NCBI GenBank assembly: GCA_029252405.1
Contig: JAQXBM010000080.1
Span: forward strand, 1-64,000
Length of the DNA: 64,000 nt
Source of the DNA: Crocinitomicaceae bacterium
Lineage (GTDB): Bacteria > Bacteroidota > Bacteroidia > Flavobacteriales_D > Crocinitomicaceae
Direction of reading: 5' to 3'
Shown piece after piece: positions 1 through 64,000 of this stretch (the stretch's first letter is position 1; every line of letters begins with the position of its first letter). Made by a program: the position numbers and the translations under genes. The notes below the pieces were generated by a model. The model was not told the DNA's origin. It ran no database searches and saw only the letters and a list, made by a program, of their open reading frames with translations.

Positions 1-204
1 AGTATGTCATCTGCAATTGTATGATGAGGTTATACGTATAACAGACGCCAAAAAACTGCTTTTCCTAACGCCAAAACGTTACCAAAGAATCCGGTAAGGA
101 TATAACCTAGAGATTGCGTAATCGGAAACCGCCGAAGAAGACCGCCGAAGGCAGCAGCGAAGCTAAAAAGCACTGCTTATGAAAGAGAACGGGAGTTCGA
201 CTAC

Positions 205-264
205 AGCGAAGCTAATCCGACGATCAGCAAGTAAAGTGATCGAAGAGCGCAGCGAATCCAACTA
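205..264. repeat. degenerate intergenic mini-repeat, copy A
   Basis: This stretch has two imperfect AGCGAAGC / GCGCAGCGAATCCAACTA blocks and ends exactly on the CTA that forms the TAG stop of the minus-strand permease next to it. Similar blocks lie at 8847-8906 and 11560-11631, each also abutting the 3' end of a minus-strand gene. The rest of 1-204 shows only scattered gccgaag/gcgaagc words and no gene. Confidence 0.4.
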
Positions 265-1311
265 AAGTTTCCCCTTCTCAGACAACAAAATAGCCACATT
301 TCTCGTATTTGGAAATTGTGCCATCACGATAATCATTGCAACGGTAATTGGAACACTCAAAAGCATTCCCGTGATTCCCCAAAGTGATCCCCAAATTGCC
401 AAGGCGAAAATCCCGAAAAGTGGACTGATATTGAGCGTATTCCCCATAATTCGCGGTTCGAGGTAGTTTCCAATCGCGACTTGAAAGGATCCAATAACGA
501 AGAGAATGATCAAAAACGGGACAAATTCGGCAAACTGAATCAATGAGAAAATAGCCGGTAATGTGGTACCTAAAATTGGTCCAATCGATGGGATAAACGA
601 GAAGAAGAAGATAAGTGCTGCCCAGAAAAATGGACTGTCAATTCCAACAAAATAGAGAACGATATACGCGATGGTAGCCGTCACCAAGTTGATCATCGAT
701 TTAAGAATGATGTAACGCGAAAGCATCTTATCAATCTTCGTCATTATCCCCAAATATTGCTCGGATTTCTCAGGGTTTCCAAACATCAATTTGATTTTAT
801 TGCTGAATAATCCTTCTTCAATGAACAAGAAAATAGTGTAGAAGACGATCATCATCATATTCCCTAAAATTCCTGATAGAGAAGAGAACAAGGATTGAAG
901 GTATTCCAGATTAAGGATACTTTTAAACGAATTCTTGATGGCTTCGCTAGTGGTATTAGCGTCAATTCCCACTAGATCATTCACCATCTTGCTTATTTTC
1001 AACGAAATGACTTCAATATTTGCTCGATAAACTTCAGATGAAAGAACAAGTTTTTCAATGTTAGTAGTCAACATCCGTCCAACAATCACTAAAATCGAAA
1101 ACACTAGTAGTGAGGCCAAGAACGTTTTGATCCACTTAGGAATGTATTTATGTACAAACTCAATTTTATCTAATGAGTTACGGGTTTTTTTAACAACGAA
1201 CCAGATCAGTAAGGCAACAATAAAAGGAATAAAAACGGACTGCCCTACAATTAGAGCTAGGACAATAATGGTTATCACAATCAACCAAGAAGCAGTTCTG
1301 TCAATCTTCAT
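262..1311 (-). CDS. AI-2E family transporter (PF01594-type permease)
   Basis: This is a 349-aa polytopic inner-membrane protein of the AI-2E/PerM permease family. Members have been linked to export or exchange of small solutes, including autoinducer-2 in E. coli TqsA and Na+/H+ exchange in others, so the substrate here is unknown. Hydrophobic segments at residues 8-42 and 64-80 precede a soluble region of about 80 residues, then five or six further membrane segments. The family-typical IPSIGPILG motif and the YLEPRIMG motif, followed by SPL, are both present near residues 240-300. Length is normal for the family. The ATG start at 1311 puts a short basic segment before the first membrane helix. 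The gene ends in a TAG codon made by a mini-repeat. It has no obvious operon partner. Confidence 0.88.
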   Translation of the reverse strand: MKIDRTASWLIVITIIVLALIVGQSVFIPFIVALLIWFVVKKTRNSLDKIEFVHKYIPKWIKTFLASLLVFSILVIVGRMLTTNIEKLVLSSEVYRANIEVISLKISKMVNDLVGIDANTTSEAIKNSFKSILNLEYLQSLFSSLSGILGNMMMIVFYTIFLFIEEGLFSNKIKLMFGNPEKSEQYLGIMTKIDKMLSRYIILKSMINLVTATIAYIVLYFVGIDSPFFWAALIFFFSFIPSIGPILGTTLPAIFSLIQFAEFVPFLIILFVIGSFQVAIGNYLEPRIMGNTLNISPLFGIFALAIWGSLWGITGMLLSVPITVAMIIVMAQFPNTRNVAILLSEKGKL

Positions 1312-1355
1312 AGACTAAAAGTAAACAACTTTTTACAGGATAAATCAAAATCGCA

Positions 1356-1763
1356 TTAATTCGAACCAATGAATCGATAGTTGATTGTCAACTTTCCTTT
1401 TGTGTTTTCAGGAGTAGTAATATCCATCAGACAAGAATCCGAAGTCCAATTCAGGAAATTTACATAGTCAATTTCTCCCTTTTTGATCATCACACTTTTG
1501 ATACTCGTTTTGGATGGATCGTACGTCATAATGGATATGTTTTCGGATGATTTTCCTTTGATCTCAAATTCAATACTTCCGATATTTTTTTGGTTTTCGT
1601 CCGCCACCAAAACCAAGTTATGGTCCTTTTTGAGGTCAATTTCCTGCGTTTGCTCCGAATTATTCAAGTAAAAAGGAACAATATAATTTGTGTAGGCCAA
1701 ATACCCTAGAACAATGATTAACGCTGTAATGACAAGGGTTATTGGAGTGAGTTTCGCCTTCAT
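1356..1763 (-). CDS. hypothetical membrane-anchored protein
   Basis: I do not recognise this 135-aa protein. The longer open frame reaches 1907, but the ATG at 1763 gives a clean N-terminal signal anchor (basic MKAK followed by a hydrophobic stretch at residues 7-26), and the upstream extension would run into the SAM riboswitch promoter region. The remainder is polar and predicted to lie outside the cytoplasm; alternating hydrophobic residues suggest a beta-sandwich of about 100 residues. It is divergent from the methionine operon and sits 44 nt upstream of the AI-2E permease on the same strand, so the two could be co-transcribed. Confidence 0.6.
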   Translation of the reverse strand: MKAKLTPITLVITALIIVLGYLAYTNYIVPFYLNNSEQTQEIDLKKDHNLVLVADENQKNIGSIEFEIKGKSSENISIMTYDPSKTSIKSVMIKKGEIDYVNFLNWTSDSCLMDITTPENTKGKLTINYRFIGSN

Positions 1764-1799
1764 GTTTTTAAAAAAGATTGAATTATTATCAAGATTCCC

Positions 1800-1831
1800 T
1801 TGCAAGATTCGAAACAAAATTAAGACATTTG
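1800..1831 (+). promoter_or_regulatory. possible promoter of the methionine operon
   Basis: A TTG at 1800-1802 and the sequence GACATTTG at 1824-1831 (one mismatch to TAnnTTTG) stand 21 nt apart, close to Bacteroidota sigma-A spacing. The site lies 31 nt before the SAM riboswitch. The match is imperfect, so this is a weak call. Confidence 0.3.
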
Positions 1832-1861
1832 TGCCATCATATCCATAACGATGGAAATATG

Positions 1862-1994
1862 ATTTATACAGAAGAGGGTAGAGACAGGCTCGACGATCCT
1901 CTGGCAACCAACTTTAAGTGCTGACGAAAGTCCGTATTGGAAAACCGGTGCCAATTCCTGATTCCGCTCAATGGTGAGTCGGAAGAATATAAAT
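1862..1994 (+). promoter_or_regulatory. SAM-I (S-box) riboswitch
   Basis: The aptamer can be folded by eye. P1 pairs ATTTATA (1862-1868) with TATAAAT (1988-1994). The P2 strand GAGGGTAGAGACAGGCTC leads into the GACGAT kink-turn-like bulge and CCTCTGGCAACC, the hallmark S-box core. P3 is ACTTT/AAAGT, followed by the conserved GGTGCCAATTCC. P4 is TTCCG-CTCA/TGAG-T-CGGAA. All elements appear in the S-box order. It lies upstream of metX and so should lower expression of the operon when S-adenosylmethionine is abundant. No U-tract terminator follows at once. Instead a short ORF and two weak hairpins separate it from metX, so the expression platform is not clear. Confidence 0.9.
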
Positions 1995-2002
1995 TAATTG
2001 GT

Positions 2003-2122
2003 ATGAAAACCGTACAAAACATCGCTACCGTCCAACCTGGACAAACCAACTTCTTTCTAAGAGGAAAATCATCAATGACATTTTTTGAAATGAACCGAAT
2101 GTGTTGCTGCTGCATGGCTTAA
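2003..2122 (+). CDS. short leader ORF with Cys-Cys-Cys-Cys run (39 aa)
   Basis: An ATG at 2003, 9 nt after the riboswitch P1 helix, opens a 39-codon frame ending in TAA at 2120-2122. Residues 30-38 read M-N-R-M-C-C-C-C-M, so four consecutive Cys codons (2102-2113: TGT TGC TGC TGC) are flanked by Met codons just before the stop. This composition would be odd for a functional protein but is what an amino-acid-sensing leader peptide should look like. Polycysteine leader ORFs that attenuate sulfur genes are known in mycobacteria. The frame is followed by two hairpins and then metX 93 nt later. That it is translated and regulatory is inference; the open frame and Cys run are direct observations. 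Confidence 0.55.
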   Translation: MKTVQNIATVQPGQTNFFLRGKSSMTFFEMNRMCCCCMA

Positions 2123-2125
2123 TTC

Positions 2126-2193
2126 GTCAGCGTCTTTAGAACTCAGATCGCTGATCAATTCATTTAGTATTTCTGTGCGATTTCACTTCGCAC
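2126..2193 (+). promoter_or_regulatory. two small hairpins between leader ORF and metX
   Basis: TCAGCG (2127-2132) pairs with CGCTGA (2149-2154), and GTGCGA (2175-2180) pairs with TCGCAC (2188-2193) around a 7-nt loop. Neither is followed by a T-run, so they do not look like intrinsic terminators. The second ends 22 nt before the metX start and could affect ribosome access. Confidence 0.35.
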
Positions 2194-2215
2194 TCCACAT
2201 TTATTTCATTCAAAA

Positions 2216-3286
2216 ATGTATTCAATTCATTTATCCGCTCCATTCCAATTGGAATCAGGTGAGCAAATCGAAAACCTTGAAATAGGATTTCACATTTACG
2301 GAAAACTCAACCCCGCGAAAGACAACGTGATCTGGGTGTGCCATGCCTTAACCGCGAACAGTGATGTTCTTTCTTGGTGGGATGGACTTTTCGGAGAAGG
2401 TAAACTCTTCGACCCGAACGATTATTTTATCGTCTGTGTAAACGCGCTTGGGTCGTGCTATGGTTCAACTGGACCCAAATCTCCAGGCTTCAATAAGCGT
2501 CCACTACTTGATCAATTTCCTTTGGTCACGACGCGTGATATGGCTCGCGTAAACGATGAGCTGCGAACAATTCTTGGAATTGATAAAGTCTCATTGTTGA
2601 TCGGTGCATCATTGGGTGGTCAGCAAGCCGTCGAGTGGTCGATTCTGAATCCAGAGGTTCATGAAAAAGTGGCACTAATCGCGACAAACGCGCGTCATTC
2701 GGCTTACGGAATTGCGTTCAACGAAAGTCAGCGTTTGGCGATTTTCTCTGATCCTTCCTACGGAAACAACCGCATCGAGGGTGGAAGACAGGGCTTGATC
2801 GCTGCACGCAGCATTGCGATGTTGAGCTACCGAACGTATCAATCGTACAAGAAAACCCAAACGAATCCGGGTGATCACAAAATCGAAGAATTTTTGGCGA
2901 GCAGCTATCAGAATTATCAAGGCCAGAAATTGGCGGATCGATTTTGCGCTTACTCCTACGTCGCACTTTCAAAAGCAATGGACGCGCATAATGTTGGACG
3001 TGGAAGGGAATCAGTTGAAAATGCACTGGACACGATATCCGCAAAGGTTTTGGTGATTGGAATAGAATCGGATCACTTATTTCCATCGGAAGAACAGCAG
3101 TTCCTGGCGAAGTGCATTCCAAATTCCTCCTACTCAGAAATTCAATCGGAATACGGGCACGATGGCTTCTTAATCGAAGCTGAACAATTGGAAGATTTAC
3201 TCTCGAAATTTCTATCGGATGAATCTCCTGAGAATTACTCAAACATCATTCATAACAATCAAACACAATTTAAACTAGCAAAATGA
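2216..3286 (+). CDS. metX: homoserine O-acetyltransferase
   Basis: MetX transfers the acetyl group of acetyl-CoA to homoserine, making O-acetylhomoserine, the activated precursor for homocysteine in the cytosol. The 356-aa alpha/beta hydrolase fold has the nucleophile elbow GASLGG with Ser132, the acid Asp286 (IESDHLF) and His315 (YGHDGF), which form the usual triad. The N-terminal CHALTANSD and GSTGP segments are typical of MetX. Length matches the family. The gene is first in a SAM-riboswitch operon and overlaps homoserine dehydrogenase by 4 nt. Acyl specificity (acetyl versus succinyl) cannot be proven by eye, but the paired sulfhydrylase is compatible with O-acetylhomoserine. Confidence 0.93.
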   Translation: MYSIHLSAPFQLESGEQIENLEIGFHIYGKLNPAKDNVIWVCHALTANSDVLSWWDGLFGEGKLFDPNDYFIVCVNALGSCYGSTGPKSPGFNKRPLLDQFPLVTTRDMARVNDELRTILGIDKVSLLIGASLGGQQAVEWSILNPEVHEKVALIATNARHSAYGIAFNESQRLAIFSDPSYGNNRIEGGRQGLIAARSIAMLSYRTYQSYKKTQTNPGDHKIEEFLASSYQNYQGQKLADRFCAYSYVALSKAMDAHNVGRGRESVENALDTISAKVLVIGIESDHLFPSEEQQFLAKCIPNSSYSEIQSEYGHDGFLIEAEQLEDLLSKFLSDESPENYSNIIHNNQTQFKLAK

Positions 3287-4527
3287 ACAAAGAACTCTCC
3301 ATCGGACTCATCGGCTTTGGTTGCGTGGGATCCGGACTTTATGAGGTATTGAACAAATCAGGCTTGATTCAAGCGAAAATTTCCAAAATTGTCGTGAAAG
3401 ACAGGTACAAGAAACGCCCTATCAAACAGGAAAATTTCTCATACAAAGTCAACGATATTCTCGAAGATGAAAGCATCAACGTAGTTGTCGAGCTTATCGA
3501 TGATAGCGAGCAAGCTTTTGAAATTGTCAAGTGCGCATTAGCTTCAGGAAAGGACGTCGTCTCTGCGAACAAAAAAATGATCGCTGAACATCTCGATGAA
3601 TTATTGGAGCTGGCGAACTCGAACGGCGTTTCACTTTTGTACGAAGGGGCAGTTGCGGGGTCGATTCCAATTCTCAGAAATCTGGAAGAATACTACAACA
3701 ACGATTCACTGACATCTCTCCAAGGAATTGTAAACGGGACGACTAATTATATTCTTACGCAGTCAAATTATGGAATCGCCTATGCTGATGCTTTGGCGCA
3801 GGCACAAGAATTAGGCTTCGCAGAATCGAATCCAACTTTGGATGTCGATGGCTATGATTCGAAATACAAACTGTCAATTTTATTCAAACACGCCTTCGGG
3901 TTATCTGTGGATCCAAAACAATTATTCAACCTTGGGATTCGGCATATTTCGCCACACGCAGTTGCTTACGCCAAAGAAAAAGGATACCGCATTAAGTTGT
4001 TCTCGAGAGCAGAAAAACTGGGCAATCAAGTCGTAGGGTTTGTGGCTCCGCACTTCGTGAAATCGAATCATTTTGCCTATTCAGTGAACGACGAATTCAA
4101 CGCTGTTATTTTGGAGGGATTGTTTTCTGATCAACAGTTATTTGTCGGGAAAGGAGCGGGTAGTCACCCAACAGCAAGTGCTGTTTTATCCGATATTTCC
4201 GCTTTGAAATTCGATTACAAATACGAGTATCGAAAGGTAGATGCAAACCATGAGTTGACCTATTCGGATGATTTCTTCGTTAAGGTTTACATTGAGTCAA
4301 AATACATTGAAGCAATTAACGAAATACCATTCTATCATGTGGATGAACTCTTCCAAAGTGATCAGGTTAACTACCAAACCGGATGGGTAAAATTTAGTGA
4401 GCTGAAGGAGTTTGATTTTAATCATCGCGAAGATCTCTCTTTGGTTATTCTCCCCGAAGCACTAAAAGAATCTATTAGCATCGAAAAGGTCGCGAATCGT
4501 CCTCTTCTGGAAACACTGTACAATTAA
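3283..4527 (+). CDS. hom: homoserine dehydrogenase
   Basis: This enzyme reduces aspartate semialdehyde to homoserine with NAD(P)H, supplying the substrate of the MetX encoded just upstream. The 414-aa protein starts with a Rossmann motif GFGCVGSG (residues 11-18). It continues with the SANKK segment carrying conserved Lys97, the family GAVAGSIPIL stretch, NGTTNYIL and the DVDGYDSKYKL substrate-binding region. It is the monofunctional form with no fused aspartokinase. The start overlaps the metX stop by 4 nt (ATGA), implying translational coupling. A homoserine dehydrogenase inside a SAM-controlled operon suggests a methionine-dedicated copy; whether the genome has another for threonine cannot be seen here. 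Confidence 0.9.
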   Translation: MNKELSIGLIGFGCVGSGLYEVLNKSGLIQAKISKIVVKDRYKKRPIKQENFSYKVNDILEDESINVVVELIDDSEQAFEIVKCALASGKDVVSANKKMIAEHLDELLELANSNGVSLLYEGAVAGSIPILRNLEEYYNNDSLTSLQGIVNGTTNYILTQSNYGIAYADALAQAQELGFAESNPTLDVDGYDSKYKLSILFKHAFGLSVDPKQLFNLGIRHISPHAVAYAKEKGYRIKLFSRAEKLGNQVVGFVAPHFVKSNHFAYSVNDEFNAVILEGLFSDQQLFVGKGAGSHPTASAVLSDISALKFDYKYEYRKVDANHELTYSDDFFVKVYIESKYIEAINEIPFYHVDELFQSDQVNYQTGWVKFSELKEFDFNHREDLSLVILPEALKESISIEKVANRPLLETLYN

Positions 4528-4528
4528 G

Positions 4529-5020
4529 ATGAGCCTTTTACCTTGGTACATTGCGGGCCCTTTGATCGGACTAATGGTTCCAATTCTGTTGATCGCTAGA
4601 GAAAAGCAATTGGGTCTTTCTTCGACCTATCGCTACTTAGGGAGTTTCATTCTTCCTAGGAATAGCTATTTCAACTATGATCGCAAAAAGGATGCATGGC
4701 AAGTCCAGTTCGCAATAGGGATCGCCAGTGCAGCAATATTGATTTTTCAGTTCGATTTGTACGAGTCGGAAAGTCTAGATTCTAGCAAAGAATACCTTCG
4801 TTATTTCCCTGAAGTTTGCAGCCTTCAGAATTGGTTCATGTTTGCCATTGGGGGGATTTTTGTTGGTTTCGGAGCGCGCTATGCAGGAGGCTGTACCGCC
4901 GGTCATTGTATCATGGGGAATTCACAGCTGTCCGTGTCCTCAATTCTGTCGACGTGTATGTTTTTCGCAGGTGGTTTAGCCGTCAGTCACTTCATTTTAC
5001 CCTATTTATTCAAGTCATGA
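4529..5020 (+). CDS. YeeE/YedE family sulfur transporter, first half
   Basis: This 163-aa integral membrane protein belongs to the YeeE/YedE (TsuA-like) family. Members import thiosulfate or related sulfur compounds through paired conserved Cys residues. Membrane stretches are visible near residues 4-22, 60-76, 103-120 and 139-158. The diagnostic GCTAGHCIMG motif spans residues 121-130 and has Cys122 and Cys127. It is half the size of full-length TsuA, and the following gene supplies the second half. It begins 1 nt after hom and overlaps the next gene by 4 nt. Placement in a SAM-riboswitch operon ending in a sulfhydrylase supports a role in bringing in sulfur for homocysteine synthesis. Confidence 0.82.
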   Translation: MSLLPWYIAGPLIGLMVPILLIAREKQLGLSSTYRYLGSFILPRNSYFNYDRKKDAWQVQFAIGIASAAILIFQFDLYESESLDSSKEYLRYFPEVCSLQNWFMFAIGGIFVGFGARYAGGCTAGHCIMGNSQLSVSSILSTCMFFAGGLAVSHFILPYLFKS

Positions 5021-5433
5021 GAAATACAGTCAAAAGCATTTTGCTCGGTGCAGTTTTCGGGAGTATCTTGATTTTCAGTGATGCGTTCAACTGGTACCGA
5101 ATCCAGGAGATGTTCCATTTCGATTCTTTTCACATGTACGGATTGATCGGTTCGGCCATCGTCGTTGCGGGAAGTGTAACTTGGTTGTTGAAAAAAGCGG
5201 GAGTGAAATCTGCTTCTAAACAATTAATTCAAACAAAGAAGAAGGAAATCCGACCAGTTGGAAATAGCATTGGAGGCCTCATCTTCGGAGCGGGTTGGGC
5301 ATTGACAGGAGCTTGTACAGCGCCCATTTTTATTCTGATTGGATACCAATGGGAAATTGGAATAATCACGCTAGCGGGAGCCGTAATTGGTGCAGTGCTC
5401 TACGGAATTTTAAACAAGAAATTACCATTATGA
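5017..5433 (+). CDS. YeeE/YedE-type partner protein (DUF6691-like), second half
   Basis: This 138-aa membrane protein is the companion half of the split transporter. The open frame extends upstream to 4816, but that part is an out-of-frame shadow of the previous gene. The ATG at 5017 overlaps its stop (ATGA) and gives a normal N-terminus. Four hydrophobic segments are visible, and residues 90-103 hold the second family motif, FGAGWALTGACTAP, with Cys100. Two half-length YeeE/YedE proteins encoded side by side probably assemble into one channel. Similar pairs elsewhere in bacteria accompany persulfide or sulfide enzymes. The gene overlaps the OsmC gene by 4 nt. Confidence 0.78.
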   Translation: MRNTVKSILLGAVFGSILIFSDAFNWYRIQEMFHFDSFHMYGLIGSAIVVAGSVTWLLKKAGVKSASKQLIQTKKKEIRPVGNSIGGLIFGAGWALTGACTAPIFILIGYQWEIGIITLAGAVIGAVLYGILNKKLPL

Positions 5434-5846
5434 GATTAGAACTAACAAGAATTGAAGAACCATTTGTGTTTCAAGTGGAGAACGAAGATGGATTGACGTG
5501 CACGATGGATGCGAGCGAAGCGATTGGCGGGAAAAAGAAAGGGATGCGCCCGATGGAGCTGCTGGCGGCATCACTAGCTGGCTGCGCTTCTATAGACATC
5601 ACTCGTATGTTGACAAAGAAGCGAATTCCAACGAAGCACTTTTCCATTGCCATTGAAGCAAAACGCTCAGACAGTCTCCCTTCACCTTTTGAATGGATTC
5701 AACTGAACATTTCAGTCGATCCGCACATCGATCAAGAGCAAGTGAAAAAGGTGGTCGAATTGACCTTGGAAAAGTATTGCTCCGTCTCAACTTCCTTGAA
5801 CAAAAACATCAGCATTCGCTATTCAATTAATGATCAATCAGTATGA
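5430..5846 (+). CDS. OsmC family protein
   Basis: This 138-aa OsmC/Ohr-fold protein is probably a homodimeric cytosolic thiol peroxidase or sulfur-handling protein. The start at 5430 overlaps the preceding stop. The long helix motif PMELLAASLAGCASID carries Cys52 and the C-terminal half carries KYCSV with Cys117, so both reactive cysteines of the family are kept. OsmC members reduce organic peroxides. Placed between a YeeE/YedE transporter pair and a sulfhydrylase, however, it could act as a Cys-based sulfur carrier, a job done by TusA-like TsuB next to TsuA in other bacteria. That last point is inference from context. Confidence 0.85.
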   Translation: MRLELTRIEEPFVFQVENEDGLTCTMDASEAIGGKKKGMRPMELLAASLAGCASIDITRMLTKKRIPTKHFSIAIEAKRSDSLPSPFEWIQLNISVDPHIDQEQVKKVVELTLEKYCSVSTSLNKNISIRYSINDQSV

Positions 5847-7006
5847 ACAAAATAGAAACAATCGCAATTCGAACGCAATCCGAACGCTCAAACTCGAACG
5901 AGCATTCCGTGCCACTTTATTTGACCAGTAGTTACGTTTTTGAAGGGGCGGAGGACATGAGAAGTCAGTTTGCCGAGGAAACACCGGGACACATCTACTC
6001 GCGCTACGCGAATCCGAATGTAGACGAATTCATTGATAAACTAACGCGCATGGAGGGCGCAGAAGCAGGTTGGGCAACGGCTACAGGAATGGCTGCGGTT
6101 TTTTCGTGCTTCGCAGGGTTATTGGAAAGTGGGGATCACATTGTTTCCTCTAGATCAGTTTTCGGTTCTACGCACAAACTATTTACTGAAATTCTGCCAA
6201 AGTGGGGAATCGAAACGACCTATGTGGATGCGCATGATTTAGAAGGATTTCAACGAGCCATTAGACCAGAAACGAAAATTCTGTACGCTGAAACTCCGAG
6301 TAATCCCGCGTTGGATATTTTGGATTTAGAGGCGATTGCGAACATTTGTAAACAGAACTCTATCCTCTTCGCAGTAGACAATTGCTTCGCAACGCCAATT
6401 TTACAGCGACCGATTGAATTTGGTGCAGATATCGTCATTCATTCTGCGACGAAATACATCGATGGCCAAGGGCGAACCTTGGGCGGAGCGATCCTTTCAA
6501 ATCAAGAGGTGATTGCTCAAATTAAAGCCTTCGCTCGTCACAGTGGGCCAGCATTAAGTCCATTTAATGCTTGGGTGTTGTCGAAGTCAATCGAAACCTT
6601 GTCCTTGCGAATGGAGCGACACAGCGATAATGCACTCAAAATTGCCAAACGTTTGGAAGATCACAATTCCGTTGAATCTGTGCGTTATCCTTTTTTAACA
6701 TCTCACCCCAATCACGAACTTGCGAAGAAACAGATGTCCTTCGGTGGTGGGATTGTTAGTTTTGAAATCAAAGGTGGAGTGGAAGCTGGAAAGCAGTTTT
6801 TAGATCACCTACAAATGTTTTCATTGACGGCAAATTTGGGGGATACGCGAAGCATTGCAACGCATCCTGCATCTACAACTCACTCAAAATTAAGTCCTGA
6901 GGAACGGGCAGAAGTGGGGATCACTGATGGGCTCGTTCGACTTTCGATTGGACTAGAGAATATTGAAGATATTTGGGAAGATGTTGAGCAGGCGTTATTT
7001 TCTTGA
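5843..7006 (+). CDS. metZ: O-acetylhomoserine sulfhydrylase (MetZ/MetY-type, Cys/Met PLP enzyme)
   Basis: This 387-aa cytosolic enzyme of the Cys/Met-metabolism PLP family joins sulfide to the activated homoserine made by MetX and yields homocysteine directly. The PLP lysine is Lys204 in HSATKYIDGQG, a version typical of O-succinylhomoserine sulfhydrylase (MetZ)-like sequences. SRYANPN near residues 53-59 and the VDNCFATP segment are further family marks. MetZ of other bacteria prefers O-succinylhomoserine, but the operon partner here is MetX, so O-acetylhomoserine is the more likely substrate. It closes the six-gene SAM-riboswitch operon and overlaps the OsmC gene by 4 nt. No methionine synthase is in the window. 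Confidence 0.88.
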   Translation: MNKIETIAIRTQSERSNSNEHSVPLYLTSSYVFEGAEDMRSQFAEETPGHIYSRYANPNVDEFIDKLTRMEGAEAGWATATGMAAVFSCFAGLLESGDHIVSSRSVFGSTHKLFTEILPKWGIETTYVDAHDLEGFQRAIRPETKILYAETPSNPALDILDLEAIANICKQNSILFAVDNCFATPILQRPIEFGADIVIHSATKYIDGQGRTLGGAILSNQEVIAQIKAFARHSGPALSPFNAWVLSKSIETLSLRMERHSDNALKIAKRLEDHNSVESVRYPFLTSHPNHELAKKQMSFGGGIVSFEIKGGVEAGKQFLDHLQMFSLTANLGDTRSIATHPASTTHSKLSPEERAEVGITDGLVRLSIGLENIEDIWEDVEQALFS

Positions 7007-7017
7007 TTTTGAAATAG

Positions 7018-7025
7018 TATCTTTG
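7018..7025 (+). promoter_or_regulatory. -7 box (TAnnTTTG) of the FKBP gene
   Basis: TATCTTTG matches the Bacteroidota -7 consensus 17 nt upstream of the ATG at 7042. It lies after the metZ stop, so the FKBP genes probably start their own transcript. Confidence 0.55.
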
Positions 7026-7041
7026 CCCAAAATAAGATTGA

Positions 7042-7641
7042 ATGACAGAAGAAATGAAAGCAGTAAGTTACTGCATCGGAATGAGCGTAGCAGGGAGTTT
7101 GAAGCAACAAAACCTTGGTGAAATTTCACACGAAGTTGTAAGCGAAGCGATCAAAGATACCTTTGAAGGAAAAGAAATGAAATATTCGCAAGAAGAAGCG
7201 GATGGAATCATTCAAAAGTACCTTCAAACTATGATGGAGAAAAAATTCGAGGGAAATAAAGGAATTAGTGAAGGATTTTTAGCTGAGAATGGTCAGCGCG
7301 AAGAAGTTCAAACAACTGCTTCTGGATTGCAATTCGAAGTAATTACTGAGGCTGAAGGTGAGAAGCCAGGACCAACAAGTCATGTAACTGTTCACTACCA
7401 CGGAACGTTAATCGACGGAACTGTTTTCGATAGCTCAGTTGATAGAGGTGAACCAACTTCATTTGGAGTAAATCAAGTGATCCCAGGTTGGACTGAAGCA
7501 CTTCAATTGATGTCTAAAGGTTCAAAATACCGTTTATACATTCCTCAAGAATTGGCGTATGGAGCAAATCCACACCCAGGTGGAGCAATTGAGCCGTACA
7601 TGGCACTTGTATTTGATGTTGAATTAATTGAAATTGCATAA
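7042..7641 (+). CDS. FKBP-type peptidyl-prolyl cis-trans isomerase, cytosolic
   Basis: This 199-aa prolyl isomerase has an N-terminal FKBP_N dimerisation helix region (residues 1-85, opening with the usual YCIGMSVAGSL stretch). A C-terminal FKBP domain (about 97-199) contains VTVHYHGTLIDG, FDSS, VIPGWTEAL and YIPQELAYG. No signal peptide is present, so it should act in the cytosol, unlike the lipoprotein FKBP encoded next to it. The last residues end one base before the next ATG. FklB/Mip-like proteins assist folding at proline bonds. The arrangement suggests that both copies arose as a tandem pair with different locations. Confidence 0.9.
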   Translation: MTEEMKAVSYCIGMSVAGSLKQQNLGEISHEVVSEAIKDTFEGKEMKYSQEEADGIIQKYLQTMMEKKFEGNKGISEGFLAENGQREEVQTTASGLQFEVITEAEGEKPGPTSHVTVHYHGTLIDGTVFDSSVDRGEPTSFGVNQVIPGWTEALQLMSKGSKYRLYIPQELAYGANPHPGGAIEPYMALVFDVELIEIA

Positions 7642-7642
7642 C

Positions 7643-8578
7643 ATGAAAAATCTATTGTTAATCGGGTTGATTCCCGCGATGCTTTTCGGATTTACTGCCT
7701 GTGGTGGTGATGAAGGAGAAGAAGTTGTTGTTGAAGAAATCGAATTCAAGAATGCTGATGAGAAATTGTCATACGCATTTGGAGTTGAGAACGCTACAGG
7801 TCTACTGTCGGAAACTCGATTCGATGCCTTAGATAAAGAAATGTTGATTGAAGGATTTGAATCAAACCTATCATCTACACCTCCATCTGATTGTGAAGCG
7901 ACACTTCAAAAATTTCTTGGACCTCAAGGAATGGATTTCGATACTACGTACTTGAAAGAAGGTTCGAAATGTATCGGTCGATTCGTGAGTTTCGAGTTTT
8001 ACGGTCAAATGACACAAATCGGAAAAGTTTCAGAACTTGATCTTGATTTGGTGAAAAAAGGATTCGCACAAGGAATGTACGAGCAGGATACTGTGAACAT
8101 GACAGCTGTAGAGCGAACAAAAATCATTACTGATTTCGGAAAGGAATTGGAAGGCAAATTCATGGCGGAGATCAAGGAGAAAGATGATATCTTCTGGGCT
8201 GATGTTTTGAGTAAACCAGGTGTTGAGCAAGTTGGTGAGACAGGTGTTTACTTGGAAACAATCAAGAAAGGATCTGGAGGAAGTCCAACACCAAACAGTG
8301 ATTTCGAAGCGAATTACATTCTGACGAACGCGTTGGGTGATACATTGGAAAGTTCTTACGTTGCAGGAAATCCATTGAAAATGAATCTTGGAGGTGTTAT
8401 CGCAGGATGGCAAATTGGTTTCCCAGCCATGCAAAAAGGAGGGAAGTACCGTTTGTTTGTTCCTTACGAAAAAGCATACAAAGGAGGACGTCCAGAAGCG
8501 CCACAAGGAGCTTTATGTTTCTTCGTTGAGTTGATTAATTTTGGACCTGCTGGTTCTATTGCACAACCGCGATATTAA
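7643..8578 (+). CDS. FKBP-type peptidyl-prolyl isomerase lipoprotein
   Basis: The open frame starts at 7628, inside the previous gene. The ATG at 7643 is preferred because it gives a clean lipoprotein signal: a hydrophobic stretch, then FTAC with the lipidated Cys, then a glycine- and acid-rich linker. The 311-aa product has an FKBP_N-like helical region (residues 30-190) and a C-terminal FKBP domain with IAGWQIGFPAM and LFVPYEKAYKGG. It probably sits on the periplasmic side of the inner membrane or in the outer membrane and helps fold exported proteins. It follows the cytosolic FKBP with 1 nt between stop and start, and an intrinsic terminator follows the gene. Confidence 0.88.
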   Translation: MKNLLLIGLIPAMLFGFTACGGDEGEEVVVEEIEFKNADEKLSYAFGVENATGLLSETRFDALDKEMLIEGFESNLSSTPPSDCEATLQKFLGPQGMDFDTTYLKEGSKCIGRFVSFEFYGQMTQIGKVSELDLDLVKKGFAQGMYEQDTVNMTAVERTKIITDFGKELEGKFMAEIKEKDDIFWADVLSKPGVEQVGETGVYLETIKKGSGGSPTPNSDFEANYILTNALGDTLESSYVAGNPLKMNLGGVIAGWQIGFPAMQKGGKYRLFVPYEKAYKGGRPEAPQGALCFFVELINFGPAGSIAQPRY

Positions 8579-8604
8579 GGATAAAATCTTTGAATAAAAT
8601 TTTT

Positions 8605-8634
8605 GGCTGTCTTCATTCGAAGGCAGCCTTTTTT
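8605..8634 (+). terminator. intrinsic terminator after the FKBP pair
   Basis: GGCTGTCTTC (8605-8614) pairs with GAAGGCAGCC (8619-8628) around an ATTC loop, with one G-U pair, and six T residues follow. Confidence 0.9.
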
Positions 8635-8902
8635 GTTTAATAAGCTGATGTCCGTGCTTGTGATTATGGGCATTGTGGGCTGAGGATCTCGAAGCCCACA
8701 TGTATGAGAATGAGGACCAAATCAAGAGAGATGAGAATGCTACATCGAGAATGGGCGATTCGGCTTCAATATAAGATGCTCAGGCGTGTCCAACAGATGA
8801 AATGCACCCAAACAAAACACAACCTACTCCCAACTTCAATCCAAAAGGCGCAGCCGCGTCCAATAATCTAACAGCGAAGCAAGTCTATAAGGCGAAGCGC
8901 GT
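8635..8902. other. non-coding gap with a hairpin and mini-repeats
   Basis: No convincing gene lies here. A perfect 8-bp inverted repeat, TGTGGGCT (8674-8681) and AGCCCACA (8693-8700), encloses a loop that itself contains GAG/CTC. It has no T-run and could be a cruciform or a protein site. The right end holds mini-repeat copy B. Confidence 0.45.
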
Positions 8903-8906
8903 CTAA
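8847..8906. repeat. degenerate intergenic mini-repeat, copy B
   Basis: Three blocks follow each other: GGCGCAGCCGCGTCCAATAA plus TCTAA, AGCGAAGCAAGTCTATAA and GGCGAAGCGCGTCTAA. The last one supplies the CTA that is the TAG stop of the minus-strand barrel gene. The first block closely matches 11584-11609. Confidence 0.45.
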
Positions 8907-9475
8907 GTCAACACAAAGAAAAAAGTAATGCGATAAATCAACGGAATAAACTGACCAGCTTGTCCCTGAGGTCCGGACTTACGAATGAAATATCCCTGGC
9001 GGAATGGACTGTTAACATGATTAATGACATCGTACATGATTCCCGCATTGATTCTGAATTTTTCATTGAACTCCTGAGAATAACCTCCACCAATAAACAA
9101 AGCTGGCGACCATGTTGGGCCGTTTGTTGTCGTAAACGTTGTAGCGAAAGGCGTGCGCATCATTTCAAATTCAAGTCCTCCGAATAGAACATTCCCGTAT
9201 CTCGCATGAACGAAAGCACCCGCACCGAAAACATTGTACGAACTTTCAAAACCAGAAATTGGATTATTATTCCAGTTTCGTTGGAAACGAAGCGAAGGTC
9301 CTGCGATAAAATTCTCTTGGAATTTGAATCCGTACTTCGCACCAATCGAAATATTCCCTCCATTCGTTGACGCCCCAAAGTATCCATCAATGCCCAATTC
9401 TGTACCATCAATATTCTGAGCAAAAGCAGAACTCAACATAAACGTACTCAGCAGTGCAATAAACAATCTTCTCAT
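8903..9475 (-). CDS. outer-membrane beta-barrel family protein
   Basis: This 190-aa exported protein has a signal peptide ending in SSAFAQ at about residue 20. Many short alternating-hydrophobic strands separated by Gly/Asn turns follow, as in small OmpX/OmpW-type barrels. A final aromatic strand ends in F-F-V-L-T. The mature part has segments such as GAKYGFKF, GPSLRFQR and GAFVHARYGN. No substrate or partner can be named. It stands alone between the FKBP pair and folD on the opposite strand, and its stop codon lies inside a mini-repeat. Confidence 0.75.
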   Translation of the reverse strand: MRRLFIALLSTFMLSSAFAQNIDGTELGIDGYFGASTNGGNISIGAKYGFKFQENFIAGPSLRFQRNWNNNPISGFESSYNVFGAGAFVHARYGNVLFGGLEFEMMRTPFATTFTTTNGPTWSPALFIGGGYSQEFNEKFRINAGIMYDVINHVNSPFRQGYFIRKSGPQGQAGQFIPLIYRITFFFVLT

Positions 9476-9592
9476 GTTCGATTTTTTATCAAAGATAGGA
9501 AATGATCAGGTATCAATGAAAAATTCAATCGGTGCAAGAGATGTTCTTGTCGAACTGTTCAAAACACGTTGATACTAAATCGTTTTTTTCGA

Positions 9593-9622
9593 TTGAACTC
9601 AAAAACTTAGTACTTATCTTTG
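9593..9622 (+). promoter_or_regulatory. folD: promoter of folD (TTG-N19-TAnnTTTG)
   Basis: TTG at 9593-9595 and TATCTTTG at 9615-9622 are separated by 19 nt, an excellent Bacteroidota sigma-A promoter. It overlaps the upstream TTG start (9620) of the longer frame, so translation must begin at the ATG at 9638. Confidence 0.75.
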
Positions 9623-9637
9623 AAAAAAAATCCAGAT

Positions 9638-10522
9638 ATGCAGTTACTCGACGGGAAGGAAACATCAGCAGAAATCAAATTAGAATTACGCGAAGCCGTG
9701 CAAAAGCGCAAGGAAGAAGGAAAGAAAATTCCTCACCTAGCGGCTGTTCTAGTTGGGAATGATGGAGGTTCAATGACCTACGTGAACGCGAAAGTGAAGG
9801 CATGTGACGCAATTGGTTTCGAGAGTACCCTGATTCGTTATGATGAAACAGTACCCGAAGAAATTCTACTGCGCAAGATTGAATCATTGAATGAAGATAA
9901 AAGCGTTGATGGCTTCATCGTTCAACTACCATTGCCAAAACACATTGACGAGTTGAAAGTAACGCAAGCAATCGACCCAAGAAAAGACGTCGATGGTTTT
10001 CACCCAGTGAACCTCGGGAACATGGTACTGAACCTTCCAGGTTTTTTGCCAGCAACGCCTGCGGGGATTGTGGAATTGTTGAAACGAAATAACGTCGAGA
10101 CAGAAGGGAAATCATGTGTAGTCATTGGTCGAAGCAACATTGTTGGAACGCCGTTAAGTATCATGTTGGGACGAAACAAAAGTCCTGGGAATTGCACCGT
10201 AACCTTGACTCACAGTCGTACGAAAAACCTGAGCGATATTACCTCAAAAGCAGATATCATTATTGCGGCAATTGGTCGACCTGAGTTCGTTACAGCGGAA
10301 ATGGTGAAGCAAGGCGCCGTAGTGGTGGATGTTGGAACAACACGTGTCGAGGACGCTTCGAAGGCGAGAGGATGGGCATTAAAAGGCGATGTTAAATTTG
10401 ATGAAGTTGCCCCAAAATGTTCGTATATTTCTCCAGTTCCTGGCGGAGTGGGGCCAATGACAATTGCTTCATTGATGATCAATACGCTTCGTGCTATGGA
10501 GCTAAAAGAAGCTGAAGCCTAA
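9638..10522 (+). CDS. folD: bifunctional methylene-THF dehydrogenase / methenyl-THF cyclohydrolase
   Basis: FolD interconverts 5,10-methylene- and 10-formyl-tetrahydrofolate in the cytosol, providing one-carbon units for purines and formyl-Met. The 294-aa protein has the YVNAKVKAC segment with the catalytic Tyr and Lys, the [11 protein letters not shown] loop, DGFHPVNLG, the NADP-binding [14 protein letters not shown] and the [11 protein letters not shown]-terminal motif. All are family signatures. The start at 9638 is chosen because the -7 box covers the alternative TTG at 9620. Length is normal. It is transcribed alone from a strong promoter and is followed 46 nt later by the Pmp3-tailed lipoprotein. 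Confidence 0.95.
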
Positions 10523-10568
10523 CATTAATATTGAACAAATAATAAGAACATAACCAAAAACCGATAAA

Positions 10569-11243
10569 ATGAAAAAAGTATCCATCGTAAGTTTAATCGC
10601 GCTAATTGCGATTGTCATCTCTTCTTGTGGTTCGTCGAACAACGTCGTAAATAACCGCGGTATTTCAAAACGTAAATACAACAAAGGGTTCTTCTTTAAA
10701 CGCAACTCGAATGTAAAAACAGCGGACTCACAAGTGAAAGAAGCTGATTTCAAAGAAGACAAAGCAATTGCGAAGGTTGAGAAAGTTGAAGCGAGAAAAG
10801 CGAAGAAAGCCTCGAAAGAAACTCTAGCTGAATCAAATGTTACAAGTTATGATGTCTATAGTACAACGACCAACTTGATAATTACTCCAAAAGTAGAGGA
10901 GGAACCTGCTCCCGAAATTCGTGCATTCTTAAGTGACGATTTAAACGACATCGACTGGTCAGTGACTGAAAATTCAAGTTCGGCGACTGGAGAAACGATT
11001 GATGCAATGCCTTACGAGAACAAAGATCAATCATCGAAGAAGAAATCTTCAAATTCGAGCCAAGCGAGAACGGGAATCGTTTTCGTACTTGCGGTTGTTT
11101 TTGCCATCCTTTTGCCACCACTCGGAGTGGGAATTTACACGAACATCGACTGGACGAAAGTATTGATCGCATTCTTGCTGACACTGCTAGCTGTGGTTCC
11201 AGGAATCGTTTACGCCTTATTGGTTGTGTTCGATGTTATCTAA
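10569..11243 (+). CDS. lipoprotein with C-terminal YqaE/Pmp3-like membrane domain
   Basis: The 224-aa protein has a lipoprotein signal (hydrophobic core ending in ISSC, Cys at about residue 20). A charged, Lys/Glu- and Ser-rich linker of about 150 residues follows. Two C-terminal membrane helices (about 171-192 and 200-222) hold the Pmp3/YqaE hallmark LLPPLGVGIY followed later by VPGIVYAL. Pmp3 proteins are tiny proteolipids that stabilise membrane potential. Here the domain is carried by a long lipoprotein, an arrangement I associate with Bacteroidota. The function is unknown. An intrinsic terminator follows. Confidence 0.8.
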   Translation: MKKVSIVSLIALIAIVISSCGSSNNVVNNRGISKRKYNKGFFFKRNSNVKTADSQVKEADFKEDKAIAKVEKVEARKAKKASKETLAESNVTSYDVYSTTTNLIITPKVEEEPAPEIRAFLSDDLNDIDWSVTENSSSATGETIDAMPYENKDQSSKKKSSNSSQARTGIVFVLAVVFAILLPPLGVGIYTNIDWTKVLIAFLLTLLAVVPGIVYALLVVFDVI

Positions 11244-11263
11244 CAGAATTTAAACGAAATTAC

Positions 11264-11295
11264 AAGGGGATTCATTGAGTTGAGTTCCCTTTTTT
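11264..11295 (+). terminator. intrinsic terminator after the Pmp3-like gene
   Basis: AAGGGGATTC (11264-11273) pairs with GAGTTCCCTT (11282-11291) with two G-U pairs and an 8-nt loop, and the stem runs into a T-tract. Confidence 0.8.
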
Positions 11296-11628
11296 GTTGC
11301 TTAGATTTCAGGTGTATTTGGGTGTTCGAGCGGGCTTTTCACTCGGCGTAACAGTCTTCGAAAGTAGTGCTTCCCTTTCTAGAGATTCTTATGATGGAAA
11401 AGGTAAGTGTGAGTGCGAATTACAGTGCGAGTGCGAGGAACAATCGAACACTTCACTAACTAGTATTACATTGGTGATCGATCGCGTTGCATCGAGCTCT
11501 TCGAAACAAACCGAGTCCAACCTAGAACTGTTTAAATAAAAGACAAACAAAGCACTTCAGTCTAAGAGCGAAGCGTTCTAAAGGCGCCAGCCGTATCTAA
11601 TAATCTAAAAAAATCAAGCGAATCCAAC
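11296..11628. other. non-coding gap between terminator and oxidoreductase gene
   Basis: I see no gene. A short tandem of GAGTGCGA-like words occurs near 11410-11440, and mini-repeat copy C fills the right end. The 81-codon open frame here has no coding character. Confidence 0.4.
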
Positions 11629-11631
11629 CTA
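11560..11631. repeat. degenerate intergenic mini-repeat, copy C
   Basis: TCTAAGAGCGAAGCGTTCTA, then GGCGCCAGCCGTATCTAATAATCTAA (11584-11609), then AAGCGAATCCAACCTA, whose final CTA is the TAG stop of the oxidoreductase gene. Copies A and B show the same positional relation to a stop codon. Confidence 0.45.
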
Positions 11632-13119
11632 CAATCGCTCCAACGGCGTCTTCTTGCCATCAACCAACGAATAACAAGCCAACTTATCCTTAAACACCGA
11701 CGATTTAAAAATCGATTTGTTCAACAGCATTCGCACACACTCCTGGATTCCCTCCACAATAGATGGGTGAGGGTGAACGAGTTCTGCAAGTACTTCAATA
11801 GGAGCTTGCGTCTTGATCAATAATCCAACCGCTTGAATTGCAGTAGATGCATGTTCTCCAACGGCGCGCATTCCCAAAATGTGCATGTCATCATCATTCG
11901 TCACAATGATTTTAAAGAAACCTTGTGTTTTACGCATTGCAATAGCTCGAGCAATGACAGAGTAATCAACTTTCACAACTTTAACGGGGATGTTATGCTC
12001 AATACAATGCTGTTCATTGACACCTACCGCCGCAACTTCAGGTTTCAAGAACATAATCGTACAAACGTTGTCGTACGAAAGTCGATCCACCGAATCGCTG
12101 AAGGCCTTTTCAACCGCATGACGTGCTTCAATTTCGCCCATGTTCACAAGAGCTATTCTTCCTGAAACATCGCCAACGGCGTAGATATTTGGAATGTTCG
12201 TTTGAGTATCATCATCGCCAATGTGTCGTCCACGTTTTGACATCTGAACACCTGCATTTTCAATCTGCAACGATTCGATGTTTGGGACACGTCCAATGGA
12301 CAATAAGGCTTTTTCAACTTGAATAACTTCAGTTACCCCGTCTTTGTAAGTCAGTTCGTATTCAATTTTCCCATCTTTGTATTCAAGTCGCTCCAGATTG
12401 GCATTGTGATGAATTTCTACGCCTTGTTTTTCGAGGTTAGTCGCAACCATTTTACTAATATCTGGATCCTCAAAAGGAAGAATTCTATCTTGTCGATCGA
12501 TGAGGTATACCTTTGTTTTTCCAAAGTTGGAAAAGATGGTAGCATACTCACAACCAATCACACCAGCCCCAACAATAACAAGGCTTTTTGGGTAATCTTC
12601 GATGTTGTCAATTCCATTACTCGTCAAAATATTCACTTCGTCTACCTCAATGTTGGGAATAGTCCTAGGACGACTACCTGTTGCCAACACGATGTTCTCT
12701 CCGTAAATAATTTTTTCATTCTTGCCGTGAGTAATTTTTACCTCATTTTTTGAGACCAATGAACCTTTTCCGCGCTCGTAGTGAAGCAATTTATTCATCG
12801 TCTCTGTCTGAAGCAGCTTGATGTGACATGAATATTGAAATTTTCGCTCGAAAGTGGCTTCATCCAAGGTTTTGCGGACATCCGCCCACGGCACATCAAT
12901 TGGTGAACGCCCAGAAGATTTGAGGTTTTCATTCATGTTGGCGACTCTATTGGAGAGCTCCCAAAGCGTTTTTGATGTCAAAGCACCATTGTAAACGCCG
13001 GCACCCCCAACACGGTCCATTTCGATTAAACAGACTTTCTTTCCGAAATCAATTCCGCGCATTGCCGCAGCATATCCGGCAGGTCCTCCGCCAATCACAA
13101 TAAGATCAAATTTCTCCAT
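11629..13119 (-). CDS. FAD-dependent NAD(P) oxidoreductase, Lpd/SthA-like but lacking the redox disulfide
   Basis: The 496-aa protein has the fold and length of dihydrolipoamide dehydrogenase. It shows an N-terminal FAD motif (VIGGGPAGYAA), a central NAD motif (VIVGAGVIGCEYA), the second FAD motif (IYAVGDVSG) and the C-terminal HPHPSIVEG (449-457) with the catalytic His-Glu pair. The normal GGTCxNxGCxPSK motif instead reads GGAGVYNGALTSK (38-50): Gly41 and Ala46 replace both redox cysteines. It therefore cannot work as a disulfide reductase. A transhydrogenase-like or NAD(P)H-oxidase activity is more plausible (SthA lacks one of the two Cys). The ATG at 13119 is used; the longer frame overlaps the divergent gene. 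Confidence 0.85.
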   Translation of the reverse strand: MEKFDLIVIGGGPAGYAAAMRGIDFGKKVCLIEMDRVGGAGVYNGALTSKTLWELSNRVANMNENLKSSGRSPIDVPWADVRKTLDEATFERKFQYSCHIKLLQTETMNKLLHYERGKGSLVSKNEVKITHGKNEKIIYGENIVLATGSRPRTIPNIEVDEVNILTSNGIDNIEDYPKSLVIVGAGVIGCEYATIFSNFGKTKVYLIDRQDRILPFEDPDISKMVATNLEKQGVEIHHNANLERLEYKDGKIEYELTYKDGVTEVIQVEKALLSIGRVPNIESLQIENAGVQMSKRGRHIGDDDTQTNIPNIYAVGDVSGRIALVNMGEIEARHAVEKAFSDSVDRLSYDNVCTIMFLKPEVAAVGVNEQHCIEHNIPVKVVKVDYSVIARAIAMRKTQGFFKIIVTNDDDMHILGMRAVGEHASTAIQAVGLLIKTQAPIEVLAELVHPHPSIVEGIQECVRMLLNKSIFKSSVFKDKLACYSLVDGKKTPLERL

Positions 13120-13168
13120 GGTTTCATTAAATTGCGCTCTAAAGATAAGAAAGCCATCCAAAATCAAT

Positions 13169-13654
13169 ATGAAGTACCAACAAGATCTCGAAAATGCCCA
13201 AGAACACGAAGAAGAATTAAACGTGTTCCTCAATAGGTTGATAAAGAAGAAGCCCAAAAAGTTGGATAACAAGTTTCAAGATGCGCATGAAAAGGCATTC
13301 GAAAAAATCGACTGTATGGAGTGCGGAAATTGTTGCAAAACAACCAGCCCAATATTTCGCGATATCGATGTGAAAAGAATCGCAAAAAAAATGAAGTGCT
13401 CGACCAAGGAATTTGAGAACAATTACCTCAAGCGAGATGAAGACGGAGACCTCGTACTTCAAAGTTCTCCGTGTACATTTTTAAACGACGATAACTCTTG
13501 CTCAATCTACGATATGCGTCCCCAAGCTTGTCGAGAATATCCTCATACAGATCGAAAAAAGGTGGTTCAAGTGATGGAATTAACGAAAAAGAATATGCTT
13601 ATCTGTCCAGCAGTCAGTAGAATACTGTTTGAAGTGAGAAAAGATTTGCTCTGA
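13169..13654 (+). CDS. YkgJ family cysteine-cluster protein
   Basis: The 161-aa cytosolic protein belongs to the UPF0153/YkgJ family, which binds a metal or Fe-S cluster through clustered cysteines. The family has no established reaction. The CxxCxxCC motif is at residues 49-56 (DCMECGNCC), followed by SPCTFL, NSCSIYD and RPQACREYP, all family landmarks. A charged coiled-coil-like N-terminus of about 45 residues precedes them. The ATG at 13169 lies 49 nt from the divergent oxidoreductase start; the longer frame beginning at 13118 would overlap that gene. Shared regulation from the short divergent spacer is possible. Confidence 0.85.
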   Translation: MKYQQDLENAQEHEEELNVFLNRLIKKKPKKLDNKFQDAHEKAFEKIDCMECGNCCKTTSPIFRDIDVKRIAKKMKCSTKEFENNYLKRDEDGDLVLQSSPCTFLNDDNSCSIYDMRPQACREYPHTDRKKVVQVMELTKKNMLICPAVSRILFEVRKDLL

Positions 13655-13710
13655 CTACAAACCTTTTTATGATTATTTTCGTCTAATAATTGAACTGTAC
13701 AGTTAAGACT

Positions 13711-16700
13711 ATGAAAATTTCTAGATTTATCGCGATAGCGGTAATGGTTTTTTTATGTGTTGTCCACTCCCAAGCACAACGAGGTAAAGATGGAGATGTA
13801 ACAATTTCCGGTAACACAACGGTGAACACTTTCACCTATTTGACATCCAACGCATCTGTTGGAGCGACGTCAATTCTTGTAAACAATAACACGATGGTAG
13901 GTGGAGCCTTTGGGTCTCCATTAGCAGCCGGCGATTTGATTATGATCGTTCAGATGCAAGGGGCCACAATGGATATTAATACCACACCTGCCTTGCCCAT
14001 TCCAGCTGGTTGGGGAGGGAATTACACTGTTCCCAATGACTACCTCACAGGAACTTTTGGTGCAAATCCACATTATTGGGGACAAGTTCTCGATTATGGA
14101 GAGGCAGGTAAATTCGAACGAGTAGAAGTTCTAAGCGTCTCAGGTATTGGCACAATCAACTTAAATTGTCAGCTAACAAAGAATTTTATTTCAACGGGTC
14201 ACGTTCAAGTGATTCGTATTCCACGTTACAACAACCTAACGATTCCTGCTGGAAATTCAATTACGACAACCAACTGGAATGGAGATGAAGGTGGAGTTGT
14301 TGCCATTGAGGTGAATGGAGCGCTTACACTCAACGGAACGATAACAGCGACAGCAAATGGTTTTCGCGGAGGAGCATTGGATGCAAATAGCTACACAGCT
14401 GGAGGTGCGCCAAACTCAATCCGTGTTTTAGGCTCTTTCGATAATCTTGAAGGTTCAGAAAAAGGAGAAGGAATTGGTGGTTTCACCCCAGAATATACGA
14501 CACTTTTCTCTCGATATGGAATTGGAGCCCCTGCCAATGGTGGTGGAGGTGGTGGATACCAAAACTCCGGAGGTGGAGGTGGATGTAACGCCGTAGTAGG
14601 TGGTGTATACACCAGTAAAGGAACTCCAATTGGTTTTTCAGCTGTTTGGGATTTAGAAGCTGCAGGTTTTGGTGGTTCAACGTCATCAGGAGGTGGCCGT
14701 GGAGGATATGCCATTTCAGATGTTGATCAAAATGAATTAGCCATCGGTCCAGCCAATGCTGCTTGGGGTGGTGATGATAGAAAGAATACCGGAGGTTTCG
14801 GTGGACACCCCTTACCATTTTTCGCGGATCGAGTATACGCTGGAGGTGGTGGTGGAGCCGGAGACCAAGATAGTGGCGAAGGTGGAGCCGGTGGTCGAGG
14901 TGGAGGAATCATCATGATTCAAGCCTACGGAACCGTAACTGGATCAGGATCGATAGAAGCTCTTGGTGAAGCAGGACAAGATACAAACCCAACAAACCAA
15001 GCTCCATCAGGAGGACAACCGCGTAAAGGTGTCGATGGCGCCGGAGGTGGTGGAGGTGGAGGATTCGTCCACATGGAAAACTTATCTGCAATCCCAGCCT
15101 CGATTACAATTGACGTAACTGGAGGAGACGGAGGAGATCAAAACATTACACTTTTAAATGTATCACCTTTACCACCACTTGCTTCAGAGGCGGCTGGCCC
15201 TGGTGGATCAGGTGGAGCCGGAGTAATTCGAGTTGGTGCTGGAGCTCCAACCAAAGTTGCTAACGGAGGTGTACCTGGTGTCACGACATCGTCACACATG
15301 GTGAATTTCCCACCGAATGGTGCAACAGCAGGTTCTGCTGGATTCTGTTGTTACCCAGTTAACCCTACATACAATATTCTTACAACAGATCAATCGATTT
15401 GTTCAGGAGCAGCAGCGACGTTAGTTGCTACGAGACCATCATTTGGCTCTCCAATACCTAGCACGGCTTCAATCGTTTGGTACGATGCAATGGTTGGTGG
15501 ATCTGTAGTTGGTTCAGGATTGTCATTTACAACCCCTGCGTTAACTGTAACGACAACATATTGGGTTGGAATTTGTCCAGGAACATTTAGAACACCAGTT
15601 ACGGTGACTATTCTTCCACCGGATGATGCTTCATTCTCGTATGCAGGTTCACCGTATTGTTCGAATGCAGCAGACCCGACTCCGACAATTACAGGATTGC
15701 CAGGTGGAACTTTCTCAAGCACTGCAGGACTCTCAATCAATGCGGCTACAGGAACAATTGATCTAAGCGCATCAACAACAGGAACATATATTGTTACATA
15801 CTTGACAAATGGGCCTTGTCCAAATACAGCGACTCAGTCAATAACGATCAACGATCCAGATGATGCTTCGTTTTCTTACGCATCCGCAACTTATTGTGTG
15901 AGCGAACCTGATCCAACACCAACAATTACTGGTCTTCCTGGAGGAGCTTTCTCAAGCACAGCAGGACTATCTATTAATGCAGGAACAGGTGTAATTGATT
16001 TAAGTACTTCAACGCCTGGAGCCTATACAGTGACTTACACAACTTCAGGTCCATGTCCAGCTTCTTCAACGTTTGGGATTACCATCACAACATTGGAGGA
16101 TGCAAGTTACAATTACAGTGCAGCATCTTATTGTATTGCTGATGCTGACCCAACACCAACCATTACAGGGGTTGCGGGAGGTTCGTTCTCTAGTACAGCT
16201 GGATTATCTATTAACGCTGGAACAGGAACAATTGATTTAAGTGCATCGACACCGGGAACATACACTGTTACGTATACTTCAGGTGGATCATGTCCGAATA
16301 CAAGTACGCAATCTGTAACGATAACAGCATTGGATGATGCTTCGTTTAACTATTCTGCAGCAGCTTATTGTGTTGATGCAGCTGACCCAACTCCAACAAT
16401 AACAGGAGTAGCAGGAGGAACATTCTCAAGTACAGCAGGATTGTCAATCAATGCGGGAACAGGAGCTATTGATGTGAGTACTTCCACTCCAGGTACATAT
16501 ACTGTGACATATGCTACAGTGGGTGCTTGTTCCAATTCTTCGAATGTTTCCGTTACAATAAACGCATTGGACGATGCATCGTTCAGTTATTCAGCTGCCG
16601 CATACTGTGTGGATGCTGCGGATCCAACTCCAACCATTACTGGACTAGGAGTAGGAACTTTCTCAAGCACGGCAGGATTGTCAATCAATGCTGGAACAGG

Positions 16701-19700
16701 TGCTATTGACGTGAGTACTTCAACACCAGGAACATATACTGTTACTTATACTACATCTGGAACATGTCCGAATTCAAGCACACAAAGTGTTACAATTAAC
16801 GCATTAGATGATGCATCCTTTAATTACGGTTCTCCTAGCTATTGTGTGTCTGGGGCTGATCCGACACCAACAATCACTGGATTGGCGGGAGGAACATTCT
16901 CAAGTGGAGCAGGTTTAGTAATTAATGCTTCAACAGGTCTGATTGACGTGAGTGCTTCAACTCCAGGTTCATATACTGTTACTTATACGACTTCAGGGAC
17001 TTGTCCGAATTCAAGTACATTCGCTGTTTCCATTACAGCGTTGGATGATGCTTCATTCAACTACGGAGCCGCTGCATATTGTGTGGACGCTGTCGATCCG
17101 ACTCCAACAATTACAGGAGTGCCAGGAGGTACGTTTTCAAGTACAGCGGGATTATCAATTAACGGAACTACAGGTGCTATTGATGTGAGTACATCAACGC
17201 CAGGAACATACACTGTTACATATGCAACATCAGGTGCATGTGCAAATTCATCGTCACAATCTGTTACAATTAACGCGTTAGACGATGCTTCTTACAGTTA
17301 CTCTTCTGCAGCTTACTGCGCAACTGAGATCGATCCGACTCCAACAATTACTGGTTTGACAGGAGGTACATTCTCAAGTACCGCTGGATTGATGATCAAC
17401 GCTGCCACAGGTGTTGTTGATTTGAGTGCATCGACTCCAGGAACGTACACTGTGACTTACACTACGTCTGGAACTTGTCCGAATTCAAGTACAACGAGCA
17501 TTACAGTAAATGCAACGGATGATGCTTCGTTTAGTTATGCATCTCCAAGCTACTGTTTAGCTCAACCTGATCCAACACCGACAATTACTGGATTAGCAGG
17601 AGGTATTTTTACAAGTACGGCAGGATTATCAATCACAGCTGGAACTGGAACAATTGATGTGAGTACATCAACTCCTGGCTCTTATGTTGTGACATATTCA
17701 ACTGTTGGACCTTGTCCAAACACAGCGACATTTAATATTGCAATTACTGCTTTGGATGATGCTTCGTTCAACTATTCTGCAGCAGCCTACTGTGTAGATG
17801 CGGCCGATCCAACTCCAACAATTACAGGAGTTGCAGGAGGAACATTCTCAAGTACAGCAGGATTGACAATTAACGCAGCGACAGGAGCTATTGATGTGAG
17901 TATATCAACACCTGGAACATATACAGTGACGTATGCCACTGTAGGAATTTGTGCGAATTCATCCACTCAATCAGTTACGATTAACGCATTGGATGATGCT
18001 TCGTTCAACTATTCTGCAGCTGCTTACTGTGTAGATGCGACGGATCCAACACCAACAATTACAGGATTAGCAGGAGGAGGATTCTCTAGCACGGCGGGAT
18101 TATCAATTAACGCTGGTACAGGTGTAATTGATGTGAGTACTTCGACTGCTGGAACATACACTGTTACATATACAACTGCTGGAACGTGTCCAAATTCAAG
18201 TACAGCGAGTGTTACAATTAACAACCTAGATGACGCTTCGTTCAACTATAGTGCTGCAACTTATTGTGCTGACGCAACAGATCCAACACCTACGATTACA
18301 GGTTTAGCTGGAGGTGGCTTCTCAAGTGGAGCAGGCTTGTCCATTAACGCTGCTACAGGAGTAATTGATGTTAGTGCATCGACACCTGGGGCTTACACAG
18401 TGACATACACAACGACTGGAACGTGTCCGAATTCAAGTACGGCAAACGTTACAATCAATGCACTAGACGACGCTTCTTTCAACTATAGCGCTGCCGCATA
18501 TTGTGTGAATGATACAGACCCAGTAGCAACAATCACAGGACTTGGGGGAGGAACTTTCTCAAGTGCAGCAGGACTGGTATTTACAAATACAGCGACAGGA
18601 GAAATTGATTTATCGGCAAGTACGCCTGGAGCGTACACTGTTACATACAGTACTGCAGGACCATGTCCAAATACAAGTACAGCAAATATTACCGTGAACG
18701 CAACGGATGACGCAAGCTTCAACTATGGTGCAGCGGCTTATTGTGTGAATGCAACGGATCCAACAGCAACAGTCACAGGATTGGCTGGAGGTACTTTCTC
18801 AAGTACAGCTGGGCTTACAATTAATGCTTCAACGGGTGCAATTGATGTGAGTACTTCAACACCTGGAGCGTATGTAATTACCTATACAACGAACGGACCT
18901 TGTCCAAATACAAGTGCAGCGAACGTTACGATTGATGCTTTGGATGATGCCACTTTCTCTTACGCTTCTGCTGCTTACTGTGCGGATGCAACTGATCCTT
19001 CACCTACGGTGACAGGATTGACGGGAGGAGCATTCTCGAGTACAGCGGGACTTTCAATAAATGCAGGGACTGGTCAAATAGATGTGAGTGCATCTACACC
19101 AGGTTCTTACGTTGTGACTTACACGACTGCTGGAACATGTCCAAATTCAAGTACAGTGAACGTTACGATCAACGCATTGGATGATGCAACGTTCAATTAC
19201 GGAGCGGCTGCTTACTGTGCAGATGCAACAGATCCAACACCAACGATTACTGGATTGGCGGGTGGAGCGTTCTCAAGTACTGTCGGATTGACAATTGACG
19301 CAGTGACTGGAGCTATTGACGTGAGTGTATCAACGCCAGGAACATACACCATTACGTATTCGACGTCCGGAACTTGTCCAAACTCAAGTACAGCTTCAGT
19401 AACTGTCAACGCACTGGATGATGCAACATTCTCGTATGCTTCAACGAGCTACTGTATCTCAGGTACGGATCCATCAGCAACAATTACAGGCTTGCCAGGT
19501 GGAACATTCTCAAGTGGAGTTGGTTTATCAATCAACGCGACAACAGGTCTAATTGATGTGAGTGCTTCAACAATCGGATCTTATACTGTTACGTATACAA
19601 CGAACGGAACATGTCCGAACACAGCTACAGCAGCAATTACAATTCTTTCTGCTGATGACGCGACATTCACGATGACAGCAACATGTGATGGAGGAGCAGC

Positions 19701-20874
19701 TTCAACGCCTGGAACAACTGGAGGAACATTCACATTGGTTGGAGCTCCGGCAGGTGTGACAATTGATCCAGTTACCGGAGTAGTTTCTGGAGGAGTTTCA
19801 GGTGCGACGTACACTGTTCAATATGCAACGACTGGAGCATGTGCATCGAGCTCAACTCAGAACTTGACAGTATTGACAAATCCAGTGATTGATCCAATAG
19901 CAGATTTGACAGCATGTGATCAATTGGTATTGCCAACGATTACGGGAGTTGGATTCAGTGGAGATGAAGCTTACTACAATGACTTACAAGCAAACGGTGG
20001 AATCTTGATTGCAGGGCCAGTTACGAGTTCGCAAACGGTTTACGTTTACGCAACAAACTCTGGATGTACGGATGAAATTAGTTTCTTAGTAACGATCAAT
20101 GCAACGGATGACCCTTCATTTACCTTGACAGATTACTGTGAAGGTTCAAGCAATTCAGCTACAATTTCTGGAACAACTGGAGGGACATTTGCTTTCGATC
20201 CAGTAGTGGCTGACGGAGCAACAATTGATGCTTCAACAGGAGAAATTTCTAATGGAATAGGAGGAACATCTTATTCTGTAGAATACACAACTTCAGGACC
20301 GTGTCCAGATAGTTCAATTCAATCAGTATTGGTTTACGCGATCCCTGTTGCACCAACGATTAGTGCTGATCAGACATATTGTTCAGGCGACATCATGTCA
20401 CCAATGACAGCATCAACACCAACTGGAACATTGACTTGGTACGATGACCTTGGATTGACAAATATTATTGGAAATGGAACGAGCCAAGCACCCTTTTCGG
20501 GAATTGGAACGTCTACTTATTACATAACATCAACAGAGAATGGCTGTGAAGGACCAGAAAGCAGCATCGTAATTACTGTTGAAGAATGTGATATTATTAT
20601 ACCAACAGCGTTTACGCCAGATCAGGACGGAGCAAACGACGATTGGGAATTAGTGAACATTGACGCAATCTATCCTCAAAATGTTGTGAGGGTATTCAAT
20701 CGATGGGGTAACTTGGTTTTCGAGTCTCCTCAAGGTGATTACGACAATAACCGCTGGGATGGAACGTTTAAGGGTAATTTACTCCCTGTTGGATCTTATT
20801 ATTACATAATAGAGCCAAATTTAGAGGGTGTTGATTCGAAATCTGGAAGCGTTTCTATTATATTAGGGAATTAA
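13711..20874 (+). CDS. giant T9SS type B repeat adhesin (2387 aa)
   Basis: An N-terminal signal peptide ends in HSQAQ near residue 23. Residues 24-540 form a glycine-rich, probably beta-helical region with long GGGGGG stretches, followed by an Ig-like linker. Seventeen 79-residue repeats run from residue 638 to 1981, each starting D-D-A-(S/T)-F and carrying two Cys (in A-Y-C and in GxC(P)NSS) that could form an internal disulfide. Three more divergent Ig-like modules follow. The final 90 residues are the gliding-motility-associated CHU_C domain (PTAFTPDQDGANDDW, FNRWGNLVF, WDGTFKG), the type B signal for T9SS export. It is probably a cell-surface adhesin or stalk. The ATG at 13711 is chosen over an upstream TTG because it opens the signal peptide. 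Confidence 0.92.
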   Translation: MKISRFIAIAVMVFLCVVHSQAQRGKDGDVTISGNTTVNTFTYLTSNASVGATSILVNNNTMVGGAFGSPLAAGDLIMIVQMQGATMDINTTPALPIPAGWGGNYTVPNDYLTGTFGANPHYWGQVLDYGEAGKFERVEVLSVSGIGTINLNCQLTKNFISTGHVQVIRIPRYNNLTIPAGNSITTTNWNGDEGGVVAIEVNGALTLNGTITATANGFRGGALDANSYTAGGAPNSIRVLGSFDNLEGSEKGEGIGGFTPEYTTLFSRYGIGAPANGGGGGGYQNSGGGGGCNAVVGGVYTSKGTPIGFSAVWDLEAAGFGGSTSSGGGRGGYAISDVDQNELAIGPANAAWGGDDRKNTGGFGGHPLPFFADRVYAGGGGGAGDQDSGEGGAGGRGGGIIMIQAYGTVTGSGSIEALGEAGQDTNPTNQAPSGGQPRKGVDGAGGGGGGGFVHMENLSAIPASITIDVTGGDGGDQNITLLNVSPLPPLASEAAGPGGSGGAGVIRVGAGAPTKVANGGVPGVTTSSHMVNFPPNGATAGSAGFCCYPVNPTYNILTTDQSICSGAAATLVATRPSFGSPIPSTASIVWYDAMVGGSVVGSGLSFTTPALTVTTTYWVGICPGTFRTPVTVTILPPDDASFSYAGSPYCSNAADPTPTITGLPGGTFSSTAGLSINAATGTIDLSASTTGTYIVTYLTNGPCPNTATQSITINDPDDASFSYASATYCVSEPDPTPTITGLPGGAFSSTAGLSINAGTGVIDLSTSTPGAYTVTYTTSGPCPASSTFGITITTLEDASYNYSAASYCIADADPTPTITGVAGGSFSSTAGLSINAGTGTIDLSASTPGTYTVTYTSGGSCPNTSTQSVTITALDDASFNYSAAAYCVDAADPTPTITGVAGGTFSSTAGLSINAGTGAIDVSTSTPGTYTVTYATVGACSNSSNVSVTINALDDASFSYSAAAYCVDAADPTPTITGLGVGTFSSTAGLSINAGTGAIDVSTSTPGTYTVTYTTSGTCPNSSTQSVTINALDDASFNYGSPSYCVSGADPTPTITGLAGGTFSSGAGLVINASTGLIDVSASTPGSYTVTYTTSGTCPNSSTFAVSITALDDASFNYGAAAYCVDAVDPTPTITGVPGGTFSSTAGLSINGTTGAIDVSTSTPGTYTVTYATSGACANSSSQSVTINALDDASYSYSSAAYCATEIDPTPTITGLTGGTFSSTAGLMINAATGVVDLSASTPGTYTVTYTTSGTCPNSSTTSITVNATDDASFSYASPSYCLAQPDPTPTITGLAGGIFTSTAGLSITAGTGTIDVSTSTPGSYVVTYSTVGPCPNTATFNIAITALDDASFNYSAAAYCVDAADPTPTITGVAGGTFSSTAGLTINAATGAIDVSISTPGTYTVTYATVGICANSSTQSVTINALDDASFNYSAAAYCVDATDPTPTITGLAGGGFSSTAGLSINAGTGVIDVSTSTAGTYTVTYTTAGTCPNSSTASVTINNLDDASFNYSAATYCADATDPTPTITGLAGGGFSSGAGLSINAATGVIDVSASTPGAYTVTYTTTGTCPNSSTANVTINALDDASFNYSAAAYCVNDTDPVATITGLGGGTFSSAAGLVFTNTATGEIDLSASTPGAYTVTYSTAGPCPNTSTANITVNATDDASFNYGAAAYCVNATDPTATVTGLAGGTFSSTAGLTINASTGAIDVSTSTPGAYVITYTTNGPCPNTSAANVTIDALDDATFSYASAAYCADATDPSPTVTGLTGGAFSSTAGLSINAGTGQIDVSASTPGSYVVTYTTAGTCPNSSTVNVTINALDDATFNYGAAAYCADATDPTPTITGLAGGAFSSTVGLTIDAVTGAIDVSVSTPGTYTITYSTSGTCPNSSTASVTVNALDDATFSYASTSYCISGTDPSATITGLPGGTFSSGVGLSINATTGLIDVSASTIGSYTVTYTTNGTCPNTATAAITILSADDATFTMTATCDGGAASTPGTTGGTFTLVGAPAGVTIDPVTGVVSGGVSGATYTVQYATTGACASSSTQNLTVLTNPVIDPIADLTACDQLVLPTITGVGFSGDEAYYNDLQANGGILIAGPVTSSQTVYVYATNSGCTDEISFLVTINATDDPSFTLTDYCEGSSNSATISGTTGGTFAFDPVVADGATIDASTGEISNGIGGTSYSVEYTTSGPCPDSSIQSVLVYAIPVAPTISADQTYCSGDIMSPMTASTPTGTLTWYDDLGLTNIIGNGTSQAPFSGIGTSTYYITSTENGCEGPESSIVITVEECDIIIPTAFTPDQDGANDDWELVNIDAIYPQNVVRVFNRWGNLVFESPQGDYDNNRWDGTFKGNLLPVGSYYYIIEPNLEGVDSKSGSVSIILGN
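15622..19653 (+). repeat. 17 tandem 237-bp coding repeats inside the adhesin gene
   Basis: The span of 4032 bp equals 17 units of 237 bp plus one extra codon (unit 13 contains a small insertion). Units 4 and 10 are nearly identical at the DNA level over long runs. That implies recent duplication or ongoing recombination, and copy number may vary between strains. Long antisense open frames here are by-products of the repeat. Confidence 0.93.
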
Positions 20875-20891
20875 AACAGGGTGTTAAGCCA

Positions 20892-21470
20892 ATGACCGAA
20901 GAACCAAATACGGAGACGACTGCAGTTATCCGACATTTTTTTCAGGAGCAGTCGGACAATTTAGTGAAGGGTGATCAAACGATTTTGGTCTCTCACTTCG
21001 GCGTGTTTTCACAAAATTTGGTTGCAAGCTTAACGGACGGTATTGAAAACCTCATAGTTTCCATTGGTGATAAGAGAATCGTTGTCAAACGTATGTTCTC
21101 AATATTAATTGAAGGCTTACAAAATCTTCGGTTACACGGTGGATTAGATAGTCAAGGTGTGCAATCGGGTTTTTTGATCCTTGCCAACGATAATAAACAT
21201 TATAGACTTGTCCTTGCGAATATTGTTAATACCGAAGACGTTCCAACCATTACGCGTTACATTGAATCCATTAATGGCTACAGCAAAGATGAGTTGAAGG
21301 AAAAGTATACTTCGGTTCTTTCGAATGAATTCTTGTCCGATAAGGGCGGAGCCGGACTTGGCTTAATCACAACGCGAATGAAATCTGGGAATCGGTTGGA
21401 TTACGAACTTCCATCCGTCGATGACGAACACAGTCTTTTCGTTTTAAAGGTTTCCTTGGATCGACAGTAG
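20892..21470 (+). CDS. SiaB family protein kinase (DUF6272-type)
   Basis: The 192-aa cytosolic protein resembles SiaB-type kinases. These are HATPase-like proteins which, in Pseudomonas, phosphorylate the partner SiaC and so control c-di-GMP synthesis and aggregation. The C-terminal GGAGLGLITTRMKSG resembles the G-box of the ATP-binding fold, and IEGLQNLRLHG resembles an N-box-like helix. No SiaC or SiaD homologue is visible in the window, although a STAS protein that could be a phosphorylation target lies at 26481. The gene starts 17 nt after the giant adhesin and ends 3 nt before the HDAC-like gene, consistent with one transcript. Confidence 0.75.
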   Translation: MTEEPNTETTAVIRHFFQEQSDNLVKGDQTILVSHFGVFSQNLVASLTDGIENLIVSIGDKRIVVKRMFSILIEGLQNLRLHGGLDSQGVQSGFLILANDNKHYRLVLANIVNTEDVPTITRYIESINGYSKDELKEKYTSVLSNEFLSDKGGAGLGLITTRMKSGNRLDYELPSVDDEHSLFVLKVSLDRQ

Positions 21471-21473
21471 CAC

Positions 21474-22376
21474 ATGTTACAAGTCGCTTTTCATCTAGAT
21501 TATATTCACCCCATTCCAGAAGGACACAAATTCCCAATGGAAAAGTACCAGCTTCTTCCAGAACAATTGCTCTACGAAGGAACCTTGGATCAATCACACT
21601 TTTTTGAGCCGAGTATTTGTTCGGATGAAATTATTTTGACGACTCATGCTTCTGATTATTTGAATCGTTTAACGAGTTTAGAAATTACTCCACGTGAACA
21701 ACGAGTATCGGGTTTTGTGCACAGTGAACAGCTTATTCTGCGTGAAAAGCTAATCATGGAGGGTACGCGACTTTGCGCAGAGAAAGCACTTACGTGTGGC
21801 GCAGCAATGAACATTGCCGGAGGAACGCATCATGCTTATTCAAACAGGGGTGAAGGATTCTGCTTGCTCAACGATCAAGCAATTGCTGCAAATTGGTTGA
21901 TCAAAGAAAAGTTGATCAGCAAAGTATTGATTCTCGACTTGGATGTACATCAAGGAAACGGAACAGCAGAATTGTTTCATCGGTCGGAAGATGTGTTCAC
22001 CTTCAGCATGCACGGAAAGAACAATTATCCCCTGAAAAAAGAAGCTTCGCACTTGGATGTCGAACTTCCTGATGGAACCGAAGATCAAGCCTACTTGGCT
22101 TCCCTGAAAGCGAATCTTGAAGGAGTTTTAAGTGATTTTACACCTGATTTTGTTTTTTATCAATCTGGAGTAGATGTGTTAAAAACAGACAAACTGGGAA
22201 GATTATCCCTGTCCATGGATGGTTGTAAACAACGTGATGAATTTGTTTTCAATGTGGTCAAAGACCTTGATATTCCTGTGGTTTGCACAATGGGAGGAGG
22301 TTATAGCAGAGAAATTAAATACATTATTGAAGCGCACGCGAATACGTTTCGTACAATTCAAAGCACCCTCTTTTGA
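21474..22376 (+). CDS. histone deacetylase-like amidohydrolase
   Basis: The 300-aa zinc enzyme belongs to the arginase/deacetylase superfamily (class II HDAC / acetoin-utilisation-like). It should hydrolyse acetylated amines or acyl-lysine. Visible active-site parts are the tandem His119-His120 (GGTHHA), Asp157 and His159 (DLDVHQGNGT), Asp234 (SGVDVL) and Tyr278 (GGGYS), all the zinc ligands and catalytic residues. Length is typical of single-domain bacterial members. No signal peptide is seen, so it is cytosolic. The substrate is unknown; polyamine conjugates or acetylated proteins are possible. It is the last gene of the adhesin-SiaB run. Confidence 0.88.
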   Translation: MLQVAFHLDYIHPIPEGHKFPMEKYQLLPEQLLYEGTLDQSHFFEPSICSDEIILTTHASDYLNRLTSLEITPREQRVSGFVHSEQLILREKLIMEGTRLCAEKALTCGAAMNIAGGTHHAYSNRGEGFCLLNDQAIAANWLIKEKLISKVLILDLDVHQGNGTAELFHRSEDVFTFSMHGKNNYPLKKEASHLDVELPDGTEDQAYLASLKANLEGVLSDFTPDFVFYQSGVDVLKTDKLGRLSLSMDGCKQRDEFVFNVVKDLDIPVVCTMGGGYSREIKYIIEAHANTFRTIQSTLF

Positions 22377-22397
22377 TGATTTATCGAACAAAATAAT

Positions 22398-22405
22398 TAC
22401 CTTTG
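22398..22405 (+). promoter_or_regulatory. -7 box upstream of the Lys/Cys-rich small ORF
   Basis: TACCTTTG fits TAnnTTTG, with a TTTTG about 22 nt upstream. It overlaps the TTG at 22403 that opens the longest frame, so that upstream start cannot be used by a transcript from this promoter. Confidence 0.5.
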
Positions 22406-22425
22406 TTTAGATTAATTCTAAATAG

Positions 22426-22557
22426 ATGCAAAAAGAAGCACTTCCAATCGTTCAAAGCACTGTCAATTTTGACTGCTCCATTGCGTGTAAAAAGAAGAAG
22501 TGTTGCAAAAAATTCAAGAAGAAAGGACTACATTGTAAGAAATGTCCAAAAATCTAA
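22426..22557 (+). CDS. 43-aa Lys/Cys-rich small protein
   Basis: The first ATG downstream of the -7 box opens a 43-codon frame ending at TAA 22555-22557. The product has a moderately apolar N-terminus (residues 1-15). Its tail contains 14 Lys and 6 Cys between residues 17 and 42, including C-KKKK-CC and CKKC. I do not recognise it. The pattern suggests metal or nucleic-acid binding. The next gene starts 1 nt after its stop, so the two are probably translationally coupled. No homologue can be checked here, so its reality rests on position and composition. Confidence 0.5.
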   Translation: MQKEALPIVQSTVNFDCSIACKKKKCCKKFKKKGLHCKKCPKI

Positions 22558-22558
22558 C

Positions 22559-23050
22559 GTGCGTTTTCTAGTCATCATCATTTTCATTTCATTTGCTTCC
22601 ATCTCCAATGCGCAGAGTATTGAGCTTTCTGCTGGTTTTAATCGTTTGGATTATCAAGCAGGTGTCGCTTACGGCCATCGCTGGAATCATTTTCACTTGA
22701 CGTCAAAATTGGAGTTTGGTGTCACATCAACGTTCGGACAAGGACGAATGATGCCGCGGATTTCAGTTGGATCGAGTTACTTTCTTTTGAGAAAGGGGCT
22801 AGTTGATTTTGGTCCAGAGATCGTTTATGCCTTTTCGCGTCAGAGGATTACATTCAATTCAAAAACAGCACACAATTGGAATGAAATTTACGCTGGTTAT
22901 CGCTTACAAATTGGAAGAAATATCAAGTTTGTTCACTCAGTGAATGGAGGTTGGATCAACGAATCATTTTACAGCTCTGCCCTTGGGAAAAGAGTTAATT
23001 ACAACAGTTTAGGAATCTATGCGCAAATCGGAGTTAGTTATACTTTTTAG
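22559..23050 (+). CDS. exported beta-barrel-like protein with GTG start
   Basis: The open frame reaches back to 22403, but that part lies over the promoter and the small ORF. The GTG at 22559 is in frame and opens an ideal signal peptide ending in SISNAQ (about residue 18), giving a 163-aa product. The mature part has about ten alternating-hydrophobic strands, such as GVAYGHRW, SKLEFGV and YRLQIGR, and ends in a strand with terminal Phe (GVSYTF), the outer-membrane barrel signature. No specific function is evident. It overlaps the next gene by 32 nt. Confidence 0.68.
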   Translation: MRFLVIIIFISFASISNAQSIELSAGFNRLDYQAGVAYGHRWNHFHLTSKLEFGVTSTFGQGRMMPRISVGSSYFLLRKGLVDFGPEIVYAFSRQRITFNSKTAHNWNEIYAGYRLQIGRNIKFVHSVNGGWINESFYSSALGKRVNYNSLGIYAQIGVSYTF

Positions 23051-23831
23051 TACTGCGATCCTCATTCTTTCTGCTTGTGGGAAGAAGAGTGTTTTCGGCC
23101 ATGTCGAGGTTCTCGGTCACGGAGGGAATGGATTGGAAATTGTCAACGCCTTCTATCACGATAACAGTCTCGAATCTATCGAACTTGCTTTGCTCACGGA
23201 TGGTTGCGATGGTGTTGAACTCGATGTGCGCTTGTCAGCGGATGGAACATTGTGGCTGTATCACGACAATGAATTGGACGACGGAACAAACGGGACAGGC
23301 TGCGTTGAAACAAGCACAGATGAATATCTTTCCACCTTGCATTACTCCTCTGTCGATCAAGAGGCGTTGATTCGTTTGAGTGATATTCCTAAATCCTACC
23401 TGGCAGAAAAAAAAGTCTACATCGATGGGCGAAGTTCGATTAGCTGTACAAACGGAACTGCTGATATGAACACCTTCGTAAACGAGATGGTGGCTTTTCA
23501 AAACGTTTGCTTGGCTTCAACTGAAATCATTGTGGAAACGAGAAACGATCAATGGGAAGTGGCAGTCGCAGCGGCGGGATTTACCACAATCAAGTTTATT
23601 ACGCATTTCGATCAATACGCAGATGTTCTGATGAATCTTCCAACTGTAGACATCATTGTAGTCACCAACGAAACGATTTCAAAACACAATATCTCCCAAA
23701 TTCACGATGATGGATTAGAAGTAATTATCTTTGGGATGCGAAGTGTAAAATCGACTAGGGAGGCGTACAACAAGAATCCTGATGGAATTTTAGCCGATAA
23801 TTTGCGCACCGCAATAATTGAAAAGCACTAA
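23019..23831 (+). CDS. glycerophosphodiester phosphodiesterase-like lipoprotein
   Basis: The 270-aa protein has a lipoprotein signal ending in LSAC (Cys20). The GDPD TIM barrel follows: catalytic His34 in LGHGGNG, the metal ligands Glu67 and Asp69 in GVELDVRLSADG, and His82 in YHDNEL. GDPD enzymes release glycerol-3-phosphate from glycerophosphodiesters outside the cytoplasm. The C-terminal half keeps a DGILADN-like ending, typical of the fold (normally DGxxTDxP). The start lies 32 nt inside the preceding gene, unusually deep, but it is the only start that yields the signal peptide. Confidence 0.8.
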   Translation: MRKSELVILFSTAILILSACGKKSVFGHVEVLGHGGNGLEIVNAFYHDNSLESIELALLTDGCDGVELDVRLSADGTLWLYHDNELDDGTNGTGCVETSTDEYLSTLHYSSVDQEALIRLSDIPKSYLAEKKVYIDGRSSISCTNGTADMNTFVNEMVAFQNVCLASTEIIVETRNDQWEVAVAAAGFTTIKFITHFDQYADVLMNLPTVDIIVVTNETISKHNISQIHDDGLEVIIFGMRSVKSTREAYNKNPDGILADNLRTAIIEKH

Positions 23832-24178
23832 TGGGAAAGAATAAAAAGAAACGAATCGACGTGGTGTATTCCACAAATCCAGACTTCAACTTTGATGACG
23901 ATGAATTCGAAGATCAGGAAACGCTCGACCCAGGAGAACAATTACTCTACGTTTCAATCGATAGGAAACAACGAGGCGGCAAAGAAGTAACGCTCGTCGA
24001 AGGATTCGTTGGCGCTGAAGATGACCTGAAAGATCTCGGAAAGTTCTTAAAAAGCAAATGTGGCGTTGGTGGAACGGTAAAAGATGGAGACATCATCGTT
24101 CAAGGGAAATTCAAGGATAAAGTCGCTGATTTACTTGAAGGAAAGGGCTACAAAGTCAAAAAGAAGGGCGGAAATTAA
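23831..24178 (+). CDS. translation initiation factor SUI1/YciH family protein
   Basis: The 115-aa cytosolic protein has an acidic N-terminus (residues 20-38) and a C-terminal SUI1/eIF1 domain with DRKQRGGKEVTLVEGF, KSKCGVGGTVKDG and IIVQGKF, the family signature. Bacterial members (YciH) influence start-codon fidelity on the ribosome. The start shares one base with the preceding stop (TAATG). It is the last gene of the run beginning at 22426. Confidence 0.9.
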   Translation: MGKNKKKRIDVVYSTNPDFNFDDDEFEDQETLDPGEQLLYVSIDRKQRGGKEVTLVEGFVGAEDDLKDLGKFLKSKCGVGGTVKDGDIIVQGKFKDKVADLLEGKGYKVKKKGGN

Positions 24179-24192
24179 TAGTTAAGTGATTC

Positions 24193-24318
24193 GGGGTTCG
24201 GCTCCGCTCACCCCTCGTGGTATATTCTTTAGTTTGGCAAAAGTCTTTGAAATCACTTCAATTTAAGTATTCGATTTCTAATCAACCCTCAACCGAGGGA
24301 TGAGCGGAGCCGAACCCC
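24193..24318. repeat. inverted repeat of the GAGCGGAGCCGAA family, long form
   Basis: GGGGTTCGGCTCCGCTCA (24193-24210) is perfectly complementary to TGAGCGGAGCCGAACCCC (24301-24318). The pairing continues imperfectly into CCCCTCG/CGAGGGA, leaving a 76-nt spacer. Related arms occur at 46349-46409 and 51124-51144. Confidence 0.8.
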
Positions 24319-24927
24319 AAAATTCAATCTAAAACCTTTATAAAAAAAGAATGCCTGATTTTGCGCGCAATCGAAGTCAACCAATAATTCCGAAAGAAAA
24401 TGCGATGTGCAAAACCAGACAATCTAAACCAAAAACAAACGAAAACTTTTATGAGAAAAGCTTTCAGTCTACTAACCTAACTACATAGCTAATATACGCC
24501 GTAAACATCGATTTATTTGCTCGAAAATGTAAACGGTATTAGTTATTGAGTATGCGGATGAGATAAGTGACTCAGATAAATTTACCCCCTATTCAACCGA
24601 TTTAGTAAACGCTTTTAAAGAAGATTTTTTTCGAAAGGGGATTCCTAAAACCTGAATTCGATGATAAAATGCGCTCAGATCGCTTGAAATGTTGTGGTTT
24701 CTAGTTTAATGAAGCAGGAATATCGAGATATTTCAATGAAATTAAGCGATGAAAACGTAATGTTTCGAGTGAATTACTCTGTTGCTAATCCTTTTGATTG
24801 AACGTATGGTCGTTATCTTTTAATCGAGGTAGCGTGCTACCCTTCAAAAAGACTGCCTAAATCCATTTTATCAAAACAATTTCTAAGAAGATTTTAGAAT
24901 CGAACTCAGGTTAATCTGAAAATAGAT

Positions 24928-24935
24928 TATCTTTG
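24928..24935 (+). promoter_or_regulatory. pyrR: -7 box of pyrR
   Basis: TATCTTTG ends only 5 nt before the pyrR ATG at 24941. Transcription would start at or next to the start codon, giving a leaderless or nearly leaderless mRNA. No TTG is found at the usual -33 distance. Confidence 0.5.
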
Positions 24936-24940
24936 CCACG

Positions 24941-25489
24941 ATGGAAAAGCAAGTCATTCTCAATTCGAAACATTTTGAGCTCACGATTAACCGACTTTGC
25001 TATCAATTAATCGAACGACACAACGATTTTTCAAACACTGTTCTTATTGGGCTTCAACCACGCGGAGTCAATGTCCTTGAACGTATTAAAACTCAATTGG
25101 AGTCAATCCTAGGCAAAGAAGTGGTGTGCGGTAAACTGGATATCACATTCTACCGAGACGATTTCCGAAGAAGAGAAACACCAATTATTCCAAGCACGAC
25201 CAATATCGATTTCGTAATCGAGAATAAAAAAGTGGTGCTTATGGATGATGTACTTTTCACGGGACGTACAATTCGATCTGGACTAGATGCACTTTTAGCC
25301 TACGGTCGTCCTGAAAAAGTGGAATTGTTGTCGATGATTGATCGTCGATTCAAAAGAGATTTACCCATTCAAGCTGATTACGTTGGAAAAACTGTCGACA
25401 CACTGATTTCTGAGCGCGTGTCAGTCGAATGGAAAGAAATAGAAGGAGAAGATAAAGTCATACTTTTTACACCAGAAACAAATGGATAG
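24941..25489 (+). CDS. pyrR: bifunctional pyr operon regulator / uracil phosphoribosyltransferase
   Basis: The 182-aa PRTase-fold protein has the PRPP-binding loop VVLMDDVLFTGRT (residues 98-110), GLQPRGV near 37-43 and the LDITFYRDD segment, all characteristic of PyrR. In Gram-positive bacteria PyrR binds pyr mRNA and senses UMP, and it also converts uracil to UMP. Here the leader appears too short for classic attenuation, so uracil salvage or another form of control may dominate. It overlaps pyrB by 8 nt, so the two genes form an operon. Confidence 0.93.
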   Translation: MEKQVILNSKHFELTINRLCYQLIERHNDFSNTVLIGLQPRGVNVLERIKTQLESILGKEVVCGKLDITFYRDDFRRRETPIIPSTTNIDFVIENKKVVLMDDVLFTGRTIRSGLDALLAYGRPEKVELLSMIDRRFKRDLPIQADYVGKTVDTLISERVSVEWKEIEGEDKVILFTPETNG

Positions 25490-26414
25490 CTTAAGCGTTG
25501 ATCATCTCACAGGAATAGAGCACCTAACTGAAAATGATATTCAACTCATCTTCAAAACGGCCGATTCTTTCAAAGAAGTGATCAATCGATCCATTAAAAA
25601 AGTTCCTTCTCTACGAGATATTACCATCGCCAATTTATTCTTCGAGAATTCGACGCGAACGCGACTTTCATTCGAACTTGCTGAGAAACGACTTTCTGCG
25701 GATGTCGTGAATTTCTCTGCCGCGAGTAGTTCAGTGAAGAAAGGTGAAACATTAATTGACACTGTCAACAACATCCTTTCGATGAAAGTAGATATGGTGG
25801 TGATGCGACATCCGAATCCTGGAGCGGCGAAGTTCTTATCGGAAAGAGTAGATGCCAAAGTGATCAATGCCGGAGATGGAACACACGAACATCCGACGCA
25901 AGCACTTTTGGATGCATATTCAATCCGAGAGAGATTAGGCGAAGTGAAAGGAAAGAAGATTGTGATCGTTGGTGATATATTGCACTCACGTGTGGCACTT
26001 TCTAATATCTTCTGTCTCCAACAACTCGGGGCTGAAGTGATGGTGTGTGGACCGACAACGCTCATTCCAAAATACATTCACGAATTGGGTGTGAAAGTAG
26101 AGCATGACTTGAAGAAAGCGCTCGAATGGTGCGATGTGGCAAACATGCTACGCATCCAATTGGAACGACAGGACATCAAGTATTTCCCATCATTGCGCGA
26201 GTACTCAATGCAATACGGATTAACCAAAGAAATACTCGACGGACTTCCAAAGAAAATCGTAGTAATGCACCCCGGACCAATCAATCGAGGTGTGGAGATT
26301 ACCAGTGACGTAGCTGATTCGGATCAGGCAATCATTTTAGATCAAGTTGAGAACGGAGTAGCGGTACGAATGGCGGTGATTTATTTGTTAGCGTCGAAAA
26401 TTGAGCGCCAATAA
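25482..26414 (+). CDS. pyrB: aspartate carbamoyltransferase catalytic subunit
   Basis: The 310-aa cytosolic enzyme condenses carbamoyl phosphate with aspartate, the committed step of pyrimidine synthesis. Visible hallmarks are the carbamoyl-phosphate loop STRTR (57-61), SSSVKKGE (82-89), HPTQ (137-140), MLRIQLER and HPGPINRG. Length is typical of catalytic chains; no pyrI is adjacent. It is coupled to pyrR by an 8-nt overlap. Confidence 0.96.
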   Translation: MDSLSVDHLTGIEHLTENDIQLIFKTADSFKEVINRSIKKVPSLRDITIANLFFENSTRTRLSFELAEKRLSADVVNFSAASSSVKKGETLIDTVNNILSMKVDMVVMRHPNPGAAKFLSERVDAKVINAGDGTHEHPTQALLDAYSIRERLGEVKGKKIVIVGDILHSRVALSNIFCLQQLGAEVMVCGPTTLIPKYIHELGVKVEHDLKKALEWCDVANMLRIQLERQDIKYFPSLREYSMQYGLTKEILDGLPKKIVVMHPGPINRGVEITSDVADSDQAIILDQVENGVAVRMAVIYLLASKIERQ

Positions 26415-26455
26415 ATTAAAATTTGCTCATTTTGAAATCGAACAGAGGATTTTAG

Positions 26456-26463
26456 TACATTTG
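26456..26463 (+). promoter_or_regulatory. -7 box of the STAS gene
   Basis: TACATTTG fits TAnnTTTG, and a TTTG at 26431-26434 stands 21 nt upstream. The ATG follows at 26481. Confidence 0.5.
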
Positions 26464-26480
26464 AGAAACAACAACAAAGA

Positions 26481-26822
26481 ATGGATTTCATAATTGACCA
26501 GAAAGATCTAACTGCAATCGTAAAGACAAATGTTGAAAAGCTGAATGCGACAAACGCTTCCGATTTAAAAGGAGAATTAGCCGTATTGAACAAGAAAAGC
26601 ATCAACAATATCATCATTGATATGTCTAAAACGAAATATTGCGACTCTTCTGGTTTGAGTGCTATCTTGCTGGCAAATCGCTTGTGCAAAGACACCAATG
26701 GAAAGTTCATTCTGTGCGGACTTCAATCGAACGTTCAGAAACTAATTGAAATTGCTCAGTTGGATCGCGTCTTATCAATTACTTCAGACGAAGATTCCGC
26801 GCTTGAGTTAATCGCGCAGTGA
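26481..26822 (+). CDS. STAS domain protein (anti-sigma factor antagonist-like)
   Basis: The 113-aa single STAS domain resembles SpoIIAA/RsbV. In that family an unphosphorylated Ser lets the protein release a sigma factor or stressosome partner, and a kinase of the HATPase type reverses this. The conserved site DSSGLSAIL places the phosphorylatable residue at Ser56 or Ser57. No anti-sigma kinase is adjacent; the SiaB-like kinase at 20892 is the only candidate in the window. The gene overlaps the ribonuclease Z start by 4 nt. Confidence 0.88.
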   Translation: MDFIIDQKDLTAIVKTNVEKLNATNASDLKGELAVLNKKSINNIIIDMSKTKYCDSSGLSAILLANRLCKDTNGKFILCGLQSNVQKLIEIAQLDRVLSITSDEDSALELIAQ

Positions 26823-27736
26823 GTTTTTTAGTTACAATACTCGGAAGCGGCGCTGCAGTGCCAACCGCCAAACGAAACCCTACTAGTCAATACGTCCAAT
26901 GCAGTAGTCGATCAATTCTCATTGATTGCGGCGAAGGAACGCAAATGCAATTCCGAAAATTCGGAATGAAATACCAAAAAGTTGACTTAATTCTCATTTC
27001 GCACTTGCACGGCGACCATTATTTCGGACTCGTAGGATTGTTGAGTACCATGCATATGATGGGCAGAACGCGCGCCATTGAAATCTATGGACCGAAAGGT
27101 TTGAAAGATATTGTGGATATTCAATTGCACGCAGCAGGATCGCGTTTGTCCTTTGATGTACACATCCACGAAGTAGAACCAGAAACTAGTGGCATCCTGT
27201 TCGAGGATAATAAGATCAAAGTGGAATATTTCCCACTGGCGCACAAAATTCCCACAAACGGATTCATCATTCTTCAAAAGGAGAAAGAACGGAAACTCAA
27301 CATTGAAAAAGCTGAAGCAGACGGCGTGAAAATTCGCTATTACCATCTTTTGAAAAAGTCGGAGGATGTTGTTGATGCGGAAGGACGATTGCTTCGTTTT
27401 GAAGATTACACCTTTAAAGCAGGAAATGAGTTGAGGTATGCATATTGCTCAGATACGAAGTATCACGAGCCCATCATCGAATTTATTGAGGGTGTTGATG
27501 TACTCTATCACGAGGCGACTTTTGTCGATGCTCACCAAGACCGAGCGAAAGGCACGAAGCATTCTACAGCCAGACAAGCAGCTACCATTGCTAGCGAAGC
27601 AAAGGTTGGTAGATTGTTGATGGGGCATCTCAGTGCTCGCTATGATGACGGCGAAGTTCACCAGCAAGAAGCAAGAGAAATCTTTCAGTATTCGCATTTT
27701 GTCGAAGACGGGGAAGTCATTCGAATCGATAAGTAA
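26819..27736 (+). CDS. rnz: ribonuclease Z
   Basis: The 305-aa metallo-beta-lactamase-fold endonuclease removes 3' extensions from tRNA precursors. The zinc motif HLHGDH (62-67), the N-terminal LGSGAAVPT, the DCGEGTQ strand and the C-terminal KHSTARQAA and GHLSARYDD segments match RNase Z. The GTG start at 26819 overlaps the preceding stop (GTGA) and is followed directly by the usual N-terminal strand, so no ATG alternative is needed. Coupling to a STAS protein is frequent in Bacteroidota, though its meaning is unknown. Confidence 0.95.
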   Translation: MSFLVTILGSGAAVPTAKRNPTSQYVQCSSRSILIDCGEGTQMQFRKFGMKYQKVDLILISHLHGDHYFGLVGLLSTMHMMGRTRAIEIYGPKGLKDIVDIQLHAAGSRLSFDVHIHEVEPETSGILFEDNKIKVEYFPLAHKIPTNGFIILQKEKERKLNIEKAEADGVKIRYYHLLKKSEDVVDAEGRLLRFEDYTFKAGNELRYAYCSDTKYHEPIIEFIEGVDVLYHEATFVDAHQDRAKGTKHSTARQAATIASEAKVGRLLMGHLSARYDDGEVHQQEAREIFQYSHFVEDGEVIRIDK

Positions 27737-27772
27737 GTTGCTTTCCTCTTCACGAATTGGTATTTTAACAGT

Positions 27773-28825
27773 ATGAAACTCATTCTCCTCGGATTCTCCA
27801 TTGCCTTATTCTTTTCCTGTGCCGATACTAAGCCCAACGATTCTGAAACACCACTGCTGAACAGCACGGATTCCGTAGTTGTATTGGATAAAATGTCAGG
27901 AGTCAGTCTGGAAATGCCTTCGAAACCAATTGAAAGCGACAAAATGGACGCGATTGTAGATTTCGGTGCGAAATGGGTAGCGGCTATTCCATACGGATAT
28001 ACTGAAGAAGGACAGGCAAAGGTCAATTTCAACTATGATGGACGATGGTGGGGAGAATCAATCAATGGTGCCGGAGAATGCATCGAATTCGCTCAATCCA
28101 GAGAACTAAAAACCTTGTTAAAACCTCATGTTTGGGTCGTTGGACAAGGTTGGCCCGGAGAATTCGATTTGAATAGCGAAAATGAATGGCTTATCTGGGA
28201 ATCGACTTACAGAGATTACATTTTGGCGTGCGCGACACTGGCCGATTCAATGAATGTAGACGTATTCTGCATCGGTACCGAATACAGAAAATCTGTTGTC
28301 AAACGGGATAAGTTTTGGAGAAGACTCATTGATGAAGTGCGTGAAATTTACTCAGGACCAGTGACGTATGCAGCAAACTGGGACAATTACGAAAATGTCA
28401 AGTTTTGGGATAAGCTCGATTTCATCGGGATTGATGCTTATTTCCCCTTATCGAAAGAGAAGGAACCCTCATTGGATCAATTAAAAACGGGTTGGATCAA
28501 AAAATCGAAAGAACTCAAAACATTTTCAGAGAAATGGGATAAGAAAATTGCCTTTACGGAATACGGATTCAAAAGTGTCGATTTCATGAATGGTGGATCT
28601 AAGAGTGAGGAAGATCTGAAGCCAAACATGAAAAATCAAGAGAAGGGATACACAGCGTTTTTCAACACCATTTGGAAAGAAGAATGGATGCTCGGTGGTT
28701 TCCTTTGGAAGTGGCATTTTTATGAAAACGCAGGTGGATTAGAAAACACGCGATACACTCCTCAGAATAAACCCGCACAAGAAATCGTTAAAGCCTTTTA
28801 CGGAGGTAAATTAGAATCCGATTAA
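27773..28825 (+). CDS. glycoside hydrolase family 113-like lipoprotein
   Basis: The 350-aa lipoprotein (signal ending in FFSC, Cys16) has a TIM-barrel glycoside hydrolase domain. Glu170 in CIGTEYRK is the likely acid/base and Glu263 in FTEYGF the likely nucleophile, an arrangement like GH113 beta-mannanases and related clan A enzymes. KPHVWV, GQGWPG and GIDAYFP are other recognisable barrel strands. It probably acts on a mannan-like or other beta-glycan at the cell surface or in the periplasm, but the substrate cannot be set by eye. It is monocistronic, 36 nt after rnz. Confidence 0.75.
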   Translation: MKLILLGFSIALFFSCADTKPNDSETPLLNSTDSVVVLDKMSGVSLEMPSKPIESDKMDAIVDFGAKWVAAIPYGYTEEGQAKVNFNYDGRWWGESINGAGECIEFAQSRELKTLLKPHVWVVGQGWPGEFDLNSENEWLIWESTYRDYILACATLADSMNVDVFCIGTEYRKSVVKRDKFWRRLIDEVREIYSGPVTYAANWDNYENVKFWDKLDFIGIDAYFPLSKEKEPSLDQLKTGWIKKSKELKTFSEKWDKKIAFTEYGFKSVDFMNGGSKSEEDLKPNMKNQEKGYTAFFNTIWKEEWMLGGFLWKWHFYENAGGLENTRYTPQNKPAQEIVKAFYGGKLESD

Positions 28826-28942
28826 CGCGATTTTGTAGCGATTAGCCCAACTTTCCTTACGATTCGTTGATAACTCAAGTAATCAACGGGATTTAGTGAA
28901 TAAGTTCTCCGAATTTCGGTGAAAATCAGCCCTTCAGTTCAT

Positions 28943-28950
28943 TATCTTTG
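28943..28950 (+). promoter_or_regulatory. parE: -7 box of parE
   Basis: TATCTTTG lies 26 nt before the ATG at 28977. No convincing -33 element is seen. Confidence 0.5.
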
Positions 28951-28976
28951 GTAGTTGTCCAAATCAATCGGAAAAA

Positions 28977-30869
28977 ATGGCTGAAAATCAATACACAGAA
29001 GATAATATTAAATCCCTCGACTGGAAGCAACATATCCGTTTACGACCGGGAATGTACATCGGGAAACTTGGAGATGGATCAGCTGCAGATGACGGAATCT
29101 ATATCCTCGTGAAAGAAATTATCGATAACAGTATCGATGAGTTCGTGATGGGGAATGGAAAACAAATCACCGTGAAAGTGAAAGATGGAGTTGTTTCTGT
29201 TCGCGATTACGGTCGTGGAATTCCTTTAGGAAAAGTGATTGATTGCGTTTCAAAGATCAACACAGGAGGAAAATACGATTCTAAGGCCTTTAAGAAATCC
29301 GTTGGATTGAATGGAGTTGGTACCAAAGCAGTGAATGCTCTATCTAGCCATTTTATGGTGTATTCAGTGCGCGATGGTGAAAAGAAACAAGTGACTTTCT
29401 CTCAGGGAGAGATTGTTGAAGATCTTCCAATTTCCTTAACGGATGAAAAGAACGGTAGCTATTTTGAATTCATTCCTGATGAAACGGTTTTTAAGAAAGT
29501 CAATTTCAAGACGGTCTACCTTCAGAAAATGATGTGGAATTATTGTTACCTCAATAGAGGATTGACGATAAAAATGAACGGTGAAAAGTTCTTCTCGAAA
29601 AATGGACTGAAGGATTTGCTCGAAAACAACATGGACGGCGATCCATTGTACCCAATCATTCACTTGGAAGGTTACGATATCGAAGTGGCATTCACGCACG
29701 GGAAAACATACGGAGAGGATTACTCATCCTTCGTAAACGGTCAGCATACAACACAAGGAGGTACGCACCAAAGTGCATTCCGTGAGTCGGTAGCGAAAGT
29801 GATCAAAGATTTCTACGGTAAAAACTACGAAGCATCGGATATTCGCCAGTCGATTGTGGCAGCTGTGGCAGTGAAAGTTGTCGAGCCAGTATTCGAATCA
29901 CAAACGAAAACCAAATTAGGTTCTCAAGAAATTGAACCAGGTGGAAAATCGATGCGAGCTTTCATCAATGATTTCTTGAAAGAGAAGTTGGACAATTTCT
30001 TGCATCGTAATCCTGACGTTGCGGAAACAATTGAAAAGAAAATCAAGCAATCGGAGAAGGAGCGAAAAGAACTTTCAGGAATTCGAAAAATTGCACGAGA
30101 TAGAGCGAAGAAAGCGAACCTTCACAACAAGAAGCTACGCGATTGCAGAGTGCACTTCACAGATGCGAAGAACGACCGACGCGAAGAAACAACTTTGTTC
30201 ATTACAGAGGGAGATTCGGCGAGTGGATCAATCACGAAATCAAGAGATGTAAACACGCAAGCCGTATTCTCATTGAGAGGTAAGCCCTTGAACTGTTTTG
30301 GTTTGACGAAAAAAGTGGTGTACGAAAACGAGGAATTTAATTTGATTCAAGCAGCTCTCAATATTGAGGACGACATGGATGATCTTCGCTACAACAAAAT
30401 CGTAGTCGCAACCGATGCCGATGTCGATGGAATGCACATTCGAATGCTGCTTTTAGCGTTCTTCCTGCAATTCTTCCCCGATTTGATCAAACGAAATCAC
30501 GTCTACATCTTGCAAACGCCACTCTTCAGAGTTAGAAACAAGAAAAAGACGATTTACTGCTATTCCGACGAAGAAAGACGCAATGCGATTGACGAACTCG
30601 GTCGAAATCCTGAAATCACCCGATTTAAAGGACTCGGGGAGATCTCACCAGACGAGTTCAAAAACTTTATTGGAGAAGACATGCGCCTTGAGCCAGTAAT
30701 TCTCTCAAAAGAATCTTCAATTGAGACGATTCTATCATATTACATGGGTAAAAATACCCAACAACGACAAGAGTTCATCATCAACAACCTTCGAGTGGAG
30801 GGAGATCTTGATGAGGAAATAGCCGAAAATGATTCATCGAAAGATGACGAACTAGAAAAAGCATCCTAA
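28977..30869 (+). CDS. parE: DNA topoisomerase IV subunit B
   Basis: The 630-aa ATPase subunit of a type IIA topoisomerase contains the GHKL ATP site ([30 protein letters not shown]), a transducer domain and a C-terminal TOPRIM domain with TEGDSASGS and [10 protein letters not shown]. The next gene encodes subunit A with a 3-nt gap. That pairing and the shorter length favour topoisomerase IV, which decatenates daughter chromosomes, over gyrase. The acidic C-terminal tail is not part of a domain. Confidence 0.93.
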
Positions 30870-30872
30870 TAA

Positions 30873-33569
30873 ATGGCTGAAGACGAAAACGACGATTTAG
30901 ATAACCTCAACGAGGAAAATTCAGAAGATCAGAACGAAGGTGGAATTCCACCCGCTGACGATGGAATTATTCCTGTAAGTGGACTCTATGAAAATTGGTT
31001 CCTCGATTACGCATCTTATGTAATTCTTGAACGCGCCGTTCCTGGTTTGTACGACGGTTTGAAGCCCGTACAACGAAGAATCTTGCATTCGATGAAGGAA
31101 ATGGATGATGGTCGCTACAACAAAGTGGCGAATATCATCGGTAACACGATGAAGTACCACCCGCACGGGGATGCTTCCATTGGAGATGCCTTGGTGCAGA
31201 TTGGTCAGAAAGATTTGATGATCGACATGCAAGGAAACTGGGGTAACACACTCACAGGTGATAAAGCGGCGGCTGCTCGTTACATCGAGGCACGTCTGTC
31301 GAAATTTGCCTTGCACATTGCCTTCAATGCGAAAACAACGAAGTGGCTCAGTAGCTATGATGGTCGTAACAAGGAACCTGAAAATTTACCGATGAAGTTC
31401 CCACTTCTTTTGGCACAAGGCGCTGAAGGGATTGCAGTCGGGATGGCGTGTAAAATCATGCCACACAACTTCATTGAATTGATCGAACAGTCAATTAACC
31501 ATTTGAGAGGAAAAAGGGTGACGCTTGTTCCTGATTTTCCGAATGGTGGGATGGCTGATTTCTCGAACTACAACGATGGTTTGCGTGGAGGAAAGATTCG
31601 ACTTCGAGCGAAGATTAGCAAACGCGACACCAAGACATTAGTCATCAACGAGGTTCCTTATGGAACGACAACATCACTGATTGATTCTATCCTGAAAGCA
31701 AACGATAAGGGTAAAATTAAGATCAAAAAAGTAGAAGACAACACGGCGCAAGTAGCGGAAGTGATCATCCACTTGGCTTCAGGTGTTTCTCCAGATAAAA
31801 CGATTGACGCGCTTTACGCGTTCACGGATTGTGAAGTGTCAATTTCTCCTAACTCATCGATTATTGATGGAGATACTCCGCGTTTCATGGGGGTTAGTGA
31901 AATTCTAAAAGCGAATACTGACAGTACGGTTGAATTGCTCAAGAGAGAGTTGGAAATTCGTTTGGATGAACTGCAACGACAATGGCATTTCTCGACGCTG
32001 GAGAAAATCTTCATTCGTGAAGAAATGTACATTGACTTCAAGAAATACAGCGATAAAACAACGCTTTTTGAATATTTGTACAAAGCATTCAAGCCCTTCA
32101 AAAAACTCCTGATTCGGGAAATTATTGATGAAGATCTTCAGAAATTGACGCAAATTCCAATGATTCGTATTACGCGTTTCGATTCAGATAAGGCGGACGA
32201 TACGATTGCCAAGATTGAGGCGGAAATGGAAGAGGTAAAGAACCACCTTGAGAATCTCATCACGTATGCAATTGATTATTTCAAAGATATCAAAACACGA
32301 TTCGGCGAAGGAAAAGAGCGTAAAACAGAGATCAAAACATTCGATTCGATTTCAGCGAAGAAAGTAATCATCCGAAATAAGAAATTCTACGTCGATTACG
32401 AGGAAGGATTTGTAGGGTACGGATTGCGCGGCGCAGAATACATCAGTGATTGTTCTGAAATTGACGACATCATTGTTTTCTTCTCAACAGGGAAGATGAT
32501 GGTGACGAAAGTTTCCGACAAGAAGTTCGTTGGAAAAGGAATCATGTACGCGAACGTTTGGAAAAAGGGCGATAAGCGAACTGTTTACCACATGATTTAC
32601 CAAGATGGTAAAGGCGGACCAACGATGATGAAGCGATTTAACGTGAATTCGATTACAAGAGATAAAGAATACGATCTGACCAAAGGAACGAAAGGTTCTA
32701 AAGTATTGTACTTCAATGTGCACCCGAATGGAGAGCGTGAAGTAGTTACAGTTGTTCTAAGAGCACGTCCACACCTCAAGCGATTGAAGTGGGACATCGA
32801 TCTTGGAGAATTGTTGATCAAAGGTCGTGCTTCAGGCGGAAATCGTGTTACCAAGGAAATCGTTTCGAAAATCGTTCAAAAAGAAGTTGGTGGATCAACA
32901 CTAGCCGCTCGAAAAATTTGGTTCGATGAAGTAGTTGGTCGATTAAATGATGACAACAGAGGTAAATTTGTCGGTTCATTCAAAGGTGAAGACAAGATTC
33001 TCACGATCTACAAATCCGGAGAATACCGTCTATCGCACTTCGATCTCTCGCTCCACTTCGATGATGACATGATTCACATTGAAAAATGGGTTCCAGAAAG
33101 ACCGATTTCTGTCGCATACTATGACGGATCTAAGGAAATGCACTACGGAAAGCGTTTCATCTGTGAAGTAACAAGCGACAAGAAAGTATCCTTTATTAAT
33201 GAGCACGAAGACTCATACATGGACGCGGTTTCAACTGGGTTCAAACCGAGAATTCGCGTTGTTTACAACAAACTCCTCAAGGCAACGAAAAAATTGCCGG
33301 ATACGATCATTGAAATGGATGAATTCATCGATGTGAAAGGAATGAAATCTCAAGGAAATCAAATCACGAAGTTGAAAGTGAAGGAAATTGTTCTGGATCA
33401 CGATATCGAAGGAGACGTTCCTTGGCCAGAACCTGAGAAATTAGAGCCACCAGCACCAGTAGAGGAAGCTGATGATGCAGCTGAAGGATCAGAAGAGGCT
33501 CCAACAAAGATGGAATGGGATTTATCCAAGAAGGAAGATGATGATAAGGATCAAAAGAAATTGTTCTAA
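30873..33569 (+). CDS. parC: DNA topoisomerase IV subunit A
   Basis: The 898-aa DNA-breakage subunit has an acidic N-terminal extension of about 30 residues. The winged-helix core follows, with YDGLKPVQRRIL, HPHGDAS and the active-site Tyr137 in AARYIEARLS. A coiled-coil neck and a C-terminal beta-pinwheel with weak repeats such as VGKGIMYANVWKKG come next. The last 50 residues are an acidic, low-complexity tail ending in DQKKLF. It follows parE at once, and a strong terminator ends the operon. Confidence 0.94.
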   Translation: MAEDENDDLDNLNEENSEDQNEGGIPPADDGIIPVSGLYENWFLDYASYVILERAVPGLYDGLKPVQRRILHSMKEMDDGRYNKVANIIGNTMKYHPHGDASIGDALVQIGQKDLMIDMQGNWGNTLTGDKAAAARYIEARLSKFALHIAFNAKTTKWLSSYDGRNKEPENLPMKFPLLLAQGAEGIAVGMACKIMPHNFIELIEQSINHLRGKRVTLVPDFPNGGMADFSNYNDGLRGGKIRLRAKISKRDTKTLVINEVPYGTTTSLIDSILKANDKGKIKIKKVEDNTAQVAEVIIHLASGVSPDKTIDALYAFTDCEVSISPNSSIIDGDTPRFMGVSEILKANTDSTVELLKRELEIRLDELQRQWHFSTLEKIFIREEMYIDFKKYSDKTTLFEYLYKAFKPFKKLLIREIIDEDLQKLTQIPMIRITRFDSDKADDTIAKIEAEMEEVKNHLENLITYAIDYFKDIKTRFGEGKERKTEIKTFDSISAKKVIIRNKKFYVDYEEGFVGYGLRGAEYISDCSEIDDIIVFFSTGKMMVTKVSDKKFVGKGIMYANVWKKGDKRTVYHMIYQDGKGGPTMMKRFNVNSITRDKEYDLTKGTKGSKVLYFNVHPNGEREVVTVVLRARPHLKRLKWDIDLGELLIKGRASGGNRVTKEIVSKIVQKEVGGSTLAARKIWFDEVVGRLNDDNRGKFVGSFKGEDKILTIYKSGEYRLSHFDLSLHFDDDMIHIEKWVPERPISVAYYDGSKEMHYGKRFICEVTSDKKVSFINEHEDSYMDAVSTGFKPRIRVVYNKLLKATKKLPDTIIEMDEFIDVKGMKSQGNQITKLKVKEIVLDHDIEGDVPWPEPEKLEPPAPVEEADDAAEGSEEAPTKMEWDLSKKEDDDKDQKKLF

Positions 33570-33611
33570 GAAACACTTACACTTCGAACTTCACACTCAC
33601 ACTAAAAAAAC

Positions 33612-33633
33612 GGGAGCTTCGGCTCCCTTTTTT
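33612..33633 (+). terminator. intrinsic terminator after parEC
   Basis: GGGAGC (33612-33617) and GCTCCC (33622-33627) enclose a stabilising TTCG tetraloop, and six T follow. Confidence 0.95.
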
Positions 33634-33656
33634 GTCGCAGAATCCTCTCATTTCCA

Positions 33657-33687
33657 TTGATTTTCCAAGAAGAAACCATTATTTTTG
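33657..33687 (+). promoter_or_regulatory. rocD: promoter of rocD
   Basis: TTG at 33657-33659 and TATTTTTG at 33680-33687 are 20 nt apart. The leader to the ATG at 33789 is about 95 nt, long for this window, but I see no recognisable riboswitch in it. Confidence 0.65.
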
Positions 33688-33788
33688 CGACACCGACTTT
33701 TTAGGTCACCCTACGGATGATTTCTCTCCACGAATGAGGAAAGGATAACAGTTCTCCGAGATGAACGACTCAATTCAAAATTAAAAAG

Positions 33789-35072
33789 ATGAACACGACA
33801 GCAGAAAAAATGTCATCAGCGGATTTAGTGCAACTTGAAGATAAACACGGAGCACACAATTATCATCCCTTGGAAGTTGTTTTGTCTCGAGGTGAAGGAG
33901 TTCACGTGTGGGACGTAGAAGGTAAAAAATACTACGATTTCTTATCAGCTTATTCAGCCGTAAATCAAGGTCACTGTCACCCGAAAATTGTTGGGGCAAT
34001 GGTAGATCAAGCGAAAACATTAACATTAACGTCGCGTGCGTTCTACAACGATGCACTTGGACCATACGAAAAATACGTAACGGACTATTTTGGATTCGAC
34101 AAAGTGCTTCCAATGAACACTGGAGCAGAAGCCGTTGAAACAGCCATCAAATTGTGTCGTAAATGGGCATATGAGGTAAAAGGAATAGCAGAAGATCAAG
34201 CTCAAATCATCGTGTGTGGCGGAAACTTCCACGGACGTACAACAACTATCGTATCGTTCTCGGATGACGCCAACGCAAAAGATAACTTCGGACCATTCAC
34301 TCCAGGATTTATCCGAATTCCTTACAACGATACAGCAGCTTTAGAAGCAGCATTGAAGCAAGATAACATTGCAGGATTCTTAGTGGAGCCAATTCAAGGT
34401 GAAGCGGGAGTATTTGTTCCAGACGAAGGATATTTGGAGAAAGCGCAAGCATTGTGTAAAGATGCTGGCGCCTTGTTCATTGCTGATGAGGTTCAAACGG
34501 GAATCGCGCGTACAGGTTCTTTATTGGCAGTTTGCGGAAACTGTTCATGTGGAAATACGTGTCAGAAAGATCCTGAGACTTACGTTCAACCGGATATTTT
34601 GATCCTTGGGAAAGCTATTTCAGGAGGAGCATACCCAGTTTCTGCAGTATTGGCAGACAATCATATTATGAACGTTATCAAGCCAGGACAGCACGGTTCG
34701 ACTTTTGGAGGAAATCCAGTTGCAGCGAAAGTAGCGGTTGCGGCGTTAGAAGTTGTAAAAGATGAAAACCTAGCCGCAAACGCTGATCGATTAGGAAACC
34801 TCTTTCGTTCAGAAATGAATAGAATCATCGAAAGCACTGATTTGGTATTGAAAGTTCGCGGAAAAGGATTGTTGAACGCGATTTTGATCAACGATACAGA
34901 AGACAGCGATACAGCTTGGAACTTGTGTGTGGCAATGAAGGAAAATGGATTGCTAGCGAAGCCAACTCACGGAAACATCATTCGTTTCGCTCCACCTCTG
35001 GTAATGACGGAAGAGCAATTGATGGAATGCGTTGCTATCATCGAAAAAACAATCTTGAACTTCAAGAAGTAA
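33789..35072 (+). CDS. rocD: ornithine--oxo-acid aminotransferase
   Basis: The 427-aa class III PLP aminotransferase moves the delta-amino group of ornithine to 2-oxoglutarate, giving glutamate semialdehyde, which cyclises to pyrroline-5-carboxylate. [34 protein letters not shown] and the PLP Lys275 in [17 protein letters not shown] are RocD signatures. Between ARTGSLLA and VQPDILILG it carries a small Cys cluster, Cys249, Cys252, Cys254 and Cys258 ([10 protein letters not shown]), where many RocD proteins have only a short DxxxVxPD loop. This may bind a metal. ProC, the next enzyme, is encoded at 38484. Confidence 0.92.
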
Positions 35073-35109
35073 ATAGATTAGGCAGTAGTAACTGCAAAAG
35101 AATCAACGG

Positions 35110-35146
35110 AATGCCCGCTAGCTTTGTTAGTGGGCATTTTCTTTTT
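35110..35146 (+). terminator. intrinsic terminator after rocD
   Basis: AATGCCCGCTAG (35110-35121) pairs with TTAGTGGGCATT (35127-35138), including two G-U pairs, around a 5-nt loop, and a T-rich run follows. Confidence 0.9.
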
Positions 35147-35158
35147 AATGTTGGTGGT

Positions 35159-36856
35159 ATGAAACGACTTCTACTACTGTTTGTATTGCTGACGACGCAT
35201 CTTGCCTACTCTCAAACACCCGAATTGGATTGGATCGAAAATATCTATGGATCTGGAGATGATCTAATATATTCTATAGAAACGACTGAAGAGGGGTATG
35301 TTTATTGTCTGGTTGGTTTTGAGGGGACACTTTACCTTCCTGGTTATCCCAGTCCTACTTCGAACGGAGAAGTGGATGTCGCTTTGGTTAAATTAAATAG
35401 ATATGGTGATTTAATGTGGGGAAAGAAGGTAGGCGGAACTAAATCTGAAACTCCCTTAAGATTGAAGTTGTTGTCCAATGACAATATTATACTAGTAGGG
35501 GGATTTCAATATACGGTAGATTTTGATCCAAGCGTAAACTCAGAAGATATTCGGGTTTCAAATGGAAGCGATGATTGTTTTGCACTAATCCTAGATCCTA
35601 ACGGAAATTACATTCATTGTAAGACTATCGGAGGGACTGAATCTGATATGTTCCTTGGAGTAGATGAAGATGGTGATCATAATATTTGGATTTCCGCTCG
35701 TTACAAGGATTCGATTGATGTTGAGCCTCAAGGATCAGGAAACGCTCTGTCCGCGCCTAATGGAAGTGGCTCTTTCATTCTTAAATTGGATCAACAATTA
35801 AACGTATTAAAAACGATCCCAGTTGAAGGCAATGATTATTCAGAGATCTATGATTTGGATGTATCTAGGCGTGATCAGATACATTTCATTTGTATGTTCG
35901 ATGATACAATGAATGTCGATTTCAGTGATACGACGTGTGAGTTATACTCAAACGGGAAAACGGACTGTTTTTATTCCATAATGGATACTGATGGCAATCA
36001 CATTGAACACGCGCAAATTGGGAGTAGTTTCTTCGAATATCCGCTTGGAATCTCAGAAGGCTATGACGGTACATTCGTTATGGAGATGATGTACGAAGAT
36101 TCCTTACCCTTATTCATAGCCGATAGTTTACAGATTATTTCAGGGAATACATTTTCGCCATTTTCGAATAATCTAAGTAGTAACACGGCAATAATTAAAT
36201 TGGAAAATACCGAAGTGATCTGGTGTAAAACGATAAATTCGGTAAATCAGGGACATTTATTAACTGCAGGCGATCCAGGTATTGACGAGTATAACAACGT
36301 ATATATTGCTTCAACTTTTTACAATGTTTGCACATTAAATCAAAGTGGATTTAATGATATAGGGTTATTTGAACCCTACGGAGGCTTCATCGCAAAGCTA
36401 AGTGCGGAAGGTGAAACAATCAGGATTCATACCGTAAGTGGCGATGGTTACACGAGTCCACGTTGCATATATCTTGACGAGAATGATCTTTATTTGACAG
36501 GTGCATCATCTGGTAATAATGATTTTGATTTTTCGGAAAATGACTCTAACCCAATATTTTCGGGAGGCTTTATAGCCAAGTACAACCTCCAAAATCCTTT
36601 TTTATTCACCAACGAATTATCAGAAACGGAAACCGTTTTGTACCCGAACCCAACTGATCAAGTGCTTAATCTTCAAGTCCCCAAAGCATCAAACCTAATC
36701 ATTCACGATCTCAGTGGAAGAGAAATAGAAGCTGAATACAATTTCGACGGTGAATCGTATCTAATCAACACATCTCAACTCGTAAATGGAGTCTACACAT
36801 TAAGCTTTGATAAAGGAGAAAGTCGATTGGCTGAAAGATTTGTTGTTCAGCATTGA
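35159..36856 (+). CDS. T9SS type A sorted, propeller-like repeat protein
   Basis: The frame opens at 34916 inside rocD, but the ATG at 35159 gives a proper signal peptide ending in AYSQ (residue 19), so the product is 565 aa. Repeated units of about 60-70 residues with GYVYCLVGF, NIILVGGFQYTVDFDP and NVYIASTFYN strands resemble the SBBP/beta-propeller repeats common in secreted Bacteroidota proteins. The last 80 residues are a T9SS type A domain (VLYPNPTDQVLNL, IHDLSGRE, NGVYTLSF). It is therefore exported and attached to the surface or released. Its ligand is unknown. Confidence 0.82.
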   Translation: MKRLLLLFVLLTTHLAYSQTPELDWIENIYGSGDDLIYSIETTEEGYVYCLVGFEGTLYLPGYPSPTSNGEVDVALVKLNRYGDLMWGKKVGGTKSETPLRLKLLSNDNIILVGGFQYTVDFDPSVNSEDIRVSNGSDDCFALILDPNGNYIHCKTIGGTESDMFLGVDEDGDHNIWISARYKDSIDVEPQGSGNALSAPNGSGSFILKLDQQLNVLKTIPVEGNDYSEIYDLDVSRRDQIHFICMFDDTMNVDFSDTTCELYSNGKTDCFYSIMDTDGNHIEHAQIGSSFFEYPLGISEGYDGTFVMEMMYEDSLPLFIADSLQIISGNTFSPFSNNLSSNTAIIKLENTEVIWCKTINSVNQGHLLTAGDPGIDEYNNVYIASTFYNVCTLNQSGFNDIGLFEPYGGFIAKLSAEGETIRIHTVSGDGYTSPRCIYLDENDLYLTGASSGNNDFDFSENDSNPIFSGGFIAKYNLQNPFLFTNELSETETVLYPNPTDQVLNLQVPKASNLIIHDLSGREIEAEYNFDGESYLINTSQLVNGVYTLSFDKGESRLAERFVVQH

Positions 36857-36892
36857 GTTGACTTTTCCCTTCGTACCATCGAAAATTTGAAT

Positions 36893-37615
36893 TCACTGCT
36901 TCGGAACAAGGTCGCAAAACCAAAAGCCAACTTTGCTCGGAGCGTCTGGATGATCATCGTCTCCTTTTGGACGGTTATATTCTCTAAGGACGTTCTCTCC
37001 AATGTGAAAATCAATGGCTTTACTGAAGATCGGACCATCATAACAAAAAGTGTGGAACTCTCCATTTTCTCCACATGGATCAACGTTTTCGGGAAGGTCA
37101 TTTATGAAACTCTCATCGATTTCTCTCCCCACAAATGATTCATCTAACAGCTCAGATTTTATGCAAACAACAACAGCTTTGAAACCAAGTCGGATAAAAT
37201 CTTCAATGATTTCCTTAGTGTCTCTTTTCCAAAGTGGGAAATGACATGTGATTTCGTGTGACGCCAATTGTTTCTCACGGTATTCCCTCAAGTCTTCCAA
37301 ATGAATGTCGCCAAAACCGCAGTCCGTATAATTCTGAGATTTCAAATCAGCAACCGTCTTTTCCATAATGACGGCATATTCCTCCATGCTGGGTTCTTGA
37401 GGTAATTCGATTGTTGTCAAAGGAAGTCCAACAGATTCAGCTTGCCGCTCGAGGAGTTCTCTTCTCAAGCCATGCATTGAAACTCTATCATGATAATTGT
37501 TGATGCTCGTGACTAGTTTTGAAACGTTTAAAGCCTCATTTTGCATCAAATAATACAGTGCGAGAGAAGCATCTTTACCTGTACTCCAGTTGAAATATGT
37601 GTTTTTAAGTTCCAT
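36893..37615 (-). CDS. Dph6-like ATP pyrophosphatase (diphthine-ammonia ligase family)
   Basis: The 240-aa cytosolic protein has an N-type ATP-PPase fold. The PP-loop STGKDAS (11-17) lies in the first strand-loop, and the C-terminal DPCGENGEFHTFCYDGP is the hallmark of the Dph6/MJ0570 family. Eukaryotic Dph6 amidates diphthine on EF2. Bacteria lack diphthamide, so the bacterial role is unknown; an amidation or adenylation reaction on a small molecule is likely. The ATG at 37615 is chosen since the preceding 16 codons of the open frame have no match to the fold. It is convergent with the T9SS gene. Confidence 0.85.
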   Translation of the reverse strand: MELKNTYFNWSTGKDASLALYYLMQNEALNVSKLVTSINNYHDRVSMHGLRRELLERQAESVGLPLTTIELPQEPSMEEYAVIMEKTVADLKSQNYTDCGFGDIHLEDLREYREKQLASHEITCHFPLWKRDTKEIIEDFIRLGFKAVVVCIKSELLDESFVGREIDESFINDLPENVDPCGENGEFHTFCYDGPIFSKAIDFHIGENVLREYNRPKGDDDHPDAPSKVGFWFCDLVPKQ

Positions 37616-37702
37616 TGATGAATCGAAATAAAAAACGAATGTAGTTTCTTTCAAAGAAAACACCTTGCGAACCTTGATTATTCTATTTCAGCTGATTTCA
37701 GA

Positions 37703-38443
37703 TCAATGATCTTTCAATTCCGCTCGAATCTCTTTGTAAATATGTTCTACTTTCTTCTCGATTTGCTTGTAGTATTGAGAGATAAACACGCGGTTTCCCT
37801 GAATTCTGAACAAGTACAAAAGCAGTTCTTTCTTGCGATTCCCTTCAATGTTTAATGGCAAATCTATCCCAACAACATTGGAATTTTCATCAAATTGGAA
37901 ATTGGGCGCCAAACTTCGATTGATCTCGATGTAGTAGTTTTCTTGAAACTGCATTTCAGCGTATTCTTCCTCCATTTTACGCAAAATATTGTAGTCATAT
38001 TCATAGAGCGAAATTATCTTAAGTCGAAGTGAATCGTCTTTGATTAATTCCAAGCCTCGCGATTTTAAAGTTTCGTATCCTGCCGTATTTTGAATCGAAA
38101 TGTAATCGCGCGTAAGTCCTATGTAGTAGCTCATAAGCGTATCCATTCTTACATTTTTGGCAGTCCCTGAAATTGCGTCTCGAAAATAATCACAAGCCTC
38201 TATTCCAACTTCGTGTCCAACAAGATTTTGCTGAATATCTTCTATGTCCTTTTCTAGACCATTGGCGATTTCCGTCAGAATTTTATTCTCTGATTCAGCG
38301 GACTTTCGATTCTCATTCCAATTATTCAGTGCGAATGCCGAGACAACGGCAACAAAAATCGCAAGGAATTCAAATCCGTTTTTTCTCCAGTTACCAAACC
38401 TTACTTTCTTTATTGATAAGTTTTTAACTAAAGCTACAGATAA
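37703..38443 (-). CDS. DUF6090-like membrane protein frame without a standard start codon
   Basis: An uninterrupted frame runs from the stop at 38444-38446 down to 37703. The first ATG is at 38146 and would give only the 147-residue C-terminal part. However, 99 upstream codons are clearly coding: a basic segment (KKVRFGNWRKNG), a membrane helix (FLAIFVAVVSAFALN), then NWNENRKS and a coiled-coil-like region. This layout is that of Bacteroidota DUF6090 proteins. No ATG, GTG or TTG exists between the upstream stop and the helix, so the gene uses a rare start (ATA at 38413-38411 is one option) or has lost its start. Role unknown. Confidence 0.6.
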   Translation of the reverse strand, partial: LSVALVKNLSIKKVRFGNWRKNGFEFLAIFVAVVSAFALNNWNENRKSAESENKILTEIANGLEKDIEDIQQNLVGHEVGIEACDYFRDAISGTAKNVRMDTLMSYYIGLTRDYISIQNTAGYETLKSRGLELIKDDSLRLKIISLYEYDYNILRKMEEEYAEMQFQENYYIEINRSLAPNFQFDENSNVVGIDLPLNIEGNRKKELLLYLFRIQGNRVFISQYYKQIEKKVEHIYKEIRAELKDH

Positions 38444-38483
38444 TTAGCTCAAACTCAAATTTTCAACTGTAGTTGTTCTTGTG

Positions 38484-39278
38484 CTACTTCTCAATAATAT
38501 CATACGAAGTGACAATCCCTTTAATCAAAGCAGAACTCATTCCATTGTGCTCCATTTCATTTAGTCCTGCGATTGTGCAGCCTTTTGGAGTGGTAACTTT
38601 ATCAATTTCAAATTCTGGGTGCTCCCCATTTTTGATCAATAATTCTGCTGCTCCCTGAACAGTATGAGTCACAATATTTGTAGCCGTTTTTGCATCAAAT
38701 CCAATCTGAACTCCACCTTGAATCATTGCACGAATAAAGCGAAGTACGTAGGCGATTCCACAGGCACCAAGAACAGTGGCAGAATCCATTAGACTTTCAT
38801 CGATAATGATAGTTTCTCCAATTGAATTGAAGCATTGTTTGACAAGATCAGCGGTAACCGAATTGTCCGAGTTTCCGCAAATACACGTCATGGACATTCC
38901 AACGTCAGCGCCTGTATTCGGCATTGCTCTGAAAATAGGAGTTGAATTCTTGACAACTTCCTGAATTTGATTGAGAGAGATTCCAGTGGCTAAAGAAACG
39001 ATGACATGTTTTTGTGGATCAAACTGATCTTGAAGCTTAGCCAAGACTTCCAAAATAGTGTAGGGTTTTAGCGCAACAACGATGATTTCTGAATCACTAA
39101 TTGCTTTTTTATTATCGCTACTCAGCTTGATTCCTGAATCTTTCAAATGATCCAAAGAAGCAACGTTACGTCGAGTGGCTGTGATATTTGAGGCGGGAAT
39201 GCCTTCAGATAATAATCCGTTCAAAATGGATAATCCCAAATTCCCACATCCGATGATGGCTATTTTTTTGTCTTTCAT
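38484..39278 (-). CDS. proC: pyrroline-5-carboxylate reductase
   Basis: The 264-aa NAD(P)H enzyme reduces pyrroline-5-carboxylate to proline. The Rossmann motif IIGCGNLGLSI (residues 8-18), the VALKPYTI loop, MPNTGADVG and the C-terminal dimer motif TTPKGCTIAGL are typical. It complements RocD at 33789, so ornithine can be turned into proline with two genes from this window. Length is normal. Confidence 0.94.
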   Translation of the reverse strand: MKDKKIAIIGCGNLGLSILNGLLSEGIPASNITATRRNVASLDHLKDSGIKLSSDNKKAISDSEIIVVALKPYTILEVLAKLQDQFDPQKHVIVSLATGISLNQIQEVVKNSTPIFRAMPNTGADVGMSMTCICGNSDNSVTADLVKQCFNSIGETIIIDESLMDSATVLGACGIAYVLRFIRAMIQGGVQIGFDAKTATNIVTHTVQGAAELLIKNGEHPEFEIDKVTTPKGCTIAGLNEMEHNGMSSALIKGIVTSYDIIEK

Positions 39279-39352
39279 TGTTCTGAAATTCTACTAAAAG
39301 TTCCGCAAAGGTAAGCGGTTTATTCATGTTCTGGACTAAATTCTCACGACTG

Positions 39353-39664
39353 TTACGCAAACACCTCCAGAAGCTCAACGCTTCCAGGGTAGTCCACCAA
39401 ATACTGCGCATCCTCGGGATAACCTTTTGCTTCAGTGTAATTTGGACCCGTAAAGTTCGAGACAGCGTCTAATTCCTCCCAGTAAGTCAATAGTTTGAAA
39501 TAGGTGAATTCATCATCCGAGCGTTTCAAGAAGGAGAATTTTATGAATCCCTTCGTCTTTTCATAACCGGGAATGTCGCGTTCTTCGATGATTCTCTGGT
39601 AGATATCTGAATGCTCATTTTTCGTTTTTCCTTGCCAGATTCTTGTTGAAATTGCATTTTTCAT
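39353..39664 (-). CDS. ABM-fold (antibiotic biosynthesis monooxygenase-like) protein
   Basis: The 103-aa dimeric ferredoxin-like fold protein has the N-terminal ISTRIWQGKTK strand, a Tyr- and Glu-rich helix and the LLTYWEELDAVSNF strand-helix typical of ABM domains. Members act as small monooxygenases, haem-degrading enzymes or stress proteins. No catalytic residue identifies a reaction here. It is monocistronic on the minus strand, upstream of proC with a 74-nt gap. Confidence 0.75.
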   Translation of the reverse strand: MKNAISTRIWQGKTKNEHSDIYQRIIEERDIPGYEKTKGFIKFSFLKRSDDEFTYFKLLTYWEELDAVSNFTGPNYTEAKGYPEDAQYLVDYPGSVELLEVFA

Positions 39665-39796
39665 AATGATAAAAGAGCTTAGAGATACATTTGCTTATTA
39701 CAACGTATCAAATAAACAATGGAATACCAAATTTAGCGATAAATGAAATTGTCTCATTCAGGTAATTACCCAGTGAGTTAATCTTCTCGGTTTGAA

Positions 39797-41419
39797 TTAG
39801 ATATTCGAAAATCGTGAAGCCAGATCTTCTCCCTTTTTCACGTTTAACTTCTTTCGAAGTCGATAGCGACTGATATCAACACTATGAGGAGCGATGTCCA
39901 AAAGGACAGCTATTTCTTTTGATGATAGTTTCATCCGAAGAAGCTGCGCGAGTCTCTTCTCTTTTTTCGTCAGTTTTGGGTAAATGGCACTTAAACGAGC
40001 AATAAAATCTTGACTGGATTCTTCGATGTGTTCTTTTATCGGTCCTGATTCACTGTCAATACGCGCATATTGACCAACCTTCACGAATACCTCTGTTACA
40101 AGATCGTTCTTTTTCTTTTCATTCTCAGTAGCTCGAATTTTTTTTAAGTCGCCCCGAATTAGGCTAATGAACATGCTTCTTTGTTTGATGTAAATAGCGA
40201 GGTTCGTAATTTCACGGTTTCTCATCTTAATCGTTTCTTCTTGAAGCTTTTGTTTCAGTTTGGAACCCTTGTTTCGGTATATCATGAGGATGATTAGGGC
40301 AGCCACGATTAGAGCGGAACTGATAAGTAAGATTAACAATAAATTATTTCGGGAGGATTGAGCCTTTTGTTTGTAGAGCAGTCTTGATTTCTCCTTTTTC
40401 AACAATTCATGTTCAAAAGATTGCTTTTTGATCGCAATCGAGTTCTGGATATCGGCAATCAACGCGTTATTCTTCCTGTTTTCTAGTGAATCTTTTGCAA
40501 AATGGTGCAATTCGAGAAACTCGAGTGAGGCTTCAAAATTTCCCATTTCCTTGTAAGACTCGTGAATTTGCTGGTAGACATTTTTAAGCATGTAAAAATT
40601 GTCGGACGCAATTGCTATTGCTTCGGCTTCCTTGGCGAAAGCAACTGCTGAAGAATATCGTCCTAATCGATGATTGTATTTTGAAAGCATTACACTCGAT
40701 GCGGCTCGACCGTATTGGTCATTTACCTTTTCAGAGAGTTCATATGCCTCTTCCAATCGTTCTAATGCTAAATCCGGTTGGTTTAGTTCCAACCGACAGT
40801 TTCCGATATTCACCAAACTAATGATGTTCTTTTCTGGAGAGTCAATCGAATTGTTGAGTTCAATCGAATAATTCAACAGGTCTATGGCTTTCCGATATTG
40901 CTTTTTTTCAATGTACGCATGTCCAAGACAACCTTTTGTCCACGCCAAATTGTAGGTGTCTTCCTCGATTGCATAAATAGAATCTGCAACTTTATAGAAG
41001 TGGATTGCGCCGTCAACATCCTCTGTTGAGACCGCCATCTTTCCAAGCAAAACGTAGAATTTGGCTGCCTCAAAATTATTATCTTCTGTTTGAGAAAGAG
41101 CAATTCCCTGCTGTGAATACTCAATGGCCTTTTCATGATTAATCCATGAGTAGATTGAGCCAAGCGTGTAGTAGATTTCATCTAGGGTAGTGTAGTCATT
41201 CAGATCTTTTGCAATTACCTCTGCCTTTAAGCAAAATATTATAGCGGCTTGGCGATCAGTGCTTCTTGTTTCGTGAATTAACTCCATAATTGATCCAAGT
41301 CTTTGCTTGGACCTTTGCGACTCATCCTGCCCTAAACCAAGGATTGGAAGAGCCAGAAATAGAACTATACATATTGATTTATTCACTGTATGAAGGTACT
41401 TAGTGTAATATGATCCCAC
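39797..41419 (-). CDS. TPR-containing membrane-bound LuxR-type transcriptional regulator
   Basis: The 540-aa protein has an N-terminal signal sequence (ending in GLGQ), six or more tetratricopeptide-like helical pairs (residues about 40-330), one membrane helix (LLLILLISSALIVAALIILM) and a cytosolic coiled coil. Its C-terminal LuxR-like HTH contains LTKKEKRLAQLLRM, SSKEIAVLLDI and VDISRYRLRKKL. Signals would be sensed outside and passed to DNA directly. A GTG at 41386 is an alternative start that trims 11 residues. It is divergent from two T9SS cargo genes, with a 13-bp direct repeat between them. Confidence 0.82.
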   Translation of the reverse strand: MGSYYTKYLHTVNKSICIVLFLALPILGLGQDESQRSKQRLGSIMELIHETRSTDRQAAIIFCLKAEVIAKDLNDYTTLDEIYYTLGSIYSWINHEKAIEYSQQGIALSQTEDNNFEAAKFYVLLGKMAVSTEDVDGAIHFYKVADSIYAIEEDTYNLAWTKGCLGHAYIEKKQYRKAIDLLNYSIELNNSIDSPEKNIISLVNIGNCRLELNQPDLALERLEEAYELSEKVNDQYGRAASSVMLSKYNHRLGRYSSAVAFAKEAEAIAIASDNFYMLKNVYQQIHESYKEMGNFEASLEFLELHHFAKDSLENRKNNALIADIQNSIAIKKQSFEHELLKKEKSRLLYKQKAQSSRNNLLLILLISSALIVAALIILMIYRNKGSKLKQKLQEETIKMRNREITNLAIYIKQRSMFISLIRGDLKKIRATENEKKKNDLVTEVFVKVGQYARIDSESGPIKEHIEESSQDFIARLSAIYPKLTKKEKRLAQLLRMKLSSKEIAVLLDIAPHSVDISRYRLRKKLNVKKGEDLASRFSNI

Positions 41420-41445
41420 AAACTATAAAATCGTAATAGGGTGTA

Positions 41446-41534
41446 TTGTATAGATTGAAATCCCATTAAATATAGGGAATATAAAGTTTTTGTGTAGTTT
41501 TTAATATCTCGAAGTTTGATCTTGTATAGATTGA
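41446..41534. promoter_or_regulatory. 13-bp direct repeat in the divergent spacer
   Basis: TTGTATAGATTGA occurs at 41446-41458 and again at 41522-41534, start to start 76 nt apart, in the AT-rich spacer between the TPR/LuxR regulator and the PKD/T9SS gene. Two such exact copies make a candidate operator for the regulator. Confidence 0.5.
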
Positions 41535-41602
41535 TTAACGGCTATATTTTTTAGGGAAACGGAGATCAATATAAGTTTGGTGAAGTCATAATTCGTATTG
41601 GT

Positions 41603-42397
41603 ATGAAACACAACTTATTCCTCCTTGTAACTTCGTTGATTTCAATTGTATCTGCGAGTCCGGTTAATGCGCAGACATTTAGTGATTTATCAGTAACCCC
41701 AGCAGGGACAATAACAAACTGGAGCTGGAACTTTGGAGATGGTCAAACTTCGAATCAACAGCATCCAGATCATACATACAATCAAAGTGATATGTATGCC
41801 CCTTCATTAACAATCACGACTTCAGATGGATGCCAAGCGACCTATAGTCATCAAATCCAGGTTGTTGTATACCCAAACCCTATTGCGTCTTTTGCTATTT
41901 TAGATAATCCGGCTCAAGCTGGCGATGACGTATTTTTTCAAGATCAATCCACTGATGCCAACAATTGGCATTGGTCTCTTGGTGACGGAACGTATTCAAC
42001 ATTGCAGAATCCAACTAATAATTATGGAGCAGGCAGCTATGAAATCATCTTAACCAGTAGTAACGAACATTGTGTCGATTCGACAGCGGTTATTCTCGAA
42101 GTAGAGGAGGATTTGCTCTACTATGTTCCGAATTCATTTACGCCAGATGGAGACGAGTTTAACAATACGTTTATACCAATTTTCACTTCTGGATTCGACC
42201 CAGCGGATTTTCATTTAATGATTTTCAATCGTTGGGGTGAGTTGATTTTCGAATGTTTCGACCCGAATTGCGGGTGGGATGGAACCTATAAAGGGCGTCC
42301 AGTTCAGACTGGTACTTATGCTTGGAAAATTGAGTTTGGAGAAACGAAAACGGACAAAAGACACATGATAAATGGACATGTGAATGTCTTAAAATAG
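41603..42397 (+). CDS. PKD-domain protein with T9SS type B sorting domain
   Basis: The 264-aa secreted protein has a signal peptide (ending in VNAQ) and two PKD-like domains, the first with WNFGDGQTSNQQHPDHTY and the second with WSLGDGTYSTLQNPTNNY. A C-terminal CHU_C domain follows (PNSFTPDGDEFNNTF, FNRWGELIF, WDGTYKG). PKD folds often mediate protein or polysaccharide contact on the surface. The mature protein begins almost directly inside the first PKD domain, so the domain may be shortened. It is followed by the thioredoxin-like gene after 34 nt. Confidence 0.85.
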   Translation: MKHNLFLLVTSLISIVSASPVNAQTFSDLSVTPAGTITNWSWNFGDGQTSNQQHPDHTYNQSDMYAPSLTITTSDGCQATYSHQIQVVVYPNPIASFAILDNPAQAGDDVFFQDQSTDANNWHWSLGDGTYSTLQNPTNNYGAGSYEIILTSSNEHCVDSTAVILEVEEDLLYYVPNSFTPDGDEFNNTFIPIFTSGFDPADFHLMIFNRWGELIFECFDPNCGWDGTYKGRPVQTGTYAWKIEFGETKTDKRHMINGHVNVLK

Positions 42398-42431
42398 CAG
42401 ATCAATATTTTTCAATTTAAACACAAAAAAC

Positions 42432-43157
42432 ATGAAATCATTTCTTATCGCTTTATCGTCATTTTTAACAATCACTGCGTCTGCTCAAACAGCACCAGAT
42501 TTTACGATAACCACAACAGATGGAATCATGAGAAATTTATACAGCACTCTGGACCAAGGGAAATCGGTGTTACTTGATTTCTTCTACCCTTCCTGTCAAG
42601 GATGTTGGTTCTATGCTCCAATTATTGAACAAAGTTATTTGAACAACGGTGCAGGAACAGGAAACATCGAATACTGGGGAATAAATGGAGGGAATGAAAT
42701 TGTAGACGATGCAGCGATCATTGCGTACAGACAACAATACGGTATTTCTAATCCTTGCGCAAGTGGTCTGGACGGGAACGGGAAGTACGTGGATAGTTTA
42801 TATTTCTCAACCTTTACGGGGATCGGGTATCCGACGTATGCTGTAATTTGCCCTGACCGAACAGTTCATTGGAATGTGAACAACCCACCTACCGAGACAG
42901 GTTTCGATGCCTTTTTTGGGACATGTGAGACTACTAGTTTGGATGAGGCTTTGAACGAAGCTTCTTGGGAGATCTATCCTAACCCAAGCAATGGAATATT
43001 TATCCTGAGCGGTACAATTGATAACCTAGAGGTATTTGACGCTATAGGACGTTTGGTGCTTAGTACTGATAAATCCACGATTGATCTAAGCAAAGAGCCA
43101 AAAGGTGTGTTTTTTGTAAAAAATGGAAATCAGGTCAAGCGTGTTTTAGTCCTATAA
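42432..43157 (+). CDS. secreted thioredoxin-like protein with T9SS type A sorting domain
   Basis: The 241-aa exported protein has a signal peptide (ending in ASAQ) and a thioredoxin fold whose CQGC site spans residues 55-58 (FFYPSCQGCWFY). A loop with Cys94 (NPCASG) and a T9SS type A domain (WEIYPNPSNGIFIL, DLSKEPKGVFFV) follow. It probably reduces or isomerises disulfides on surface proteins. The neighbouring 17-repeat adhesin has many cysteines, but the nearer PKD protein is the likelier partner, being in the same operon. Confidence 0.82.
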   Translation: MKSFLIALSSFLTITASAQTAPDFTITTTDGIMRNLYSTLDQGKSVLLDFFYPSCQGCWFYAPIIEQSYLNNGAGTGNIEYWGINGGNEIVDDAAIIAYRQQYGISNPCASGLDGNGKYVDSLYFSTFTGIGYPTYAVICPDRTVHWNVNNPPTETGFDAFFGTCETTSLDEALNEASWEIYPNPSNGIFILSGTIDNLEVFDAIGRLVLSTDKSTIDLSKEPKGVFFVKNGNQVKRVLVL

Positions 43158-43201
43158 AGAAGTTTGTTGTGGAAGAGTAATGTTAGATGAATGAATCTTC
43201 G

Positions 43202-43327
43202 TCAAAATGTCAATCTCACCCAGCTATTCGCTGGAATCAGTACAATCGTTCCGTCATCATCTTCATCATAGTAATCATACACGAATTTTCTAAAATCGGC
43301 TTTAGCAGGACTCCATTTCTTCGGTAA
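43202..43327 (-). pseudogene. in-frame continuation of the DUF4419/TonB-like gene beyond its stop
   Basis: Directly after the TAA at 43330-43328 the same frame stays open for 41 codons and ends in TGA at 43204-43202. The product (LPKKWSPAKADFRKF, then an acidic stretch, then VLIPANSWVRLTF) fits the second half of a TonB C-terminal domain, which usually reads LPxWxPAxxxGxxV and ends in an LxF-like strand. The first half is encoded before the stop. This points to a nonsense change, stop read-through or a sequence error. Confidence 0.6.
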
Positions 43328-44791
43328 TTATCGAACGGCTTTCGTGATTTCTGTCAGTAGATTTTCATTCACTTGATCACCCTTGGCTTTCAATATTGTG
43401 CCTTTGGACGAGATAAATAATTCGACTGTTTTTCCTTTCAAATCGTCTATTGCGCTTGGTGTTTTCTTCTTGAGGTGAGCAAGAACCTTTTTCTTCACAA
43501 GCTTATAACTGGCCGTAGAATCCGAAAAAGACGCGGGGTTGTAAATTGCTACTTCCTCGAGTTGCTTGCCCTTCATTGCTTCTGGCGTCCAATAATTATG
43601 TCGATGCTCAACTTCATAATTAGTTCCATCGTACTCATGGTTCGCTTCGGAACCATCTTTATCGAGGACTGCCCATGCAATTGCAGGTTCCAATGTCAGG
43701 TCTTCGTACTGTTTAATTCCGTAAAATCCAGCGTGAACTTTCATTTCACGATTCGTTCCCCAATCATTCCAATGAACATCAATTTCAGCTATTCCAGAAG
43801 GGAAGTCAGATGTGCTTAATCTGGAAATCAAATATTGGTCACCTTCTAAGAACTTGTTCGGAATATAAATCTTTGGAGCTCGAGCATAATAATACGGATT
43901 GTCATCCGTGACACTTTCTCTTTCTCCTGTTCCAAACAAATAAGGGAAAAATTTGACGAACCATCCAGAGACATACCAAGCTCCATATTCACTATGATCT
44001 TTGTAAATACTTTGCCAGAAATCGACGTCAACGTTATCATCAAATACATCAATGAATTTCTGAATTACCATACGAAGTTCTTCCGCCCACACTGTCAATC
44101 CTAGTTCTTCAATTTTATCCAGACGTTCATAAATTGCTTGCCAATCTTCACGATTTCCTTGCAAAGTGATATGTGGAATTCCACAGCCAGAATCACCCAA
44201 GTACTTAAACGCTTGGCTGAATCCTTCCAGCATGGTTACCTCGTAACTGACCATGTCGATGTTCGTGGTTGTTGAGAATTCAGGAACGAAAAAGGCGTAG
44301 TAATCATCGTTCACATATTTCGTTGTAGAATCAGAAAAGGCATGAAGTAAATCCACCCAATGCACGCTTCCATTTGGTAAACTATCATTTCGAACTTGAA
44401 TTTTGTCGGGCTTCTCAGTTTTGAAAATATGCGATTCAAGTTCTTCAAAATTCTCATTGATATGAATGGAAACCCCTTGAGCAATCGTGAGCCAAATCAC
44501 ATCAGGCGTAAATGACAACGGTCGATGCTGATCAAAACTCTTGTGAATAGTCGCTACAAAATTGTTCCCCCAACCTGGAACGACCGTTTGATCCTTTAAT
44601 TCATCCGGAAAAAATCGAATTTCTCGCGCTAACTCAGATTCGAAGGCATGCTGCGCATTCATTTCAGTTAAAGGGCCAGGCGCAATTTGAACGTCATCCA
44701 CATTAAAGCGTTTGCCTTCTGGAGACGAGGTTGTTTGGGCAGAACAAGTGCCAATCAATAGCATGAAACCGAGGAGTAAAATGGACTTCAT
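43328..44791 (-). CDS. DUF4419 domain protein with interrupted TonB-like C-terminus
   Basis: The 487-aa exported protein has a signal peptide (ending in TCSAQ). A large DUF4419 domain contains FTPDVIWLTIAQGVSIHINEN, GDSGCGIPHITLQG, WYVSGWFVKFFPYL and SGIAEIDVHWND. The last 45 residues (KGKTVELFISSKGTILKAKG) look like the first strands of a TonB-type C-terminal domain, cut by the TAA stop. DUF4419 has no firm function. The TonB-like part, if restored, might bind a partner in the envelope. It is monocistronic on the minus strand. Confidence 0.82.
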   Translation of the reverse strand: MKSILLLGFMLLIGTCSAQTTSSPEGKRFNVDDVQIAPGPLTEMNAQHAFESELAREIRFFPDELKDQTVVPGWGNNFVATIHKSFDQHRPLSFTPDVIWLTIAQGVSIHINENFEELESHIFKTEKPDKIQVRNDSLPNGSVHWVDLLHAFSDSTTKYVNDDYYAFFVPEFSTTTNIDMVSYEVTMLEGFSQAFKYLGDSGCGIPHITLQGNREDWQAIYERLDKIEELGLTVWAEELRMVIQKFIDVFDDNVDVDFWQSIYKDHSEYGAWYVSGWFVKFFPYLFGTGERESVTDDNPYYYARAPKIYIPNKFLEGDQYLISRLSTSDFPSGIAEIDVHWNDWGTNREMKVHAGFYGIKQYEDLTLEPAIAWAVLDKDGSEANHEYDGTNYEVEHRHNYWTPEAMKGKQLEEVAIYNPASFSDSTASYKLVKKKVLAHLKKKTPSAIDDLKGKTVELFISSKGTILKAKGDQVNENLLTEITKAVR

Positions 44792-44913
44792 AGCGATAGT
44801 TTGTTGTTGAGTTGTATGAAGATAATGGAAATAATCTGTGCACTTAATCGTTTAACTGTATTTAACAGCGTAAAAAGTTCACAAATAAACTTCGGAAGCC
44901 CTTTGAGGTTCGC

Positions 44914-44921
44914 TATATTTG
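44914..44921 (+). promoter_or_regulatory. -7 box of the phosphohexomutase gene
   Basis: TATATTTG fits TAnnTTTG and lies 22 nt before the TTG start at 44944. Confidence 0.5.
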
Positions 44922-44943
44922 TGGACTACTAAAAGAAAAAGAT

Positions 44944-46341
44944 TTGGCAGATAATATCAAATTCGGAACGGATGGTTGGAGAGCAATCATCGCAGAACAA
45001 TATACAGTGGAAAATGTCGCTCGCGTTTCAGTGGCAACCGCGAAATGGGTGAAAGCAAATTTCGAAGATCCTAGCATCGTAATCGGACATGATTGCCGAT
45101 TTGCTGGTGAACTGTTCATGGAAACTGCAGTGAAAGTATTTGTTCACGCAGGTGTTAACGTGAAAATGGCGACAGGATTTGTTTCTACGCCTATGGTTTC
45201 CCTCGGAGCAGTTAAGCTCGGAGCATCAGTGGGTGTTGTAATTACAGCAAGCCACAATCCACCTTCATACAATGGATTCAAATTGAAGTCTCATCATGGT
45301 GGACCACTTTCTCCAGGAAAGGTTCAAGAGATCGAGGACATCATTCCTAACGAGCATGGATTGAATTTGAAAGCGATTTCAATGGATTCGGAGCTTATTG
45401 AGATCGTTGACTTGGAGAAAATGTACGTGGATCATGCGCGTGCAAGCTTCGATTTAGATGCGATTGAGAAATCAGGGTTGAAATTAGCGTACGATGCCAT
45501 GTACGGTTCAGGGCAACGAGCTTTGAAAATGTTGCTTCCTAATATGGATTTCTTGCATTGCGAGCACAATCCTTCATTTATGGGACAAGCACCTGAGCCA
45601 ATTGCAAAGAATTTACAAGAATTAGAAGCGTTTATCAAGGAGCGCGGAGATATCGATTGTGCATTGGCCACTGACGGTGATGCGGACAGAATCGGTTTAT
45701 ATAATGGAGCGGGAGAGTTTATCGACTCGCACCATATCATCCTTTTGCTTATTCACTATTTAGCGAAATACAAAGGATTGACAGGAAAAGTAGCTACCGC
45801 CTTCAGTACAACTCCTAGGGTCGGTGTCATGGCGGAGCACTACAATCTTCCTTACGAAGTAGTGAAAATTGGCTTTAAATACATTGCTGATATCATGGTT
45901 GTCGAAGACGTATTAGTTGGAGGCGAGGAATCAGGAGGTATCGCTACGGCAGGTCACATTCCTGAGCGTGATGGAATCTGGATGGGATTAATCATCTGGG
46001 AGTTCATGGCGAAATCAGGAAAATCACTGGATGATTTGATCGCTGAGGTCTACGAAATCGTTGGCGGATTCAAGTTCGAGCGAAGTGATTTGCACATTAC
46101 GGAAGAATTGAAAATGAAGATCGTTGAGAATTGCAAAAACGATGTTTACAAACAATTCGGTGAATACACGGTAGATAGTGTTGGAACAATCGACGGATTT
46201 AAATACTTCCTCGATAGCGAGAGATGGGTGATGATTCGTCCTTCTGGAACAGAGCCTGTTTTGAGAACATATGCTGAGGCACCAACTCTTGATGAAGTGC
46301 GTCACATTTTGAAAGTAACTGAAGAAACTATTTGTAAATAA
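44944..46341 (+). CDS. phosphoglucomutase/phosphomannomutase family protein
   Basis: The 465-aa alpha-D-phosphohexomutase moves phosphate between C1 and C6 of a hexose. The phosphoserine is Ser103 in TASHNPPSYNG, the Mg ligands are Asp244, Asp246 and Asp248 (DGDADR), the sugar loop is GGEESGG and the phosphate-binding loop is RPSGTEP. Length and motif details match the two-domain-shared PGM/PMM group, but glucose versus mannose preference cannot be decided. The start is TTG at 44944; the protein begins with ADNIKFGTDGWR, the normal N-terminus, and no ATG is available upstream. Confidence 0.9.
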   Translation: MADNIKFGTDGWRAIIAEQYTVENVARVSVATAKWVKANFEDPSIVIGHDCRFAGELFMETAVKVFVHAGVNVKMATGFVSTPMVSLGAVKLGASVGVVITASHNPPSYNGFKLKSHHGGPLSPGKVQEIEDIIPNEHGLNLKAISMDSELIEIVDLEKMYVDHARASFDLDAIEKSGLKLAYDAMYGSGQRALKMLLPNMDFLHCEHNPSFMGQAPEPIAKNLQELEAFIKERGDIDCALATDGDADRIGLYNGAGEFIDSHHIILLLIHYLAKYKGLTGKVATAFSTTPRVGVMAEHYNLPYEVVKIGFKYIADIMVVEDVLVGGEESGGIATAGHIPERDGIWMGLIIWEFMAKSGKSLDDLIAEVYEIVGGFKFERSDLHITEELKMKIVENCKNDVYKQFGEYTVDSVGTIDGFKYFLDSERWVMIRPSGTEPVLRTYAEAPTLDEVRHILKVTEETICK

Positions 46342-46345
46342 TATT

Positions 46346-46413
46346 GGGCTTCGGCTCCGCTCAGCCCGCGAGATTTGGAATTAATTTCAAGAGCTGAGCG
46401 GAGCCGAAGTCCG
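46346..46413. repeat. inverted repeat of the GAGCGGAGCCGAA family, short form
   Basis: CTTCGGCTCCGCTCAGC (46349-46365) is perfectly complementary to GCTGAGCGGAGCCGAAG (46393-46409), with a 27-nt loop. It fills the gap between the phosphohexomutase and aroC. The right arm plus TCCG is identical to 51124-51144. Confidence 0.82.
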
Positions 46414-46426
46414 AAATCTATAAGGT

Positions 46427-47485
46427 ATGTCATCATCATATGGTACAATTTTTAAGCTGAGCACCTTCGGTGAGTCGCACGGAATTGCCATCGGTGGTGT
46501 GGTAGATGGTGTTCCTTCCAATTTTCAATTGGACCTCGATGCCATTCAATATGAGTTGGATCGACGCAAACCTGGACAGTCCGCAATCGTTACACAGCGC
46601 AAGGAATCGGATACGGTTCAATTTCTTTCTGGAATTTTTGAGGGAAAGACAACAGGAACTCCAATAGGTTTTATCATTCCAAATGAAGATCAAAAATCGA
46701 AGGATTACGATCATATCAAAGAAGTGTATCGACCTTCTCATGCTGATTTCACATACGATAAGAAATACGGGAATCGCGATTATCGAGGAGGTGGAAGATC
46801 TTCTGCCAGAGAAACGGCTTGCCGAGTCGTAGCTGGAGCAATAGCAAAGCAGATCCTCGACAAACAAGGAATAGAGATTTTTGCCTATGTGGATCAAGTT
46901 GGAGCGATATCCATGCAAGGAGAAGTGAAACGAGAAAAAATTGATCAAAATATCGTTCGTACCGCTAACCTGGAAGATGCCAAGCGAATGGAGGAGCTGA
47001 TCCAATTGGTTCGAAAGCAAGGAGATACCGTTGGTGGAAGTATTTGTTGTCAAGTACTCAATCTTCCTGCAGGAATTGGAGAACCCGTTTTTGATAAATT
47101 GCATGCACAACTAGGAAAAGCGATGCTTTCTATCAACGCAGTGAAAGGGTTTGAATACGGTAGTGGATTCGATGCGATTGAGATGAATGGTTCTGAGCAC
47201 AACGATGCGTTCAATCCTGATGGTTCAACCAAGACCAATCACTCAGGAGGAATTCAAGGAGGAATCAGCAATGGTATGCCAATCAATATGCGTATTGCCT
47301 TCAAACCTGTAGCAACTATTGTTCAGGAACAAAATTCCATTGATAAAAAAGGGGAAGCTGTGAAAGTTCAAGGAAAAGGACGTCACGATCCATGTGTCGT
47401 TCCACGCGCAGTGCCAATTGTAGAATCAATGGCCGCGATGACTATTTTGGATTATTCGCTTCGTGCAAACGCTCTGAAATTCTAG
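46427..47485 (+). CDS. aroC: chorismate synthase
   Basis: The 352-aa flavoenzyme makes chorismate from EPSP, the last step of the shikimate pathway. [14 protein letters not shown] near the N-terminus, [19 protein letters not shown] and the C-terminal [16 protein letters not shown] are the three family signatures. Length is normal. It follows the phosphohexomutase but is separated from it by an 85-nt spacer with the hairpin repeat, so joint transcription may be damped. It is convergent with the lipoprotein gene, whose stop lies 2 nt away. Confidence 0.96.
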
Positions 47486-47486
47486 A

Positions 47487-47945
47487 TTAACTTACTGGTT
47501 TGATGTCAAGTACTTCCATTTCCATGGAGATTGCTTCGTTGTACTTATCTGATTTAAAGTAAAACCCCGATTTATCGCCAGGTGCAAGATATTCACGAAT
47601 CGTGTAATTCTCTGTTCCGATTAATGTTTTCGAATCGTCGTAGTAGGAGAGAACCAATTGAACATCTTTATAGTGAATTTCGCTTGCGAAGTTGGCAACA
47701 GATCCTTCGATTACCCATTTTCCGCTGTTATCTTGTCGATAGTTATATTCAGTATTCACAAATTCCTCAGCATTTTGTCGTTCATATTCCGCACTCGAAA
47801 GACGGTCTGTTTGATCTTGATTCCATAAATCAATTTGCGCGAATTCATCCGCAGATACAAGCTGATTGTCTGGATCGAAACTGGTTTGTCTTTTTTCGCA
47901 ACTAGCAATTGCGAGAACTGTGAATATGAATAGGACGTACTTCAT
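47487..47945 (-). CDS. hypothetical lipoprotein with FxLYD-like domain
   Basis: The longer frame starts at 48011, but the ATG at 47945 begins a lipoprotein signal ending in IASC. The 152-aa product has an acidic and Gln-rich stretch and then a C-terminal beta-sandwich (WVIEGSVANFASEIHYKDVQLVLSYYD) that resembles FxLYD-type domains of envelope lipoproteins. No function is known. The 3' end is convergent with aroC. Confidence 0.65.
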   Translation of the reverse strand: MKYVLFIFTVLAIASCEKRQTSFDPDNQLVSADEFAQIDLWNQDQTDRLSSAEYERQNAEEFVNTEYNYRQDNSGKWVIEGSVANFASEIHYKDVQLVLSYYDDSKTLIGTENYTIREYLAPGDKSGFYFKSDKYNEAISMEMEVLDIKPVS

Positions 47946-48216
47946 GACATCGTGTTTAGGATTGCTTACCTTGAAGATACGTAGACATTTCCGATTATTT
48001 TGGAGTCGCAATGAAAATGGGTAGTTTCCGCGAAATGATTAAGGTTAAGTCAACTAAAAGGGTTTAGTTAATTGTCTATCAACTGTTTAAAACTGAAAAC
48101 AAGAACCAGAAGATGTACTTTTATACAGTTTTCCGAATTCACTTTGTTGAAAAACGGGTAGAAATACGGGGGGGTAAATTAGTGGAAATCTAAAATTCCG
48201 ATCAAGTTTTAGAAAT

Positions 48217-48609
48217 TTACTTCCAAGTAAATCCTTTCAAGACCATCGGCTGCTCGTAACGGTATTGATCAAAATAGATGATGTACGACTTCTTTGTTCC
48301 GTGAATTTTGATCTCATACATGTATACAACACCCTTTTCCATTCGTGTTAAACTTCGATTAGGATTATCGTAAGAACCACCATTTCCGAGTTTCTCAAAT
48401 GTAACAGGTTCTCCGTCCGGACCTTTCAAGTGCTTCATGTATTCATATACGCGAGTCGGCATGTCACCACCACCAACTTTAATCGGATCTTTCGCTTTGA
48501 ATCCATACGATCCTTTGACTTTCGCATTTACTTCAGGAGTCATTGTCCCCTCAACCTGAGAAAAACCGTTGAAACTAAAACCAATTAAGAATAAGATGAT
48601 AAAACGCAT
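48217..48609 (-). CDS. hypothetical exported protein
   Basis: This 130-aa protein has a signal peptide (ending in GFSQ) and no domain I recognise. The mature part holds a Gly-rich loop (KVGGGDMP), a short helix (VYEYMKHLKG) and several strands (YMYEIKIHG, SYIIYFDQYRYEQ), suggesting a compact beta-rich fold. The 205-nt spacer towards 48012 shows no gene. It is divergent from the DUF4293 gene. Confidence 0.6.
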   Translation of the reverse strand: MRFIILFLIGFSFNGFSQVEGTMTPEVNAKVKGSYGFKAKDPIKVGGGDMPTRVYEYMKHLKGPDGEPVTFEKLGNGGSYDNPNRSLTRMEKGVVYMYEIKIHGTKKSYIIYFDQYRYEQPMVLKGFTWK

Positions 48610-48681
48610 GTGTACTAATATTTAGGTATGAAGTTACGAAAAATGATTCGCTCGATAACAGTTATTGCAGAGGACAATTTC

Positions 48682-48689
48682 TATCTTTG
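48682..48689 (+). promoter_or_regulatory. -7 box of the DUF4293 gene
   Basis: TATCTTTG overlaps the TTG at 48687 that opens the longer frame, so the ATG at 48705 is the real start. Confidence 0.55.
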
Positions 48690-48704
48690 ACAAAAAAGAA
48701 TATT

Positions 48705-49181
48705 ATGTGGCAGCGCGTCCAAACTTTATATTTAGGAATAGCAATCATTTTGCTTGGAATTGTTACCTCTGGGATAACACTCTTCAGCTACGTTGGAGAA
48801 TCGAGCAGATACACAGTTAACGCATTTGGAATCACTACTTCTGATTTGAAGACAGGCGAAAACTTGGAGCAGCAAACGATGCCAATGATGGTTGGAACGA
48901 TTGCATTAGCCCTCCTATGTTTCATCTGTATTATGTCATACAAAAACTTGAACCGCCAGTTCAAACTGGGAAGAACGATTTTCCTACTTTATTTCGTAAG
49001 TGTTGTAGGACTTCTTTTGCTAGCTTTCGTTGGAGATGGTTTGATTGATGAAGGAGATATGAAACGCGAGCTCGGAATTGGATTCTATCTATTCATCGCT
49101 GGATTTCCATTTTCTTTCCTCGCAAATGTCGGTATCAAAAGAGACAAGCGTTTGTTGGATTCACTAGATCGACTTCGCTAA
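48705..49181 (+). CDS. DUF4293 family membrane protein
   Basis: The 158-aa protein has four membrane segments (about residues 7-27, 61-80, 91-112 and 124-144). It starts with MWQRVQTLYLG, the conserved N-terminus of DUF4293, which confirms the start. The loop between helices one and two is probably periplasmic. The family is confined to Bacteroidota and has no assigned role. The ABC-F gene starts 3 nt after its stop, so the two are likely co-transcribed. Confidence 0.85.
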   Translation: MWQRVQTLYLGIAIILLGIVTSGITLFSYVGESSRYTVNAFGITTSDLKTGENLEQQTMPMMVGTIALALLCFICIMSYKNLNRQFKLGRTIFLLYFVSVVGLLLLAFVGDGLIDEGDMKRELGIGFYLFIAGFPFSFLANVGIKRDKRLLDSLDRLR

Positions 49182-49184
49182 ACT

Positions 49185-51065
49185 ATGAACTACCTATCAA
49201 TTGAAGAGTTAACAAAAACCTTCGGAGACCGCACCATATTTGAAGACATTACCTTCGGTATTGATCAAGGTCAAAAAACAGCTATCGTTGCAAAGAATGG
49301 AAGCGGTAAGACGACCTTATTGAGGTGTTTAATCGGTCAAGAGCATTACGATTCTGGTCGAGTAGTGTTTCGAAACGATATTCGAATCGCATTCATGGAA
49401 CAGGCGGAAAACCTCGAAGGAGATCACACGATTCTTGAGGAAGTCTTTTCGCACGATTTACCTGAATTGAAAGCTGTTCGCGACTACAATCAAGCGATGG
49501 CAGCAGAGGATGAAGATTTGATCGCCCAAACTTTCGAAGCGGTGACAGAAATGAACGCCTGGGGAATGGAAACCAAGGTGAGTCAGATCTTGGACGTATT
49601 GAAATTGGCGGACACGAGTCAAAAGATTCGTCAACTTTCAGGTGGACAGAAAAAGCGCGTTGCACTAGCGAAAGTATTGATTGCCGATGCAGATTTTCTC
49701 ATTCTTGATGAGCCGACCAATCACTTGGATCTCGATATGATCGAATGGTTGGAAGATTATTTGAAGAATTGCTCTGCAACCATTTTGATGGTTACTCACG
49801 ACCGCTACTTTTTGGAAGTGGTGTGCGATACGATCTTTGAAATTGACAATGAAACTATCTATAAATACAAGGGGAATTTCTCCTATTATCTAGAGAAGAA
49901 GGCGCAAAGAGAGGAAGAGCACGCCGTAACTGTTGGCAAAGCGAAGAGCAAATTCAAGAAGGAATTAGAGTGGATGCGACGTCAACCAAAGGCGCGTGGA
50001 ACGAAACAGAAGGCACGAATTGATTCCTTTCACGATGTGAAGAAAGTTGCGAAACAGCGATTGGACACGGATGAAATGGAGATTCCAATCAAAATGGAGC
50101 GTCTTGGAACGAAGATTTTGGAGCTACACAAGGTTGGAAAATCGTTTGGTGACAAGGTAATTCTGGATAACTTCTCCTATACCTTCAAACGCAGAGAACG
50201 ATTGGGAATTGTTGGGAACAATGGAACCGGTAAATCGACCATGTTGAACATGATTTTAGATGTTGTTCCAGCCGATAAAGGGAAGATTGTTACTGGAGAA
50301 ACGGTGGTTTTCGGTTATTACGATCAAAAAATGCTCGAAGTAGCTGATGATGTTAAAGTCATTGATGTAATTCGCGACATTGCCGAATTCATTCCGTTGG
50401 AAAAAGGTCGACAATTGTCAGCCGCTCAGTTGTTAGAGAAGTTCTTATTCTCACGAGACATGCACTACAACTTTGTGCGTAAATTGAGTGGAGGAGAGAA
50501 GCGTAGATTGAAACTACTCACGGTTCTCATGAAGAATCCGAACTTTTTGATTCTCGATGAGCCAACTAACGACCTAGATATTTTCGCGCTGGCAGTGCTG
50601 GAAGATTACCTCCAAGGTTTTCAAGGCTGCTTGATTGTTGTTTCTCACGACCGTTACTTCATGGACAAAATGGTCGATCACTTATTTGTATTCAACGGAG
50701 ATGGAAATGTGAAAGACCTAATTGGGAATTACACGACCTATCGTGCGATGAAGCTGCAAGACAATAAAAATGCGAAAAAAGGGATTGCGCCGAAACTTCG
50801 CGAAGTCGAAAAGCCTGCTCCTGCTCAAAAGAAAGAGAAGAAAGAAGAGAAGCGAAAACTCTCTTACAAAGAACAACAAGAGTTCGATTCATTAGAAGGA
50901 ATCCTTGAGAAATTAGAAGAGGAGAAAGAAGAGTTGACCGTTATTCTTTCGAATCCAGAAGCGGAAAACGATGATTTGATGAAAGCTGGTCAACGCCTAT
51001 CTGCGGTGGTGGAAGAAATCGAAACGAAGACCAACCGCTGGCTCGAATTAGCGGAGTTCGCTTAA
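49185..51065 (+). CDS. ABC-F family ATPase (Uup-like)
   Basis: The 626-aa cytosolic protein has two ABC ATPase domains and no membrane segment. The Walker A motifs are AKNGSGKTT and GNNGTGKST, the signatures LSGGQKKRVALAKVL and LSGGEKRRLKLLTVL, and the Walker B parts LILDEPTNHLD and LILDEPTNDLD. The P-site linker between domains is charged, and a C-terminal coiled coil (residues 560-620) is typical of Uup. ABC-F proteins bind the ribosome E-site region and help stalled translation; Uup is also linked to DNA transposition phenotypes. The first Walker A has Lys-Asn where Arg-Asn is more common. Confidence 0.92.
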   Translation: MNYLSIEELTKTFGDRTIFEDITFGIDQGQKTAIVAKNGSGKTTLLRCLIGQEHYDSGRVVFRNDIRIAFMEQAENLEGDHTILEEVFSHDLPELKAVRDYNQAMAAEDEDLIAQTFEAVTEMNAWGMETKVSQILDVLKLADTSQKIRQLSGGQKKRVALAKVLIADADFLILDEPTNHLDLDMIEWLEDYLKNCSATILMVTHDRYFLEVVCDTIFEIDNETIYKYKGNFSYYLEKKAQREEEHAVTVGKAKSKFKKELEWMRRQPKARGTKQKARIDSFHDVKKVAKQRLDTDEMEIPIKMERLGTKILELHKVGKSFGDKVILDNFSYTFKRRERLGIVGNNGTGKSTMLNMILDVVPADKGKIVTGETVVFGYYDQKMLEVADDVKVIDVIRDIAEFIPLEKGRQLSAAQLLEKFLFSRDMHYNFVRKLSGGEKRRLKLLTVLMKNPNFLILDEPTNDLDIFALAVLEDYLQGFQGCLIVVSHDRYFMDKMVDHLFVFNGDGNVKDLIGNYTTYRAMKLQDNKNAKKGIAPKLREVEKPAPAQKKEKKEEKRKLSYKEQQEFDSLEGILEKLEEEKEELTVILSNPEAENDDLMKAGQRLSAVVEEIETKTNRWLELAEFA

Positions 51066-51123
51066 TCTTTCAATCGTATATTTTTGTAAGATTTCAATCA
51101 GTTATATTGAACCTTTCCCTGCG

Positions 51124-51144
51124 GCTGAGCGGAGCCGAAGTCCG
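51124..51144. repeat. solo arm of the GAGCGGAGCCGAA repeat family
   Basis: GCTGAGCGGAGCCGAAGTCC followed by G is the same 21 bases as 46393-46413. Here the partner arm is missing. Confidence 0.7.
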
Positions 51145-51230
51145 CTATCTAATCGTTCAATTTCAGAACTTTTCATTCTCTCGATTAAACCTTTCGGAGT
51201 TTCATCTATCTAAGAGTAAAATCTTAGCAC

Positions 51231-51995
51231 ATGAAACGCATCGTCTTATCTACCTCGTTCTTCTTCTTTCTCTTGCTAGCGTTTTCTTTTTTGACGCTTT
51301 TGTCTGCTTGTTCGAAAGATGAAATTGAACCCATTTCTGAAGAAGTTCCTGCCAACGAAAGTATCATTGACTTGCTTCCTGCCATTGGACCGTCGGAACT
51401 TCCATTAAACACAGATAGTATTTGTCCGATTCCATTTTATTTGGAAAGTGATTACGATAGCAATGCTATTCAAGTGGGATGTCAAGTTCCCGATTTTACC
51501 TTTTATAATCCGAATGGAGGTCCAGTCAACCTAGAAACAACTTTATCAGATGGGAAACCAGTTTTCATTATGTCTGGAAATTTGACTTGCCCAGTTTTCC
51601 GCTCGAACGTTTCTTCTTTGAATGATTTGATTGCCGCTTATGGAAATGATATCAACTTCTTCGTTGCATATTCTGTTGAGGCACATACTGAAACCGATCT
51701 CAGTCCATACAGTGGAACAGTGTGGCCAACAAACGCGAACATCGCCAGTGGAATTCTGTACGATCAACCGAAAACGTATGGTGAACGCCTGGATTTAGTG
51801 AACTTCATGTTGTCGAATGTAACGATCGATTGTGATATTTTGGTAGACGGTCCTTGTAACGACTATTGGTTGAATTACGGCGAAGCTCCGAACAGAGCAT
51901 ACCTTATCGACCCGACAGGTCAAGTGGTAATTTCGCACGGTTGGTTCGATTATCCTTCTATGGTTACGAGTATAGACGGCTATCTTGGACTATAG
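51231..51995 (+). CDS. deiodinase-like thioredoxin-fold lipoprotein
   Basis: The 254-aa lipoprotein (signal ending in LLSAC, Cys27) carries a thioredoxin-fold domain that resembles iodothyronine deiodinase. A strand with KPVFIMSGNLTCPVFR puts Cys120 exactly where vertebrate deiodinases have selenocysteine (GSCTU-P-F), and NFFVAYSVEAHTETD matches the deiodinase IYxxEAHxxD motif (Glu150, His152). Bacterial relatives use Cys and probably act as redoxins on unknown substrates. It should sit in the periplasm or on the outer membrane. It is convergent with the barrel gene, with a 6-nt overlap of the two 3' ends. Confidence 0.75.
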   Translation: MKRIVLSTSFFFFLLLAFSFLTLLSACSKDEIEPISEEVPANESIIDLLPAIGPSELPLNTDSICPIPFYLESDYDSNAIQVGCQVPDFTFYNPNGGPVNLETTLSDGKPVFIMSGNLTCPVFRSNVSSLNDLIAAYGNDINFFVAYSVEAHTETDLSPYSGTVWPTNANIASGILYDQPKTYGERLDLVNFMLSNVTIDCDILVDGPCNDYWLNYGEAPNRAYLIDPTGQVVISHGWFDYPSMVTSIDGYLGL

Positions 51996-52736
51996 TCTGT
52001 AAATGGCTCCAAACTCAATTCCTACATTGAAGTAATTTGCCTTTATTTCTCCTGGTGACAAAGCGTTATTGGTTGTGTATCTAACTACTGGAGCTATTCT
52101 CAAACTCGCAGCATCACTGTAACGATAATCTATTCCTCCAGACAAGTGAACGCCTAAAATGAAATCGTTGAAATCGTCTTGAGCCAATGCTGAGTAAGTG
52201 GTCGATTTGGTTAAACTTCCATCCTCGTAATCAGTAATTCTGTAGCTTGTGTATCTGGACATGTATCCTGGCGCTACACCTGCGGAGATGAATCCTTGAA
52301 TCTGATTGCCTCCTAATTTTACATTCAACGAGATGGGCACATTGAGCACGTGCAAATGATCGCTCTGAGTTACGGTAGCGTAATATTCATCACTATTCAT
52401 TCCAATGTAATAGTCAATTGGCTCCCTTCCAAGTCCGAAATCAGTATATCCAAGTCCTGCCTCAAGTGTAAATACTTTTGAGAATCTATAACCAAGAAAT
52501 AAGCTGAATGTCTGACCGAATTTTGCACGTTCATTCTCATTTCTCATGTTGATCACGTCCTCAGTAGAAGAATTTGCTTGATGTCCTTCCGATAACATGC
52601 GATACGAAACTTCTGGTGAGTAAATCCAACCAAAAGTGAGCTTTGAATTTTTTATGGGCGCTAACTCTGATTCTTTTTCTTGTGCGAAAGAAGTGCTTGT
52701 GATTCCTAAAAGAATGGCGAATAAAATGGTTTTCAT
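51990..52736 (-). CDS. outer-membrane beta-barrel protein
   Basis: The ATG at 52736 opens a signal peptide (ending in TSFAQ) and is preferred over the open-frame start at 52793, which overlaps the AlkB gene. The 248-aa product has many alternating strands, such as FLGYRFSKVFTLEAGLGY and HLSGGIDYRYSD, and ends in a strand with an aromatic and Leu (FGAIYRL), typical of PorT/OmpA-like eight-stranded barrels. The ligand is unknown. It is the gene downstream of AlkB on the same strand, with 49 nt between. Confidence 0.78.
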   Translation of the reverse strand: MKTILFAILLGITSTSFAQEKESELAPIKNSKLTFGWIYSPEVSYRMLSEGHQANSSTEDVINMRNENERAKFGQTFSLFLGYRFSKVFTLEAGLGYTDFGLGREPIDYYIGMNSDEYYATVTQSDHLHVLNVPISLNVKLGGNQIQGFISAGVAPGYMSRYTSYRITDYEDGSLTKSTTYSALAQDDFNDFILGVHLSGGIDYRYSDAASLRIAPVVRYTTNNALSPGEIKANYFNVGIEFGAIYRL

Positions 52737-52785
52737 AATTGCGGATGTTTTGTTGTTCAACGTCGATTTGTCTAATACATTGTAC

Positions 52786-53376
52786 TTATCCAATGATTCT
52801 CCTGAAGGTAATATTCAGACGCGCTTCAGTGATTTTTCGCTGTTTAGGAATTTCGTGTTTCCAACAGTGCTGCAAACTCCCGGACATAATCAGTAAATCG
52901 CCAGCGTTGAGTGTGAGTTGCAGTTTTTCCTTTGTTCCGTTTCTTCTGAATACCATTTTTCGACTTGCACCGTAATTCACGCTTACTATTGTCGGATTGA
53001 TCCCCAATTCAGCTTCGTTGTCCGCGTGAAGTCCCATGCTATCATTCCCATCTCGGTAGTAGTTGACAAGTGCGCTGTTGAATTTCTCAGCGGTTAAGTC
53101 TTCCACTGATTTCTTAAGTTCGCGCAATTCATCCGTCCAATCAATTCCCACGAACTTCTGCTTACTGTATATATAGAAAACTCCAGGGTCGGAGTAAAAA
53201 CGAGAAAGTCTAGGTTGTTGAACGGTTTTACCGAAAATTTTGATGCTTTCTTGCCTTAAATCAAGGTTGTTTAAGAGATTATCTGCGTTAAATGGGCCTT
53301 TCCCGTTGAAGTCCGAAATGACCTCAATCTTTCCAGAATCCCTATTCAGTAAGACTTTGCTCGCTGTTACAAACAT
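52786..53376 (-). CDS. alkB: AlkB-like 2-oxoglutarate-dependent DNA/RNA dioxygenase
   Basis: The 196-aa Fe(II)/2-oxoglutarate dioxygenase reverses N-alkyl damage in DNA or RNA. Iron ligands are His117 and Asp119 (GLHADNE) and His174 (CWKHEIP). The 2-oxoglutarate/substrate arginines are Arg186 and Arg192 in the EARLNITFR motif. The pattern is closer to the ALKBH2/3 type (HCWKHEIP) than to E. coli AlkB. It is divergent from the pterin/flavin cluster across a 116-nt spacer, so it may share control with it. Confidence 0.88.
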   Translation of the reverse strand: MFVTASKVLLNRDSGKIEVISDFNGKGPFNADNLLNNLDLRQESIKIFGKTVQQPRLSRFYSDPGVFYIYSKQKFVGIDWTDELRELKKSVEDLTAEKFNSALVNYYRDGNDSMGLHADNEAELGINPTIVSVNYGASRKMVFRRNGTKEKLQLTLNAGDLLIMSGSLQHCWKHEIPKQRKITEARLNITFRRIIG

Positions 53377-53492
53377 TTTCGTTTTATTATCTGATTACAA
53401 TATCTTAAAAATGTTTAACAAATGGTAGTTTATCTTAAACAGTTTCATATATTTGTTTAACGATAAACATAAACAATTAAACAAAACAAATT

Positions 53493-53900
53493 TTGAAGAC
53501 AGCAATTATCCGCAAGGAACACTTCAACTCGGCACATCGATTAAACAATCCAAAGTGGTCAGAAGAAATGAATAAACAGGTTTTTGGTAAGTGCAATAAT
53601 CCAAATTTCCACGGTCACAATTACGAATTAGAAGTGAAGGTTGTTGGTGAGGTCGATCTTGATACTGGATTTGTAATGGATGTAAAAGTGTTGAAGGAAT
53701 TGATCAAAATCAATGTGCTTGATCGATACGACCACAAGAATCTCAATTTGGATGTCGAAGATTTTAAGTCGGTCAATCCTACAGCCGAAAACATTGCACG
53801 AGTTGTCTATGAAAATTTACTCAAGCACCTTCCAGAAGGACTTGAATTAACAATAAGAATATATGAAACTGAACGGAATTTCGCTGAATATCCAGCATAA
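53493..53900 (+). CDS. 6-pyruvoyl tetrahydropterin synthase / QueD family protein
   Basis: The 135-aa zinc enzyme acts on dihydroneopterin triphosphate. Zinc ligands are His15 (SAHRL), His40 and His42 (FHGHNY), and the catalytic Cys34 lies in GKCNNPNFHGHNY. This spacing matches eukaryote-like PTPS rather than E. coli QueD. YDHKNLN supplies the catalytic Asp-His pair. The start codon is TTG at 53493, and the protein begins KTAIIRKEHF, the expected first strand. It overlaps folE by 38 nt. It is the first gene of the pterin/flavin cluster. Confidence 0.88.
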   Translation: MKTAIIRKEHFNSAHRLNNPKWSEEMNKQVFGKCNNPNFHGHNYELEVKVVGEVDLDTGFVMDVKVLKELIKINVLDRYDHKNLNLDVEDFKSVNPTAENIARVVYENLLKHLPEGLELTIRIYETERNFAEYPA

Positions 53901-54579
53901 AGAAGAAGATACGCAGCATCAAGAGTTAATTGAATTATTGGATCCACACGAATTGGGCGATGAGCACAGAATGACAAGTGTGGAAACACCAATGCATGAG
54001 GGAGCTTTTGATCTTTCAAACGAGGAGAAGAAGGCGAAAATTGAAACGCACTTTCGCGAAATCATGCATACTTTGGGCCTTGATTTAACCGACGATTCAT
54101 TGAAAGGTACGCCAGCGCGTGTTGCGAAAATGTACGTCGATGAAATCTTCTCAGGTCTAAATCCAGAGAATGAGCCGAAAGTTGTACTCTTCGATAACAA
54201 ATACAAGTACAATGAAATGCTTGTTGAGAAGAATATTACGCTCTATTCGAATTGCGAGCATCACTTTGTTCCAATTATTGGAAGAGCGCACATCGCTTAC
54301 ATCTCGAGCGGAAAAGTGATTGGATTATCGAAACTGAATCGCATTGCTCAGTATTACGCAAAACGTCCTCAAGTTCAGGAGCGTTTAACCGTGCAAATCG
54401 GAAAGCACTTGCAGCGGATTTTGGAAACAGACAGTGTTGCTGTTATTATTGATGCTGAGCATTTGTGTGTGTCCTCTCGAGGAATTCAGGATGTCAATTC
54501 ATCAACTGTGAGCGCGTTCTACGGAGGTGAGTTCGATAAGAAATCGAGAAAGACAGAATTGTTCAATTATTTGAAATAA
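53863..54579 (+). CDS. folE: GTP cyclohydrolase I
   Basis: The 238-aa enzyme converts GTP to dihydroneopterin triphosphate, the substrate of the PTPS encoded upstream. The zinc ligands are Cys131, His134 and Cys202 (NCEHHFVP, EHLCVSSRG), GLSKLNRI and the C-terminal NSSTVSAFYGG are present, and the N-terminal 60 residues are a variable extension. A start at 53863 means a 38-nt overlap with the previous gene; a later start would lose part of the extension only. It is followed by the SDR gene with a 1-nt gap. Confidence 0.95.
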   Translation: MKLNGISLNIQHKEEDTQHQELIELLDPHELGDEHRMTSVETPMHEGAFDLSNEEKKAKIETHFREIMHTLGLDLTDDSLKGTPARVAKMYVDEIFSGLNPENEPKVVLFDNKYKYNEMLVEKNITLYSNCEHHFVPIIGRAHIAYISSGKVIGLSKLNRIAQYYAKRPQVQERLTVQIGKHLQRILETDSVAVIIDAEHLCVSSRGIQDVNSSTVSAFYGGEFDKKSRKTELFNYLK

Positions 54580-54580
54580 G

Positions 54581-55279
54581 ATGAAGAACTATTTAATCAT
54601 AGGTGGATCATCGGGCATTGGTGAATCAATCGTTCAGAAATTATCGAAAGAAGATGAATTGACCGTTACCTCGACATATTTCAGCAATCCAGTTGAGGAC
54701 TTCGCCAATGTGAAATTCTTCCACTTCAATGCCGAAATGGACAACCTAGCACATCGAGAATTGCCTGAAGAAATTCATGGATTCGTGTACTGTCCTGGAG
54801 CGATCGCATTGAAACCTTTCAAGCGTTTAACTGAACAAAGTGTCGTAGAAGATTTCAAACTACAAGTCGTTGGAGCGATGAACGCCGTGCAAGCAATATT
54901 GCCAAATTTAAAAGCGGCAGAGCAGGCTTCGCTTGTTTTCTTCTCAACCGTGGCGGTACAACAAGGATTTAATTTCCATGCTCAAGTAGCTATGTCCAAA
55001 GGAGCGATTGAGGGACTAACGAAATCATTGGCGGCTGAGTTTGCTCCAGCGATTCGCGTAAATTGTATTGCTCCGTCACTCACAGACACGCCACTTGCCG
55101 AACGTATGTTGAACTCAGATGAAAAACGAAAAGCGAATGCAGATCGTCATCCGTTGAAGGCAATTGGCACTGCAGAGGATAGCGCCGAACTAGCCATTTT
55201 CTTGCTCAGCGATAAGTCAAAATGGATGACAGGACAAATTATTCACATGGACGGAGGAATGTCCACCATAAAAATGTAG
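54581..55279 (+). CDS. SDR family oxidoreductase lacking the catalytic Tyr
   Basis: The 232-aa Rossmann protein has the GGSSGIG nucleotide motif (8-14) and a conserved Ser122 (FFSTVAV). In the YxxxK position, however, it reads V136-A-M-S-K140, so the proton-donating Tyr is missing. The C-terminal TGQIIHMDGG is typical of classical SDR enzymes. In a GTP cyclohydrolase-PTPS context it could be a sepiapterin-reductase-like enzyme with altered chemistry or a non-catalytic partner. Similar genes sit near photolyases in Flavobacteriia (from memory). It is in the middle of the cluster. Confidence 0.85.
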   Translation: MKNYLIIGGSSGIGESIVQKLSKEDELTVTSTYFSNPVEDFANVKFFHFNAEMDNLAHRELPEEIHGFVYCPGAIALKPFKRLTEQSVVEDFKLQVVGAMNAVQAILPNLKAAEQASLVFFSTVAVQQGFNFHAQVAMSKGAIEGLTKSLAAEFAPAIRVNCIAPSLTDTPLAERMLNSDEKRKANADRHPLKAIGTAEDSAELAIFLLSDKSKWMTGQIIHMDGGMSTIKM

Positions 55280-55282
55280 ACG

Positions 55283-55450
55283 ATGTTTAAATTATTCAAA
55301 AAGAAAACAGAGTTGGAAAAACTCAACGATCAATACGCGAAATTGATGAAAGAAGCACACGCACTTTCAACAGTAGATCGCAAAAAGAGTGATGAAAAAG
55401 TAGCGGAATCTGAAAAGGTATTAACGCGCATCAACGAATTAGCGGGATAA
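55283..55450 (+). CDS. Lacal_2735 family small protein
   Basis: This 55-aa protein follows the SDR gene after 3 nt. Its stop shares one base with the next start (TAATG). The sequence MFKLFKKKTELEKLNDQYAK, a helical amphipathic stretch with LMKEAHALSTVDRKKSDEKV and a final INELAG match the Lacal_2735 family, small highly helical proteins common in Flavobacteriia with no known function. It is too short for many gene callers but its coding frame is clear. Confidence 0.85.
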   Translation: MFKLFKKKTELEKLNDQYAKLMKEAHALSTVDRKKSDEKVAESEKVLTRINELAG

Positions 55451-55929
55451 TGGCATTTTATCAACTGCATAAAACACAAAAAGTGAATTGTTCACTGGAC
55501 GAGATCTGGGATTTTATCTCTTCTCCCAAGAATTTGAAGGAAATCACACCAGATTACATGGGGTTTGATGTTACGTCGAAAGACACTCCGGAGAAAATGT
55601 ATCCAGGTCTCATCATCACGTACAAAGTGAGTCCCTTATTGGGAATCAAAACGAACTGGATGACGGAGATTACGCAGGTTCGTGATAAACAATTTTTCAT
55701 CGATGAACAACGAGTGGGACCTTACAAACTTTGGCATCATCAGCATTTTGTGGAAGAAATCGAGGGAGGAGTTTTGATGCGCGACATTGTTACGTATCAG
55801 CCACCGCTCGGCTTTCTTGGCGCAATAATGAATACGCTAGTGATCAAAAAGAAATTGGCCGAAATCTTCGATTACCGTTTCAAAGCAGTAGAGGAGAGGT
55901 ATGGTGTTTTTGAGGAAAAAAATGGATGA
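55450..55929 (+). CDS. SRPBCC family protein
   Basis: The 159-aa START/Bet v1-like fold has the family start, a strand with MAFYQLHKTQKVNCS, then DEIWDFISSPKNLKEITPDYM, and ends in a long C-terminal helix (LAEIFDYRFKAVEERYG). Such folds bind a hydrophobic ligand in a large cavity. In this cluster a pterin, flavin or lipid is possible. It shares a base with the preceding stop and overlaps the TIGR03643 gene by 8 nt. Confidence 0.88.
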   Translation: MAFYQLHKTQKVNCSLDEIWDFISSPKNLKEITPDYMGFDVTSKDTPEKMYPGLIITYKVSPLLGIKTNWMTEITQVRDKQFFIDEQRVGPYKLWHHQHFVEEIEGGVLMRDIVTYQPPLGFLGAIMNTLVIKKKLAEIFDYRFKAVEERYGVFEEKNG

Positions 55930-56191
55930 TAGAAGTGTAAATAGGGTGATAGAAATGGCTTGGGAGGACAGAACTCCTTTCGAAGCGATCAAATTTCAAT
56001 TCGGATTATCGGAAGCTGATGTAATAAAAGTCATGCGTAATCATCTGAAAACATCCAGTTTTAAATTATGGAGAAAGCGCGTGAATAGCGGAGTAAGTTC
56101 GAAACACGCTAAGAAACGCTCTGAAAAAATAAAACGCTTCAAATCCACACGGCAAGGAGCGATCAACAACAATAAAATTTCAAAAAGATAG
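55922..56191 (+). CDS. TIGR03643 family protein
   Basis: The 89-aa basic protein begins at the ATG 55922, overlapping the SRPBCC gene end. The core RVIEMAWEDRTPFEAIKFQFG, with LWRKRV after an LSEADV helix-turn segment, is diagnostic of TIGR03643. It looks like a small HTH-type, perhaps DNA-binding, protein followed by a Lys/Arg-rich tail. Members are commonly found beside photolyase/cryptochrome genes. No photolyase gene is in this window. Confidence 0.88.
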   Translation: MDDRSVNRVIEMAWEDRTPFEAIKFQFGLSEADVIKVMRNHLKTSSFKLWRKRVNSGVSSKHAKKRSEKIKRFKSTRQGAINNNKISKR

Positions 56192-56215
56192 AATCGTCAC
56201 TTAAAGCATTGAGTT

Positions 56216-56866
56216 ATGATACATTTAAATAAAACAGATATTGAAAACACGAACAGAGTGCGTAGATTGAACCTGATCAATGGTGTTTCAGGGATCAAAT
56301 CTGCCAATTTGATTGGTACGTATTCGCCAATCACTGGGCCGAACTTGGCTATTTTTAGCTCTGTAGTGCACATTGGAAGCGACCCGGCGCTATTGGGGTT
56401 TATCACACGTCCTGTATCTGACGTTCCAAGAAATACTTATACAAACATTCGAGAAACGGGATATTTCACCATCAATCATGTGCATGAATCCTTCATCGAA
56501 AAGGCACATTATACTTCAGCAAAATTCGATAAAGGAGTTTCTGAGTTTGAAAGATGCGGGCTTACCGAAGAATACTTGTACGATTTCTCAGTTCCTTTTG
56601 TAAAAGAAAGTAGACTAAAAATGGGGATGAAATTTGTGGAAGAAATTGATATTAAATTGAATGGAACGAAATTGGTTATTGGCGAAATCCAAGAATTGAT
56701 GTTGCCCGAAGATTGTCTCGACGATAAAGGATACGTCAGATTAGATCGCCTCTTCGATGTGGGAATTGGCGGCTTGAATAGTTATTACAGCCTCAGACGA
56801 ATGGCAACATTTCCATACGCCAGAGTGGATGAGGTTCCAGAATTTCCCGCAGGAATGAAATTATAG
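56216..56866 (+). CDS. flavin reductase family protein
   Basis: The 216-aa protein has the split-barrel FMN-binding fold of flavin reductase-like proteins: LNLINGVSGIKSANLIGT for the first strands, SDPALLGFITRP for the FMN phosphate region and TGYFTINHVHESF. It could reduce free FMN or FAD for a partner enzyme or bind a flavin tightly. It closes the pterin/flavin cluster. The gene is convergent with the SGNH hydrolase, with 1 nt between the stops. Confidence 0.85.
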   Translation: MIHLNKTDIENTNRVRRLNLINGVSGIKSANLIGTYSPITGPNLAIFSSVVHIGSDPALLGFITRPVSDVPRNTYTNIRETGYFTINHVHESFIEKAHYTSAKFDKGVSEFERCGLTEEYLYDFSVPFVKESRLKMGMKFVEEIDIKLNGTKLVIGEIQELMLPEDCLDDKGYVRLDRLFDVGIGGLNSYYSLRRMATFPYARVDEVPEFPAGMKL

Positions 56867-56867
56867 A

Positions 56868-58313
56868 TTAGTTAAAGACTTTTGTCTCTCCAACTTGTTG
56901 ATCATCTTTGAAAATGCGCTTTGATTGCTTATCTCCTTTAAGATTGAAAATGTAATGTTTTCCAGAATAAGCGCCATTTTTGAAGGTGGCAACTCGTTTT
57001 TTAGAACCATCCTCATTGTACCATTTCGCTTTTCTGTGAAGCTGCCCATTCTTGAATTTCAGCACTGATTGCTTCTTTCCGTTTTCCCAATAATTGGTGA
57101 GCTTTTTGCCTTCTTTAGGAGGGAAGATTGCAGCGTCGATAAGTCTCTGTTTTTGAAGCTGAACGTATTCCATGTCCAATCGAACACTGTATTTCGCAGT
57201 GTCAATGTCAAAAGATGCCACTGTAATTGAAGAGTTTGGGAATTTATAATTGAGCGAATCCAAAGGGATCTCTATCATGCTTAGGTCGTCGAGAGGATAA
57301 AATACTTCATCTGAGGGCTTATCGCCCACCAAATGTCTAAAATCCAAGTGTGCAACTTTTGTTAGACCGTTTTGAGATTCAAATTCAACTTTAATGTCAT
57401 AGTTCAAGTCAATTACCGTTTCAATTTCATATTTATCATCAACGACTTTAGAAGCATTAAGGACGCGACCATATTGAACGATTTTTACATATCGCTCATC
57501 TTCCATATACGCAGAGTCGGACTCTACACTTCCGTTGAATCCAATGTTCATCATGTGTGGTGAAAGTTCTTCTTTGTACTCAATGGTAATATCTTTCTGA
57601 AATGAGCTCTCCAAAAGTTTCGCTTTGAAGGGGAAAGAGCGAATCACGCGATCCGTTAAAATACGGTGTCCTTCGTTATTCAAGTGACATCCATCTCCCG
57701 AATCATAAGACTTGACGACGTTGTGTTTTTCATCAGCAAAATCGGTCCAAAAATCGATGCAATTGTTTGGGTAGAGCTCAAAAAGAGAATCTCGCACTAT
57801 CGTTTGAAGCATGCGGTCTCGAGTTCTCGGGAAATTACGAGGTTGTGTAGTTGTCACCCATAATTCAACATCGTTCGAATCACAAACCTTGGAGTACATT
57901 CTGAAATTGTCGAGTTGTTCCTTTACTGAGAATCCACCTGAAACATCATTTGAGGGTAGGTTGATGATGATTCCATCCGCGTTGTATTCCATCGCCTTAC
58001 TGATGTTACGGAGCGTATCAGGGAATTTTCGTCCTCTTGGCGGTTTTGTCCCTGACGGCAATAAGTGATAACTGTTGTAACCACCTTTCGCCAAATTGAT
58101 GACTTGGTTTTCGGGATTGAATGCTTGAACATAACAGCGGTATCGATTTACCCAAGCGTTATCAATTGGCCACGTTCCCGCACCTGCTGCAGTCGATGAT
58201 CCCAAGACCACAATAGTTATTGGAGGATTGACGAATTCGAAACCTTCTTCTTGAGCGAAAATTGACGAGCTACCGAAGGTAAGAATGAAAAAGAGAGCAA
58301 TGAAAATTCGCAT
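56868..58313 (-). CDS. SGNH/GDSL hydrolase with C-terminal MORN-like repeats
   Basis: The 481-aa exported protein has a signal peptide (ending in IFAQ). A SGNH hydrolase domain follows, with LGSSTAAGAG (Ser40 as nucleophile), NLPSNDVSGG for block III and GDGCHLNNEGH for the Asp-His pair. A beta-rich middle region comes next. Finally 80 residues of MORN/YwqK-like repeats appear (NYWENGKKQSVLKFKNGQLH, KWYNEDGSKKRVATFKNG). The enzyme part probably removes acyl groups from lipids or glycans. It sits 1 nt after the M1 peptidase gene on the same strand, so the pair is co-transcribed. Confidence 0.82.
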   Translation of the reverse strand: MRIFIALFFILTFGSSSIFAQEEGFEFVNPPITIVVLGSSTAAGAGTWPIDNAWVNRYRCYVQAFNPENQVINLAKGGYNSYHLLPSGTKPPRGRKFPDTLRNISKAMEYNADGIIINLPSNDVSGGFSVKEQLDNFRMYSKVCDSNDVELWVTTTQPRNFPRTRDRMLQTIVRDSLFELYPNNCIDFWTDFADEKHNVVKSYDSGDGCHLNNEGHRILTDRVIRSFPFKAKLLESSFQKDITIEYKEELSPHMMNIGFNGSVESDSAYMEDERYVKIVQYGRVLNASKVVDDKYEIETVIDLNYDIKVEFESQNGLTKVAHLDFRHLVGDKPSDEVFYPLDDLSMIEIPLDSLNYKFPNSSITVASFDIDTAKYSVRLDMEYVQLQKQRLIDAAIFPPKEGKKLTNYWENGKKQSVLKFKNGQLHRKAKWYNEDGSKKRVATFKNGAYSGKHYIFNLKGDKQSKRIFKDDQQVGETKVFN

Positions 58314-58314
58314 A

Positions 58315-61300
58315 TTAGTTGATCAAATTGATGATTGAACCTGATTTGTTGGCAATATTAAGGTTCAAAGTAAACCTGATTTTTTCAGCGTAAGAGCTGT
58401 TCCCGAACGAATCACTTAATTCCTGACTCATCCAAATAGGGAAGTAAAGTCCGAAGGTGTTTCCAAATCTCATTCCCAGTCCCATGTTCACTGCAGTAGA
58501 TTCTGAGATTCCATTTGAGAAAACGCCGGCATCAACAAAGGCACCAAATAGTTTGGGGATGTAGGGGAGTTGAACCCACATATTTCCAGTCAACATCCAG
58601 TGATCTGTCGTTCCGTAGTAACTTGTGGATCTGAAGCCTCCCATGTTTTCTGAACGCTGCTGTGACCAAATTCCTGAAATTTCGTTTCGTCCGAAATAGT
58701 ATTCTTCGGTAAATAAATCTTGTTGACCATCAGTTCCAGCCAATGACATTGCCCATTGATACCCACCAAATCTTCCTGGAGCCGCTCCAGCGGTCGAATA
58801 ATCTCGGTAGTATTGATTCCCATAAAAGCCGCGAAGTTCAATCCAGCGTTCTTGTTTTCTGCGCAGATACCTGAATTTATATTCTGCACTGACACGCGCA
58901 CGAGCCATGCCTTGAGAAATTCTCACATTTGAGAAGTAATCGTTTCTCAATCTGACATTCACTACATGATCGGGTAGTTTGAAATTGAAATCGTATTGAA
59001 CAAATGCACCTGCATGTTGAAGATTGAAGTTGTCAATTCTATCTTCTCTATACACTCCTTGAATCAAAAGTGATTGTTTGTAATTCACTGCTTTTTTGTC
59101 CCGCGAACCAAGATTCACTTTCCAAGACGGTGAAATCGAGTAGAAATTTGAGGGTCGTCCGCTTACGGCAAATGATTCGTTCAGTTTGAAGGATTTAAGT
59201 GAAAGTCCAATTCTCGATTGTTTGAATAAGCGCTTAGGCTGAGAAACGTGACTGAACTCTGCAATTCCAGAAACTGAATTTCGTCCGAACGAATACATCG
59301 GAGCGACAAAGTAATTCCATTTACTCGGCACTACACCATAATTATGGATGGCAGCACCCAACATCAATTTGTCGTAGGCATTCCCTGCTATCACGGGTGT
59401 CCAGAAAATATTCGTGCGATCAGGTTCATTATCGCCCGTCAAGAATTCAACTTTTGGTTTTTCAATTTTCTTGAGAATTCCTTTTGCCTTCAAGGTGTTA
59501 TTTGAACGCCTCATTTCAGGAATGTCTTTGGTGTAATCAATCACTATTTGATCGAAATCTTGCTCGCCAACAAAGAGTACCTCGCTAGTTTTTGTTCCTG
59601 GCTCTGCCCATTGCGTTCCAACTACTTCACCATCCTTAACGAGATTCACTTCAATCGGTCCATCCACTTGTCCGACATTTCGCACTTTAACTTTCAATCC
59701 ATCGTCTGTCTTTTTCGCACGAACGAGTTTGTAATCGAGGTGATGTGTCGTATTGATCAAATCATCGAACAACCAACCGAGGTCTTTCCCTGAAGTTTTT
59801 TCATACGAAGCACGCATATCAGAAGGAGACGGATGTTTGAATTCCCACGCGCGGTAATATTCCATCGCGCACTTGTCAAACAACTCCTCACCCAAATAAT
59901 CTTTCAAATAGAAGAAAAGCAATCCTGTCTTTTGGTACATGACGATTCCGTAATTAGCAGGTGAGAACTCCGCGGATTTCGTTTCAACTGGTTGATCTTC
60001 ACCCAACCAAGCAAAAACTCGGTAAGAAAGATCTCCAGAATCGTGGTGATCCAAATCATCTAGGTGCATGCGCCCACCTAGGAGCATATCGGATAAATTG
60101 GTGTTGTCAGGATATTTGGTTTGAATATAGCGCATCTCGTTGAGCGTATTCATTCCTTCGTCCATCCAGCCGTGGTCGCGCTCATTGCTTCCCAATTGTC
60201 CATAGAACCAGTTGTGTCCAACTTCGTGTACGATCACGATTTCCAATGTCATCGCATTACCCGAATTTCCAATTACCGTCACGTTTGGGTATTCCATTCC
60301 ACCTCCAGCACTGATTGTTCCGTCGACCGCCGTTACATTGTTGTAAGGGTAGTCACCGTTCCATTTGGAGTAGAAGTACGTTCCGTCGTTAATGTATTCA
60401 ATGGCATTTTGCCACAATTTCCAGTTGTTCGGAGTAAAGAGGGCCCAACTTGTGACATTTCTTTTAGAGTGAGGTAACTCGACATTTCCTTTTAGGACCC
60501 AGTACCGCTTGTCTGCGAACCAAGCAAAGTCATGTACGTTTTTCTGCGTGAATCGAATAGTTTTGGATTGAGATGACGATTCAGGGAAATCATTGTTGGT
60601 ACTTCTGCCTTTGTCACTGCTCAGGTCGGTCGCTGTTTTTTCAGCTCGTGCATTCATGAACTCTATTTCCGATTCCGTTTGAAGATCTCCTGTCGCGCCA
60701 ACTACGTAATTTTCAGGTAAGGTGATTCGCACATCAAATGAACCGTACTCAGAATAAAATTCACCTTGATTCAAATAGGGCATTGCGTGCCATCCATCCT
60801 TATCATAAACTGCTGGTTTCGGATACCACTGCGTAATTTGGTAGGACTGTCCAATATGTCCCAAACGAGAAATTCGTCCAGAAGGAATTTTGACGTGAAA
60901 TGGCGTCGAAATAGAAATGTGCTCACCTGGTTTGAGAGGAACGGGCAAATGAATCGTGCAGATATCTGGATGCTCTTCATCGAAGCTCCATTTTACGGGA
61001 GAACCATTAATTCTGAAATCGAGAGAGTCGATGTATCCTTTCATTGAATCGCTGCCAAGTCGAAGGTCTTCGTCGTTTTGCGCGTACTGCTGATTTGCCA
61101 GAGCCGTGTGTCCATCAGAGTATGCATTCGGCCAAAGGTGAATCATGATTTTATCCAGGTTATCTGGCGAATTATTGATGTATTCGAATTCTTCTTTCCC
61201 AAATAACTCGTGCGTTTTGTCATCCAAACGAACGTCTATTGTATAGTTTACTTCTTGTTGAAAATAGTCTTGTCCAGTTGAAATGAACGGCAAGAATAAA

Positions 61301-61323
61301 AGGAAGAAAATTGAAAATTTCAT
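58315..61323 (-). CDS. M1 family metallopeptidase with probable outer-membrane barrel tail
   Basis: The 1002-aa exported protein has a signal peptide (ending in STGQ). Its aminopeptidase N-like part has GGGMEYPN (341-348) and the zinc motif HEVGHNW (His366, Glu367, His370), with the third ligand Glu389 in MDEGMNT. Family members usually end near residue 600-620. Here about 400 more residues consist of repeated amphipathic strands with aromatic girdles (FVAPMYSFGRN, RIGLSLKSFKL) and a GLGMRFGNTFGLYFPIW ending, like a beta-barrel of the BamA/surface antigen type. The peptidase would thus be tethered to the outer membrane. Confidence 0.88.
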   Translation of the reverse strand: MKFSIFFLLFLPFISTGQDYFQQEVNYTIDVRLDDKTHELFGKEEFEYINNSPDNLDKIMIHLWPNAYSDGHTALANQQYAQNDEDLRLGSDSMKGYIDSLDFRINGSPVKWSFDEEHPDICTIHLPVPLKPGEHISISTPFHVKIPSGRISRLGHIGQSYQITQWYPKPAVYDKDGWHAMPYLNQGEFYSEYGSFDVRITLPENYVVGATGDLQTESEIEFMNARAEKTATDLSSDKGRSTNNDFPESSSQSKTIRFTQKNVHDFAWFADKRYWVLKGNVELPHSKRNVTSWALFTPNNWKLWQNAIEYINDGTYFYSKWNGDYPYNNVTAVDGTISAGGGMEYPNVTVIGNSGNAMTLEIVIVHEVGHNWFYGQLGSNERDHGWMDEGMNTLNEMRYIQTKYPDNTNLSDMLLGGRMHLDDLDHHDSGDLSYRVFAWLGEDQPVETKSAEFSPANYGIVMYQKTGLLFFYLKDYLGEELFDKCAMEYYRAWEFKHPSPSDMRASYEKTSGKDLGWLFDDLINTTHHLDYKLVRAKKTDDGLKVKVRNVGQVDGPIEVNLVKDGEVVGTQWAEPGTKTSEVLFVGEQDFDQIVIDYTKDIPEMRRSNNTLKAKGILKKIEKPKVEFLTGDNEPDRTNIFWTPVIAGNAYDKLMLGAAIHNYGVVPSKWNYFVAPMYSFGRNSVSGIAEFSHVSQPKRLFKQSRIGLSLKSFKLNESFAVSGRPSNFYSISPSWKVNLGSRDKKAVNYKQSLLIQGVYREDRIDNFNLQHAGAFVQYDFNFKLPDHVVNVRLRNDYFSNVRISQGMARARVSAEYKFRYLRRKQERWIELRGFYGNQYYRDYSTAGAAPGRFGGYQWAMSLAGTDGQQDLFTEEYYFGRNEISGIWSQQRSENMGGFRSTSYYGTTDHWMLTGNMWVQLPYIPKLFGAFVDAGVFSNGISESTAVNMGLGMRFGNTFGLYFPIWMSQELSDSFGNSSYAEKIRFTLNLNIANKSGSIINLIN

Positions 61324-61384
61324 TGTCTCAGTTGTTGATAGTGTAAAGATAATTGAAACTGGGTTGAGGCAAACATTTGAACAT

Positions 61385-61429
61385 AAAAAAAGCTCCGACT
61401 CCGATAGTCATCGGGATTGTCAGAGCTTT
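61385..61429 (-). terminator. intrinsic terminator of yegP
   Basis: On the minus strand AAAGCTC-TGAC (61429-61419) pairs with GTCG-GAGCTTT (61399-61389), with an inner CCGAT/ATCGG stem, and a T-run (A-tract at 61385-61391) follows. Confidence 0.85.
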
Positions 61430-61448
61430 GAATATTTTTAGAGCGAAA

Positions 61449-61775
61449 TTATACTTCTTCTACGTCAGCTTCAGGAGCATTTTTCTTTACTGATTCAATT
61501 CCGTTGTTCATTCCAGAAGTGTCAGCGTACATTTGACTAGATCCAATTACTTGGTGGTTTGCAGCTTTCAAGTTGAAGTGGTGCTTTCCGTTTGCAGCTT
61601 CTTTACGATCGTATCTTTCGTCGTCAGGAGCATTCTTCTTAACTGAAGCAATACCATTTTCGCATGCTGCTTTCGAATTGTACATTTCACTCGTCAAAAT
61701 GATTTGTCCATTTCCTGATTTTAAGTTGAAAAAATGACTTCCGTCTTTCGCTACTTTAATTTCAAATTTTCCCAT
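61449..61775 (-). CDS. yegP: YegP family protein (two DUF1508 repeats)
   Basis: The 108-aa cytosolic protein contains two tandem DUF1508 units. Each has a short strand (KFEIKVAKDGSHFFNLKSGN and DRKEAANGKHHFNLKAANHQ), then an SEMY or SQMY turn and an NGI-SVKKNAPD helix. The first unit has G-Q-I-I-L-T-S and the second Q-V-I-G-S-S, so they are clear duplicates. The family is widespread but has no known reaction. It is monocistronic with its own terminator. Confidence 0.93.
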   Translation of the reverse strand: MGKFEIKVAKDGSHFFNLKSGNGQIILTSEMYNSKAACENGIASVKKNAPDDERYDRKEAANGKHHFNLKAANHQVIGSSQMYADTSGMNNGIESVKKNAPEADVEEV

Positions 61776-61898
61776 GATTTCAATTTTGTTTTTGGAATTC
61801 TAAATATAGAAATTTCTAATCTTAAAATTAAGAATAACATGTGCCAAATCGATTACCGAACGGAAAAATCAGATAGCTGAAAGGTCAAAGCGCTGGAA

Positions 61899-63422
61899 CT
61901 AGTGAATTTCTTCGTCCTCAGGCTGTTCCTCCTTCGGGAAAATCTTAGGCTCATCAGCCTTACCTTGAAGAACATCAAGGAACTCTTCTAGCTGAGGAAT
62001 GTTTAAACCTTTACCAATGATTTTCTTGTCTTTATCCAATAAGAATAGCTTTGGTGTCATGAACACATCGTACGTTGTTTGGTAATTCAAAGCTTTGTAC
62101 GTTGTATACTTCGGAACGAATTGACGCGGGTCTTTTTTCGCTTCGCGATACAGTTTATCAGTCATAGCGACATTGATAAATTCCAAGTTGTGGTCTTTAA
62201 TGAACTTTTTCCATTTTGCAAAATCTTCTCCAACGGCTTTACCTACAGCGAAGATCTCAATGTTTCTATCTCTGAACTTCTCAGCGTAAAGCTTTTGAAG
62301 TTTTGGAGTGATCTTTTTACAATGTCCACACTCTGGATCCCAGAAATAAACAATCGTGTATTCAGAATTTAAACTATAGAAATCTTTCCACGTTACATCC
62401 GTGGTATCCAAAAGGCTAATATTCGCAGGAACTGCGCCCATTACCAACCCACTGATTTTATTGATTTTCTCGCAAAGTTTATCCAATTTGTCCTCTGGCA
62501 TCCAAAAGGCTTTCGAATTTCCTTCCGCATCGCGCGAGCAGTAGTAGCGCTGCCCCATGCGAACGAATACTTTGTCCATCCCCATGATTTGGCTTTTCTC
62601 ATAATTGCTAGTAATCCAAGAAACGCTGTATTGGAATATATCTGACTTCGGTGGTAGTTGCTCACAGAAGTTAAACGCGTATTCAGTCACTGTGTCCCAG
62701 TGCTGAACCATTGTACGTTCGAAGTAATTCTGAAGTTTTGAATGGAAAATTGGCGTTTTCATCAAACGATCATCGCTCAAATTAACATTGTCCCAATAGT
62801 GAGTGCGGTAGTAATTCAATCTAAAGTTCGAGTCGATTATATCTCCATTTTCGTCAACAGGCGTCTCTGGAATATCAACATCCATAGACATGAGAATGAT
62901 TTTTGAAACTAATAATTCTGGATCCTTTTTGATCATTTTCTTTTGATGATCGATCACGCCTTGATTTTTGTCCTCGATCATTTTTACCAAGGTCTTGTAA
63001 CGCTGCGAGTCTGAACTAAGCGTATCCAATTCGTTTTTCAAGATGTTGATCTGACCTCTTTCCCTACTGATGAAAGAAACATACTTCATGAAAACCTCGT
63101 TTTCCTTCGATTTCTTCACCTTCGCATATGGCATCGGGTTAACTGGTCTCGATTCAATGTAAATATCTTCAGCATTGTAAACGAACTCCAACAGTTGCTC
63201 TCCAGGAAGGAAAAGCGCCAAAATTCCGGGATCTTGTTTCGAACCATCGAATTCAATTACTCCATTTTTAATTTCAGCAGTATCTGCATAATACAGTTGT
63301 TTACCGTAATAGCGAACGAGGTTCAAGGTTGTATCTTGAATATCCGAAATCTTAAACTTAATTGTTTGCGAAAAGGCCGAACTCGATAAAATCAAAAATG
63401 TTGCGAGGAATACTATTCTCAT
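61899..63422 (-). CDS. exported thioredoxin-like protein with DUF5106-type region
   Basis: The ATG at 63422 opens a signal peptide (ending in SAFSQ) and is preferred over the open-frame start at 63467. The 507-aa product has an N-terminal DUF4369-like beta domain (residues 20-110), a helical DUF5106-like middle (110-330) and a C-terminal thioredoxin fold with CGHC at 365-368 (YFWDPECGHCKK). The cis-Pro region is MTPKLFLL. It probably reduces disulfides in the periplasm. An acidic tail ends the protein. It is monocistronic on the minus strand. Confidence 0.85.
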   Translation of the reverse strand: MRIVFLATFLILSSSAFSQTIKFKISDIQDTTLNLVRYYGKQLYYADTAEIKNGVIEFDGSKQDPGILALFLPGEQLLEFVYNAEDIYIESRPVNPMPYAKVKKSKENEVFMKYVSFISRERGQINILKNELDTLSSDSQRYKTLVKMIEDKNQGVIDHQKKMIKKDPELLVSKIILMSMDVDIPETPVDENGDIIDSNFRLNYYRTHYWDNVNLSDDRLMKTPIFHSKLQNYFERTMVQHWDTVTEYAFNFCEQLPPKSDIFQYSVSWITSNYEKSQIMGMDKVFVRMGQRYYCSRDAEGNSKAFWMPEDKLDKLCEKINKISGLVMGAVPANISLLDTTDVTWKDFYSLNSEYTIVYFWDPECGHCKKITPKLQKLYAEKFRDRNIEIFAVGKAVGEDFAKWKKFIKDHNLEFINVAMTDKLYREAKKDPRQFVPKYTTYKALNYQTTYDVFMTPKLFLLDKDKKIIGKGLNIPQLEEFLDVLQGKADEPKIFPKEEQPEDEEIH

Positions 63423-63505
63423 ATCTACGTAATTTCTTAGTCTAAATGTATTTGTATTTGGGCTCAAAAATAAATGTCACATTTGTATTAACAGTTATTT
63501 AACGG

Positions 63506-64000
63506 CTAATATTCGTTAAAGATGCCTTTTTTGGCAGTAAGATAACTTGACAAGGCAAAAATTCCATAAGCCGAAACCAACGCTAGAATACTGGTCATGG
63601 TGATTGAAGTATCAATGCTTACTCCTCCAGAAGCGAAAACTTTGTCTAAAATGAATTTTAGCAACATGAATGCTCCAAAACCTACCGCAGTGATAATTCC
63701 GAAAATCCGAACGAAATACAAGAAGAATTTGCGGATGATTTTCTTGGGATGATGTCCAATTCGCATTAGCGTTCTCACTTCGTACGCATTTCGCGACATT
63801 AGCAATTGCATGAATTGAATCAAAACCAAGCCTGAAACAAGAACAGCAATAATAGAAATCGACATAATTACTATAAACAAGGTTCCAACGATACTTTTCA
63901 GTTTACCTACGACCATTTGAGATTTTCTTGATTCCAAACCGCGTTCAACGAGCATTTCTTCCACAAGACCGAATTCGTTCTCTTTTCCAGAGATCAAAAT
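63506..64000 (-). CDS. FtsX-like permease C-terminal part, cut by the window edge
   Basis: The frame runs off the window, so only 165 codons are visible and the start is outside. Visible are three membrane segments (about VGTLFIVIMSISIIAVLVSGLV, FLYFVRIFGIITAVGFGAF and ILALVSAYGIFALSSYL) with a loop containing NAYEVRTLMRIGHHPKKIIRKFF. This loop, with xxLRxLGxxxxxIxxxF character, is typical of the last part of FtsX/MacB-like permeases. The apparent start at 63997 is a TTG inside the frame and is not the real one. Confidence 0.7.
   Translation of the reverse strand: MLISGKENEFGLVEEMLVERGLESRKSQMVVGKLKSIVGTLFIVIMSISIIAVLVSGLVLIQFMQLLMSRNAYEVRTLMRIGHHPKKIIRKFFLYFVRIFGIITAVGFGAFMLLKFILDKVFASGGVSIDTSITMTSILALVSAYGIFALSSYLTAKKGIFNEY

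Follow-up and report, generated by a model that had tools for sequence, protein, structure and literature searches.

Why does a short open reading frame (ORF) that ends in a run of cysteine codons lie between a SAM-I (S-box) riboswitch and metX, and what might it sense? The question arises in the first 64,000 nucleotides of a Crocinitomicaceae contig (JAQXBM010000080.1, assembly GCA_029252405.1), the stretch analyzed here and called the window. The original prediction, made from the letters of the window alone, was that the ORF is the leader of an attenuator that reads charged Cys-tRNA and perhaps Met-tRNA, so that SAM and Cys would both be sensed in a single mRNA leader. We have compared this leader with its counterparts in the same genus and beyond, and have asked what its conservation, its genomic company and its predicted folding say about that idea.

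Anatomy of the leader and its operon

The basic arrangement was read correctly: a SAM-I aptamer is followed by a 39-codon ORF ending MCCCCMA and then by metX (Table 1). The aptamer lies well above the Rfam gathering score (59.1 versus 44.4 bits), and the ORF begins 7 nt past the Rfam match and lies 93 nt upstream of metX. Its four Cys codons (2102-2113) are bordered by Met codons on either side (2099-2101 and 2114-2116). The gene that we take to be metX owes its name to the original prediction and to general knowledge of the family. Because the genes behind it encode a homoserine dehydrogenase, sulfur transport proteins, an OsmC-like protein and a PLP enzyme, the leader fronts a sulfur amino acid operon, and the ORF at 2003-2122 meets one expectation for an attenuator, namely a short ORF ahead of the biosynthetic operon of the amino acid sensed.

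Upstream of the aptamer, a promoter-like pair of the form TTG ... (A/G)ANNTTTG has similar counterparts in many of 26 upstream regions and is clearest within the genus (by eye). We take this pair to be a probable Bacteroidota -33/-7 promoter; a sigma-70 scan of the leader region of the window found nothing there. The small stem immediately 5' of the aptamer reads CCAC/GTGG in many same-genus relatives, in keeping with a CCAY/RTGG pattern (by eye). Two small hairpins had also been noted after the ORF. Both are present in the window, and the first of them is not a shared feature: in our alignment (A3, by eye) of G000, G400, G288 and G008, which we call the window clade, the hairpin 1 stretch is absent from the three nearest relatives (G400, G288 and G008), whereas hairpin 2 is common to the whole clade and shows paired changes in G008.

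Table 1. Features of the leader region and operon, in window coordinates
Feature	Position	Strand	Basis
Probable promoter: TTG (1800-1802) and GACATTTG (1824-1831)	1800-1831	+	Motif recurrence, by eye
Small 5' stem, CCAT/ATGG, immediately 5' of the aptamer	1843-1854	+	By eye
SAM-I (S-box) riboswitch aptamer	1861-1995	+	Rfam RF00162, 59.1 bits
Leader peptide ORF, 39 codons, ATG start, MKTVQNIATVQPGQTNFFLRGKSSMTFFEMNRMCCCCMA	2003-2122	+	ORF list; conserved start position and Cys/Met end
5' strand of predicted helix with the metX start region (last codons ahead of the Cys run, into the first Cys codon)	2078-2103	+	Folding
Proposed sensor codons, Met-Cys-Cys-Cys-Cys-Met	2099-2116	+	ORF translation; Cys/Met enrichment
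Hairpin 1, TCAGCG/CGCTGA	2127-2154	+	Alignment A3; predicted fold
Hairpin 2, GTGCGA/TCGCAC	2175-2193	+	Alignment A3; predicted fold
3' strand of predicted helix, includes the metX start codon	2196-2219	+	Folding
metX, homoserine O-acetyltransferase type alpha/beta hydrolase, 356 aa	2216-3286	+	Pfam PF00561
Homoserine dehydrogenase	3283-4527	+	PF00742, PF03447
Sulfur transport protein	4529-5020	+	PF04143
Second sulfur transport protein	5017-5433	+	PF04143; start inferred inside a longer ORF
OsmC-like protein	5430-5846	+	PF02566; start inferred inside a longer ORF
Cys/Met metabolism PLP enzyme	5843-7006	+	PF01053

The leader within the genus

A metX search gave matches in 16 of 34 same-genus genomes. 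One locus (G005) was excluded as unreadable, having only 72 nt upstream of metX, and at all 15 readable loci the aptamer is followed by an ORF. Adding G009, cut by a contig end shortly past the start of metX, and G013, with a fragmented metX, gives 17 genus leaders of 32-51 codons, all taken without regard to Cys. The prediction would have been refuted had close relatives lacked the ORF or differed in its frame; the ORF is present at every readable locus, and the differences seen are in-frame indels.

At least three Cys are found among the last 12 residues in 12 of the 17 leaders. Of the other five, G400 and G013 have two, G008 and G205 have one each and G288 has none; in G013 a CCCC run lies slightly earlier than this stretch. 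In the nearest relative, G400 (metX 91% identical), the Cys run is shorter by two codons, with the frame intact. The two relatives next in metX identity, G288 and then G008, have kept the ORF with zero and one Cys, the G288 leader ending in SRMRQMA. The expectation that the Cys run would be conserved while the rest of the peptide was not is thus borne out in most relatives and fails in these two.

Selection on the end of the peptide

We next consider what in the leader is maintained, using 33 leaders: the 17 from the genus, and 16 others that were chosen after their Cys ends had been seen. Repeats were left out, as were L221 (no aptamer in the sequence) and the Cys-poor ORFs of L242, L282 and L220. 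Among the final 12 residues, 38% are Cys and 17% are Met, whereas each accounts for 1.4% of the body. At least three Cys occur in the last 12 residues of 28 of the 33, versus 0.4% of nucleotide-shuffled leader ORFs. Both Cys codons are used (TGT 83 times, TGC 79 times), and synonymous differences at shared Cys codons are seen in seven of nine pairs compared, for example three of seven in L045/L046 and five of six in G018/G171; there were none in G004/G010 (zero of three) or L197/L199 (zero of nine). The body of the L199 leader is 14 codons longer than that of L197, with frame and end unchanged.

Because Cys codons change synonymously and the body drifts and takes up indels while the frame stays the same, it is the end residues that are kept, and not the DNA or the rest of the peptide. 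This comparison of sequences supports a real, selected leader peptide. A terminal codon run that is conserved while the remainder drifts is also what an attenuator would be expected to have, and the leaders conform to this with the exceptions of G288, G008 and G205. Since Cys and Met both rise steeply at the leader end, both sulfur amino acids are probably read; that the reading is of Cys-tRNA charging is inferred. The role allowed only tentatively to Met-tRNA in the original prediction can be put more strongly, the Met codons being as integral to the conserved end as that suggestion allowed.

Association with SAM aptamers and metX

Does the leader accompany the aptamer, metX or both? We examined 80 named metX loci, ranked best among at least 575 relatives; most of them, but not all, are from Bacteroidota. 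A SAM aptamer is present at 19 of these by Rfam, the count used here; a regular expression gave 20, with L084 dropping out. We counted short ORFs within 700 nt upstream of metX whose final 12 residues include three Cys or more: 17 of the 19 loci with an aptamer have one, versus 3 of the 61 without (Fisher 1.8e-12). The antisense control at the same threshold gave 0 of 19 and 6 of 61, and a threshold of at least two Cys gave 17 of 19 versus 10 of 61. The two SAM-positive exceptions are L042, which is the one-Cys leader of G008, and L111, where metX itself stands behind the aptamer. By record title, the positives include Flavobacteriales, Sphingobacteriaceae, Mucilaginibacter, Olivibacter and a Cytophagaceae bin. 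One of them, Olivibacter sp. XZL3 (L089), is entered as a strain and not as a MAG, and three Cys stand among the final 12 residues of its leader. Such ORFs were thus found where the prediction proposed to look, before metX in other Flavobacteriales; the arrangement is not limited to that order, and confinement of the leader to the genus of the window is rejected.

In the class as a whole, sampled through genomes of 90% completeness or more, metX was found in 93 of 247 genomes. Leaving aside the window's own locus, a covariance model placed the aptamer ahead of metX at 9 of the 92 that remain. Cys-rich leaders occur in 5 of 9 loci with SAM versus 3 of 83 without (Fisher 1.3e-4). The four SAM-metX loci lacking a Cys leader are L230, L242, L282 and L220, and one of the three SAM-negative positives is L221, with a fitting leader at the contig end. 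Counts from the genus, named and class-wide sets are not additive: L042, L047 and L051 repeat G008, G010 and G018; L044, L049 and L050 are the same leaders as G282, G314 and G322; and L196 is the same as L075.

SAM loci that do not precede metX behave differently. No short ORF with a Cys-Cys end starting within 300 nt was found at any of 51 readable loci, L013 and L020 having dropped out of the original 53. These loci were screened for Cys-Cys within the final 16 residues in place of the three-Cys criterion applied before metX, and 27 of the control loci were called non-metX only by their first ORF, the others by tblastn. The window's own genome holds a second SAM aptamer, before a gene beginning MNRIQEILQERILVLDGAMGTMIQR, presumably methionine synthase, with no Cys run behind the aptamer. 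Three same-genus genomes without a metX match also carry SAM matches, two above the Rfam cut-off (G017, 57.7 bits; G012, 52.4 bits) and two below it (G006, 37.4 bits; a second in G017, 35.2 bits), and none of the four has a Cys-ended leader.

These data bear on two explanations in which the Cys run is not a sensor of tRNA charging. The simplest is that a chance ORF happens to contain a chance TGY run. The motif TGYTGYTGYTGY has 41 sites in the whole 4.28 Mb genome, among which (28 of 30 loci read, not judged gene by gene) no second leader was clear. Because 21 of its occurrences are on the forward strand, an in-frame copy is calculated to be expected in a given 120-nt ORF only about 2 times in 10,000. 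Chance would also have to account for in-frame conservation of the Cys end across unlike peptides, for conservation throughout the genus, for the enrichment at the leader end, for the association with SAM and metX and for 0 of 51 at other SAM loci, and we reject it as scarcely credible. The other explanation is that the sensor is the nascent peptide, rich in Cys and Met, which would respond to some other signal, such as Cu(I), zinc, sulfide or redox state, by stalling the ribosome or letting it go. Strings of the Met-X-Met and Cys-Cys type also commonly serve as ligands for metals. Redox status is named as an option for mycobacterial Cys uORFs in the accessible part of PMC4633059. A ligand-binding peptide of this kind sits poorly with the number and spacing of Cys and Met, which vary among leaders (Cys from none to eight), and with an ORF that is tied to SAM and metX and is absent at the other SAM loci read, including the four matches just described in genomes without metX. 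We consider it improbable.

A predicted helix over the metX start, and how metX might be controlled

How could the end of the leader act on metX? In the window clade, the metX start region is predicted to pair with a strand made up of the codons that lead into the Cys run and the beginning of the run itself. For 2069-2230 the predicted folding energy is -39.9 kcal/mol (z -3.9), a stability that 0 of 200 shuffles reached, although stability is uneven across the clade (z -3.05, -1.30, -3.80 and -2.48; 120 shuffles). In all four members, the start region is predicted to be 18-27% unpaired when the leader is free of ribosomes, 57-74% unpaired when a ribosome occupies the first Cys codon (in G288, which has no Cys, set five codons before the end), and 18-32% unpaired with a ribosome at the stop codon. 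Shuffled versions of the part after the stop reach the same opening in only 0-3% of trials. G288 retains the predicted helix without any Cys, which tells against the model given below. An initial round of folding with the whole leader gave a weaker contrast, the start region of the window going from 0.29 to 0.64 unpaired, with G400, G288, G008 and G322 similar and little or no effect in most of the other 12. On these folding predictions, the switching element in the window clade would be this long helix and not hairpin 1 or 2.

The predicted structural switch is not general. Opening beats shuffles (at most 4%) in 8 of 27 leaders (G000, G400, G288, G008, G171, G322, G013 and L048) and does not do so in the other 19. 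Cognate leader-start pairing is better than permuted pairing across the 27 leaders (P 0.0056) and the 17 genus leaders (P 0.010), whereas no advantage is seen in the 12 genus leaders that remain once G322 and the window clade are removed (P 0.58), nor a clear one in the 10 non-genus leaders (P 0.12). With these two subsets, a helix over the start of the next gene in all lineages is rejected as a general rule.

An output at the level of transcription could be of two kinds. An intrinsic terminator before the first gene, as a transcriptional-type attenuator would have, is not in evidence: a terminator search found none in 1780-2320 and a separate, simple scan gave one candidate among 27 leaders, and we reject this output. 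Alternatively, the same sensor could act through Rho. A ribosome stalled at the leader end would shield the C-rich stretch after the stop, and when the leader was finished, or went untranslated at high SAM, Rho would load and end transcription before metX. The absence of terminator-like sites is compatible with this, and C exceeds G between the stop and the next gene in 29 of 33 leaders versus 30 of 60 metX upstream regions without SAM. There is precedent, to the extent that the available text of each paper tells, in the Rho-dependent termination reported with a riboswitch-controlled uORF in Mycobacterium tuberculosis (PMC12810186) and in the same proposal for actinobacterial Cys leaders (PMC1262725). 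However, the C excess is mild (21% versus 14% G), the leaders and the control regions come from different gene contexts and lineages, and the window clade has a specific and statistically supported helix over the metX start. As the main output we therefore hold Rho to be possible but doubtful; because of the difference in C over G between leaders and controls, it remains open in other lineages or in addition to the helix.

A proposed SAM input and a two-input model

The position of the leader start points to how SAM might enter. In 17 of 17 genus leaders, the start codon lies 8-9 nt past ATATAAAT, the closing strand at the end of the aptamer, and these leaders satisfy what is expected of a riboswitch-controlled uORF, a start within reach of the closing stem. 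In L111 (aptamer 1347-1488), metX itself begins 8 nt behind the aptamer, in the usual place of the leader, and in L230 (aptamer 964-1084), metX begins 11 nt behind, with a 12-codon ORF overlapping its start. Because the leader start is so placed in every genus leader, and metX takes that place in L111 and L230, SAM binding is suggested to control initiation at whichever ORF starts there; the effect of the ligand is inferred, not proven.

If so, the leader might do no more than relay SAM control to metX by translational coupling, with the Cys end being a functional peptide or a by-product. Such coupling has a parallel in the riboswitch-controlled leader of M. tuberculosis ppe2, where, according to the portion of PMC11260477 at hand, translation proceeds mainly by termination-reinitiation, and it would agree with the ORF being kept in G288 and G008 with few or no Cys. 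Against this, in the genus 64-127 nt separate the leader stop from the gene that follows, a long way for reinitiation, and a by-product would not keep its Cys residues through synonymous change. Simple relay thus seems unlikely, if marginally less so than direct sensing by the peptide.

The reading that we favor, and judge probable, is a sulfur leader with two inputs in series, in which the SAM aptamer gates the leader and the Cys and Met codons of the leader gate metX. The aptamer would control translation of the ORF 8-9 nt behind its closing strand, which here is the leader peptide and not metX. At high SAM, P1 would close against the initiation region of the leader, an inference from position. 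At low SAM, the leader would be translated, and its last codons would test the supply of Cys-tRNA and probably of Met-tRNA. In the window clade, if the folding predictions are correct, a ribosome that completed the leader would leave the codons before the Cys run to pair with the metX start and shut it, and one held at the Cys/Met codons would cover the 5' strand and free metX. The operon would be fully expressed if SAM were low and either Cys or Met were short. The anatomy, the conservation, the codon bias and the association with SAM and metX are established, and a structural switch is predicted; ligand binding, ribosome stalling, the direction of control and the sensing of Cys-tRNA are inferred. 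The idea that SAM and Cys are sensed in one leader is supported by the conserved ORF, its Cys end and the association with SAM and metX, its Cys-tRNA part remaining inference. With slightly less assurance, we would extend it to a riboswitch and a sulfur amino-acid attenuator in series, an AND-type gate across several Bacteroidota lineages, with metX replacing the leader in two loci.

Relation to known systems

Each part of this arrangement has relatives. The Salmonella mgtA leader likewise combines an ion-sensing RNA and a proline-rich leader peptide in one 5' region, for another ligand and another amino acid. In mycobacteria, Cys-run uORFs are on record (PMC4633059, in part), and polycysteine leaderless short ORFs act in Cys-responsive attenuation (Canestrari et al. 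2020, as related in the accessible part of PMC9031893). These resemble the present leader in being short ORFs with contiguous Cys codons before operon genes. They differ in being leaderless, whereas the ORF here stands behind a SAM-I aptamer with a promoter-like motif about 170 nt upstream, carries Met codons as well, and precedes metX in Bacteroidota. Actinobacterial cys and cbs leader peptides also have Cys runs near the stop codon and, in Mycobacterium, no conserved terminator hairpins, as here; they concern other genes in another phylum, and no riboswitch is mentioned in what was available of the source (PMC1262725). Before cysS in Rhodobacterales, uORFC-8-2 has tandem Cys codons and a proposed ribosome-mediated attenuation, but with two Cys codons, an intrinsic terminator and, as far as the accessible text goes, no tie to a SAM riboswitch (PMC8632094). 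The B12 switch of ppe2 (PMC11260477) and the Mbox of pe20 (PMC12810186) in M. tuberculosis directly control a small ORF ahead of an operon, as proposed here, yet their ligands are B12 and magnesium and the parts of these reports at hand describe no amino-acid sensing run. PMC1273637, in the part accessible, deals with other elements, SAM-II among them.

In the open literature searched, with most subscription journals outside its scope, we found no SAM riboswitch joined to a Cys/Met leader peptide, judging by titles and the opening of abstracts, and no description of Cys/Met leader-peptide control in Bacteroidota. If the two-input reading is true, one mRNA leader gauges the end product by RNA and the amino-acid supply by the ribosome, the first sensor (SAM) acting on the second (the leader peptide), and Cys/Met leader-peptide control is extended to Bacteroidota. 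The same-genus leaders with eight, four, two, one and zero Cys codons (G171, G000, G400, G008 and G288) constitute a natural test series.

Variant loci

Several loci depart from the usual arrangement. The leftover SAM matches in same-genus genomes without a metX match are L034, L038, L040 and L041, the last two below the Rfam cut-off; in G012 the decayed remnant of a Cys leader (L038) is visible, with a stop before it. In G013 (L035, 1839-2674), the metX pieces run into the end of the PLP enzyme gene with the leader intact, as if by mid-operon loss or misassembly. The leader of L221 (1-90), MTSKEIISAFNCIMRCSCCCMRQC, starts about 11 nt from the contig end, the aptamer presumably lying beyond. 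In L242, a 21-codon ORF without Cys lies about 9 nt behind the aptamer at 266-391 on the reverse strand and may be a leader reading something else. A gene of about 75 codons stands between the Cys leader and metX in L052, L058, L062, L075, L086 and L115, and also in L196, L197 and L199; the L058 copy had no Pfam match. Finally, the leader of L046, a record titled as a Chitinophaga pinensis MAG, is nearly that of the Flavobacteriales record L045, and its title may be a misnomer.
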